NCBI GenBank assembly: GCA_031274495.1
Contig: JAISQB010000072.1
Location: 1-40,743 of the forward strand
Direction: 5' to 3'
Length of the DNA: 40,743 bases
Source of the DNA: Campylobacteraceae bacterium
GTDB lineage: Bacteria; Campylobacterota; Campylobacteria; Campylobacterales; Campylobacteraceae
The position numbers were made by a program, and so were the translations under genes. This document shows, in pieces, positions 1-40,743 of the stretch. The notes beneath the pieces are model-generated. The model saw only the letters and a program-made list of their open reading frames with translations. It was not told the DNA's origin and searched no databases. The stretch's first letter is position 1, and each line of letters begins with the position of its first letter.

Positions 1-112
1 TGGCTATTGAGAGTTGGAAACGCCCTGTCCCATACCGAACCAGGAAGCTAAGCAACTCATCGCCGATGATACTACTCTTTACTAGAATGGGAATGTAGGT
101 CGCTGCCGGCTT
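1..112 (+). rRNA. rrf: 5S ribosomal RNA, 5' end outside window
   Basis: The stretch reads as bacterial 5S rRNA: the segments CCCATACCGAACCAGGAAGC, the GATGATACT loop region and the 3' GGTCGCTGCCGGC end are all present in order. The 3' helix-I strand (GCTGCCGG) has no complete 5' partner because the window begins at TGGCTATTGAGAG, so roughly the first 8-10 nt of the gene lie upstream. The exact 3' end is approximate. An rRNA operon is therefore expected immediately upstream. No tRNA follows. Confidence 0.93.
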
Positions 113-115
113 CGT

Positions 116-637
116 AAAAATAACTTCTATATCTTCATTTGCAACTTACAAACTATTTTCATCTATACAATCGTCAATAAAATTTTGAAAGCTTTTTTTC
201 ATCATCTTTTAAAAGTCATACATCTTTGCAGTCATAAAAATATCATCTTGATTGTTATTTTCTTTTATGTCAAACAGTATGATTTTATATTTTTTATGCA
301 ATAAATTCTCAAATCAAGCCATTTTATCTCACAATAAGCCAATATATTAAGAAAATATTTTTATAAGACGGTGCTATACAAAGAATCTTTTAATAAATAT
401 TTATGTAAAATCACAAGATATTTTTACTTTAAACATAAAAGGCATCGTAATGATACTATTTATCAAAAAATTTTGCAGAGAGAGAGAGAGAGAAATCTTA
501 AAAGATACTTAATAAATTTACTATCAAAAAACTACCTGATATTCTTGCGTTTTTACCACATGTTCCACAAATATGTTATTTTTTTTACTCTACAGTTAGC
601 AAATAATAAAAATATAAAATTAAGTTAGGATGCCAAT
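116..637. other. AT-rich intergenic stretch after 5S
   Basis: No convincing gene in these 520 bases. The stretch is strongly AT-rich and contains a dinucleotide run, (AG)8A, at 477-493. A GTG-initiated 85-codon frame (371-628) crosses this run but has low-complexity Lys/Phe/Tyr/Ile-rich content and no ribosome binding site, so I do not call it. A ribosome binding site TTAGGA at 625-630 belongs to the gene starting at 638. Confidence 0.6.
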
Positions 638-2278
638 ATGGATGCCGAAGTGATAGATATGGGTATAGATGACGAAAGAAAACAGGAAATTAATCGTCTA
701 AGTGATGAAGCATATAGTTTGCTACATCTTCAAAAAAGAGATGCACCGCAAAAAGTAGTAGCTGCAATTAAAAAATACGCAGATAATATGCCTGTTGGCT
801 CAGACGAAGAGCAAAAGAACATAATGTCAATGCTTTATGTATTGCTTTGCAATATGATAATTAAAAAATACAAATGGCAATGGCGCTATCTTGATATTGA
901 AGGCAGCATAAAAGACATATGCCTTGTTTCTCCTGACAAAAGTTATATTTATACAACAGAAGATGTTTTAGACGATATTGCCAATGAAAAAGACAATAAT
1001 GTATTGTTAAAGTTTTTTAATATGTTGGGAGATATATCACAAATAAAACCTCCGCAAAATTATCAAAAAATCTCGACTAAAACAATTACGACAATGATAA
1101 ATAGCAGTAGTATTTTAGCGAACAATAATAAAACCAAAGCGAGTATAGCCAACAACAATCCTGTCACTTCAAACAGCGGTAAGACAAAAAATGATATAAG
1201 TTGGGGCTGGATCATTTTAAGCATTTTGGTGGCATTGCCTATTGTTAGGCGTTTACACAATACGCTTCCTAATCCCGATTGGATATTGAATTTAGACAGA
1301 ATTGTTTTAGCTATTATTGTTTTTATTATTGTTTTTATCGTAATTCAGATTCTGGTTGCGTTGTTTACGGTTGTCGTACTGACATTATTCTCTTTCTTTG
1401 ATGTAAAAGACGATACAAAATGGAGCTGGACCATTTATATTTTAAGTTTTTTGGTAGCATTGCCTGTTGCTATGTATTTACGCAATATACTTCCTAATCC
1501 TGATTGGGCATTGAATTTAGACAGAATTATTTTATATTTCATTGTTTTTAGCACAATGCCGCTTATTATGCATCTATTTAAGTGGCTCGTGTTTGTTGTA
1601 CTAATAGGGTTGATTTGCTTTTTGTCCTATGGTAGCTTTTATGACAAATACGGTTTTAAAGATATATGGCAAGATTACCGCAATATGTTATATGCGCTGA
1701 AAAATAAACCAAATAAAAGCGTTATTGACAATATAATAAAAGCAAGAGATGATTCAATTTTAGCAGCAATTGATAATGGTTCAAGCGTTAGAAATTTTGC
1801 CACAAGCACAACACAAAAACATTTCGCGGACTACCAAAAAGAGAATTCTCGTATGCTCAAATATATCCAGTATTTTGCTATATTTAAAGAGATTAATGAT
1901 AGATGGAACTATGTATCCGATCCGGCTGAAGAAGAGTATTTCGCAAAAGCGAGCGAAACTATTTCGCAAGCAAACTTTACGGGAGATTGTGATGATTATT
2001 CGATTTTGATGGCAGCTTCGATAAAATCCATAGGCGGCACAGTGCGTTTAATAAGAATTCCTGGACATATATATCCTGAAGTGTTAATAGACTCGCAAAG
2101 CGATCTCGAAGCTATAAATTATATGATTCGCGAAAAGTTGTTTTGGGAAGAAGAGGTTGGTGATATTCATTATCATACAGGCAGCGATGGCAATATATGG
2201 CTTAATTTGGATTATACTGAAAAATATCCAGGTGGACATTTTATGGATGGTAACATAAGCGAAGTTTTATACCCGTGA
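638..2278 (+). CDS. Multi-pass membrane protein with C-terminal transglutaminase-like domain
   Basis: 546 residues. Residues 1-147 are cytoplasm-like and helical. An Asn/Ser/Lys-rich linker (148-187) leads into two membrane modules (about 188-254 and 262-333). These modules are internal duplicates offset by about 75 residues: both have a W-rich start, then LPNPDW, then NLDRI followed by a hydrophobic helix. The C-terminal domain has the transglutaminase-like layout: GDCDDYS (Cys451), PGHIYPEV (His477) and LNLDYT (Asp525), a plausible Cys-His-Asp triad, so peptidase or transpeptidase-type chemistry is possible. The start is ATG with TTAGGA seven bases upstream. The stop TGA overlaps the GTG of the next small frame (GTGA, 2275-2278), suggesting translational coupling. 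Base composition is far more AT-rich than the housekeeping genes downstream, consistent with transfer. The substrate is unknown, and the membrane orientation is not determined from sequence alone. Confidence 0.75.
   Translation: MDAEVIDMGIDDERKQEINRLSDEAYSLLHLQKRDAPQKVVAAIKKYADNMPVGSDEEQKNIMSMLYVLLCNMIIKKYKWQWRYLDIEGSIKDICLVSPDKSYIYTTEDVLDDIANEKDNNVLLKFFNMLGDISQIKPPQNYQKISTKTITTMINSSSILANNNKTKASIANNNPVTSNSGKTKNDISWGWIILSILVALPIVRRLHNTLPNPDWILNLDRIVLAIIVFIIVFIVIQILVALFTVVVLTLFSFFDVKDDTKWSWTIYILSFLVALPVAMYLRNILPNPDWALNLDRIILYFIVFSTMPLIMHLFKWLVFVVLIGLICFLSYGSFYDKYGFKDIWQDYRNMLYALKNKPNKSVIDNIIKARDDSILAAIDNGSSVRNFATSTTQKHFADYQKENSRMLKYIQYFAIFKEINDRWNYVSDPAEEEYFAKASETISQANFTGDCDDYSILMAASIKSIGGTVRLIRIPGHIYPEVLIDSQSDLEAINYMIREKLFWEEEVGDIHYHTGSDGNIWLNLDYTEKYPGGHFMDGNISEVLYP
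1198..1550 (+). repeat. Diverged in-frame internal duplication in the membrane transglutaminase-like gene
   Basis: The DNA from about 1198 to 1325 and from about 1418 to 1550 is clearly related, with shared blocks such as GCATTGCCT, CTTCCTAATCC and TTGAATTTAGACAGAATT. This encodes two copies of a W-rich helix, LPNPDW loop and NLDRI helix unit. Divergence at many positions shows that the duplication is not recent. Confidence 0.7.
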
Positions 2279-2549
2279 AACAATTGAAAATATGTAGCAG
2301 CGAATATTATAAAGAATTTGTCTTGATTCTTAAAAAAATCAGATACCACCCCCCCACTTTTTACTCCTCGAACCATTTAAAATACTTGAAGTAGATAGAA
2401 TTTTATATCAACATTTATTTAATGTAGCTTATAAGATTTTATACTTTAACGAATTGCACAATAGCTCATTAACATCAAATATTCATTTTGGATATTTTCC
2501 GAAAACAAACGGTGCTATTTTTAGCTATTATCTAAAAGAATATGGCTAA
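2275..2549 (+). pseudogene. Small gene broken at a C7 tract; candidate phase-variable ORF
   Basis: A frame opens at GTG 2275, overlapping the upstream stop (GTGA). It reads MKQLKICSSEYYKEFVLIL and on to ...RYHPP at a run of seven C (2349-2355), then in the current frame it stops at 2392-2394 after TFYSSNHLKYLK. Inserting one C (C8) shifts into a frame that stays open for 64 codons to TAA 2547-2549. That frame reads HFLLLEPFKILEVDRILYQH and later IHFGYFPKTNG. The full product would be 91 residues. The downstream frame has stops at 2295, 2310 and 2331 and no start of its own upstream of the tract, so it only makes sense joined through the homopolymer. I do not recognise the protein. The alternatives are simple decay or a one-base sequencing error. 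Coupling to the transglutaminase-like gene suggests a related role. Confidence 0.5.
2349..2355 (+). repeat. Poly-C (C7) homopolymer tract
   Basis: Seven consecutive C bases lie inside an otherwise AT-rich small gene, exactly at the point where the reading frame is lost. Poly-G/C tracts of this sort are the usual contingency elements of Campylobacter and Helicobacter. Seven is short for high-frequency slippage. One additional C restores the frame. Confidence 0.8.
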
Positions 2550-2659
2550 TTTATGGTTGTAAATGTTGCAAAAGGTTACACAAAAATGGTTAAAAGGATT
2601 TATTTTCATAATATTTGCGTAAATATCTAAAAATTGTTGCTTTATTTTTAAATCTCTAA

Positions 2660-2665
2660 TATAAT
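2660..2665 (+). promoter_or_regulatory. Minus-10 box (TATAAT) for the 2694 gene
   Basis: TATAAT is placed about 28 bases upstream of the start codon, with AAAGGAG at 2682-2688 as ribosome binding site. No clear minus-35 is visible, which is usual for sigma-70 promoters in Campylobacterota. Confidence 0.55.
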
Positions 2666-2693
2666 TGCGTGCAAATTTTATAAAGGAGTACAA

Positions 2694-2903
2694 ATGGCAA
2701 TCAATCTTGAAAACAGGACGCCGCACGAGTTGAAAAATTTGTTGGATCAGGTCAAAGTGTCCGATTTGCCGTTTGATGAGAAGAAGAGGATCATCGAAGA
2801 GATTCAAGCCAGACTCACAGGCGCGCAGACTATCAGGCAGTCTCAAATCCTACGGGATATAGACGAAGGTCAAGGCGATATGAATGATATCGGCGGTGAA
2901 TAG
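2694..2903 (+). CDS. Small acidic hypothetical protein (69 aa)
   Basis: 69 residues, charged and helical. It begins MAINLENRTPHELKNLLDQV, has an EKKRIIEEIQARL helix and ends in an acidic Gly/Asp/Glu-rich tail. There are no cysteines, no signal peptide and no membrane segment. The start is supported by an AAAGGAG ribosome binding site and a good TATAAT box, so it is very probably a real gene. It ends 42 bases before the NFACT gene in the same direction. I do not recognise the family; a small cytosolic adaptor or regulator is possible but unproven. Confidence 0.7.
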   Translation: MAINLENRTPHELKNLLDQVKVSDLPFDEKKRIIEEIQARLTGAQTIRQSQILRDIDEGQGDMNDIGGE

Positions 2904-2945
2904 ATCCGTCCGTTTAGTTGTGCAACTTTTTGATTACCCCCGCTT

Positions 2946-4295
2946 ATGAAGTACTATGAACTGCTCGAATGTGCTAAATTTCTACAAAATTTTAAGCATA
3001 TAAATTCTATCTCAAGGGTCGAGGACAATACGCTAAAGATAGATTTGTCGACCCTTACGCTCTACGCGAACCTAAAAAGAGGCGAGAGTGCGCTCTTTAT
3101 GTGCGGGCATTTTTACGCCGCGAAACATTATCGCGCACCTTTTGATATGGTTTTGGCGAAAAGATTTACAAACGCCGCGATAGAAAGTCTTGCCTTGAGC
3201 CCCAATGATCGCGTGCTCATAATAAAAGTTTCACAAAAAAATAGCTACAAAACGACCGCTTCGACGCTGCTTTTGGAGTTCACGGGCAAAAACACAAACG
3301 CGATTATATTGGATGAAGATGAGACCATAATACAGGCGTTGCGCCATATAGACGAGAGCGTCTCATACAGAGTCGTCAAAGTGGGCGAAAAATTAGCCCC
3401 CCTGCCGCCGTTTACCATAAAAGAGCAGTCTTTAAAGATAGAAAATGTCGAAGCTTTTTTGTACGCCTATTACGAAAAAATGCAAGGCAGGGAGTTGGAC
3501 AGTCTAAAGGCTGCAAAGAGTGCGGCTTTAAATAAAAAGATAGATAAACTGCAAAATTTACTGGATGCTTTAGGAAGCGAAGAGGAGCTCCAAGAAAGGG
3601 CACAGGCGGAGGGTAAAAAGGCTACGCTTTTACTAATGCATAGGCACTCTTTGAAAGATTACGAAGGGGAGCGCGAGCTAACCGACATCGACGGTAAAAG
3701 TTATAAGATTGCTATCGGCGCGAAGGTGCAAGAGGCGATAGATGAGCTTTTCGGCATATCAAAAAGGCTAAAACAGAAGGCAAAATCACTCCATAAAGAG
3801 CGGGAAAATCTAACGGAAAAGTTAAATTTTGCAAAGCATCTTTTATCGGCTCTTATGGAGGCGAAAAGCAAAGAAGAGGTGGAGATACTGCTGCCAAAAC
3901 GGAGCGCGTCGAAGACAAAAGAGGAGGCGGAGGGGTCGTTTTGCACATTTTTTGTGGAGGGATATAAAGTGATGGTCGGCAAGAACGAGCGCGGCAATGA
4001 GCAGCTTTTAAAATCAGCCAAAAAAAACGACATCTGGTTTCACGTAAAAGATATCCCATCTTCGCACGCGATATTAAAGACCGATAAGAGCGGCGTTTCA
4101 CCAAGCACGCTGGAGTTTTGCGCGAAACTTTGCGTCAATTTCAGCGTTTTGCACGAGGGGGCATATGAGGTTGATTTCACCCAAAGACGCAATGTCAAAA
4201 TCGTAAGCGGCGCGCACGTAACATATACAAATTTTAAAACTATCTCTGTTTCCAAATCGCAAGCGCTTTTAGGCAAAACTCAAGCGCAAGTTTGA
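2946..4295 (+). CDS. NFACT / Rqc2-type (FbpA-like) RNA-binding family protein
   Basis: 449 residues. The N-terminal half resembles the NFACT-N domain. The middle (about 180-290) is a Lys/Glu/Leu-rich coiled coil. The C-terminal part carries the NFACT-R signature: GKNERGNEQLLKSAKKNDIW, then FHVKDIPSSHAIL (from about residue 365), then FTQRRNVKI near the end. In other bacteria RqcH/NFACT proteins bind the peptidyl-tRNA-obstructed 50S subunit and add Ala tails in ribosome rescue; older annotations call them fibronectin-binding proteins. It is shorter than the 550-570 residues typical of Firmicutes, as is usual in Campylobacterota. The start is the first ATG after the upstream gene; no strong Shine-Dalgarno is visible (the upstream run is ATTACCCCCGCTT), so the start is slightly uncertain. 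The rescue role here is inferred from the family. Confidence 0.85.
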   Translation: MKYYELLECAKFLQNFKHINSISRVEDNTLKIDLSTLTLYANLKRGESALFMCGHFYAAKHYRAPFDMVLAKRFTNAAIESLALSPNDRVLIIKVSQKNSYKTTASTLLLEFTGKNTNAIILDEDETIIQALRHIDESVSYRVVKVGEKLAPLPPFTIKEQSLKIENVEAFLYAYYEKMQGRELDSLKAAKSAALNKKIDKLQNLLDALGSEEELQERAQAEGKKATLLLMHRHSLKDYEGERELTDIDGKSYKIAIGAKVQEAIDELFGISKRLKQKAKSLHKERENLTEKLNFAKHLLSALMEAKSKEEVEILLPKRSASKTKEEAEGSFCTFFVEGYKVMVGKNERGNEQLLKSAKKNDIWFHVKDIPSSHAILKTDKSGVSPSTLEFCAKLCVNFSVLHEGAYEVDFTQRRNVKIVSGAHVTYTNFKTISVSKSQALLGKTQAQV

Positions 4296-4328
4296 TATGA
4301 TAATAAGACTTAAAAAAAAGGATAGACA

Positions 4329-5177
4329 ATGGGCATCAATGATTTTACTCATCAAAAACGGCTCATCACGGGGGTGGCTCTATTAGTTGCGGCTTTAATC
4401 GTAGTCTGGCTGAATTGGGCTTTTGTTACTTGGGCGATACTTGGCGCGATACTTGGCGCGGCGCTTTATGAGACGGTAAAGATGTTGAAGATCGAAGATC
4501 CTGTGATGATATATATCTACGCAGGTGCCGCGTGGATACTGGCATACTTCTGCCCGCATCCGCAATCAATTGTCTTCGGACTTTTGGTATTGGCGGTAAG
4601 CTCTATGGTGTTTAAAAACAGTGTGGATTATAAATCTCTGTTTCCGCTTGTCTATCCGTTGGCGCCGATGCTTTTTGTGCTCTCACTGCCTCAGGATTTT
4701 GGGATGGCGTATTTAGTGTGGCTTGTGTTTATCGTGGGGATTACCGATACGGCGGCATTTTACGCGGGTAAAACGATAGGCTCTACGCCGTTTTCGCCTA
4801 TATCTCCCAAAAAGACTTGGGAAGGGGTATATTCGGGGTTGGTTTCAGGCGTCATAATCGGCGTGATAGTGGGCATTATCATAGATGTTGACTTTTTGGC
4901 TGCGCTGTTTATCTCGCTTCTTGTATCCGCGGCGTCGGTTTTTGGGGATCTGTTTGAAAGCTATCTTAAAAGAGGGGCGGGCGTGAAAGACAGCGGCAAT
5001 ATACTCCCGGGACACGGAGGGATATTAGACCGTGCGGACGGCTATCTGTTCGGCGCTATCGTGATGGTGGTATTGCTGAATCTTTTTCACATCGGCATTA
5101 CAAATAGCGTTGATATAACATCCACGATACAGATGTTAGAGGATACTGCAGAAATACTAAAACAATGGTCGTTTTAG
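4329..5177 (+). CDS. cdsA: Phosphatidate cytidylyltransferase (CDP-diglyceride synthase)
   Basis: 282 residues, with about seven to eight membrane helices. It makes CDP-diacylglycerol from phosphatidic acid and CTP at the inner membrane, the branch point for all phospholipids. The C-terminal family signature is present: FESYLKRGAGVKDSGNILPG followed by HGGILDRADG, and upstream SPKKTWEG. The final position of the signature (A instead of a larger residue in DRxD) is a mild deviation. Its end overlaps the dxr start by 13 bases; the cdsA-dxr pair is a standard arrangement in many bacteria including Helicobacter and Campylobacter. The ATG follows AAAGGATAGACA. Confidence 0.95.
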   Translation: MGINDFTHQKRLITGVALLVAALIVVWLNWAFVTWAILGAILGAALYETVKMLKIEDPVMIYIYAGAAWILAYFCPHPQSIVFGLLVLAVSSMVFKNSVDYKSLFPLVYPLAPMLFVLSLPQDFGMAYLVWLVFIVGITDTAAFYAGKTIGSTPFSPISPKKTWEGVYSGLVSGVIIGVIVGIIIDVDFLAALFISLLVSAASVFGDLFESYLKRGAGVKDSGNILPGHGGILDRADGYLFGAIVMVVLLNLFHIGITNSVDITSTIQMLEDTAEILKQWSF

Positions 5178-6241
5178 GCTCCACGGGCTCTATCGGGCGT
5201 AGCACACTTTCTATCGCCAAAAAGTTCGGGCTTAAAGTAAACGCTCTTTGCGCCAACCAAAATACAGAGCTTTTGAACCGCCAAATAGAGGAGTTTTCGC
5301 CCGAATTTGTCGCGATAGGGGATGAGACAAAAGCCTGTGAAGTGAACCATCCGCGCGTCTTTGCAGGCGCAAATGGTATCTTGGAGATGATAGACGCCGC
5401 GTATAAAAAAGATATGCTTTTGGTAAACGCGCTTGTCGGATTTGCCGGACTCACACCCACCGTAAAAGCTCTTGAAAAGGGCTACAAGATAGCTCTTGCC
5501 AATAAAGAGTCTTTGGTCATCGCGGGCGAATTTTTAGACATTTCGCGCATCGTACCGATAGATAGCGAGCATTTTGGTCTTTGGTATCTTTTGGGAGATA
5601 GAAAGCCCAAAAAACTCATCATAACCGCGAGCGGAGGGGCTTTTCGCGATACCCATTTGGATGAGCTTAAGAGCGTGACGCCAAAAGAGGCGCTAAATCA
5701 CCCCAACTGGAAAATGGGCAAAAAGATAACGATAGACAGCGCGACGATGGTCAATAAACTCTTTGAAGTTTTAGAGGCGCACTGGCTTTTTGGCTGTAGC
5801 AACATAGACGCGCTCATCGAAACGCGCTCTATCATACACGCGTTCGCGGAGTTTGCGGACGGCAGTACGACGGCGCATTTGGCAAAGGCTGATATGAGGC
5901 TTCCTATCGCGTTCGCGCTTTTGGGCAGTGTGGAAGAGGAGATACTCCCTCCCGTGAATCTCTGGGAGATAGAAAATATAGAGTTCAGAGCTATCTCGCC
6001 TGAGCGCTATCCCGCGTGGCAGCTTCGGGAGACACTGCTTCAAAAGCCACATCTTGGCGTAGTGCTAAACGCGGCAAATGAGGTGGGAGTAGAGCTTTTT
6101 TTGCAAAGCAAGATAGCCTTTAGCGATATAGCCTCCTACTCTTTGAAGGCTGTGAGGGAGTTTGAAAGTGTCCGCGCGCAAGGGCTTGGAGAGCTGTTTT
6201 TAATAGACAAAGAGGCAAGGGCGTTTTGCGCCGGGATTTAA
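5165..6241 (+). CDS. dxr: 1-deoxy-D-xylulose 5-phosphate reductoisomerase
   Basis: 358 residues, cytosolic. It converts DXP to MEP with NADPH in the non-mevalonate isoprenoid pathway. It shows the N-terminal nucleotide motif GSTGSIG (residues 5-11), NKESLVIAGE, the metal/substrate segment PIDSEH, TASGGAFRD and KITIDSATMVNK. It also has AANEVGVELF near the C-terminus. The common NKGLE sequence is NKLFE here. The start ATG lies inside the end of cdsA (13-base overlap), matching the expected N-terminus just ahead of the GSTGSIG loop, so the two genes are likely translationally coupled. Confidence 0.96.
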   Translation: MVVLGSTGSIGRSTLSIAKKFGLKVNALCANQNTELLNRQIEEFSPEFVAIGDETKACEVNHPRVFAGANGILEMIDAAYKKDMLLVNALVGFAGLTPTVKALEKGYKIALANKESLVIAGEFLDISRIVPIDSEHFGLWYLLGDRKPKKLIITASGGAFRDTHLDELKSVTPKEALNHPNWKMGKKITIDSATMVNKLFEVLEAHWLFGCSNIDALIETRSIIHAFAEFADGSTTAHLAKADMRLPIAFALLGSVEEEILPPVNLWEIENIEFRAISPERYPAWQLRETLLQKPHLGVVLNAANEVGVELFLQSKIAFSDIASYSLKAVREFESVRAQGLGELFLIDKEARAFCAGI

Positions 6242-6287
6242 AAAATATGTTATTATCCGTTTTTGAAAAAGAATTAAGGTAAGAGTA

Positions 6288-7478
6288 ATGAGAAGACGAC
6301 TGCAGACAACAAAAGCGACAAGAGCGCTAAATCTCGTAAAAGAGTTCATACAACTTGAGAGTTTTGGCGGCATACTACTTTTGTTCACGACGATTTTGGC
6401 GCTTTTTGCGGCAAATATCAATGAGATAAGCGAAATATATCACAATTTTTGGAAGAGCCCGTTTGGGGTTGTTTTTGGCGAATTTACCGCGACCCTTACG
6501 ATGCAAGAGTGGGTCAATGATGTTTTGATGGCGATATTTTTTCTCTCTATCGGACTTGAGATAAAAAAAGAGATGTTGATAGGCAACCTCGCCTCCGTTA
6601 AAAAGGCGGCGTTTCCCATTATCGCGGCGTTTGGCGGGATGATCATCCCTATCTGTATATACTTTAGCTTAAATATCGGCACGGAGTATGTGCACGGCTT
6701 TGGTATCCCGATGGCTACGGATATCGCGTTTGCGCTTGGCGTTTTGATGCTTTTAGGGAAACGCGTACCGTTGGAGCTGAAGATATTTCTTGTCACTTTG
6801 GCGGTTGTGGATGACCTTGGCGCGATAGTAATTATCGCTCTTTTTTACTCCGACGGCATTGCCTCTAACTATCTTTTAGCGGCGGGCGGAACGGTACTGT
6901 TGCTATTTGTACTGAATAAATACGGTGTGAGAAATATCTTTGTATATCTTTTTATCGGTATCTTTTTATGGTATTTTGTCCACCACAGCGGTATACACGC
7001 GACAATCGCGGGCGTACTGCTTGCTTTTACGATACCTTTGAGAGTTGAAAATATGGCGCGCTCTCCGTTAATAAAATTAGAACATACATTAAACCCTTTG
7101 AGCGCTTATTTTATAATGCCTGTTTTTGCGTTCGCGAATGCGGGAGTTACTATCGGCGGCGAATTTGCTTTCAATGATGTTACGCTTGGTATCATGCTGG
7201 GACTTGTTGCCGGAAAACCTATAGGTATTTTTCTCTTTACGCTTCTATCTGAAAAGTTTGGCGTGGCTAAAAAACCGGACTCTCTTTCGTGGGCTCACAT
7301 AGTGGGTGCGGGATTTTTGGGCGGTATCGGTTTTACGATGTCTATCTTCATCGCTACGCTCACATTTGGCGGGGTAATGCTGGAAGAGGCGAAATTGACG
7401 ATTATGATAAGCTCGCTTATCGCGACTATAATAGGGGCGCTGTTTTTTAAATTTGTCCTTTTTGGCAGCAAGCAATAG
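6288..7478 (+). CDS. nhaA: Na+/H+ antiporter NhaA
   Basis: 396 residues with about 12 membrane helices. It exchanges external protons for cytoplasmic Na+ and contributes to pH and salt tolerance. It has the paired-Asp ion-binding motif in VTLAVVDDLGAIVIIALFYS, the PMATDIAFALGVL segment, HSGIHATIAGVLLAF, and GFLGGIGFTMSIFIATLTF near the end. The length fits the family. The start ATG follows TTAAGGTAAGAGTA. It lies 46 bases after dxr in the same direction. Its own promoter is unclear (a TTATTAT run upstream), so it may be co-transcribed with cdsA-dxr. Confidence 0.96.
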   Translation: MRRRLQTTKATRALNLVKEFIQLESFGGILLLFTTILALFAANINEISEIYHNFWKSPFGVVFGEFTATLTMQEWVNDVLMAIFFLSIGLEIKKEMLIGNLASVKKAAFPIIAAFGGMIIPICIYFSLNIGTEYVHGFGIPMATDIAFALGVLMLLGKRVPLELKIFLVTLAVVDDLGAIVIIALFYSDGIASNYLLAAGGTVLLLFVLNKYGVRNIFVYLFIGIFLWYFVHHSGIHATIAGVLLAFTIPLRVENMARSPLIKLEHTLNPLSAYFIMPVFAFANAGVTIGGEFAFNDVTLGIMLGLVAGKPIGIFLFTLLSEKFGVAKKPDSLSWAHIVGAGFLGGIGFTMSIFIATLTFGGVMLEEAKLTIMISSLIATIIGALFFKFVLFGSKQ

Positions 7479-7523
7479 CGTTCTTTTGGGCTATCTTGGC
7501 GTGTTTTTTGGGATGCCAAAAAT

Positions 7524-7566
7524 GAGGGGTATTTTCAAGTTTTTGCTTGTCAAAAGCCTCTTTTTT
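7524..7566 (+). terminator. Possible rho-independent terminator after nhaA
   Basis: An imperfect hairpin with GAGG (7524-7527) and inner TTTT pairing with AAAA and CCTC (7557-7560), followed directly by six T. Another shorter hairpin (CAAG/CTTG) sits in the loop. It separates nhaA from the dctP promoter. Confidence 0.4.
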
Positions 7567-7646
7567 GATGTTTCGTAAGGTAACATCGGAGGGTGCTCTT
7601 TTGGTAAAAGCATAGCGATTTAATCCGCTTTTTTATCAACTAGACA

Positions 7647-7652
7647 TATAAT
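7647..7652 (+). promoter_or_regulatory. Minus-10 box (TATAAT) for dctPQM
   Basis: A perfect TATAAT lies 36 bases upstream of dctP, with AAGGAG at 7678-7683 as its ribosome binding site. Confidence 0.6.
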
Positions 7653-7688
7653 GAGATGTTAGATAAAACTAAACCATAAGGAGAAACA

Positions 7689-8684
7689 ATGAAAAAATTG
7701 TTAAAAGGTTTAATAGGAGTTGCCATTGCTGCAACGGTATCAAGCGCGGCTGATTATACTATCAAAGTTTCGCATGTGGTAAACGCGAATACTCCAAAAG
7801 GCAAAGCTGCTGACTTTTTTGCCAAAAGAGTAGGAGAACTCACAAACGGAACGGTTAAAGTGGATGTTTTTCCGAGTGCGCAACTATATAAAGACGAAGA
7901 TGTTTTAAGGGCGCTTCAAAGGGGCAGCAATGTGCAGATAGCGATGCCGAGTCTTTCGGTATTTACGCGTATCACACCTGAAATGCAGCTTTTTGACTTG
8001 CCGTTTATCTTCAGAGATAAAGAGCATCTGTATAAAGTTATGGACGGCGCAGTAGGCGACAAACTTAAGAAAAAAGTAGCAGATAAAGGTTTTATCGCTA
8101 TGGAGTACTGGGATGCCGGTTTTAAAAACTTCTCATCAAGCAAAAAAGCTATCTTAGAGCCATCTGATGCTAAAGGGCAAAAGTTCCGCTCTATGAGTTC
8201 AAAGGTGCTTGAGGAGCAGTTCAAAGCCATCGGCGGCAATCCGCAAATCCTTCCATTCTCAGAGGTCTATTCCGCGCTTCAGCAAGGAGTCGTGGACGCG
8301 GCTGAGAATCCGTACGCCAACTTTTATAACTCCAAATTTCACGAAGTCCAATCAAGCTATACGCTTACCGACCATGGATATTTGGGCTATCTTGTCATCA
8401 TAAGCAAAAAATTCTGGGATGAATTTCCCGCGAATTTAAAGCCCTTGGTTACGCAGGCTATGAGAGAGGCTACGATCTATGAGCGCGAAGAGGCGGCAAA
8501 AGATGATGAGACGATTTTTGCGGCACTGAAAGAGTATGAGGCGAACTCAAAAGGTAAGTTCAAAATTTATACTCTGACAGATAAGCAAAAAGAGGCGTGG
8601 AGAGTGGCAATGGAGCCTGTCTATAAGAAGTTTTACGATGTGATAGGCGAAGATTTGATAAAAGAGACTATAGCTACGAAATAG
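7689..8684 (+). CDS. dctP: TRAP transporter solute-binding protein, DctP type
   Basis: 331 residues. A cleavable signal peptide (MKKLLKGLIGVAIAATVSSA) precedes the mature domain, so the protein is periplasmic. It binds C4-dicarboxylates (succinate, fumarate, malate) or similar organic acids and hands them to DctQM. Family marks include the early HVVNANTPKGKAADFFA segment, the substrate-carboxylate Arg in KGQKFRSM, and GVVDAAENPYANFYNSKFHE. The AAGGAG site fixes the start. It is first in the dctPQM operon and is separated from dctQ by a hairpin. Exact substrate cannot be read from the sequence; the DctP subfamily suggests dicarboxylates. Confidence 0.93.
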   Translation: MKKLLKGLIGVAIAATVSSAADYTIKVSHVVNANTPKGKAADFFAKRVGELTNGTVKVDVFPSAQLYKDEDVLRALQRGSNVQIAMPSLSVFTRITPEMQLFDLPFIFRDKEHLYKVMDGAVGDKLKKKVADKGFIAMEYWDAGFKNFSSSKKAILEPSDAKGQKFRSMSSKVLEEQFKAIGGNPQILPFSEVYSALQQGVVDAAENPYANFYNSKFHEVQSSYTLTDHGYLGYLVIISKKFWDEFPANLKPLVTQAMREATIYEREEAAKDDETIFAALKEYEANSKGKFKIYTLTDKQKEAWRVAMEPVYKKFYDVIGEDLIKETIATK

Positions 8685-8701
8685 TCTTTGCGGTTTAAAA
8701 T

Positions 8702-8733
8702 GGGCGCAAAAGGTTTATAGCTTTTTGCGTCCC
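8702..8733 (+). promoter_or_regulatory. Intercistronic hairpin between dctP and dctQ
   Basis: GGGCGCAAAAG (8702-8712) can pair with CTTTTTGCGTCCC (8721-8733). No T-run follows, so it is more likely a processing or stabilising stem than a full terminator. Such stems are commonly found between the abundant binding protein and the membrane subunits of an operon. Confidence 0.5.
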
Positions 8734-8759
8734 CCATATTGTCTTTAAAAGGCATTTGT

Positions 8760-9308
8760 ATGTTAAAAAAAATATTTGATTTCGTGGATACCGTTGTGGT
8801 TACCATGAACAAAACTATCGCCGTTGGCGGTATGGCTTTAGGGGTTTTATTGGCATTTGTCAATGTTGTGCTGCGTTATGTATTTAACGAGGGCTTATCA
8901 TGGGCAGGGGAGATGACCAACTATCTTTTTATCTGGTCTGCGCTTTTTGGAGCGGCATATGGCTTCAAAAAGGGCATACACATCTCGGTAACTATACTTT
9001 TACACCTGTTTCCGGTCAAAATAGCAAAATTTTTCGTCATATTCGCGAGCGCGTTTTCGTGCCTTTTTTTGATGCTTATGGCGTATCTTGGCACAAAATT
9101 GCTCATCTTGACGGCGGAGTTTGGCGAGACAAGTCCGGATCTGTGGAATATACCTATGTGGATACCGATGATAGTTCTTCCGCTCTCATTTGCCGCCGCC
9201 GCGTTTAGAGCCGGCGAAAAGGTGTATGAGTTTGCCAAAACACCGGCAAACGAAGTATTAAAAACAAGCGAAGATGAGTTGGTACACGACTCAGCCGTGA
9301 AAGAGTAG
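8760..9308 (+). CDS. dctQ: TRAP transporter small permease subunit, DctQ type
   Basis: 182 residues from the chosen ATG at 8760 (AAAAGG lies at 8747-8752). A longer TTG-initiated reading at 8739 has no ribosome binding site and would place the hairpin end against the start. Four membrane helices with the DctQ-typical NVVLRYVFNEGLSWAGEM and a following segment ending in FGAAYGFKKGIHI. It couples the periplasmic binding protein to DctM. It ends nine bases before dctM. The C-terminal tail is acidic and hydrophilic. Confidence 0.92.
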   Translation: MLKKIFDFVDTVVVTMNKTIAVGGMALGVLLAFVNVVLRYVFNEGLSWAGEMTNYLFIWSALFGAAYGFKKGIHISVTILLHLFPVKIAKFFVIFASAFSCLFLMLMAYLGTKLLILTAEFGETSPDLWNIPMWIPMIVLPLSFAAAAFRAGEKVYEFAKTPANEVLKTSEDELVHDSAVKE

Positions 9309-9317
9309 GGTAGAGAG

Positions 9318-10637
9318 ATGATGATCATTACACTATTTGTCCTGCTTTTCGCGCTGATGTTAGTCGGTGTGCCCGTATCCGTGTCGCTTGGAGCCAGCAC
9401 GATAATAACGGCACTTTTATTTACCAATCTTGATGTCGGCGATTTTGCCGAGCATGTATTTAACGGACTCAACCAATATACACTCATGGCGATACCGATG
9501 TTCATTTTAGCCGGTTCGTTTCTCTCCAAGGGAAGCGCGGCGCAGAGGATAGTCGACTTTGCCAAAGCGATAGTGGGGCATCTGCCCGGCGGTCTTCCGA
9601 TATCGGCTATATTTGCCTGTATGGTATTTGCGGCTGTGAGCGGCTCATCTCCCGCTACGGTTGTCGCTATCGGCTCCGTTATGTACGGCGCGATAAAAGA
9701 GGCGGGATATCCTGCCAAATACGCCATTGGAACGATAGCCACGAGCGGAAGCTTGGGTATCTTGATACCGCCTTCGGTTGTCTTTATAGTCTACGGCGTT
9801 ACCGCTGAGCAGTCTATCGGCGACCTTTTTGTGGCGGGTATAGTTCCGGGAATTATGCTTGGGCTTATGCTTATGGCGTTTGCCTATTTTGGCGCTAGAA
9901 AACTTGGCTTCAAGGGCGGCAAACCGTTAAGTTTTAAAGAGAGATTTAAGGCTTTTAGAAGGGCGTTTTGGGCGCTTTTAATTATCGTTATAGTCGTCGG
10001 CGGTATATATGGCGGCATCTTTACGCCTACGGAAGCGGGCGCGGTGTGTGCGGTTTATGCTTTTGTCGTCTCATTTTTCGTCTATAGAGATATAAAATTA
10101 AAAGATGTCTATAGGGTCATACTTGATTCGGCGATGACAACATCTATGGTATTTTTTATCATAGCCAACGCGATGATTTTTGCGCACTTTTTGACGGGCG
10201 AGACTATACCACATCAGATTACGCAGATGATTTTGGACGCGGATGTCGGACCTATCACATTTTTGATTATCGTCAATATACTGCTTCTTATTATGGGGCA
10301 GTTTATGGAGCCGTCATCGGTCGTTATGATAACAACGCCGTTGCTGCTTCCTATCGCCGTTGCTTTGGGTATCCACCCGGTACATCTTGGCGTTATCATG
10401 ATAGTCAATATGGAGATAGGTATGGTAACGCCGCCCGTGGGACTCAACCTCTTCGTCGCCAGCGCGATAACGGGGCTAAATCTCAAAGAGGTCGTGGTGG
10501 CAGCTTTGCCGTGGGCTCTTACTATATTTGCGGGGCTCATCCTCATCACATACATACCCGCCATCTCGTTGTGGCTGCCGTATGAATTTCCGGTATATTT
10601 TGACGCTTTCAAACAGTTCATCATAGGGCTATTTTAA
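9318..10637 (+). CDS. dctM: TRAP transporter large permease subunit, DctM type
   Basis: 439 residues with 12-13 membrane helices, in the usual 425-440 range. It is the Na+-coupled transport channel of the system. Family marks are PVSVSLGAS near the N-terminus, AVSGSSPATVVAIGSVM, GYPAKYAIGTIATSGSLGIL and the IPPSVVFIVYG motif, and MEIGMVTPPVGLNLFV in the C-terminal half. The start is the first of two consecutive ATG codons after TAGAGAG. It closes the dctPQM operon and is followed by a hairpin. Confidence 0.95.
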   Translation: MMIITLFVLLFALMLVGVPVSVSLGASTIITALLFTNLDVGDFAEHVFNGLNQYTLMAIPMFILAGSFLSKGSAAQRIVDFAKAIVGHLPGGLPISAIFACMVFAAVSGSSPATVVAIGSVMYGAIKEAGYPAKYAIGTIATSGSLGILIPPSVVFIVYGVTAEQSIGDLFVAGIVPGIMLGLMLMAFAYFGARKLGFKGGKPLSFKERFKAFRRAFWALLIIVIVVGGIYGGIFTPTEAGAVCAVYAFVVSFFVYRDIKLKDVYRVILDSAMTTSMVFFIIANAMIFAHFLTGETIPHQITQMILDADVGPITFLIIVNILLLIMGQFMEPSSVVMITTPLLLPIAVALGIHPVHLGVIMIVNMEIGMVTPPVGLNLFVASAITGLNLKEVVVAALPWALTIFAGLILITYIPAISLWLPYEFPVYFDAFKQFIIGLF

Positions 10638-10642
10638 CTTTT

Positions 10643-10683
10643 GCGCAGGGGAGGTGTAACTTCCCCGCGCACCCCTCTTTTTT
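10643..10683 (+). terminator. Terminator-like hairpin after dctM
   Basis: GCGCAGGGGAGG (10643-10654) pairs with CTTCCCCGCGC (10660-10670). A seven-T run occurs at 10677-10683 after ACCCCTC, so the T-run is offset by several bases. Confidence 0.5.
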
Positions 10684-10808
10684 GCACACAATCCGATTTT
10701 CCGCCACTTGTTATCTTCTCGTATACTCTTTTTGTTACTAAGAGTAACGCCAAGCAAACAAAAAAGAGCCTTTTTTGCTAATGTCATATTGAAGTCGTTT
10801 CTCTTCTT

Positions 10809-10814
10809 TATAAT
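10809..10814 (+). promoter_or_regulatory. Minus-10 box (TATAAT) for the symporter gene
   Basis: TATAAT lies about 55 bases upstream of the preferred ATG (10869), with the AAGGAGAA site at 10853-10860 between them. Confidence 0.5.
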
Positions 10815-10868
10815 AAAAAGTTTTATTTGAAACCTATATCGAAACTTAAATTAAGGAGAAGCGTTTTT

Positions 10869-12653
10869 ATGGAGAAAGCGAAAAATTGGAAAGACTATAC
10901 CGTCAAAAGTTTAGTCTTTTGGGTCATCTTAGGAATTGTAGCGGGTGTCTTTTGCGGATACTTTTTAGCAGACAGGCAAGATGTTACGATCACTGCCGCG
11001 AAGAGTTCGCAAAAGAGCGCTTTGGTGTCGGTCACACTGCCCCAAAATGCCGACAAAAGCGTACAGCTGTCACTTTCTAAAGATTCTGTGGGGACCATCA
11101 GCTCCACGACAGACCATAAAAACGGCACCTACAGCGCGCTTGTGACATCCGAAGAAGAGGGCACCGCGACCGTGGGATACAGCTTTAATTTTGCCGCCGA
11201 TACAGATCTAAAAAAGCTCATCTACTCCGTATATGAGAGCGCGCCGGACAGCAACCTCTACACAGTCGCCGGCGGATTGAAACTAAAGGTAAACTTCAGC
11301 GCCGATGAGGTGACAAGCTTTGATAAAGAGAGAGCGGAAATTGGCTATGTGCACCATACGACCGACGCTATGGGAGTCGGCGTGAAGGTCAAAAAGGGGA
11401 TAGATCTATTTATATGGGTTTTGAAGCTACTGGTCGGACCTATTATATTTTTGACGATAATTTTGGGCATCATAGGGCTTGAGAGTCTAAAAAAAGTTGG
11501 CTCCATCGGGCTTAAGGCGTTTATATATTTTGAGATTATAAGTACATTTGCGCTTGCTATCGGCATACTTTTCGGCAATCTTTTGGCTCCGGGGGCGGGT
11601 ATGGATATCGATATGAGCGCGCTTGACGCGGCAAGTATAACGGTAGCTTCAAGCGCTGAAGTGAGCATTTTGGCAGAAGTAAAAATGATACTTAAAAACG
11701 CGATGCCGGTCTACTATATGGCGGATGAGAGCGGTTGGTTTAGCTTTATGCAAGGGGGCGAGCTTGTCAAAGGGTGGATCATCCCCGACCCCATACACCC
11801 CTTTATAGAGGGCAAAACGCTGCAAGTTTTGGTGATGGCACTCACTTTTGCGATACTCATCTCGGCGTTTGCGGGAAAAATCAAAGCAAGGATATTGGCG
11901 CCTTTAGAGAGAGCGCAGGACTTTTTCTTTTTTGTATTGAAAATGCTAATGTGGTTTAGCCCTATCGCCGCTTTTTGTGCGATGTCGTTTTTGATAGGCA
12001 AATTCGGCATAGACACTATCGTCAATATGGGCGGCTTGCTGTTAGTGATGCTCTTTTCATGTATGGTGTTTATATTTGTGGTACTTGGTGCTATTATGCA
12101 CTTTTTCTTCAAAATCAACATTTTCAAATTTATGTACTACATCCACAAAGAGGTCCTTGTGGTATTTGCGACCTCCTCAAGCGAAAGTGCGCTGGGGCCG
12201 TTGATGAAGCGCTTGGAGCAAGCGGGCATCGGCAAAGGCGTAACGGGGCTTGTCGTACCGACGGGCTACTCGTTCAATCTTGACTGCACCAACATCTATC
12301 TGGCTTTGTCTATCATCTTTTTGTCGCAGGCTACGGGCGTCGAACTCACGCTCTTTCAGCAGTTGACCATATTGGTGATTTTGATGCTTACCTCCAAAGG
12401 CGCGGTGGGCGTTACGGGGTCGGGATTTATCGTGCTTGCGGGAACTTTGCAGGCGGTGGATTGCGGTATAGCCCCAGCCGCCGTGGCGATACTTTTGGGC
12501 GTAGATAAATTTATGAGCGAGATGAGAGCTGTGGGCAACCTCTGCGGAAACGCCGTCGCTGCCGTAGTTGTCGGGGCGTGGGACAAACAGATAAATATGA
12601 AAAAATTCAAACACACGCTAGACCATCCAAAAAGCGTACACAGCGTTCTATAA
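10869..12653 (+). CDS. DctA-like dicarboxylate/amino acid:cation symporter with inserted extracytoplasmic domain
   Basis: 594 residues from ATG 10869, preceded by AAGGAG; a TTG 42 bases earlier lies upstream of that site and is rejected. After TM1 (about 14-33) there is an insert of roughly 135 residues (36-172), rich in Ser, Thr, Asp and Lys and beta-like, before TM2 begins near KGIDLFIWVLKLLVGP. The rest is a standard symporter. It has VFATSSSESALGPLMKR (the serine-rich hairpin), VVPTGYSFNLDCTNIYLAL (usual sequence NLDGT), SKGAVGVTGSGFIVLAGTL and LLGVDKFMSEMRAVGNL. These mark a Na+- or H+-coupled carrier for C4-dicarboxylates or acidic amino acids. A second enlarged loop lies near 275-305. 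DctA is normally about 430 residues. Its own promoter and terminator make it monocistronic. The function of the insert is unknown. Confidence 0.88.
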   Translation: MEKAKNWKDYTVKSLVFWVILGIVAGVFCGYFLADRQDVTITAAKSSQKSALVSVTLPQNADKSVQLSLSKDSVGTISSTTDHKNGTYSALVTSEEEGTATVGYSFNFAADTDLKKLIYSVYESAPDSNLYTVAGGLKLKVNFSADEVTSFDKERAEIGYVHHTTDAMGVGVKVKKGIDLFIWVLKLLVGPIIFLTIILGIIGLESLKKVGSIGLKAFIYFEIISTFALAIGILFGNLLAPGAGMDIDMSALDAASITVASSAEVSILAEVKMILKNAMPVYYMADESGWFSFMQGGELVKGWIIPDPIHPFIEGKTLQVLVMALTFAILISAFAGKIKARILAPLERAQDFFFFVLKMLMWFSPIAAFCAMSFLIGKFGIDTIVNMGGLLLVMLFSCMVFIFVVLGAIMHFFFKINIFKFMYYIHKEVLVVFATSSSESALGPLMKRLEQAGIGKGVTGLVVPTGYSFNLDCTNIYLALSIIFLSQATGVELTLFQQLTILVILMLTSKGAVGVTGSGFIVLAGTLQAVDCGIAPAAVAILLGVDKFMSEMRAVGNLCGNAVAAVVVGAWDKQINMKKFKHTLDHPKSVHSVL

Positions 12654-12666
12654 CCTATCAAATACA

Positions 12667-12699
12667 CGCGCCGTCCTTGTTTGTGACGGCGCGCTTTTA
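12667..12699 (+). terminator. Rho-independent terminator after the symporter gene
   Basis: CGCGCCGTC (12667-12675) and GACGGCGCG (12685-12693) form a perfect 9-bp stem, followed by CTTTTAT. The end overlaps the stop codon of the convergent ogt gene. Confidence 0.75.
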
Positions 12700-13191
12700 T
12701 CTCGCCCCTTCTAACTTCAATAGATATAGCTTTTTATCAACCCCACCCGCATAGCCTGTTAAGCTGCCATCCGCGCCTAAAACTCTGTGGCAGGGGATGA
12801 GTATGGATATAGGGTTGCGTCCGACTGCGCCGCCTACGGCTTGGGAGGACATTTTGGCGTTTGATTCGTATGCTAAGATTTGGGCGATTTTGCCGTAAGT
12901 GGTGCTCTGCCCGTATTCAATCTGTCTTAAGATATTCCAAACTTTTTGTTGAAAAGGCGAGCCTATGGGAGCTAATTTTATATCGGGCAGACTTCGCGCC
13001 TCACCTTTAAAATAGCCATCAAGCCACTTTTGCAAAACCAAAAACACCGTGAAATCCTCCGCCTTAACCCACTCTTTGGTATCAGGAAAATATTTTTGCC
13101 CCGCAAACCAAACCCCGCTAATCGCCTCCCCATCCCCCGCCGCTACCATATCCCCAATAGGCGTCTTAAGCCCACAAGTAAAAATCGCCAT
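12697..13191 (-). CDS. ogt: Methylated-DNA--protein-cysteine methyltransferase
   Basis: 164 residues. A suicide enzyme that transfers the O6-alkyl group from guanine (or O4 from thymine) to its own Cys. The active-site motif PCHRVLGADGSLTGYAGG is present with Cys134 as acceptor, preceded by the helix-turn-helix region TTYGKIAQ and VGGAVGRNPI. The start at 13191 is favoured because AGGAGG lies six bases upstream (plus-strand 13198-13203). A GTG nine codons further upstream would put this site inside the gene. It converges on the DctA-like gene. Short Ogt-type protein with no Ada regulatory domain. Confidence 0.93.
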   Translation of the reverse strand: MAIFTCGLKTPIGDMVAAGDGEAISGVWFAGQKYFPDTKEWVKAEDFTVFLVLQKWLDGYFKGEARSLPDIKLAPIGSPFQQKVWNILRQIEYGQSTTYGKIAQILAYESNAKMSSQAVGGAVGRNPISILIPCHRVLGADGSLTGYAGGVDKKLYLLKLEGAR

Positions 13192-13331
13192 CTTCGTCCT
13201 CCTAATCGCGGCAAACACGGAAAAATCTATGCAGCCTAAGATGGCACATTATATCACTTATCCAACAAAAAGTATGCGATAGATAAACAGATTGACTATT
13301 TTTACCCGACGCAATAACAGTTTTCACCCTA

Positions 13332-14753
13332 TCAATTTAAAGCTTTGCCGTCTTCCAATAAAGTTTCACTTAGAATTTTTCCATCTTCATCGTACCTCTT
13401 TGCGACACCATCCATTTGACCGTTCTTATACGGAGTTTCTATTGCAATTTTTCCACTTTCATAATATTGCTTAGCAAGACCATCTGCTTTGCCGTTCTTG
13501 TGTAGGGCTTCTATTAAAATCTTTCCACTTTCATAATACCATCTCCCCACCCCCTCTATCTTGCCGTTTTTATGTGGAATTTCTGCTTTGATTTTTCCAC
13601 TTTCATAATACTGTTTCTTCGTCCCCTCTATCTTGCCGTTTTTATACGGAATTTTATATTCAATTTTTCCACTCTCATAATACCGTTTCTCTACCTCCTC
13701 TAATTTACCATTTTTATATAGAGCTTCTGTTGCAATCTTTCCACTTTCATAATATTGTTTAGCAAGACCATCTTTTTTACCGTTTTTGTGTGGGACTTCT
13801 ACTGCAATTTTTCCACTTTCATAATACCATCTCCCTATCCCCTCTATTTCGTCGTTCTTATGTGGAATTTCTGCTTTGATTTTCCCATTTTCATAATACT
13901 GCTTCTCTACTCCTTCTTGCTTATCGTCTATATGCGGAATTTCTGCTTCAATCTTTCCACTCATATAATACCACTTCTCTACCCCCTCTTTTGTACCGTT
14001 TATATGCGGAATCTCTGCTTTGATTTTCCCATTTTCATAATACCGCTTCCCCATCCCCTTCGGTTTACCGTTTTCATACAGAATCTCTGTTTCAATTGTC
14101 CCACTCTCATAATACCGCCTCTCCATCCCTTCTCGCCTATCGTTTTTATACGAATTCTCTTCCGCAATTTTTCCGCTCTCGTAATAGAGCTTTTCTACCC
14201 CTTCCAATTTGCCGTCTTTATACGGCGTTTCCCGTCTAACCTTTCCATTTTCACGATACCGTTTTCTTACCCCTTCGGGTTCATCGTTTTTATACGGAAT
14301 CTCTTCCTCAATTTTTCCGCTCTTATAGTACCACTTCTCTACCCCTTCCAATTTACCATCTTTATACGGCGCTTCTCGTCTAATCTTTCCGCTCTCATAA
14401 TAGAGCTTCTCCACTCCATCTTGCTTTCCATCTTTATACGGAGTTTCCCGCTCAATCTTTCCATTTTTATGATACTGCCTCCCCATCCCTTCCAACTCGC
14501 CGTTTTTATACGAAACCTCTTCTTCAATTTTCCCGTTTTCATTGTATCTCTTTGCAACACCGTCTTTTTTGCCGTTTTTATATGGAGTTTGCCAACCAAA
14601 GACAGTATTTAAAATCCCATTGATAGGTTTGCCGTCGCTGCTATGCACGATATCGGTTTTTGCATTGTAAAAAGCATCTTCATCAAATGTATATTGTGTT
14701 TGAGAGAGGACAATCGCGGGGATTAATAGTAAAAAAAGTAGAGCAGGGCGCAT
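13332..14753 (-). CDS. Secreted MORN_2-repeat protein (YwqK-like), 17 repeats
   Basis: 473 residues. An N-terminal signal peptide (MRPALLFLLLIPAIVLS) implies export. Residues 56-463 are 17 consecutive units of exactly 24 residues without a single indel. The consensus is roughly xPYKNGKxEGVxKxYYESGKI followed by two variable residues and E, which is the MORN_2 variant found in proteins annotated as YwqK family antitoxin. A short tail of ten residues closes the protein. The start ATG follows AAGGAGATATTT. Such repeats form long beta-hairpin ribbons or solenoids likely to mediate binding. I see no toxin gene next to it, so the antitoxin label should not be taken literally. The neighbouring genes give no functional link. 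Confidence 0.85.
   Translation of the reverse strand: MRPALLFLLLIPAIVLSQTQYTFDEDAFYNAKTDIVHSSDGKPINGILNTVFGWQTPYKNGKKDGVAKRYNENGKIEEEVSYKNGELEGMGRQYHKNGKIERETPYKDGKQDGVEKLYYESGKIRREAPYKDGKLEGVEKWYYKSGKIEEEIPYKNDEPEGVRKRYRENGKVRRETPYKDGKLEGVEKLYYESGKIAEENSYKNDRREGMERRYYESGTIETEILYENGKPKGMGKRYYENGKIKAEIPHINGTKEGVEKWYYMSGKIEAEIPHIDDKQEGVEKQYYENGKIKAEIPHKNDEIEGIGRWYYESGKIAVEVPHKNGKKDGLAKQYYESGKIATEALYKNGKLEEVEKRYYESGKIEYKIPYKNGKIEGTKKQYYESGKIKAEIPHKNGKIEGVGRWYYESGKILIEALHKNGKADGLAKQYYESGKIAIETPYKNGQMDGVAKRYDEDGKILSETLLEDGKALN
13365..14588 (-). repeat. 17 tandem 72-bp repeats encoding MORN_2 units
   Basis: 1224 bases equals 17 times 72 with constant phase throughout. Copies are diverged at many positions but retain blocks such as TATTATGAAAGTGGAAA. 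A long open frame on the opposite strand (13755-14612) is only a by-product of this periodicity. Confidence 0.9.
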
Positions 14754-14897
14754 AAATATCTCCTTGTTTGGTAAAAATTTTGACTTAATTGTAATGTAGT
14801 TGTTCTTAATGCTATATTTAGTTATATTTTTTTGTTGCTACTGCTTTATCGCCTGAAAATGGAGGCTTCTAAGCAACATAATTTTTATATTCTCGCG

Positions 14898-15734
14898 TTA
14901 CCTAACGCCGCTTTTATTAGATGGGGAGAATTTTCTGAGGATGACGATAACAGCGATAAATCCGACAAGTAACAATACCCAATGCTTTTCCACGAATAGT
15001 TCTATTTCAGACTTTCTATCATATACCCCGTCTATCAATGCCATCAGGTCAAACTCCGCGACATCATCTGTGAGGGGGTCAAAATCTTCGTACCGTTTAC
15101 CCTCATTAAAGCGCGTGTTTTCTATCAGCTCTTTGACGAATGCTTTGTCTGCCTCGACATCATCCATATCCGTGACTAAATCCAGCATCACATACCCCTC
15201 GCGCCCCAGAAGATAGGCGCTGTAACGCAATCTGGGCGGCGTTGCGTTTGGGTTTTTGTTGCGTAGTGACGCAGACCAGATGAGGCGGTGCGTTTGGCTG
15301 TCGTATATCGGCTTTTCTACCCAGCCCACGACTTCGATATCTTTAAAAGTTACACTCGCCCTCTCTTGCTCGGTATAACTCTCAGTGCTGTTTTTCAGGC
15401 TTAAAAATATCTCATCCGCATCCCAATCTTTCGCCCCGCTATCTTTAATATAACCCGTCTTGTGAAAACTTATGACGATATGTCCGCCCATATTTTTATG
15501 AGAAACCATTCCGCAATAGTTATCGATATAGTTCGCAGTAGATGCGGGCAAAAAATAGAACCCCTCCGGCAACGCCACAACGGCTTGATTGTTTAGCTCT
15601 ATTTCGCGGTTTTTCGCTACTTTTAGGCTCCAATCCATATAAAAACGCGCTTTGGCTGCCCTCTCGTCCCTCTGCGAATCTTGCGCGCTAAGGGTAACGG
15701 CAAGCAAGAGCGCCGCCAATATTTTTAAATTCAT
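14898..15734 (-). CDS. DUF2167 family membrane-anchored exported protein
   Basis: 278 residues. A signal peptide (MNLKILAALLLAVTLSA) and a single C-terminal membrane helix (HWVLLLVGFIAVIVILRKF) followed by a short positively charged tail. The bulk is therefore expected outside the cytoplasm. The central domain matches what I know of DUF2167. Marks are LPEGFYFLPA, FHKTGYIKDSGAKDWDADE, GWVEKPIYDSQTHRLIWSA, LLGREGYVMLDLVTD, and RYEDFDPLTDDVAEFDLMAL. Its function is not established. Its ATG overlaps the stop of the upstream deaminase gene by four bases (ATGA), so the two are co-translated even though a metabolic link is not obvious. Confidence 0.75.
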   Translation of the reverse strand: MNLKILAALLLAVTLSAQDSQRDERAAKARFYMDWSLKVAKNREIELNNQAVVALPEGFYFLPASTANYIDNYCGMVSHKNMGGHIVISFHKTGYIKDSGAKDWDADEIFLSLKNSTESYTEQERASVTFKDIEVVGWVEKPIYDSQTHRLIWSASLRNKNPNATPPRLRYSAYLLGREGYVMLDLVTDMDDVEADKAFVKELIENTRFNEGKRYEDFDPLTDDVAEFDLMALIDGVYDRKSEIELFVEKHWVLLLVGFIAVIVILRKFSPSNKSGVR

Positions 15735-16957
15735 ACCTCTTTGCCGTTTATAAAGACTTTATCGGCGCTCTGTGTTTGCAAAATTATCTGCAACGGAAGC
15801 TGTGAAATGTCTTTTGGCAGCTCTTTTAGTTGGAGCGCGATGATGTCGGCGTTTTTGCCCTCTGTGAGTTCGCCGCTGTTTACGCCTAAAGCTTTCGCTC
15901 CGCAGGTTGTTGCGGCGTTTAAGAGTGTATGAGCTAAGGGCTCAAGCGGCTGGTTTTGGTGCGTCCATAGGGCGGCTCGCATCTCATCCCAGAGGTTTAA
16001 AGTTATGTTTGAGCTAAGTCCGTCTGTGCCGATGGTTAGGGGTGCGCCTTTTTTTAGCGCGTTTTGGATATCCAAAGCGCCTGTGCCCAAAAGGGCGTTT
16101 GAGCGTGGGCAGTGCGCGATGGCGCCCTCTTGTTTTGCGATGAGTTCAAGCTCTTCATCTTTTGCGTGGACGGCGTGGACGAAAAGGGTATTTACACCGT
16201 CAAATTGCGTCAAAAATTCCCGCGCGCTTGTCATAGCTTTGGCGTGCGGATTGAAGCCTTTCATAAATTCTCCCATCTTGCCGCTGTCATCATCAAGCCA
16301 TTGGCGCTCGTACAAAGACTCCATAAAGTGCGCCGCGACTACGACCCCGTCATCTTTTGCCAATTTCAACGCGTGGCGCGCTAAAACGGGGTGCGTTGAG
16401 TAGGGCGAGTGGATAGATATAGCCGGCGTGAAAGTGTCGCTTTTTGCTTTTCTCGCCTCATAATATCTCCCCTTAAAATCACCAAAAAGCGCGTCTATCG
16501 CGGCAGGATTTGAGCCTATGGCTTCGACAAAATATACCACTTTAAGAGGCGTTTTTACGCAGGGCTTAAAATCAAGCCCAAAGCTGCTTATCGCGCCGAT
16601 AGCCGTGACGCCGCTTTTTAGGATATCTTCAAATGTGCTTTCTATCAACTCTTCGCCGCACTCGCTTTGAAGCTCTTCGCGTGAAGCTATAACGCTCTTT
16701 AGCCACTCCATAAAATCCCCGAATTTCAGCGTCGCCGTGTTGGCGGAAAATTCCAAATGTATATGCGAGTTGGTGAGCCCGGGCATCACGACGGAGTTTG
16801 CGCCAAGCCTTATGATATCGGCATTTTTGTATTTTGCCGCCAACGCCGCGCCGTCTCCTATCTCTATAATCTTTTCATCAAACACCACGCCGCCGTTTTG
16901 GATGATTTCAAACTTATCGTTACAGGTGACGACAAAATCGCTTAAAAGTACTCTCAT
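15731..16957 (-). CDS. mqnF: Aminofutalosine deaminase-type amidohydrolase (menaquinone via futalosine)
   Basis: 408 residues, cytosolic metal-dependent hydrolase. It has the amidohydrolase metal motif in LTNSHIHLEF (His65, His67), then HSPYSTHPVLARHA, VVAAHFMES, the HAVHAKDEEL segment, GAIAHCPRSNALLGTGALD and GTDGLSSN. In Campylobacter and Helicobacter the orthologous chlorohydrolase-like protein deaminates 6-amino-6-deoxyfutalosine in menaquinone biosynthesis; I assign this role by resemblance and by its position next to aroQ, as in C. jejuni. A generic chlorohydrolase/guanine deaminase-like enzyme is the alternative. The ATG follows AAAAAGGTTAAAT. It is divergent from aroQ. Confidence 0.75.
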   Translation of the reverse strand: MRVLLSDFVVTCNDKFEIIQNGGVVFDEKIIEIGDGAALAAKYKNADIIRLGANSVVMPGLTNSHIHLEFSANTATLKFGDFMEWLKSVIASREELQSECGEELIESTFEDILKSGVTAIGAISSFGLDFKPCVKTPLKVVYFVEAIGSNPAAIDALFGDFKGRYYEARKAKSDTFTPAISIHSPYSTHPVLARHALKLAKDDGVVVAAHFMESLYERQWLDDDSGKMGEFMKGFNPHAKAMTSAREFLTQFDGVNTLFVHAVHAKDEELELIAKQEGAIAHCPRSNALLGTGALDIQNALKKGAPLTIGTDGLSSNITLNLWDEMRAALWTHQNQPLEPLAHTLLNAATTCGAKALGVNSGELTEGKNADIIALQLKELPKDISQLPLQIILQTQSADKVFINGKEV

Positions 16958-17014
16958 ATTTAACCTTTTTTTAGAAGAGATTGTAGCGTAAATTAAGTTT
17001 ATGCAAAATATTGC

Positions 17015-17020
17015 TACAAT
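17015..17020 (+). promoter_or_regulatory. Minus-10 box (TACAAT) for the aroQ operon
   Basis: TACAAT sits about 30 bases upstream of aroQ in the divergent 93-base gap, followed by CAAGGATTAAATT as ribosome binding site. Confidence 0.45.
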
Positions 17021-17050
17021 ATACGCTTTATTTTACGCAAGGATTAAATT

Positions 17051-17530
17051 ATGAAGGTAATGGTTATACAAGGACCCAATCTCAATATGCTCGGTCACAG
17101 AGAGCAGAATATCTACGGGGCGATGAGTTTGAATGATATTCACTCACAATTAGAGAGCGCGGCGAAACAGAACAAGGTAGAGATCGAATTTTTTCAGTCA
17201 AACTTTGAGGGCGAGATCATCGACAAGTTGCAAGAGTGCATAGGCACAGCCGACGGCGTCATCATCAACCCAGCCGCCTACACGCACACATCCGTAGCCA
17301 TAAGAGACGCCATAAGCGCGATAAACATCCCCGTCGTTGAGGTACACATCAGCAACATTTACCGCCGCGAAGAGTTCCGCCAAAAGAGCCTTACCGCATC
17401 CGCGTGTGCCGGTCAGATAAGCGGATTTGGTCCGTTTGGATACCATTTGGCGTTGATAGCCTTGTTGCAAATTTTTGCCGAGATAGAAGCTATCAACAAA
17501 AGAAAAGCCGCAGCCGCTGAAAAAGCGTAA
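17051..17530 (+). CDS. aroQ: 3-dehydroquinate dehydratase, type II
   Basis: 159 residues, cytosolic dodecameric enzyme of the shikimate pathway. It shows [17 protein letters not shown] (catalytic Tyr at residue 22), [34 protein letters not shown] and [12 protein letters not shown]. The length is normal for type II. It is the first gene of a packed run with the Xaa-Pro peptidase six bases downstream and folK after that, the same order as in Helicobacter pylori. Confidence 0.97.
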
Positions 17531-17536
17531 CAAACT

Positions 17537-18553
17537 TTGAAATCCTACATCGTCCAAAATGAAAACGCGCTTTTTCACGAATGCGCCTTTTCGTGCGATA
17601 ACGCTCTGTTTTTAAAGCTAAACGATGAAGCGTTTTTTATAACGGACGCCAGATACACCACAGAGGCAAAAGAGCGCGTGAAAAACGCAACTGTCGTGGA
17701 GGCAAAAGAGCTATTAAAAGCCGCGCGCGCTATCATCAAAAAGCAAGGAATTAAGAGCCTTTTTTACGACCCAAGAACGATGAGCGCGCAGAGTTTTCAG
17801 TTTCTTTCAAAAAGCGTCAAACTACTCCCCGCAAAAAACCTCTCGCTAAAAAAACGCGAAGTAAAGAGCGAAGATGAGGTAAAGCTTTTGCGCCAAGCCG
17901 TAGATGAGGGGGCAAGGGCGTTTGATAGGTTTTGCGAATTTATCAAGAAAGATGGTATCGGCAAAAGCGAAGAGGAGCTATTTTTCAACGCGGAACTTAT
18001 CTTTAAAGATAGGGGGCGTTTGGGGCTTAGCTTTTCGCCGATTGTCGCGATAAATGAGAACGCCGCCAAACCCCACGCGCTGCCTTCAAAGAAGATTTTG
18101 AAAGAGGGCGACTTGCTGCTGTTGGACGCGGGCGTTACATATGAGCGCTACCACTCCGACAGGACGCGCACAGTTGAAATTGGGGCGGATTTTAACTTTG
18201 GGAAGGCGCAAAAGTTCAAAGACAAAACAAGACAAAAAGTCTACGACTCCGTACTTTTAGCGCAAGAAGCGGCGATAAAAAAAGCAAAAGTGGGGGTAAA
18301 GGCGAGCGATATAGACAAAGCCGCACGCGATGTGATAGAAAAGGCGGGATACGGCAAATACTTCATCCACTCCACAGGGCACGGCGTAGGGCTTGATATA
18401 CACGAACTCCCCGTCATCTCATCCAAATCATCCGCTGTGATACAAGAGGGTATGGTCTTTACGATAGAGCCCGGTATCTACTTGCCAAATGAGTTTGGCG
18501 TGCGCATAGAGGATATGGTGGGCGTAATAGATGGTGAGATTGTCGTACTGTGA
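17537..18553 (+). CDS. pepQ: M24 family metallopeptidase (Xaa-Pro aminopeptidase/dipeptidase)
   Basis: 338 residues. It cleaves peptide bonds next to proline using two metal ions. The C-terminal pita-bread domain is intact: LLLDAGVTYERYHSDRTRT (two Asp ligands), HSTGHGVGLDIHELP (His ligand), and EGMVFTIEPGIYLPNEFGVR followed by IED (Glu ligands). The N-terminal creatinase-like domain is short. The start is TTG at 17537, six bases after the aroQ stop, giving MKSYIVQNENALFHECAFSC. No better start exists upstream of the conserved DNALFLK segment. It overlaps folK by four bases (GTGA). Confidence 0.88.
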   Translation: MKSYIVQNENALFHECAFSCDNALFLKLNDEAFFITDARYTTEAKERVKNATVVEAKELLKAARAIIKKQGIKSLFYDPRTMSAQSFQFLSKSVKLLPAKNLSLKKREVKSEDEVKLLRQAVDEGARAFDRFCEFIKKDGIGKSEEELFFNAELIFKDRGRLGLSFSPIVAINENAAKPHALPSKKILKEGDLLLLDAGVTYERYHSDRTRTVEIGADFNFGKAQKFKDKTRQKVYDSVLLAQEAAIKKAKVGVKASDIDKAARDVIEKAGYGKYFIHSTGHGVGLDIHELPVISSKSSAVIQEGMVFTIEPGIYLPNEFGVRIEDMVGVIDGEIVVL

Positions 18554-19032
18554 GCGGTCTTGTCTGGCATAGAGCGAGATTTTTCCCTATCTTAAAGCCT
18601 AAAAAAGAGGAGTTCAAACACACCGCCCTTATCGGTATCGGCGGCAATGTCGGCAATGTAAAAAAGCGCTTCACGAGGCTTTTTCGCTTTTTGTTGGACT
18701 CACGCCTTGTATATATATACGAAACTTCACCCATCCTGCAAAATCCGCCGTTTGGATACGACGCTCAAGATGATTTTTATAACGCCCTCATAGCGGTGCA
18801 AACTTCACTAAGCGCGCAAAGACTGCTTAGATTTTTACTCCACACGGAAAAAGTTTTCGGGCGAAAGAGGAGCTTCAAAAACGCGCCGAGAACGCTTGAT
18901 TTGGACATTATCTTTTTTGATACAGCAAAATTTGAGCAAAAAGATATTATCATTCCACACCCAAAATGGCAAGAAAGATTATCGGTTTTATTGCCTTTAT
19001 CTAAGTTAAAGAAGAGAGAATGGAAATTTTAG
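18550..19032 (+). CDS. folK: 6-hydroxymethyl-7,8-dihydropterin pyrophosphokinase
   Basis: 160 residues. It transfers pyrophosphate from ATP to hydroxymethyl-dihydropterin in folate synthesis. Marks: TALIGIGGNVGNVKKRF, YETSPILQNPPFGYDAQDDF, and FGRKRSFKNAPRTLDLDIIF followed by HPKWQERLSVLLPL. The N-terminal 25 residues ahead of LIGIGGN resemble the extension of the Campylobacter/Helicobacter enzyme. GTG at 18550 overlaps the preceding stop. In Helicobacter and Campylobacter folK is adjacent to flhF; here the next gene is a LOG family gene that overlaps it by 13 bases. Confidence 0.92.
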   Translation: MSGLVWHRARFFPILKPKKEEFKHTALIGIGGNVGNVKKRFTRLFRFLLDSRLVYIYETSPILQNPPFGYDAQDDFYNALIAVQTSLSAQRLLRFLLHTEKVFGRKRSFKNAPRTLDLDIIFFDTAKFEQKDIIIPHPKWQERLSVLLPLSKLKKREWKF

Positions 19033-19763
19033 AATACAGCGATGATATTAAAAGAACTGATGAGCAATTGGCGCAAAGCCTTAAAGATGACTGTGATAAG
19101 GGGGCCGCGCTTCTAAAAGATATCGGCGCGGCGGTGGCGATATTTGGCAGTTCGCGGCTTACGAGCAGCAGCGTCCACTACGAAAAAGCCGTTCATATGG
19201 CTAAGATATTGGCGGATGAGGGTTTTCATATAACTTCGGGCGGTTCGTACGGTATTATGGAGGCGGCAAACAGAGGGGCGTTTCAAAGCAAAAAGGGCGA
19301 GAGTCTGGGGTTTAATCTTGTTTTGCCTTTCGAGCAGGATACAAACCCATTCACCACAAGAGCCGTAACGCTTGAAAATTTTGCCGTGCGCAAAGGTATG
19401 CTTGTGAAAAACGCCGTCGCCTGTGTGGCGTTCGCGGGGGGATTTGGTACGCTGGATGAGATATTTGATACGAGTGTGAATATATTGTGTAGGAAGATGC
19501 TGCCTTTGAGGATATATCTTTACGGCAGTGATTTTTGGACGCCGTTGGTTGATTTTATGAAGACAAAACTTGTGGAGCAAGGGACCATAGAGCCCGAAGA
19601 TTTGGACATCTGGCGCGTGAGCGACGATGTGGAGTGGATAAAAGAGGATATAAAAGAGTATACGAAGATATATCTTGGATTGATGCGTAAATTTGGTCTT
19701 GAGGGGAGCAAAAGGTACGCGCTTATACAAAAACAGTTAGAAAATTTCAAAAAGGAGAGATGA
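19020..19763 (+). CDS. LOG family protein (cytokinin riboside phosphoribohydrolase-like)
   Basis: 247 residues, cytosolic Rossmann fold, often mislabelled lysine decarboxylase. The two family motifs are present but each is altered. SGGSYGIMEAANRGA replaces the usual GGGPGIMEAANRGA, and FAGGFGTLDEIFD replaces PGGxGTxxE. LOG enzymes release the base from a nucleoside 5'-monophosphate; the precise substrate in bacteria like this is unknown. ATG lies within the end of folK (13-base overlap), and mnmA begins two bases after its stop, so it is in the middle of an operon. Confidence 0.85.
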   Translation: MEILEYSDDIKRTDEQLAQSLKDDCDKGAALLKDIGAAVAIFGSSRLTSSSVHYEKAVHMAKILADEGFHITSGGSYGIMEAANRGAFQSKKGESLGFNLVLPFEQDTNPFTTRAVTLENFAVRKGMLVKNAVACVAFAGGFGTLDEIFDTSVNILCRKMLPLRIYLYGSDFWTPLVDFMKTKLVEQGTIEPEDLDIWRVSDDVEWIKEDIKEYTKIYLGLMRKFGLEGSKRYALIQKQLENFKKER

Positions 19764-19764
19764 G

Positions 19765-20787
19765 ATGGCGAGGATTTTGGCTGCTATGAGCGGGGGCGTG
19801 GACTCAACCACGACCGCATATACGCTCAAAAAAGAGGGACACGATGTGGAGGGGTGCTATCTGCGCTTGCACAAAGACGAGAAAAAGCACCAAAAAAATA
19901 TAGCGATGGTAAAAAGAGCCGCTGAATTTTTAGGGATAAAATACCACGTTTTGGATTTGAGCGATGAGTTTAAAGAGATAGTTTACGACCCGTTTGTGGA
20001 GGCGTACAAAGAGGGTATCACGCCAAATCCGTGTGTGCTTTGCAACCGTTTTGTGAAGTTCGGCGCGCTACTTAATTTCGCCAAGAAACTGGGCTGTGAG
20101 CGGCTCGCTACGGGGCATTATGTGCAAATCCGCGATGGGCTTATACACGAAGCGGCGGATAAGAGCAAAGACCAGAGCTATTTTTTGGCGCAGGTGGAGC
20201 CCGAGGCGCTTCAATATTTGACATTTCCGCTTGGTGAAAAATACAAAAAAGACATCAAAGCTTTCGCGCTTAGTATCCCCGAACTTGAGGACTTTTCCAC
20301 GCAAAAAGAGAGCAGCGAGATATGTTTTGTGCAAAATACTTATATCGAGGTTTTACAGGAGCATATGAGCGTGACAAGGGAGGGCGAAGTGCTCAACACA
20401 AAGGGCGAAGTCATCGGCACCCATCAGGGCTATATGCACTACACGATAGGCAAACGCCGCGGCTTTGAGATAAAAGGGGCGCACGACCCGCACTATGTCA
20501 TATCGATAAACCCCGCCCTAAACCAGATAACCGTAGGCAGTAAAGAGGAGTTAGACAAAAAGGAGTTTAGCGTTGGGTCTTTAAATATGTTTACAAACGA
20601 GCGCGAATTTGAAGCGGGCGTAAAGATACGCTACAGAAGCCCCAAACTCCCCTGCAAAGTCATAGTAAACGAAGACGCCAAAAGCGCCAGAGTCATAATG
20701 GAAGATAGCGCTTCAGCTATAGCCGCGGGACAGTTAGCGGTCTTTTATCGCGGTGAATTTGTCGTAGGAAGCGGCATCATCGCTTAA
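19765..20787 (+). CDS. mnmA: tRNA-specific 2-thiouridylase MnmA
   Basis: 340 residues. It adds sulfur at position 2 of the wobble uridine in tRNA Lys, Glu and Gln. The ATP-pyrophosphatase loop SGGVDS is at residues 9-14, the first catalytic Cys is in TPNPCVLCNRFVKF and the second in SSEICFVQ (most relatives have STGICF). HYTIGKRRGFEI and DPHYVI mark the central domain, and a C-terminal beta-barrel follows. AAAAAGGAGAG precedes the ATG. It is the last gene of the aroQ run. The Campylobacterota form is slightly shorter than that of E. coli. Confidence 0.95.
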   Translation: MARILAAMSGGVDSTTTAYTLKKEGHDVEGCYLRLHKDEKKHQKNIAMVKRAAEFLGIKYHVLDLSDEFKEIVYDPFVEAYKEGITPNPCVLCNRFVKFGALLNFAKKLGCERLATGHYVQIRDGLIHEAADKSKDQSYFLAQVEPEALQYLTFPLGEKYKKDIKAFALSIPELEDFSTQKESSEICFVQNTYIEVLQEHMSVTREGEVLNTKGEVIGTHQGYMHYTIGKRRGFEIKGAHDPHYVISINPALNQITVGSKEELDKKEFSVGSLNMFTNEREFEAGVKIRYRSPKLPCKVIVNEDAKSARVIMEDSASAIAAGQLAVFYRGEFVVGSGIIA

Positions 20788-20797
20788 TTTCTCCAAA

Positions 20798-20845
20798 AGC
20801 CCTTTTTTGCAAAGCGCGCTACTTTCGGGCTTGGCAAAAAGGGCT
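20798..20845. terminator. Hairpin after mnmA
   Basis: AGCCCTTTTTTGC (20798-20810) can pair with GCAAAAAGGGCT (20834-20845) around a 23-base loop containing a second small stem. There is no T-run after it on the plus strand, so its role as terminator is only plausible. The remaining bases to 21039 hold a possible minus-10 TATACT at 20927-20932 and the AAGGAGTAGTAAGG ribosome binding region of the dehydrogenase. Confidence 0.45.
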
Positions 20846-21039
20846 CAAAAAAACGGTAAAAATTATTTGCCCAAATTAATATATCCATTTTAAAATTTCT
20901 TTATACTACTTTATGTTATGAAATAGTATACTCACAGTTAAGTTGTAAATGTGCGCGTAAAGATGCGGTTTGAGATATGTTACCTCCCGCGCTGTTGTGC
21001 CGTTTGCGGCTATCATTTCACTTGTAAGGAGTAGTAAGG

Positions 21040-22095
21040 ATGAAGGGATTTGCAATGCTTGGTCTTAACAAGGTCGGCTGGGTAGAAAAAGAACGACCTG
21101 TTGCGGGACCTCTGGACGCTATCGTACGCCCGCTCGCCATTTCGCCGTGTACATCGGATATTCACACGGTTTGGGAGGGGGCAATAGGCGACCGCCACAA
21201 TCTTATACTCGGTCACGAGGGTGTCGGAGAGGTCGTCGAAGTCGGCTCTTTAGTAAAGGATTTTAAGCCCGGAGATAAGGTCATTATCCCCGCTATTACG
21301 CCTGACTGGCAAGCGGTAGCTTCACAGCGCGGTTTTTCGCAGCACTCCGGCGGTATGCTCAACGGCTGGAAATTTTCCAACAGCAAAGACGGCTTGATGG
21401 CAGAGTTTTTTCACGTAAACGAAGCCGACGGCAATATGGCGCTTTTGCCCCCTGAAATCAGTATTGAGGAAGCCACTATGTTATCGGATATGGTACCGAC
21501 GGGCTTTCACGGCGCGAACAACGCCGAAGTAGAATACGGCGATACGGTCGCTGTTATAGGTATAGGACCTGTGGGACTTATGGCGGTAGCGGGCTCAAAC
21601 TTGCGCGGCGCGGCGCGTATTTTGGCAGTCGGCTCGCGTCCTAAATGTATCGAAGTCGCCAAAAAATACGGCGCAACCGATATAGTCAACTACAAAAACG
21701 GCGACATCGTCGAGCAGATCAAAGACTTAGTCGGCGGCGAAGGCGTCGATAAAGTCATCATCGCAGGCGGCAATGTGGACACATTTGAACAAGCCGTACA
21801 GATAATCCGCCCTGCCGGTATCATCTCCAACATCAACTACCTCGGAAGCGGCGACTATATCAGGATACCTCGCGTAGGCTGGGGACTTGGTATGGGTCAC
21901 ATCAGAGTCACAGGCGGACTTATGCCCGGCGGCAGAAAAAATATGGAGTACCTCGCCCGCTTGATACAACACGGCAAACTCGATGTCAGCCACCTCTTGA
22001 CACACCGATTTAAAGGGCTTGAGTCCATAGAAAAAGCTCTGCTGCTTATGAAAGACAAACCAAGCGACCTCATAAAACCGGTCGTTACGCTCTAA
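21040..22095 (+). CDS. NADP-dependent secondary alcohol (isopropanol) dehydrogenase
   Basis: 351 residues, zinc-dependent medium-chain dehydrogenase. The sequence runs closely parallel to the Thermoanaerobacter brockii/Clostridium beijerinckii enzymes that interconvert ketones and secondary alcohols. Shared marks include MKGFAMLGLNKVGWVEKERP, the APCTSDIHTV-type segment (Cys37) and LGHEGVGEVVEVGS (His59). QHSGGMLNGWKFSNSKDG, VAVIGIGPVGLMAVAG and AVGSRPKC also match; the latter Gly-Ser-Arg is the NADP-specificity loop of that subfamily. Only the catalytic zinc site is expected; the four-Cys structural zinc lobe is absent. The gene stands alone with its own leader and a strong terminator. The physiological substrate is inferred from the family. 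Confidence 0.9.
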   Translation: MKGFAMLGLNKVGWVEKERPVAGPLDAIVRPLAISPCTSDIHTVWEGAIGDRHNLILGHEGVGEVVEVGSLVKDFKPGDKVIIPAITPDWQAVASQRGFSQHSGGMLNGWKFSNSKDGLMAEFFHVNEADGNMALLPPEISIEEATMLSDMVPTGFHGANNAEVEYGDTVAVIGIGPVGLMAVAGSNLRGAARILAVGSRPKCIEVAKKYGATDIVNYKNGDIVEQIKDLVGGEGVDKVIIAGGNVDTFEQAVQIIRPAGIISNINYLGSGDYIRIPRVGWGLGMGHIRVTGGLMPGGRKNMEYLARLIQHGKLDVSHLLTHRFKGLESIEKALLLMKDKPSDLIKPVVTL

Positions 22096-22123
22096 AAAAG
22101 CAAACACCCCCTTTAAATTTTCC

Positions 22124-22159
22124 CGCCCCGTTTAAAACGCGGGGCGTTTTTGTTTTTTT
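22124..22159 (+). terminator. Rho-independent terminator after the alcohol dehydrogenase
   Basis: CGCCCCG (22124-22130) and CGGGGCG (22140-22146) form a stem, followed by TTTTTGTTTTTTT. Confidence 0.85.
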
Positions 22160-22310
22160 ATCCGCCGCTATATTTAATTTTCACAAATAACGACTCACAA
22201 TCAGCACGACATTTGAACAAGGAGGGATTTAGATATTTTCACAAGGTAAAAGTTGGAGTTTTGCAAATATGCTTATTGTTGAATCTATCTTTAGATATGG
22301 TGGCGAAGAG
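22158..22310 (-). pseudogene. Out-of-frame C-terminal remnant of the exported protein at 22291-23130
   Basis: Reading the minus strand one frame over from about position 22310 gives LFATISKDRFNNKHICKTPT, then a TGA at 22239-22241, then KYLNPSLFKCRADCESLFVK followed by IKYSGG and a stop at 22158-22160. The first part resembles the LLATTxTDxxGxF strand of transthyretin/peptidase-associated beta domains. The preceding in-frame sequence LHGAWITILDSAD would be its natural N-terminal neighbour. The likely reading is a frameshift plus a stop in the last domain. The evidence is a short resemblance, so decay is probable but not certain. Confidence 0.4.
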
Positions 22311-23130
22311 CGTTGTCGGCACTATCCAAGATAGTTATCCACGCTCCGTGTAACGGCAAGAATTCTGTATGGCTACTGCTATTAGCCCATTTGACCTCAA
22401 GGGAGACAGTCTCTCCCTTTTGGGGTTTGTTAAACAACATAGGCTGGATTAGTCTTGAAGTCGGTGATGGTTTGATGGGGTAGCGTTTGCTAAACTCTAT
22501 CAATAGTCTATTTGTTTCATCTCTTCGAAGTTGGTTTAACTTCTCTTGCTCCTCCTCTGAAAATGCCTGACTTTTTAAAATACCGTTATAGACCTTTTGT
22601 TGTTTGTCAAAAAGTTTGACAAATTCTTTATTGTTTTTTTGGAGGTTAGGGTAAGCTCTGTTTTTTATAGCCATTTCGCTATTTCCACCAAAAAACACCT
22701 CCCCATCAAACGCGAAAATACCAAAGCTTATCGGATAATCAAAAGAGTCTATCTTGAAAGCATTTTCTTTATCGCACATCTCTATATGAAGAGTGCCTTT
22801 GAAGTCAAACATTCCATCTCCCGTAACGGTTACGGGTACATATACCGTATATGGAGCTTTTTTACTTACATCAACAACAGCCTCTTTGATGATTACGGAG
22901 TTTGGACTAACCCCCTCTCGCAAAGGCAGGGTTGTGTTAAGCTCAAATGTTATTTTGGCTGATTTTAGTTTAAAGCGCATAATGTCAATTTGCACAGGTA
23001 CTAATGCCGTCTCGCCTATCTTGACAGGTTCAGCGTCCTTGACATACGCTATGATAGGTTTATAAGTAGAAGCTAATACCCCACTCACCGTAAACGACAC
23101 CAAAAAGATGGCTGTTAGTATATGTTTCAT
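22291..23130 (-). CDS. Exported hypothetical protein, probably C-terminally truncated
   Basis: 279 residues from ATG 23130, which is preceded by AAAGGGGCAATT. A longer frame begins 20 codons upstream without a ribosome binding site. The signal peptide is MKHILTAIFLVSFTVSGVLA. The mature protein is beta-rich (65-165), then a charged helical segment (KLFDKQQKVYNGILKSQAF, then EEEQEKLNQLRRDETNRL). It ends as a new beta domain starts (VSLEVKWANSSSHTEFLPLH, then GAWITILD). The stop comes seven residues after that point, mid-domain, and the missing part appears out of frame downstream. No family is recognised for the main body. It converges on the alcohol dehydrogenase. Confidence 0.6.
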   Translation of the reverse strand: MKHILTAIFLVSFTVSGVLASTYKPIIAYVKDAEPVKIGETALVPVQIDIMRFKLKSAKITFELNTTLPLREGVSPNSVIIKEAVVDVSKKAPYTVYVPVTVTGDGMFDFKGTLHIEMCDKENAFKIDSFDYPISFGIFAFDGEVFFGGNSEMAIKNRAYPNLQKNNKEFVKLFDKQQKVYNGILKSQAFSEEEQEKLNQLRRDETNRLLIEFSKRYPIKPSPTSRLIQPMLFNKPQKGETVSLEVKWANSSSHTEFLPLHGAWITILDSADNALRHHI

Positions 23131-23434
23131 AATTGCCCCTTTAAAAGCTTGCGTGCCCAAAACTTTTAAACTTTTTACTTCACATCCCAACCCAATAAGT
23201 AGCTTTTTAATTAAAAATATATAATGAGGGTATCTTCATTTTTTGAATAATATATCAAAAAACCGCGAATATTATCAATCACATTTATAAATGCCTTGCG
23301 GTGAAAGCGAGAATGAAGGCTTGGAGCAAGATGCGTCGTATGAAGCATTAAAGAATGGGCTATTTTTAATTTATTTTATGCAAGAGCCGCGTAAGTAACA
23401 CAAACTTATCGCGGCTATTGCCATCGTGGGGGGG
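23131..23434. other. Intergenic stretch without identified gene
   Basis: 304 bases between the exported protein start and the kinase stop. The left part is the upstream region of the minus-strand exported-protein gene. The rest is AT-rich with no frame, RNA or strong hairpin that I can support. A plus-strand TATAAT near 23219 leads to no gene. Confidence 0.5.
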
Positions 23435-24724
23435 TTAAAATTTTAGCGTGAAGATGCTCTTTCCGCCATCGTGGGCGTATTCGGTTTTTATGCCGTGGAG
23501 GTCGAAGATGTTGAGCGAGATGAAAAGTCCAAAGCCCAGCCCTCTGGACTCTTTTTGTTTTTTACCCTGCATAAAGAAGGGTTTTTTGTACTCTTCTATC
23601 GAAAATTCTAACGCTTTGCCGTTGTTGATGATAGTGATCTCGTCGCCTCTTGCTATGATGGAGACTTTTTTGTCTGAGCTGTATAAAAGTGCGTTGTCGA
23701 GTAGGTTTTTGATGGCGGTCGAGAGCATATCAAAGTCTGCGCGCACCTTTTTGTCCTCTATCTTCACGCTGATATCGCAGGCTCTCTCGCCGATGACATC
23801 AAGCGCGCAGTCTATGATGTCGCGAAGATTGTAAGGGTGGATATCAAGGGTTAGTTCTCCTGTGCCCAGTTTTTCGATGCTTATAAATCTATTTAAAAGA
23901 TTCTCCTGCCTTATGAAGACCTTCTCCAACGACCTTTTGTACGCGCTCTCTTCGAGCATCTCTATGGAGAGTTTGCCCTGCATAATGGGCGTTTTAAATT
24001 CGTGCATTATGTTTCGCAAAAAAAGCTGCCTTGCTTGCCTGAAAGAGCGTATCTTTTTCACCGCCGCGCCAAATTCGTTGATGACCTGGGCTATCTCGTC
24101 GTCGTGTTTTATCTCTATCTCCATCTCGTCGTTACCCTCGGCAAAATCTTTTATCTTTTCGCGGAGTATTTTCAAAGGGCGGATGCTTCTGATGGTCGCT
24201 ATGTACAAGAGACACAGTAAGAGTATGATGATGCCGAAAACCAGCACAACGGTGTAGTTTTTATCCGCGTAGGGGATCTGAAATATAATGCGCTCGCTGC
24301 CTGTTTGGTTTAAGACAAGATAGGCGTCATCGTCGCGCAAGACTACTATGCCAAAATCCAAACCGTTCTCGCCGATAAAGACTTTGCCGATTTTGGGCTC
24401 GTCCTCTTTGTAGCGCTTGTAGTTGCCGCCGTTGTTTTTTTTGCGGGAGAGGCGTTCGTCGTATATATTTGAGATGTCGGACTTTGTCGCTTCGTCGGTG
24501 ACGAGCATAAAGCCCTCGTTTGTGAACTTTTCTATCTCAAATTTATTGGTTGCTTCATCGCGCGAATCTTCCGACACCGCCATAGAGATGGCAAGATGGT
24601 AAAAGTTGAACGCCGACTCCTTTTGCCTTTTGATATACGAGCCAGCCCCTATAAGAAACACAGCTATAGTTGCCACGCAAAATATAAGGGTAATCTTTGT
24701 CTGAAGTGAATAGCGCCATCTCAT
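23435..24724 (-). CDS. Sensor histidine kinase, ArsS-like
   Basis: 429 residues. TM1 (about 10-29) and TM2 (158-177) bracket a periplasmic sensor of about 125 residues. A HAMP linker follows (178-230). The phosphoacceptor is His241 in FLRNIMHEFKTPIMQGKLSI, a sequence strongly reminiscent of Helicobacter ArsS. The ATPase region has NAL in NLLDNALLYSS, a degenerate D-box region, and GLGFGLFISLNIFDLHG. ArsRS of Helicobacter senses acid; the signal here is unknown. Its start overlaps the response regulator stop by four bases (ATGA). Confidence 0.88.
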   Translation of the reverse strand: MRWRYSLQTKITLIFCVATIAVFLIGAGSYIKRQKESAFNFYHLAISMAVSEDSRDEATNKFEIEKFTNEGFMLVTDEATKSDISNIYDERLSRKKNNGGNYKRYKEDEPKIGKVFIGENGLDFGIVVLRDDDAYLVLNQTGSERIIFQIPYADKNYTVVLVFGIIILLLCLLYIATIRSIRPLKILREKIKDFAEGNDEMEIEIKHDDEIAQVINEFGAAVKKIRSFRQARQLFLRNIMHEFKTPIMQGKLSIEMLEESAYKRSLEKVFIRQENLLNRFISIEKLGTGELTLDIHPYNLRDIIDCALDVIGERACDISVKIEDKKVRADFDMLSTAIKNLLDNALLYSSDKKVSIIARGDEITIINNGKALEFSIEEYKKPFFMQGKKQKESRGLGFGLFISLNIFDLHGIKTEYAHDGGKSIFTLKF

Positions 24725-25395
24725 CTGTTGAGCCTGTATCCGATGCCGCGCACGGAGTGGAGAAATTCGGGGTTTTTGGAGTTGTCGTTTATCTTCGCGC
24801 GGATTCTGCTGATGAGTACATCAAGGCTTCGGCTCTCGCTCTCATCTCCCAAAGAGGGCGCAAAGCGTATCAAGTCTCGGCGCGAAACGACACAGCCTAT
24901 GCGCTCTATAAGCGTCGATAAGACTTCGTACTCGGCTTGGGTGAGTTTCAACTCTTTCCCCTTAAAGCTTATAGTCCTGGCGTCTTCGCTGACGGTGAAG
25001 CTGCTCTTTTGCTCCATCTCTTTGTCGCTTTTTTTGTATCTTCTTATCACGCTCATTATCCTGGCGTACAACTCTTTTGGCTCGTATGGTTTGGGCAGAT
25101 AATCATCCGCGCCGAAGCTCAAGCCTATCACTTTATCTTCGACATCGCTTCTTGCGGATGAGATGATGATGGGGATATCGTTTTTCTCTCTCACCTCTTT
25201 GCATATTTCAAGCCCGTCAAGTCCGGGGAGGGAGAGGTCTAATATCAAAAGGTCGTATTTGTTGATATTTATCGCGCTGATGCCGATAAATGGGTCGGAA
25301 AAGGTTTCGACTTCGATGCCGTACTTTCTTAGAAAATCGCTCAAAAGCACCGCCAACTCTTCGTCATCTTCTATCATAATGATCGAAAGGCTCAT
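24721..25395 (-). CDS. OmpR-family response regulator, ArsR-like
   Basis: 224 residues. The receiver domain has Asp10-Asp11, the phosphoacceptor Asp53 (LLILDLSLPGLDG), and the Lys in DDYLPKPYEPKEL. The C-terminal winged helix has LTQAEYEVLSTLIE, SRSLDVLISRIRAKI and SVRGIGYRL. The ATG follows AAAGGACGAAAAA. Together with the downstream kinase it forms one transcription unit. Target genes cannot be read from the window. Confidence 0.93.
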   Translation of the reverse strand: MSLSIIMIEDDEELAVLLSDFLRKYGIEVETFSDPFIGISAININKYDLLILDLSLPGLDGLEICKEVREKNDIPIIISSARSDVEDKVIGLSFGADDYLPKPYEPKELYARIMSVIRRYKKSDKEMEQKSSFTVSEDARTISFKGKELKLTQAEYEVLSTLIERIGCVVSRRDLIRFAPSLGDESESRSLDVLISRIRAKINDNSKNPEFLHSVRGIGYRLNR

Positions 25396-25538
25396 TTTTT
25401 CGTCCTTTGCATAAAGATAAGGTATAAGTTTACATTCAAAAACGATAATAATATGTTAATAGCGCACGGATTGTATAAGATAGCCAAATTTTATAAAATG
25501 TGTTATGATAATTTTTAAAATCGCGACAAAGGCTTTTA

Positions 25539-25742
25539 ATGGAAGATAAAGATAGCGTTTTAAAAGAGATAGCCGCTCTTATCGAGGCGGACGGCAAGGG
25601 GGTCTTGGAGCTTGAAGTGATGAAATTTATGAGTTTGGAGGAGCTAACCTCCATCAAAGAGTCCCTCATCAAAAGAAAAAACAACAGAAAAGATGAGCAA
25701 GAGAGCTGGTACAAAGAGTGGACGCAAAAGTGCGGGAAATAA
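25539..25742 (+). CDS. Small hypothetical protein (67 aa)
   Basis: 67 residues, charged and helical (MEDKDSVLKEIAALIEADGK; SLEELTSIKESLIKRKNNRK), without signal peptide, Cys pairs or membrane segment. AAAGG sits about nine bases before the ATG, and a possible minus-10 TATGAT (25504-25509) lies upstream. Its end overlaps the start of the PhnP-like gene by 25 bases, so the two are probably coupled. Family not recognised. Confidence 0.6.
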   Translation: MEDKDSVLKEIAALIEADGKGVLELEVMKFMSLEELTSIKESLIKRKNNRKDEQESWYKEWTQKCGK

Positions 25743-26476
25743 AACTAAAATTTATCGGCACAAGCGACACGGCGGGGCTTCCCGTGTATGGCTGTAACTG
25801 CGCGGCGTGCGATATGTACAGAAAAAGCGCCAAGACGAACTCCCCAAGCTGCGCTTATATAGAGTGTAGTGAAGGGGTGATATTTATAGATAGCGGCAGC
25901 GATGCGCTTTTAGGGATACGGGAGGGGAAGAGATTTTTGGCGCAATTTCTGACCCACTTTCACGCCGACCACGCGTATGGGCTTTTGAGACTGCGCCATA
26001 TGAATTTAACAGCACCCTGCTACCACCCCAAAGATGAACGCGGATTTGCCGACCTTTTGACGCGCCCGCACGGGTTTACATTTATAGAAAACACCCCCTT
26101 TAAAAGTGTCTCCGTAAGCGGCATCGAGTTTACCCCTATCCCGCTAAAACACACCCGCCCCACCCACGGATACCTCATCAAAACGCCAAACAAAACCATA
26201 GCCTATCTTACGGACTGCTCCGATGTCGAAGAGGAGAGCCTGGCATTTTTGCAAAAGCAAAACTTAAACGCCGTCTTCATAGACGCCAGTTACGATATAA
26301 AGTACAACGAAGGCAAACATCTAAATTTCGACGAAGCCAACGCGATGATAGACAAAATGGGAGCAAAAGAGGGCTTCCTAATCCACCAGAGCCACTACTC
26401 GCTGTCATATATCTTAGAACATAAAATAACGCTTAAATACCCATATATCCCCGAGGGGTTTGAGTACGATATCTAA
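25718..26476 (+). CDS. PhnP-like MBL-fold metallo-hydrolase (probable phosphodiesterase)
   Basis: 252 residues from GTG 25718 (a second GTG at 25730 is possible). The metallo-beta-lactamase motif is LTHFHADHAYGL (His80, His82, Asp84, His85), with further ligands in PLKHTRPTHGYLI and YLTDCSD. The three-Cys motif GCNCAACDMY (Cys26, Cys28, Cys31) matches the extra zinc site of PhnP, which hydrolyses the 5-phosphoribosyl 1,2-cyclic phosphate of the C-P lyase pathway. No phn genes are nearby, so a general cyclic-phosphate or nucleotide phosphodiesterase role is equally likely. Cytosolic. Confidence 0.82.
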   Translation: MDAKVREIKLKFIGTSDTAGLPVYGCNCAACDMYRKSAKTNSPSCAYIECSEGVIFIDSGSDALLGIREGKRFLAQFLTHFHADHAYGLLRLRHMNLTAPCYHPKDERGFADLLTRPHGFTFIENTPFKSVSVSGIEFTPIPLKHTRPTHGYLIKTPNKTIAYLTDCSDVEEESLAFLQKQNLNAVFIDASYDIKYNEGKHLNFDEANAMIDKMGAKEGFLIHQSHYSLSYILEHKITLKYPYIPEGFEYDI

Positions 26477-26507
26477 ATGGCGCAAACTAATACTTTAGCC
26501 TTATATT

Positions 26508-26541
26508 ATTAAAGTAATTTTAATATATCTTCGTGTAAAAT
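26508..26541 (+). promoter_or_regulatory. Unit 1 palindrome plus minus-10 (conserved lipoprotein promoter element)
   Basis: ATTAAAGTAATTTTAAT (26508-26524) is a near-palindrome; TAAAAT in GTGTAAAAT (26536-26541) follows. AAAG to TAAAAT distance is 25 bases (26 in the other three copies). It starts a leader of about 190 nt before the 26734 gene. Confidence 0.6.
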
Positions 26542-26604
26542 CATCCGTGGGTTTGGTATCCGGTGTGGTAGTATATATTTAATTTTACATTAAATATAGT
26601 ATGA

Positions 26605-26651
26605 GGAGAGTTGAGAGAAATGATATTTCAAATTTCTCAACTCTCCTTTTT
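26605..26651 (+). terminator. Strong hairpin plus T-run inside the unit 1 leader (attenuator or sRNA terminator)
   Basis: GGAGAGTTGAGA (26605-26616) pairs perfectly with TCTCAACTCTCC (26635-26646), followed by TTTTT. It lies between the promoter element and the lipoprotein gene, so it either attenuates that gene or ends a short RNA of about 100 nt. Confidence 0.7.
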
Positions 26652-26733
26652 CTGAAATTTTGTTTTTTACCCCGATATCATACAGCTGTCCAAAAAAATC
26701 AAGGTATTAAAATTTAATTGATAAGGGGTAAGT

Positions 26734-27633
26734 ATGAAGCATATAGTTAAACTGCTAACGGCAGTTTTGGTTTTAGAGTTTTTAGTTGGCTGCGGAGGCG
26801 GCGGTGGAGGAAGTAGCAATCCTGGTGGAGGCGGTCCTAACAACGGTTCGGATTATAATATTTCGCAAGAAAATTACACCCTTACTTATGAAAATAGTAT
26901 CGGGACTGCATTTATAAAAGTTAATAACGGGACTTTTTTAATGGGTGTTGATAGTAGCGATGGGTGGACGGCACCGGATGAAATGCAACACGCAGTAAAT
27001 ATTACAAAGCCATTTTATCTTGGAGTATATGAAGTTACAAAAGGAGAGTGGAAAGCCATAATGGGTGCGAACAGTGATCCTTATCCTGCTTTTAATAATG
27101 ATAAGTATCCTGTAACAAATATTAAATATGCGCAAATTCAAGAGTTTATTGATAAGTTAAATGCAAAAGAGAAAAGAACGACGCCGGATAGACCAAAATA
27201 TCGTCTTCCTACGGAAGCCGAATGGGAATATGTCGCAAGAGAGGAAGGTGCAAAATTAACAGCTTGGAGTTTTGGCAATGACATTGCGAAGTTAGAGCAG
27301 TATGCACAATACAATAAAACCGGCACTCTGGTTTTTGCAAGGGTTGGTCAAAAAGATCCAAATAGTTTGGGGTTTTATGATATATACGGCAATGCATATG
27401 AATTTGTATCTGATTTTTATGATGTAAATTATGGTTTAAATTCAGCGCAACTCGCAAGCGTTACGGATGATCCGCAAGGACCGGTTTCGGGAACGAAAAA
27501 AGTTGCTCGAGGCGGTAGTATCACAACTGCAAATCCGGCTGACTTACGCTCGGCTCGCCGTGTAGACCTGGATATAGGCGATTCTTATCCTAATTTAGGC
27601 TTTCGTTTGGCATTGGACGCGCCTGCGCCATAA
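26734..27633 (+). CDS. Lipoprotein with formylglycine-generating-enzyme (SUMF1-like) domain
   Basis: 299 residues. The lipoprotein signal peptide is MKHIVKLLTAVLVLEFLVGC with the lipid-attached Cys at residue 20, followed by a Gly/Asn/Ser tether. Residues about 60-295 form an FGE-sulfatase type domain. Its marks are NGTFLMGVDSSDG, EVTKGEWKAIMG, YPVTNIKYAQIQEFIDKLN, YRLPTEAEWEYVAREEG, LGFYDIYGNAYEFVSDFY, RGGSI and NLGFRLAL. True sulfatase-activating members use Cys or copper; most bacterial lipoprotein members are non-catalytic binding or regulatory domains, and no sulfatase is present here. RBS AAGGGG. It is the first unit of a four-unit tandem array. It shares its signal peptide and upstream leader with unrelated lipoproteins downstream, so it appears to be a domain swap onto a common front end. 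Confidence 0.85.
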   Translation: MKHIVKLLTAVLVLEFLVGCGGGGGGSSNPGGGGPNNGSDYNISQENYTLTYENSIGTAFIKVNNGTFLMGVDSSDGWTAPDEMQHAVNITKPFYLGVYEVTKGEWKAIMGANSDPYPAFNNDKYPVTNIKYAQIQEFIDKLNAKEKRTTPDRPKYRLPTEAEWEYVAREEGAKLTAWSFGNDIAKLEQYAQYNKTGTLVFARVGQKDPNSLGFYDIYGNAYEFVSDFYDVNYGLNSAQLASVTDDPQGPVSGTKKVARGGSITTANPADLRSARRVDLDIGDSYPNLGFRLALDAPAP

Positions 27634-27641
27634 TTAAACAT

Positions 27642-27673
27642 AAACGGCTGTTGCAGTATCGCAATAGCCGTTT
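27642..27673. terminator. Bidirectional hairpin terminator, unit 1
   Basis: AAACGGCTGTTGC (27642-27654) pairs with GCAATAGCCGTTT (27661-27673). It separates the lipoprotein gene from the convergent crcB remnant. Confidence 0.65.
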
Positions 27674-27885
27674 ATCTAAGCAAAAACCGCAAAAAAATAA
27701 GCAGACAACCCCAAAAGCACAGACGAACTAACATAAAAAATGTCTTAAGCAACTCTCTCGTTTTCACCAAAAATCCCATTGAAAAAGCAGACGATATATT
27801 CACAACAAGCGTGTAGCATGGGAACGAATCGCTCTTGATGATACCAAACAGCGCATGACGCAAAAGCGCCGTAAAAACAGCCCTG
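27672..27885 (-). pseudogene. crcB remnant, unit 1
   Basis: The minus strand encodes RHALFGIIKSDSFPCYTLVV, matching the intact copy downstream (RHTLFGIIKSDSFPYHTLVV). It then has a deletion of about 40 codons and resumes at GFLVKTRELLKTFF. After that the frame is lost because one A is missing from the ACATAAAAAA run. DNA identity to 28840-29208 is high outside the deletion. It has no start region. Clearly a decayed copy from segmental duplication. Confidence 0.85.
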
Positions 27886-27940
27886 AAGGTTTTAAATATA
27901 ATATATAGTGCGATAAATTAATGATTTATTTGTCCAACAT

Positions 27941-27972
27941 AGAGTAATTTGTAATATATCTTAGTGTAAAAT
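27941..27972 (+). promoter_or_regulatory. Unit 2 promoter element (degenerate palindrome plus minus-10)
   Basis: AGAGTAATTTGTAATAT replaces the cleaner palindromes of units 3 and 4, with GTGTAAAAT following (TAAAAT 27967-27972). Spacing from AGAG to TAAAAT is 26 bases, as in units 3 and 4. Confidence 0.5.
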
Positions 27973-28005
27973 TCTCCGCAAGTTTAATATTTGATGGGGT
28001 AACAG

Positions 28006-28113
28006 ATGTTTAATGTTGTTTTAAATTTAATCCGCAAACTAAATAGCAAATTTTTTGCTTACCAAATCTTATTATCTTCCACAAAATATCGCATATTTTG
28101 TCAAAAAGTTTAA
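28006..28113 (+). CDS. Leader small ORF of unit 2 (35 aa)
   Basis: An ATG frame preceded by GATGGGG encodes MFNVVLNLIRKLNSKFFAYQ followed by ILLSSTKYRIFCQKV. The larger leader ORF of unit 3 contains corresponding pieces (FNIILSAFCRE; FFACQVFFL; SRILYKKI), so these leaders are homologous. Whether it is translated, or is only a DNA homology, is open. A perfect AT-rich stem, ACAAAATAT/ATATTTTGT, lies at 28081-28101 within it. Confidence 0.3.
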   Translation: MFNVVLNLIRKLNSKFFAYQILLSSTKYRIFCQKV

Positions 28114-28144
28114 AGTATCAAAATTCATTTCATAAGGGGTAAAC

Positions 28145-28798
28145 ATGAAGTATATAGTTAAGCTGCTAACGGCAGTTTCGGTTTTAGGTTTTTTAGTTGG
28201 CTGCGGAGGCGGAGGTGACGAGACGGACGAAAACAACGATCCTCAAAAGTCGCAAATCTCTTTTGCAGATATAGAGTCTACATTTTCGGTCGATTTTCCG
28301 GTACCTGCGGGCTCCAAAGTTGTTTCTATAGACAAGTATAAGGTGTATAGCGCTACTCAAGCGGCGTTTAATGATTTGAACGCGACCGTTCTTAAGCCCG
28401 GAAAATATATCCTTGCCAGCAATGGCTATCACATAAGTGAAGATACGACAACCAAGATAACATATTACGCCGAACACAACAAAACCGCCGGCACCATTCG
28501 GACGGGAATATACACCTATTCAAATTTCGCAGGATTGAGCGATGATATATTTGATTATGAGTTTGGCGTTGTAGACGGGAAGTTTGCGAAAGCTGTCAAA
28601 TATGTAAGATATGAGGGTAGTATATCGTCACAGTATTCTAATTATGCGACAAATCAGCGATATTTGCCATCATTAGGCTTTAACAATTGCAAGTCTACCG
28701 AGGGCAATTGGAGATGTTCAAAGAGCGATTCTAAGTTCACATACATCTGGGAAACGATAGACGCCTACACATATCAATATATCATAACAGCAAAATAA
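28145..28798 (+). CDS. Lipoprotein of unknown function, paralogue A (unit 2)
   Basis: 217 residues. The signal peptide MKYIVKLLTAVSVLGFLVGC ends in a lipobox Cys (residue 20) and a Gly-rich tether. The mature part is one domain shared with the lipoproteins at 29750 and 30755. Shared marks are ISFADIESTFSVDFP, YKVYSATQAAF, TYYAEHNKTAGTIRTGIYTY, the EFGVVDGK loop, AVKYVRYEGSIS, and a Cys pair spaced by eight residues (FNNCKSTEGNWRC) that could form a disulfide. RBS AAGGGG. Predicted to be anchored in the outer or inner membrane facing the periplasm or outside. I do not recognise the family. Confidence 0.75.
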   Translation: MKYIVKLLTAVSVLGFLVGCGGGGDETDENNDPQKSQISFADIESTFSVDFPVPAGSKVVSIDKYKVYSATQAAFNDLNATVLKPGKYILASNGYHISEDTTTKITYYAEHNKTAGTIRTGIYTYSNFAGLSDDIFDYEFGVVDGKFAKAVKYVRYEGSISSQYSNYATNQRYLPSLGFNNCKSTEGNWRCSKSDSKFTYIWETIDAYTYQYIITAK

Positions 28799-28812
28799 AA
28801 CTCACATCTAAA

Positions 28813-28840
28813 AAAACAAGGCGATTTTTCGCCTTGTTTT
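28813..28840. terminator. Bidirectional terminator, unit 2
   Basis: AAAACAAGGCGA (28813-28824) pairs perfectly with TCGCCTTGTTTT (28829-28840) around a TTTT loop. A and T runs on the two sides make it work in both directions between the convergent lipoprotein and crcB. Confidence 0.85.
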
Positions 28841-29208
28841 TATCTCATCAAGCTTCTTAGCAGATAAACGGCGGCGAAGTAGCTCGCGAGCCCCAAAAGC
28901 ACAGACGAGCCAACATAAAAAAATGTCTTAAGAATCTCACCCTTATCCACTAAAAATCCCGTATCTAAAGCAAACGATGAAAATGTCGTAAACGAGCCTA
29001 AAAGTCCCGTGATGAAAAAGAGTCTGACAGGCAGGGGCATATTGCCTTTTAGGATGCAATACTCCGCGAACACTCCTATGAAAAAACAGCCGATGATATT
29101 CACAACAAGCGTGTGGTACGGGAACGAATCACTCTTGATGATACCAAACAGCGTATGCCGCAAAAGCGCCCCCAAAACAGCCCCAAAAGCGATAGCAAGA
29201 TAGTTCAC
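28840..29208 (-). CDS. crcB: Fluoride exporter CrcB/FEX
   Basis: 122 residues from GTG 29208 (MNYLAIAFGAVLGALLRHTL). A longer ATG reading at 29253 would place the probable minus-10 box inside the coding region, so I prefer the GTG with AAGGGGG upstream. Four membrane helices, and the family marks GGxxGALLRH-like N-terminus, TLVVNIIGCFFIGVF and GLLGSFTTFSSFALDT (the FTTFSSF track that lines the fluoride pore). It forms a dual-topology dimer that exports fluoride. This is the only intact copy among four units. I looked for a fluoride riboswitch upstream and did not find its characteristic sequence. Confidence 0.9.
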   Translation of the reverse strand: MNYLAIAFGAVLGALLRHTLFGIIKSDSFPYHTLVVNIIGCFFIGVFAEYCILKGNMPLPVRLFFITGLLGSFTTFSSFALDTGFLVDKGEILKTFFYVGSSVLLGLASYFAAVYLLRSLMR

Positions 29209-29243
29209 TCCAAGCCCCCTTAGCCCAAAATATTTTTGCGGCA

Positions 29244-29249
29244 AGTATA
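29244..29249 (-). promoter_or_regulatory. Minus-10 box (TATACT) for crcB
   Basis: On the minus strand TTATACT lies about 36 bases before the GTG start at 29208, supporting that start over the upstream ATG. Confidence 0.45.
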
Positions 29250-29253
29250 ACAT

Positions 29254-29458
29254 ATCTGTTTTTAAGCGGGTGTGTGAAAGTCGTGAAAAACTATAGCTTC
29301 GGGCGACGGATATCGCACAAAATTAGGTAAACGCAATCACCACTTTTTCCATCCATAGATGGAATAAAAACCCCATAATATGGCGCCAATATGTTTATAT
29401 GTCACAAAATATTTCAAGTGTGTTATCCAAGTGCGATAAACTTATGATTTTTCTTCAT
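29254..29458. other. Unit 2/3 junction without gene
   Basis: About 200 bases between the crcB upstream region and the unit 3 promoter element. The right part (from TTTCAAGTGTGTTATCC to GATAAACTTATG, about 29412-29444) resembles the sequence just before the unit 4 element (CTTCAAGTGCTATTC ... GCAAACTAACG), so the conserved block extends upstream of the palindrome. A short self-complementary CCATCCATAGATGG lies near 29350. No gene is seen. Confidence 0.45.
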
Positions 29459-29496
29459 AATATTAAAGTAGATTTTAATATTTATTGGTGTAAAAT
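29459..29496 (+). promoter_or_regulatory. Unit 3 palindrome plus minus-10
   Basis: AATATTAAAG (29459-29468) and its mirror ATTTTAATATT (29472-29482) form the palindrome; GGTGTAAAAT follows with TAAAAT at 29491-29496. The leader to the lipoprotein is about 250 nt. Confidence 0.65.
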
Positions 29497-29527
29497 TTAT
29501 ACAGATTATTATTAGAAGGTATTAGTA

Positions 29528-29746
29528 ATGATAATATTTAATATTATCTTAAGTGCGTTCTGTAGAGAAATAGAGAGAGAAAACATTACAAATTTCTTAA
29601 GTGCTTTATTTTCCAAAAAATTTGCGCGCTGTTGTGGTGCCGGATTTTTTGCCTGTCAAGTTTTTTTCTTAGATTTCATCGCAATATCTCGTATCTTGTA
29701 CAAAAAAATTAAAAGTGTGAAAATTCTCTCAACAAGGAAGGAGTAA
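29528..29746 (+). CDS. Leader small ORF of unit 3 (72 aa)
   Basis: ATG preceded by AGAAGG nine bases upstream, in the leader of the unit 3 lipoprotein. It begins MIIFNIILSAFCREIERENI and includes KKFARCCGAGFFACQVFFLD, and it ends four bases before the lipoprotein ATG, its last codons lying over that gene's AAGGAG site. This arrangement would allow translational coupling or leader-peptide control. Partial similarity to the unit 2 leader ORF supports common origin. Coding status is uncertain. Confidence 0.35.
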   Translation: MIIFNIILSAFCREIERENITNFLSALFSKKFARCCGAGFFACQVFFLDFIAISRILYKKIKSVKILSTRKE

Positions 29747-29749
29747 AAC

Positions 29750-30370
29750 ATGAGACATATAACTAATCTGCTCGCGGCAGTCTTGGTTTTGGGGTTTTTA
29801 GTCGGCTGCGGAGGTGATGGTGGGGATCAAGATTTACATATCTCTTTTGATAGAGTGCATACTGAGTTTCCGGCTTTTTTTGAGCATGAGAATGCCAGTA
29901 TTGTTGATATAAAGAAGTCTAAAGTATATAGCGCTACTTCGGCAACGCTGGATAGCGTTCGTTTGAAAGTTTCATCAGGACACCCTTTGACAAATCCTGA
30001 AGATGGACTGTATGAATTTACGGACGAGGAGGCAAGTGTAAGGTATTTTATCCAATACAACGGCACGGTGGGTAGTCTCGACGCAGGTATGAATAGCACC
30101 TCAAACGAAGTACTAACAGAAAGCGCTTTTAATAACGAGTTCGGCGATATAGACGGCGATCTCAGGCAAGTCGTCATCGAAGTGAGTTATAATGAGCCTA
30201 TATCGCCCGTAGATGCCTCTTTTCAGGAAGCGTTTGGTTATCTCAAATTTAATTGCTACACCACCATAGGCACTCAACATATATGCAATAGGCAAGACGA
30301 TAACTTTGAATATAACTGGACGCAAAAAGACGAACACACATACCGATATGTTGCATCGATAAAGAGATAA
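29750..30370 (+). CDS. Lipoprotein of unknown function, paralogue B (unit 3)
   Basis: 206 residues, signal MRHITNLLAAVLVLGFLVGC with lipobox Cys at residue 20, and a shorter Gly/Asp tether. The mature domain is the most diverged of the three paralogues but retains ISFDRVHTEFPAFFE, KVYSATSATLD, RYFIQYNGTVGSLDAGM, NEFGDIDGDLRQVV and the Cys pair (FNCYTTIGTQHIC), here spaced by nine residues. AAGGAG lies directly upstream. Function unknown. Confidence 0.75.
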   Translation: MRHITNLLAAVLVLGFLVGCGGDGGDQDLHISFDRVHTEFPAFFEHENASIVDIKKSKVYSATSATLDSVRLKVSSGHPLTNPEDGLYEFTDEEASVRYFIQYNGTVGSLDAGMNSTSNEVLTESAFNNEFGDIDGDLRQVVIEVSYNEPISPVDASFQEAFGYLKFNCYTTIGTQHICNRQDDNFEYNWTQKDEHTYRYVASIKR

Positions 30371-30380
30371 AATCCACATC

Positions 30381-30408
30381 AAAGCAAGGTGTTTTTCACC
30401 TTGCTTTT
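30381..30408. terminator. Bidirectional terminator, unit 3
   Basis: AAAGCAAGGTG (30381-30391) pairs with CACCTTGCTTT (30397-30407) around TTTTT, with flanking A and T. Confidence 0.8.
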
Positions 30409-30535
30409 ATTCTTGCAAAGCCGCTAAGGGTTTAACCATAAAGTCAAACCATTAAGATAATGCTAAAACACCCACATGCCCCAAAAGCTTCAAGTGCTAT
30501 TCATAAATATAGCAAACTAACGATTTATCTTTAAA
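30409..30535 (-). pseudogene. Trace of crcB 3' end, unit 3
   Basis: Immediately after the terminator, TGCAAAGCCGCTAAGG (about 30415-30430) resembles the position-equivalent TGCGAAGTTGCTTAAG of unit 4 and, more weakly, the end of the intact crcB. Everything further is lost except a CCCCAAAAGC-like block near 30480. There is no coding potential left. The rest of the gap to 30754 holds the promoter element and leader of unit 4, with no gene seen. Confidence 0.4.
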
Positions 30536-30572
30536 ATATTAAAGTAACTTTTAATATGCATTGATGTAAAAT
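30536..30572 (+). promoter_or_regulatory. Unit 4 palindrome plus minus-10
   Basis: The cleanest copy: ATATTAAAG (30536-30544), TAA, CTTTTAATAT (30548-30557), then GATGTAAAAT with TAAAAT at 30567-30572. The leader to the lipoprotein is about 180 nt, and the equivalent of the leader ORF has lost its start codon and contains an early stop. Confidence 0.65.
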
Positions 30573-30754
30573 TCATAAAATTTGCCATATTGGGAAGTAT
30601 TTACAAAGTCTAATGCTATTTTAAGTTTGGTTTGCGAAGAGGGGTAGCTTTACGAATTGTCTTAAATTGCGACACAAAATTTATTTTCCACTTCAATAGT
30701 GCGCGTTTTATTTAAAAAATTTAAAGTATCAAAATTCATTAATAAGGAGAAAGC

Positions 30755-31414
30755 ATGAAGTGTGTGGTTAAACTGCTAACGGTAGTTTTTGTTTTAGGTT
30801 TTTTAGTCGGCTGCGGAGGCGGCGGTAGCGGAGTGGGCAATAATCCGGGCGGTGGCAATGAACCCACAAGCCCGAAAATCTCTTTTACTGATATAGAGGC
30901 TAATTTTTCAATTCCTTTTCCGGCACCTGAGGATGCCAGTGTTGCCGCTGTAGAAAAGTATAAAGTATATAACGCTACTCAAGAGGCGTTTGATGACTTT
31001 AACGAGACGGTTCTTGATATTAAAGGGTATACCTTTAATGCTACCAATGACCTTCACACAAATGTAACAAATAATATAACATATTATGCCACACACAACA
31101 GTACCGCCGGCACTCTCCAGGTAGGAATACTCGGTCATTCAAATTTTGAAGACTTGACTGATGAGATTTTTGATGATGAGTTTGGCACTATAGATGGGAA
31201 TCTTACGAGAGCCGTCACCTATGTAAGATATCACGATAATATATCGGCACGATATGCTAATTATGCAGTGAATGGTCGATATTTAAAATCGCTAAGTTTT
31301 AATTGTGGCACTAATGATGGTAAATATGTATGCAGCAAGATCGACGATAAATTCATATATGGATGGGCAGAGTTAACTGACTACGCGTACCAATATGTCA
31401 TAATAGTAAGATAA
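30755..31414 (+). CDS. Lipoprotein of unknown function, paralogue C (unit 4)
   Basis: 219 residues, signal MKCVVKLLTVVFVLGFLVGC with lipobox Cys at residue 20, then a Gly/Ser/Asn-rich tether. The domain is close to paralogue A: ISFTDIEANFSIPFP, EKYKVYNATQEAFDDFN, TYYATHNSTAGTLQVGI, DDEFGTIDGNLTRAVTYVRY, and the Cys pair in FNCGTNDGKYVC. Several N-x-S/T and Asn-rich loops suggest an extracellular beta-rich fold. RBS AAGGAG. Function unknown. Confidence 0.75.
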   Translation: MKCVVKLLTVVFVLGFLVGCGGGGSGVGNNPGGGNEPTSPKISFTDIEANFSIPFPAPEDASVAAVEKYKVYNATQEAFDDFNETVLDIKGYTFNATNDLHTNVTNNITYYATHNSTAGTLQVGILGHSNFEDLTDEIFDDEFGTIDGNLTRAVTYVRYHDNISARYANYAVNGRYLKSLSFNCGTNDGKYVCSKIDDKFIYGWAELTDYAYQYVIIVR

Positions 31415-31426
31415 AATATACATTCA

Positions 31427-31454
31427 AGGCAGGGTGATTTTTTGCTCTGCTTTT
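31427..31454 (+). terminator. Weak terminator, unit 4
   Basis: AGGCAGGGTGA (31427-31437) pairs imperfectly with TTGCTCTGCTTTT (31442-31454). It corresponds in position to the terminators of units 2 and 3. Confidence 0.5.
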
Positions 31455-31515
31455 ATTTTGCGAAGTTGCTTAAGAGATAAATGGCAAGTCCTAAAGAGAC
31501 GGATGAGCTGATATG
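31455..31515 (-). pseudogene. Trace of crcB 3' end, unit 4
   Basis: GCTTAAGAGATAAATGGC and TCCTAAAGAGACGGATGAGC correspond to CTTAGCAGATAAACGGC and CCCCAAAAGCACAGACGAGC in the 3' end of the intact crcB. The match ends at ATATGAAAA, where a REP-like sequence block begins. This dates the array's right edge. Confidence 0.65.
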
Positions 31516-31532
31516 AAAATCATGATTTTTTT

Positions 31533-31735
31533 AGTTTGGATTCCCGCCTTCGCGGGAATGACGAAAGGAGGGGACGGGAATGATGAAAGAGGGGACGGGA
31601 ATGATGAAAGAGGGATGGATTCTCGCATTCTTTCGTGATTGACGCACTTTGCACTACGCTGAAGTGCGGGAGTGATGGAGTGGGTGGATTCCGGCTTCTG
31701 CGGGAGTGACGAAAAGGGGGCGAGAGTGGCGGAGA
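31533..31735. repeat. REP-like palindromes with degenerate copies and a 21-bp tandem repeat
   Basis: GGATTCCCGCCTTCGCGGGA (31538-31557) then ATGACG contains the perfect stem ATTCCCGC/GCGGGAAT. Degenerate relatives occur at 31617-31644 and 31686-31711. Between them GGGGACGGGAATGATGAAAG plus A is repeated twice in tandem (31570-31590, 31591-31611). No coding potential. The remaining bases to 31796 show nothing else. Confidence 0.8.
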
Positions 31736-31796
31736 AAGAGGGCTTTCGCCTTCTTCCCGTTGTTGCGCTCTATGCCTGAATGCGAAGAAGCAAACA

Positions 31797-33170
31797 TTAC
31801 CCCAAAAACTTCACCGTAAAAGTTATAACACCATCTTCATAGGTGGCGGAGATGTCGGCTTGGTGGGCTTTTATGATGGATTTTACTATGGCTAAGCCTA
31901 TGCCGCTGCCGCCGCTTTTTCTGTCTCTGGCGGCTCCTGTTCTGTAGAAGCGGTCGAAGAGTCTGTCGGTGTTCTCTTTTGAGAGGACGGTTCGGGTTTT
32001 GTTGGAGATCTGCATCGTTTTTTTATCTTTTAAAAATGTTATCGATATGACGCTGTTGGGCTGCGCGTAATATATGGCGTTTGAGATGAGGTTGGCGATG
32101 GCGCGTCTTATCATCTCTTTGTTGCCTATTATCTTGAAAGCTTCGCTTTGCGCGTCGATCGTCACGCCGCTCTCTTCGGCAAGTACGCTAAAATACTCGG
32201 TGATATTTGCGACTTCATCCGCCAGATCCACCTCCTCTTTTACGATAGCCTCCGTCTCGCAAGTGGCTAAAAAGAGCATATCATTTACCATCCTGGACAT
32301 TCTTTTTAACTCTTCAAGGCTTGAGTAGAGTATCTCTTGGTACTCTTTGGCGCTACGGGTGAGGCTGAGCGCTATCTGTATCTGTGTCATCAGGCTGCTG
32401 ATGGGGGTGCGCAGTTCGTGGGCTATGTCGGCTGAAAAGTTGGATTGTCGCTCAAAAACATCTTCGATGTGCTCTATCATCTTGTTGAAAGAGAGCACGA
32501 GACTTCTTAGTTCGATCGGCGCGCTTTTTTCGTCAAGCCTTATGTTGAGGCGTTCCGTTGTTATGTTTTGGATTTTTCGGCTGATGGTTTTGACAGGTTT
32601 GAAGCCAAAAAAGATAACCAAAAAACAGGCTGCCAGCGCCACAAGGCATGCCATCGTAGTGACGAACCGTAAGGTTGCCCTAAAGTGGATGATATAGCTT
32701 CGGTGGAAATTTATGTCAATGCCTACGGCGATTTTTGCTATGTTGGCATTTTCGACGGGGTTCATAAGTACGCGGTAGTAGTTTTTGCCGTCGTTCCATG
32801 TCTGAAGCGTTTCGTTTTGCCCAAATCTGTTTTTCACGATGAGCGCGAGCAAGTCGCCGTCATCCCTCTCCGATATATACGGTATCTTGCCGCTTTTATC
32901 TTCAAGATAGATAAAAAGATTGGGATGTGATAGGATGATCTGGTCGAGGGCGTTTTGCAGTAACTCCTCGCTGCGAGCGCGCCTTAGGCTCTCTTTTGCC
33001 GCCCTTGAGACGAGGTCTAATTCGTATATATCCATCCGCATAAAGTGCTCTTTCGCCGTGTGCTCTATATAAAGCCCAAAGCCGACAAGGATCAAAATCG
33101 CAGACAACCCCACGGGTATCACAAGCCGCAAAATGAGCGATTTGGGTCCGAAGAGTTTGTCGTATTTCAT
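31797..33170 (-). CDS. cusS: Heavy-metal sensor histidine kinase, CusS-like
   Basis: 457 residues. TM1 (about 12-33), a periplasmic sensor of about 130 residues, TM2 (about 167-190), HAMP, and phosphoacceptor His251 in [20 protein letters not shown]. The ATPase domain has [34 protein letters not shown] and [12 protein letters not shown]. In the family, CusS senses periplasmic Cu(I)/Ag(I). Its start overlaps the cusR stop by four bases. It is the last gene of the cus transcription unit. Confidence 0.88.
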
Positions 33171-33841
33171 CGTAATTCCAAGATATAGCCTATGCCGCGT
33201 ACCGTGTGTATGAGTTTTTTATTGAAACCGCTGTCTATCTTGCTTCTAAGCCTTTTGACCATCACATCGATCACATTTCTATCGCTGTCAAAATTTATAT
33301 CCCACACGCTTGAGGCGATGAGCGACCTTGTGACCACTTCGCCCTTGTATGAGAGCAAAAACTCCAGCAGCAAAAACTCTTTATTGGTCAAATCTATCTT
33401 TTTGCTGCCTCTGGTTACGACCCTTTTTACCAGGTCTACAGACAAGTCGCCTATCTCTATCAGCGTCTGCTTTATCTCTTTGGTCTTGCGTCTAAGCAGG
33501 CTTCGCACTCTGGCTAAAAGTTCGGCAAAGTCAAAGGGCTTTGCCAGATAGTCGTCCGCTCCTATATCCAGCCCCCTTACTTTATCTTGCGGTTTGTTCA
33601 GGGCGCTTAGAAGTAGAATCGGCGTCGTGATATTCTCTTCGCGCAGGGTTTGCGTGAGTTTTAGCCCGTCGATGTAGGGCAGCATAATGTCTAAAATGAT
33701 AAGATCATATGTTTCGGTGAGCGCCATATGCTGTCCGTCTAGTCCGTCCGCGGCGGTATCTACGACAAAGCCGGCTTCATTCAAGCCCTGTTTTAGATAG
33801 TTGCCGAGTTTTATCTCATCTTCGATGATTAGTAGTTTCAT
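33167..33841 (-). CDS. cusR: OmpR-family response regulator, CusR-like
   Basis: 224 residues. Receiver with Glu7-Asp8, phosphoacceptor Asp51 ([13 protein letters not shown]) and Lys in [20 protein letters not shown]; winged helix ending in [12 protein letters not shown] and [11 protein letters not shown]. In the family it activates the copper/silver efflux genes. AAAGGATACGCA precedes the ATG. It lies 54 bases downstream of cusA and has a TATAAT box in that gap, so it may be expressed both from the operon and on its own. Confidence 0.9.
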
Positions 33842-33866
33842 TGCGTATCCTTTAAGTCTAAAGCAA

Positions 33867-33872
33867 ATTATA
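33867..33872 (-). promoter_or_regulatory. Internal minus-10 box (TATAAT) for cusRS
   Basis: On the minus strand GTATAAT lies about 26 bases upstream of the cusR ATG in the short cusA-cusR gap. Confidence 0.5.
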
Positions 33873-33895
33873 CTAAAATATAAGCTATTTTACCT

Positions 33896-36800
33896 CTAAA
33901 TTTTAGGCATTCTTAAAAGTTTATAAATAGCGGGTATGATAAACATAGACAAAAGCGGTGCGGTGATCATGCCGCCTATCATCGGAGCGGCTATAGCACT
34001 CATCACTTCACTCCCTGCCCCTTGCCCAAACAGTATCGGCAAAAGTCCCGCCACGATAACGGTCACCGTCATAGCTTTAGGGCGCACCCTCAAGACCGCC
34101 CCGTAGTGTAAAGCCTCGTCCAGATCCCTCTCGCTTCTTATATCGTGCCCCGTAACTTGCGCGTAATTTTCTATCGCTTGGCGCAGATATATGAGCATCA
34201 CCACCCCAAACTCCGCCGAAAGCCCCGCCAGCGCGATAAATCCCGTACCCGTAGCCACAGAGAAATTATACCCTTGCAAGTACAAAAACCAAAAGCTTCC
34301 GATGAGCGCGAAAGGTATCGTGAGTATGATCAAAAACGCCTCATCAAAGCGCCTAAATGCCAGATAGAGCAGGATAAATATAATGATAAGCGTGAAGGGC
34401 ACCATCAGCTTTAGCTTCTCATTCGCCCTTTGCAGGAGTTCGAATTGACCCGTGTATGAGATGCTGACGCCCGTACTTTTTATCTCTTTGCTGATTAAAT
34501 CCCGCAAATCTTCGACTACGGAGACCAAGTCCCTATCCCTCGCGTCTATATAGACCCAACCGGCAGGGCGTGCGTTTTCGCTTTTTAGCATCGGCGTGCC
34601 GGAGGTTATCTTGATATCGGCAACATCCGAAAGGGTGATCTGCTGAGAGTTTGGTGTGAGTATGGGCAGTTTCTTCAAGGCTTCTACGCTGTTGCGGTAA
34701 CTTTGAGGATAGCGTATGTTTATGGGATACCTTGCCACCCCCTCGACGCTTTTGGCTACTATCTCGCCGCCTATCGCGGATGAGACAAAAAGCTGCACAT
34801 CTTCTATATTCATACCGTAACGCGCGGCGCTCTCTCTTTTGATATCGATATCTATATACCGCCCGCCGACCAGTTTCTCGGCAAGCGCGGATGTGACGCC
34901 GTCCACTCTCTTGCTGATATCTTGTATCTGCACGGCTATCTTGTCAATCTCTTCCAAATCCGTCCCCGAAATCTTTACGCCGATAGGACTTTTTACGCCC
35001 GTGGAGAGCATATCTATCCTGCTTCTTATGGGAAATACCCATAGATTCGCCACACCCGGGAAGCGCACGCGCTCGTCAAGCTCTTTGATGATTTTATCGA
35101 TATCCATACCATCGCGCCACTCTTTTTGCGGTTTTAGCTTGATAACCGTCTCTATCATCGACATAGGCGCAGGGTCGGTGGCGCTTTCAGCGCGTCCTGC
35201 TTTGCCGAATACCAACTCCACTTCAGGCACGCTTTTGATGAGTTTGTCGCTGTTTTGCAGCAGTTTAGCCGCATTGGCGGGGGAAATGCTTGGAAGCGTT
35301 GAGGGCATATAGAGAAGGTCACCCTCGTTTATCTGCGGCAAAAATTCACCGCCTATCTTTTTGAGCGGTATGATGATAGTCGTTAGGGCAAGCAGGGCTA
35401 TAAGTATCGTAAGTTTGGGGCGCTTTAGTACGACGCTTAGGGCTGGGCGGTAGATGTTGATGAGAAATCTATTGAGCGGGTTTTGGCTCTCTTTGGGGAT
35501 GTTGCCCTTTATCCAGTACCCCATCAAGATAGGCACCGCCGTGATAGCAAGCAGCGCCGCCCCAGCCATAGAGTATGTTTTGGTAAACGCCAGCGGTGAG
35601 AACATCCTGCCCTCTTCGCCCTCCAATGTAAAGATGGGGATAAAAGAGAGCGTGATGATGAGTAGGCTGATAAAAAGGGCGGGACCGACTTCGATGGAGG
35701 CTTCCAGTATGAGATTCCACCGCTGGGCAGAGGAGGGCGGTCTGTGCGGGTTTGCGTGAGCGTACCTCTCAAGCTTTTTGTGGGCGTTTTCCACCATCAC
35801 CACAGCCGCGTCCACCATCGCGCCTATGGCTATGGCTATGCCGCCTAACGACATAATATTGGCGTTGATGCCTTGAAAATACATAATGATAAACGCGATG
35901 AAAACCCCAAGCGGCAGTGATATGATAGCCACAAGCGCAGAGCGGGCGTGCCACAAAAATAGTATGCAGACAAGCGCCACTACGATGAACTCTTCTGTGA
36001 GTTTCCAAGTCAGATTATCAATGGCTCTATCGATAAGCTCGCTTCTATCATACGCCGTCACTATCTCCACACCCTCAGGCAGGCTTGGCTTTAGCGACTC
36101 TATCTTCTCTTTCAACGCCGATATAACCTCTTTGGCATTTTTGCCGGAGCGGATAAGTACGATGCCGCCGACCGTTTCGCCCTCGCCGTTAAGTTCGCCC
36201 ACACCCCGCCTCATCTGCGCGCCCACGGATACTCTGGCGACATCTTTGAGATATACGCTCACGCCCTGCGCGTCCGTCTTTAAAACGATACTATTAAAAT
36301 CCTCCAAAGAGCTTAGGTAGCCGTTGGCTCGCACCATATATTCGGCTTCGGCAAGTTCAACTATGGAGCCGCCCATCTCTTGATTTGATTTGTTAAGTGC
36401 CTCTTTTATATCCCCCAACATCACGCCATATTGGACTAATTTCAAGGGCTCAACGGATATCTGATACTCTTTGACAACGCCGCCTATGGAGGCTACTTCG
36501 GCGACATTGGGGACAGTTTTTAGTTCAAACTTCAAAAACCAATCCTGCAAGCTTCTAAGCTCGGCAAGGTCGTGAGTGTTGCTCTTATCCACCAAGACAT
36601 ACTCATAAATCCAGCCTATCCCCGTGGCGTCGGGACCGATTTGGGGTGTGACTCCGCTTGGAAGTTCGGCTTGATTGAGGTACTCCAAAACGCGCGACCT
36701 CGCCCAGTATAGGTCTGTCCCATCCTCAAAAATGATATAGATAAATGACTCGCCAAACGACGAAAAGCCCCTCACCGTTTTGGCTTCGGGGACGGAGAGC

Positions 36801-37018
36801 ATAAGCGTGGAGAGGGGGTAGGTGATCTGATTTTCCACGATTTGCGGCGCTTGCGAGGGGTAGCTTGTATGGACGATGACTTGCACATCGGAGAGGTCAG
36901 GCAGCGCGTCTATAGGGGTATTTTTCAGAGACCAAGTCCCAAAAACAGCCAAAAAGATGATGGCTATAATGACTAAAAAACGGTTTTTTATCGACGCTTT
37001 GATGACTTGCTCTATCAT
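33896..37018 (-). CDS. cusA: Copper/silver efflux RND transporter CusA
   Basis: 1040 residues, the inner-membrane pump of a tripartite Cu(I)/Ag(I) exporter driven by protons. It has the heavy-metal RND layout: two repeats of six helices, each with a large periplasmic loop. Marks are [28 protein letters not shown], and the proton-relay Asp in [61 protein letters not shown] and [12 protein letters not shown] are also present. The methionines in [13 protein letters not shown] and AARYGM are candidates for the metal path; exact equivalence to the E. coli Met triad needs alignment. Its start overlaps the cusB stop by four bases. Confidence 0.95.
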
Positions 37019-38172
37019 CTCCGCATTCTCTCAAGCGCGCCCGATATATCCGCTTCCGAATCTATCAAAAAGACCCCCGTTGTTACAACGCTCTCATTTT
37101 CGCCAAGTCCCTCGACCGCCGCAACTCCATCCGACTCGCCAAGAACCTTTATAAGTTTTGGCACAAACGCCCCCTCTTTATCGACCGCGATAACGCGCTG
37201 TGCGCTGCCCGTGTCGATCACCGCGCTTGATGGGATAAGGAGCATTTGGGGGCTTTTGGTTTTTATATTGACAAAGGCGCTAAGCCCGGGCTTTAAAATC
37301 TCATTTGGATTGTCTATCTTAGCCCTTAAATTCAGCGTCCTTGTGTTTTGATTGGCGCTTGGCAAAATCTGCGTCTTTTGCAAATCAAACTCTTGCCTTA
37401 AGGATGGGATATAGACGCTGTACACGCTATCTTTATTTAAAAAAGGGGCTAACGACTCGGGCAAAAAGGCGTTCACCCACACGGTAGAGACGCTTTGGAT
37501 GGCGGCTACTATCTTATCTTTTGAAAAGTTCATCCCCTCTCTGAGCTCATACGCCGTGATGACGCCGCTGATGGGGGCTTTGACGGCAAAATTTGTCTGG
37601 AGTTTGAGTGTTTGCCGAAGCGTCAATATATCGTCGCTTGGCATCCCCAAAAGCCTTAAGCGCTCCAAGACACTTGCTTTTTTTGTGAGCAGATATTCGC
37701 TCTGCGCGTCCACCCACTCGGGCACCGTTATCTCTATAAGCGTGTCGCCTTTTTTGACGCCATCACCCACGCTAAATGGATACGACTTTTCGACAAACCC
37801 TCCCGCTCGCGGCTGAACGGTGACTTGATAGTGGCTGTCGTAGTCGAGGTTAGCCGGTACGCTTTGTGAAAAAACAAGATTTCCGAAGTAGGCTTTTTGC
37901 GTTTTTAAGCCTATATTTTGCGTCTGCACGGGGTCTATCCTAAAGCCCGCACTCTCATCCTCTTCGTCGGCATATTTTGGCACCAGATCCATATCCATAA
38001 AGGGGGATTGCCCGGGGGCGTCAAATCTCGTGTTGGGGTGCATCGGGTCGTACCAAAAAAGTATTTGCCGCTCTTTTTGCTCCGTTTTGGCGGGACTGAA
38101 GTAACCCCACGCGGCAAAAAGGACTATGAGGTTTGATAGCAGGATGAGGGCTATCGTTTTTTTATGTTTCAT
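37015..38172 (-). CDS. cusB: Copper/silver efflux periplasmic adaptor CusB
   Basis: 385 residues, membrane-fusion protein linking CusA to an outer-membrane channel. N-terminal anchor/signal helix (about 6-25), then the metal-motif region [20 protein letters not shown] followed by [12 protein letters not shown] (about 39-70), then the barrel-sandwich ([20 protein letters not shown]), a helical hairpin and beta-barrel domain ([12 protein letters not shown]). Start and stop both overlap neighbouring genes by four bases, giving a tightly coupled cusFBA order. No outer-membrane factor (CusC/TolC) gene is in the window. Confidence 0.93.
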
Positions 38173-38492
38173 ATCGCTTTGATGGTTTTAAGAAGTGAGA
38201 TTTTTCCTTGTTGTACAAAGCCAAACTCTACGCTGTCGTCAATTTTTATCTCTTTTATCAAACTTTCATCTTCGTAAGCAAACCGCATCTTCATCGCAGG
38301 CCACGACAGCGCCTCTATCGCTTCGTGCTCGATCGTGACTTTTTTGTTTTCCAAATCTATCACTTTTACGACCCCTTTTGCCGTGATTAATGCATTTTGC
38401 GTCTTTACGGCTTGTTCGTGAGAGTGTTGCGCGAATGCGGGAATCGCGCTAAAGATTAGGGCGGATATCATCAAATTCAGCATTTTTTTCAT
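38169..38492 (-). CDS. cusF: Periplasmic copper-binding protein CusF-like
   Basis: 107 residues with signal peptide (cleaved near AFAQ). The small beta-barrel carries the CusF copper site: His56 in KVTIEHEAIEALSWPAMKMR with Trp64, Met67 and Met69. It delivers Cu(I)/Ag(I) to CusB. A His-rich tail (QHSHEQ) follows the signal. First gene of the operon; AAGGGGTTTAGT precedes the ATG. Confidence 0.92.
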   Translation of the reverse strand: MKKMLNLMISALIFSAIPAFAQHSHEQAVKTQNALITAKGVVKVIDLENKKVTIEHEAIEALSWPAMKMRFAYEDESLIKEIKIDDSVEFGFVQQGKISLLKTIKAI

Positions 38493-38560
38493 ACTAAACC
38501 CCTTATAAAAAAATTGGGGAAAGTTTAGCAGAATGTTTGTGTCTAAAGTATGATATAAGA

Positions 38561-38576
38561 ATTACATTTTTGTCAT
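38561..38576. promoter_or_regulatory. Candidate CusR/CopR-type operator upstream of cusFBA
   Basis: ATTACATTTTTGTCAT is an imperfect inverted repeat (ATTACA/TGTCAT around TTTT) about 70 bases upstream of cusF. It resembles the copper-box half-sites of CusR/CopR. A minus-10-like CATACT on the minus strand (38546-38551) lies between it and cusF. It sits just after the MFS stop codon. Confidence 0.5.
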
Positions 38577-38581
38577 AAAAA

Positions 38582-39742
38582 CTACATCGTGTAGGCTTTT
38601 TTGCCGTATATAAAATGGTACATAAAAATGCATACAAATGTCACCGCCGCAGCTGCCGCGTAGAGCCCTCCAAAGCCTATATACGGCGTCAAAAGTCCGT
38701 ACAGATAAGGTCCCATACCGATACCCAAATCCATAAATATAAAGTAAGTGGATATCGCCTGTGAGACGCCGTGACCTTTTACTAATTTGACGCAGACGGT
38801 TTGTATGGCGGTTTGAAAATTGGCGATACCAAGCCCTAAAAGCACAGCGGACATCAACATCAAGCCGCTCGTCTTCGCAAAGTACAAAACCACAAATCCC
38901 AAAATGGCAAAAACCAAAGATGGATATATGATGATATTTGCCCCCCTCTTGTCAAAAGTCTTGCCCGTAAACGGACGAGATATAAACGCCGCCGCCGCAT
39001 ATACCAAGAAAAAGAGGCTCGCAGTCTTTGATAGGTCAAGGTCTGCCGCGTACATCGGCAAAAATGCTTGCAAACTGCCGTACCCCGCCACCACAAACAT
39101 AGTAACGACAGCCACAGGAACCGCGGCGTAAGCGATATAGCGGCTTAGGTGAAAAGAGCCTCCCTTTTGGGGCTTCGCGCCGCTTTCGATAAAGGGATAC
39201 GATACAAAAAGCGCGAACAAAAAGCTGAGCACTCCCACGCCAAGGCAAAATATAAATATATTCTCAAAGCTCGTATGCAGCATCATATATATACCCAAAA
39301 ACGGACCTATCGCCATCGCCATCACTGCGCTTAAACTAAAATAATTTATCCCCTGACCGTGCGCCTCTTTGGGGATGATATGCACCACAAGCACGCCCGC
39401 CACCGTACCGATACAGCCGATACCGATACCGCTTATAAATCGCACCGCCATAAATAGATATAAATTGTCCGCGATAAGATACGCGCCAAGACTCAAAATA
39501 TAGATAGCTATCCCCGTAAAAATCAGCCTTTTAAATCCCAAATCAAGCACTATCCTTCCGGCGATAAATCTCCCGCACAAGCAGCCGATAAGTATAAGCC
39601 CCGCAGCAAACCCGCCAAGACCATCGCTCGTCGCAAATCTCTTCGCCGCATAAGGCACGCTGATAACAAACAGCATATAATACGACATAGAGACGAAAAA
39701 ATTTATCAAAGCGACATAAATAAAGTTTTTTGTAAATATCAT
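38582..39742 (-). CDS. Major facilitator superfamily transporter
   Basis: 386 residues with 12 membrane helices. The inter-helix 2-3 MFS motif appears as GRFIAGRIVLDLGFKRLIF, motif C-like GIGCIGTVAGVLVVHIIPKE follows helix 4, and FISRPFTGKTFDKRGANIII repeats the loop pattern in the second half. The layout fits drug-efflux or YhhS/YfcJ-like carriers; the substrate is not readable. The ATG follows TAGGAACAACAAAA. It reads toward cusF with the candidate operator just after its stop; no sign of co-transcription with cus is needed. Confidence 0.88.
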   Translation of the reverse strand: MIFTKNFIYVALINFFVSMSYYMLFVISVPYAAKRFATSDGLGGFAAGLILIGCLCGRFIAGRIVLDLGFKRLIFTGIAIYILSLGAYLIADNLYLFMAVRFISGIGIGCIGTVAGVLVVHIIPKEAHGQGINYFSLSAVMAMAIGPFLGIYMMLHTSFENIFIFCLGVGVLSFLFALFVSYPFIESGAKPQKGGSFHLSRYIAYAAVPVAVVTMFVVAGYGSLQAFLPMYAADLDLSKTASLFFLVYAAAAFISRPFTGKTFDKRGANIIIYPSLVFAILGFVVLYFAKTSGLMLMSAVLLGLGIANFQTAIQTVCVKLVKGHGVSQAISTYFIFMDLGIGMGPYLYGLLTPYIGFGGLYAAAAAVTFVCIFMYHFIYGKKAYTM

Positions 39743-39941
39743 TTTTGTTGTTCCTAAAGTGTGAGTTTTGTAAAAAGCAGAGGTAATGAATACTTAAAAC
39801 AAAGGTGGAATTTTACTCCAAATAACTTAATTTCATAAAAAAAACTAACGCCACTATCAGCAAGAATGCTAATTTTAAGTTTTGCAAGAATCTTGATAAG
39901 TAAACTTAGGAATGTGCGATTGTTAAGTCTCCACCTCTTCA

Positions 39942-39977
39942 TTCCGAGCGAGCAAAGCGACGATGAACCCTAACGGT
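39942..39977. repeat. Left arm of a 36-bp imperfect inverted repeat
   Basis: TTCCGAGCGAGCAAAGCGAC and on to CCTAACGGT is the imperfect reverse complement of 40528-40563, about 550 bases away. Differences are a few substitutions. Confidence 0.75.
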
Positions 39978-40025
39978 CAAACATTTTATAAGTTCAACCA
40001 CAAAGATTCATCATTGCTCCCTCTC

Positions 40026-40060
40026 CCGTCATTCCCGCGAAGGCGGGAATCCAAACTAAA
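40026..40060 (-). repeat. REP-like palindrome
   Basis: Stem ATTCCCGC (40031-40038) and GCGGGAAT (40043-40050). In reverse complement it shares about 36 identical bases with the copy at 31533, including the flanking TTTAGTTTGGA and ATGACG. Confidence 0.85.
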
Positions 40061-40176
40061 AAAAACATAACAAATCAAGGAAAATATCCGATTGGAAATC
40101 ATCCGTATTACACACAGCGACAGCGATAAGCGCGTAATCGCGCTTTTGTTTTTCCCCCATTTTGACAGTGTCTCGT

Positions 40177-40267
40177 GTTTTGATTTATTCAAGGAAAAAG
40201 AGCGAGGACATGTTTGAGTTGTTGCTTGCAACAACGAGTCCCGCAGCTCCCTTGAATAAATCAAAAC
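40177..40267. repeat. Long hairpin with 18-bp arms and an inner hairpin
   Basis: GTTTTGATTTATTCAAGG (40177-40194) is perfectly complementary to CCTTGAATAAATCAAAAC (40250-40267). Inside lies a second perfect stem, GTTGTTGC/GCAACAAC (40218-40225, 40228-40235). Confidence 0.8.
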
Positions 40268-40319
40268 AGGAGGGTACCCCGTAGGGGCAGTGTCAACTTT
40301 CATGGGGGTCATTTCTTTG

Positions 40320-40349
40320 GTTACTTTCTTTTTGAGAAAAGAAAGTAAC
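40320..40349. repeat. 13-bp hairpin
   Basis: GTTACTTTCTTTT (40320-40332) pairs perfectly with AAAAGAAAGTAAC (40337-40349) around four bases. Confidence 0.8.
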
Positions 40350-40424
40350 AGGAAAACAATAAAGTTTTGAATGAAAAAGTTTGATAAAACCTATTGTACC
40401 TTCTTTGATTATTTAAGGTTTGCG

Positions 40425-40457
40425 AGTTTGGATTCCCGCTTTCGCGGGAATGACGAA
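40425..40457 (+). repeat. REP-like palindrome
   Basis: Stem ATTCCCGC (40432-40439) and GCGGGAAT (40444-40451) with flanking AGTTTGG and GACGAAG as in the copies at 31538 and 40031. Confidence 0.85.
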
Positions 40458-40527
40458 GAAATGGTTATTTCTTTGAAAATAAACCTTGCGCGTGAGAATC
40501 TTTACAGTCAAACCTATCAAATAGGCA

Positions 40528-40563
40528 GTCGTTAGGATTCCTCGTCGCTTTGCTCTGTCGGAA
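40528..40563. repeat. Right arm of the 36-bp imperfect inverted repeat
   Basis: GTCGTTAGGATTCCTCGTCG then CTTTGCTCTGTCGGAA mirrors 39942-39977. The arm ends exactly at the stop codon of the next gene. Confidence 0.75.
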
Positions 40564-40743
40564 CTAGATTTCGTAAAACTTCTCTATCTCTTCAGCCAGT
40601 ACGAAAAAATCGACCCCGTTAGCGTCTCTGTGCTCTTTTAGCTTCTCTTTTGTGCTCTCTTTGCCGCTTCTTAGTTCTCTGGATTTGATGCCATACGAGA
40701 TTGAGATGGCGGCTTCGATGAAGGCGGCTAATCTGTCGCAGTT
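40564..40743 (-). CDS. C-terminal part of a possible HD-domain hydrolase (start outside window)
   Basis: The minus-strand frame is open from the window edge to TAG at 40564-40566 (59 residues). It reads NCDRLAAFIEAAISISYGIK, then a charged helix SRELRSGKESTKEKLKEHRD, then ANGVDFFVLAEEIEKFYEI. The CDxLAAFIEA segment resembles the last helices of HD-superfamily nucleotide hydrolases, but the catalytic HD motif is not in the window, so the assignment is tentative. That the frame is coding is more certain: its codon use and composition are like the core genes. Confidence 0.5.
   Translation of the reverse strand, partial: NCDRLAAFIEAAISISYGIKSRELRSGKESTKEKLKEHRDANGVDFFVLAEEIEKFYEI

Follow-up and report, generated by a model that had tools for sequence, protein, structure and literature searches.

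Tandem lipoprotein genes with hitch-hiking crcB copies in a Campylobacteraceae bacterium: a probable variable array with recombination hinged at the lipobox

The window analyzed here is a stretch of 40,743 nucleotides from the 1.8 Mb draft genome (99%-complete) of a Campylobacteraceae bacterium. Four lipoprotein genes on the + strand, accompanied by crcB material on the - strand, are found in it between a PhnP-like metallo-beta-lactamase-fold gene (25718-26476, + strand; PF12706, E 4e-17) and a CusS-type sensor kinase gene (31797-33170, - strand; PF21085, E 1.5e-26). The former is a conserved left anchor, whose synteny extends to nine further genomes of the genus, and the latter is a syntenic right anchor. 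When the locus was searched for a phage or plasmid origin by tblastn, no match was obtained, and no PADLOC defence family was found in it. The syntenic crcB loci of the congeners match Campylobacteraceae MAG records (JAIR/JAIS/JAIT; isolate codes Im510, Cd354, Gsp477, Gx485, Gx481, Ncb351, Iy174 and Ct408). Judging from these codes, the genus is probably an uncultured one of termite guts, from which MAGs including Campylobacterales have been reported (PMC9137090).

In all four genes, a palindrome/promoter-like block is followed by a leader of some 200 nt and an RBS, and the coding sequence opens with a near-identical signal peptide and a lipobox with a Gly run behind it. A 116-nt block (direct repeat family D1), hereafter the 5' cassette, extends from the end of the leader through the RBS and signal peptide to the lipobox and Gly run. 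It is present on the + strand at 26691-26806, 28102-28217, 29707-29822 and 30712-30827, the last three copies being 86%, 65% and 78% identical to the first, respectively. Alignment of the four leaders showed that the homology of all units extends upstream into the promoter/palindrome region. The four tandem units of the original prediction, and the near-identical signal peptide that it assigned to them, were therefore recovered. All four products carry an L-V-G-C lipobox, as expected for a bacterial lipoprotein signal peptide. By the +2 rule of E. coli, a Gly at position +2, as found here, argues only against retention in the inner membrane.

The promoter-like block of unit 1 (ATATTATTAAAGTAATTTTAATAT ... 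TGTAAAAT) lies at 26503-26541 (+ strand), its promoter activity being predicted from the sequence and the alignment of the four leaders. In unit 2, the corresponding block (27937-27974, + strand), identified in the same way, has a decayed left palindrome arm, and the palindromes of units 3 and 4 are ATATTAAAGTAGATTTTAATAT (29460-29481, + strand) and ATATTAAAGTAACTTTTAATAT (30536-30557, + strand). A palindrome-promoter had been proposed for every unit; homology of the promoter block was indeed observed in all four, but the palindrome is exact in units 3 and 4 only. These upstream blocks are less alike among the units than the signal-peptide blocks are. The palindrome was also considered as a genome-wide regulon site, and this was rejected, as its matches elsewhere were at the level of the control. 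The long leader was likewise confirmed as homologous in the four units, but a strong hairpin followed by T-rich DNA (26603-26648, + strand; z -5.8) is peculiar to unit 1, the other three leaders folding no better than shuffled sequences. No Rfam family came up at the gathering threshold when riboswitches and structured leaders were sought (a single snoRNA match, E 0.34, was below threshold and on the opposite strand), and no fluoride riboswitch was detected at threshold between 20000 and 40743.

Past the lipobox, the units differ. The unit 1 gene (26734-27633, + strand) codes for a protein of 299 aa whose identity to unit 2 falls from 80-90% to 23-40% immediately after this motif. Its mature part is an FGE-sulfatase domain with the C-type-lectin fold (PF03781, E 3e-33), unrelated to units 2-4, and the view that unit 1 was a diverged copy of the same lipoprotein had to be abandoned. 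The closest solved sequence is that of Treponema denticola TvpA (PDB 2y3c, E 2e-20). Since the sole Cys of the translation is the lipobox Cys, the protein lacks the catalytic cysteine pair and should not be a formylglycine-generating oxidase. A tree built from 20 FGE sequences of the genus places the unit 1 body as sister (100/98) to an FGE remnant found at the same locus in another species, genome G013.

Units 2, 3 and 4 (28145-28798, 29750-30370 and 30755-31414, all on the + strand) encode lipoproteins of 217, 206 and 219 aa belonging to one family, A1. The mature parts of units 2 and 4 are homologous over 236 nt at 73% and 160 nt at 75% (about 55% protein identity), and unit 3 is more weakly related (65-nt repeat family D4; 36-39% protein identity to unit 4). 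No Pfam or NCBIfam match was obtained for this family, and the search of its profile against PDB sequences returned weak matches only, mostly to the signal peptide. A structure model of unit 4 (mean pLDDT 86, mostly above 90 in the mature part) displays two alpha/beta repeats with a loose likeness to TBP/YwmB. In the fold search, the best PDB match reached E 7e-4 and suggested a two-repeat fold of the TBP-like/YwmB-like type; as the TM-scores of these matches were no more than about 0.25-0.36, and large viruses supplied TBP-like proteins with comparable scores, no function was inferred from it. Most members of the family have a pair of Cys residues near the C-terminus; in genome G012 both are missing, and this joint loss is as expected for a disulfide. 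A further single copy (C39) lies elsewhere in the genome of the window. Full-length homologues were found in most congeners and in another family of the order, where several copies per genome occur and where, in four genomes, the domain is located N-terminal to a subtilase within one protein. The lineage-specific, diversifying lipoprotein family originally predicted fits units 2-4 as to diversification, but unit 1 stands apart from it, and the family extends to congeners and to this other family of the order.

One hairpin, terminator-like by its position, follows each lipoprotein gene (z -4.3 to -10.3). That of unit 2 (28812-28841, + strand; z -10.3) separates the convergent lipoprotein and crcB genes and is homologous to those of unit 3 (30381-30407, + strand) and unit 4 (31426-31453, + strand). 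The hairpin of unit 1 (27640-27675, + strand; z -7.5) is not homologous to these by alignment; one hairpin per unit was correctly foreseen, but not as a single shared element.

The crcB gene, of the fluoride channel family, is intact in unit 2 only (28840-29253, - strand; 137 aa; PF02537, E 9e-25), and this copy alone scores above the curated cut-off for the CrcB/Fluc domain (TIGR00494, 81.1 bits for a cut-off of 80.45). In unit 1, a crcB pseudogene (27709-27893, - strand) has an internal deletion, a frameshift and a missing start region; it matches the unit 2 gene over 88 nt at 90% and 61 nt at 77%, scoring 172 where the highest of 1000 shuffles reached 69. Both states agree with the original prediction. 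Of the short traces that it also placed in units 3 and 4, the one in unit 4, corresponding to the crcB 3' end (31462-31520, - strand), is colinear and weakly supported (3/1000 shuffles score as high), but that in unit 3 is indistinguishable from chance, 557/1000 shuffles scoring as high beyond the terminator. The predicted common order (promoter, leader, lipoprotein, hairpin, crcB) holds for the fronts of the units and for the hairpin after each gene, but not for the body and terminator of unit 1 nor for the crcB of unit 3.

In the nine other genomes in which the locus is syntenic, it contains the phnP-like gene, lipoprotein genes, one crcB and, usually, a histidine kinase gene next to it. The number of lipoprotein genes varies from 0 to 2 per genome, or amounts to an FGE remnant plus one: none in G002, one each in G005, G003, G012 and G008 (the latter broken), two each in G004 and G011, and one in G007, in swapped order with crcB. 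In G013, crcB is preceded by an FGE lipoprotein gene that has lost a large internal part, and is followed by a lipoprotein gene. As one copy is broken in G008 and none is present in G002, the lipoprotein gene is dispensable. Since the congeners keep one crcB and 0-2 lipoproteins at this place, the array is a tandem expansion in the lineage of the window, in which crcB was carried along. In the tree, the crcB-adjacent lipoproteins mostly form one clade (100/100), units 2-4 included, with the G007 and G011 proteins and the second copy of G004 falling outside. Units 2 and 4 are sister paralogues (97/96) and unit 3 sits on a long branch; a clade of units 2-4 was not rejected (p 0.44). Furthermore, crcB genes of other species are about 71-77% identical in DNA, compared to about 90% between the unit 1 pseudogene and unit 2 (best 88 nt). 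The single syntenic crcB of the relatives, this identity and the sister position of units 2 and 4 support the segmental duplication with a hitch-hiking, decaying crcB that had been predicted. Two of the comparisons proposed along with that prediction support it to this extent: relatives of the units lie, in fewer copies, at one syntenic locus in nine genomes, and self-comparison of the units revealed homology beyond the signal peptides, in the upstream leaders of all four and in the mature parts of units 2-4.

A simple form of this process, in which three copies of the entire unit were made and then diverged by point mutation, the cassette having no special role, would account for units 2 and 4 being sister paralogues along their whole length, and for a crcB pseudogene and a crcB trace in the expected places. 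However, it is contradicted for unit 1 by the unrelated body, and the cassettes do not behave as it would require. The cassette of unit 1 belongs with those of units 2-4 (95-98/97) and does not group with that of its G013 FGE orthologue; a group of the two FGE cassettes was rejected (AU p 2.7e-4), unlike that of their bodies. In G004, similarly, the two cassettes group together (92/70) but a grouping of its two mature proteins was rejected (AU p 3.2e-4). Moreover, the signal peptides of units 1, 2 and 4 have dS values of 0.11-0.24, below the 0.47 of the unit 2/4 mature part (rough values, based on 24 codons for the signal peptide). Over 21 cassettes, sorting by genome gave 10 label changes, compared to at least 11 in all 500 shuffles. 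Recent tandem duplicates add to this count; the cases that carry information are unit 1, G004 and the three G011 loci. Finally, at another locus of G013 (C42), three tandem genes include a chimera that matches gene A over 205 nt at 82% and then gene B over 511 nt at 84%. The two halves overlap at the lipobox/Gly run, the 5' end being that of gene A and the mature part that of gene B. Plain duplication and divergence was not sustained as the main process, since cassettes are homogenised within genomes independently of the gene bodies; as a full account of the array, we consider it improbable.

From the disagreement between FGE bodies and cassettes, the sorting of cassettes by genome and the C42 chimera, we conclude that genes acquire new fronts through recombination at the signal-peptide/lipobox block, a process read here from trees and one chimera, with one genome per species. 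A comparison of congeners points in the same direction. Between G003 and G004, crcB, HK2 and RR2 show dS values of 0.39-0.43 and dN values of 0.01-0.05, and the mature part of the lipoprotein, with a dS of 1.05 and a dN of 0.63, is far above these flanks. In addition, the left side of G003 is nearer to G012 (phnP dS 0.86 vs 1.62) and its right side nearer to G004 (HK2 dS 0.39 vs 0.66). These body values and opposite affinities suggest replacement by recombination near the lipoprotein gene, and not only fast point mutation. Relaxed constraint could also be behind part of the body divergence, the gene being lost or broken in some species. The dN/dS of units 2 and 4 is about 0.77 (0.36/0.47).

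The explanation that we favour, and judge probable, is a variable lipoprotein array that arose by tandem duplication with a hitch-hiking crcB and by recombination hinged at the lipobox. The data show that an ancestral pair of convergent lipoprotein and crcB genes, which congeners still have between the phnP-like gene and the sensor kinase, was tandemly amplified in the lineage of the window; one crcB stayed intact, one became a pseudogene and the others were lost or nearly so. They also show that the leader/signal-peptide cassettes of one genome are homogenised, and that this extends to the front of an FGE-fold gene that is older than the array and unrelated to it. Recombination, presumably homologous, could act on the similar 5' cassettes and on the terminator/crcB repeats behind them, and so duplicate, delete and re-front genes. 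The outcome would be differing mature lipoproteins exported under common expression and secretion signals, provided by four promoters that are presumably active. More speculatively, the products might be placed at the outer membrane or cell surface and be under diversifying pressure in the gut, for instance from phages, competitors or the host. A wider version, in which the lipobox/Gly run is a general recombination hinge in the genus and the cassette moves among lipoprotein bodies that have no relation to each other (those of the units 2-4 family, of the FGE fold and others), so that the exported set is re-fronted and reassorted genome-wide, is put forward only tentatively.

The FGE body might instead have been captured recently, by insertion behind a duplicated cassette, independently in the lineage of the window and in that of G013. 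Among the genomes examined, an FGE gene occurs at the locus in two only, each with a cassette of the local type, in line with such an event. The two FGE bodies are, however, closest relatives among the 20 of the genus and occupy the same place beside phnP, and two independent captures of one gene are less parsimonious than cassette conversion, which makes this origin unlikely as well.

The statement that no described system has this layout was too strong, as the tipC arrays of Streptococcus share its logic: their tandem paralogues vary in the body but have conserved blocks, among them a 5' block that contains the lipoprotein signal peptide, and recombine through those blocks (PMC9484751). The same features are found here, for unit 1 in the front only, recombination being read from trees and one chimera. 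This layout would suit an array whose products, like those of tipC, are polymorphic proteins giving immunity to antibacterial toxins. However, ORF lists disclosed no toxin partner at the locus or around family members elsewhere, there is no T6SS sheath gene among 14 genomes, and in another family of the order the domain occurs as a subtilase fusion, so that we give this function little credence. Further differences from tipC are that the conserved block runs into the promoter and leader, that one unit has an unrelated body and that crcB copies hitch-hike between the units. As for unit 1, its likeness to TvpA, a variable protein of a diversity-generating retroelement, and the use of FGE-type C-type-lectin folds for such variation in both Mtd and TvpA (PMC5006420) recall a retroelement target, a reading that was rejected as most improbable, the 99%-complete draft genome having no reverse transcriptase, nor a duplicate of the DNA for the unit 1 body that might act as template repeat.

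The lpl clusters of Staphylococcus aureus (PMC4470592) are likewise tandem sets of paralogous lipoprotein genes with a fixed position in the chromosome. They belong to another protein family and form a genomic island, whereas the present array lies at a housekeeping-gene locus and includes the non-homologous unit 1. In mollicutes, variable lipoproteins (vlp/vsp/vsa) share a 5' end and differ in their bodies, and are switched by site-specific inversion or by changes in repeat length. The MBA proteins of Ureaplasma (PMC3047005) resemble the array in the shared 5' end with differing bodies, MBA-type switching being by inversion or repeat-length change.

The locus looks like an array that reshuffles the exported lipoproteins of the cell, and not like a new kind of system. 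It offers, in an uncultured genus of Campylobacteraceae, a clear case of lipoprotein fronts that evolve in concert while bodies are exchanged. A further outcome is a lipoprotein family that had not been described, whose members stand alone in this genus and precede the subtilase part in the fusion proteins of another family of the order. Should these lipoproteins be surface-exposed, they would be candidate contact points with the host, phages or competitors.

In the congener G003, the flanks of the lipoprotein gene at the syntenic locus differ in their affinities. To the left of this gene, G003 is like congener G012 (locus L074), and to the right it is like congener G004 (G003 and G004 being represented by loci L077 and L078), a pattern of sequence similarity that points to a likely inter-lineage recombination breakpoint at the lipoprotein locus of G003. 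In congener G013, three tandem lipoprotein genes are found on contig C42 (L102:675-3252), the third of which is a chimera combining the 5' end of the first with the mature part of the second.

Within the window, a strong hairpin followed by T-rich DNA was observed in the leader of unit 1 only (26603-26648; z of -5.8 for folding stability against shuffled sequence), and is possibly an attenuator or a remnant terminator. Directly past the array, the imperfect repeats ATTCCCGCCTTCGCGGGAATGACGAAAG and GAGGGGACGGGAATGATGAAAG lie within positions 31520-31740; relatives appear to have comparable repeats between their genes, where they are read as SFPRRRESK frames.

The domain of units 2-4 also precedes, on the N-terminal side, a subtilase (Peptidase_S8) in four genomes from another family of the same order (L253:2974-5250, L261:1492-3603, L259:1-2052 and L142:1-1567). 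This fusion may be a clue to its function.

In the window's own genome, the family of units 2-4 has one more member, full-length, on contig C39. This gene converges on one for a haemagglutinin-like protein of the two-partner-secretion type, 1303 aa long (the pair lying at L245:4162-4827 and 145-4056). Contig C46 of the same genome carries another tandem array of lipoprotein-like ORFs, unrelated to that of the window (L247:1-10061). Its approximately eight ORFs, each of about 280-455 aa, have N-termini in common and 64-70% DNA identity between copies, and two contain a GLUG motif. Tandem lipoprotein arrays may be a recurring theme in this genome.
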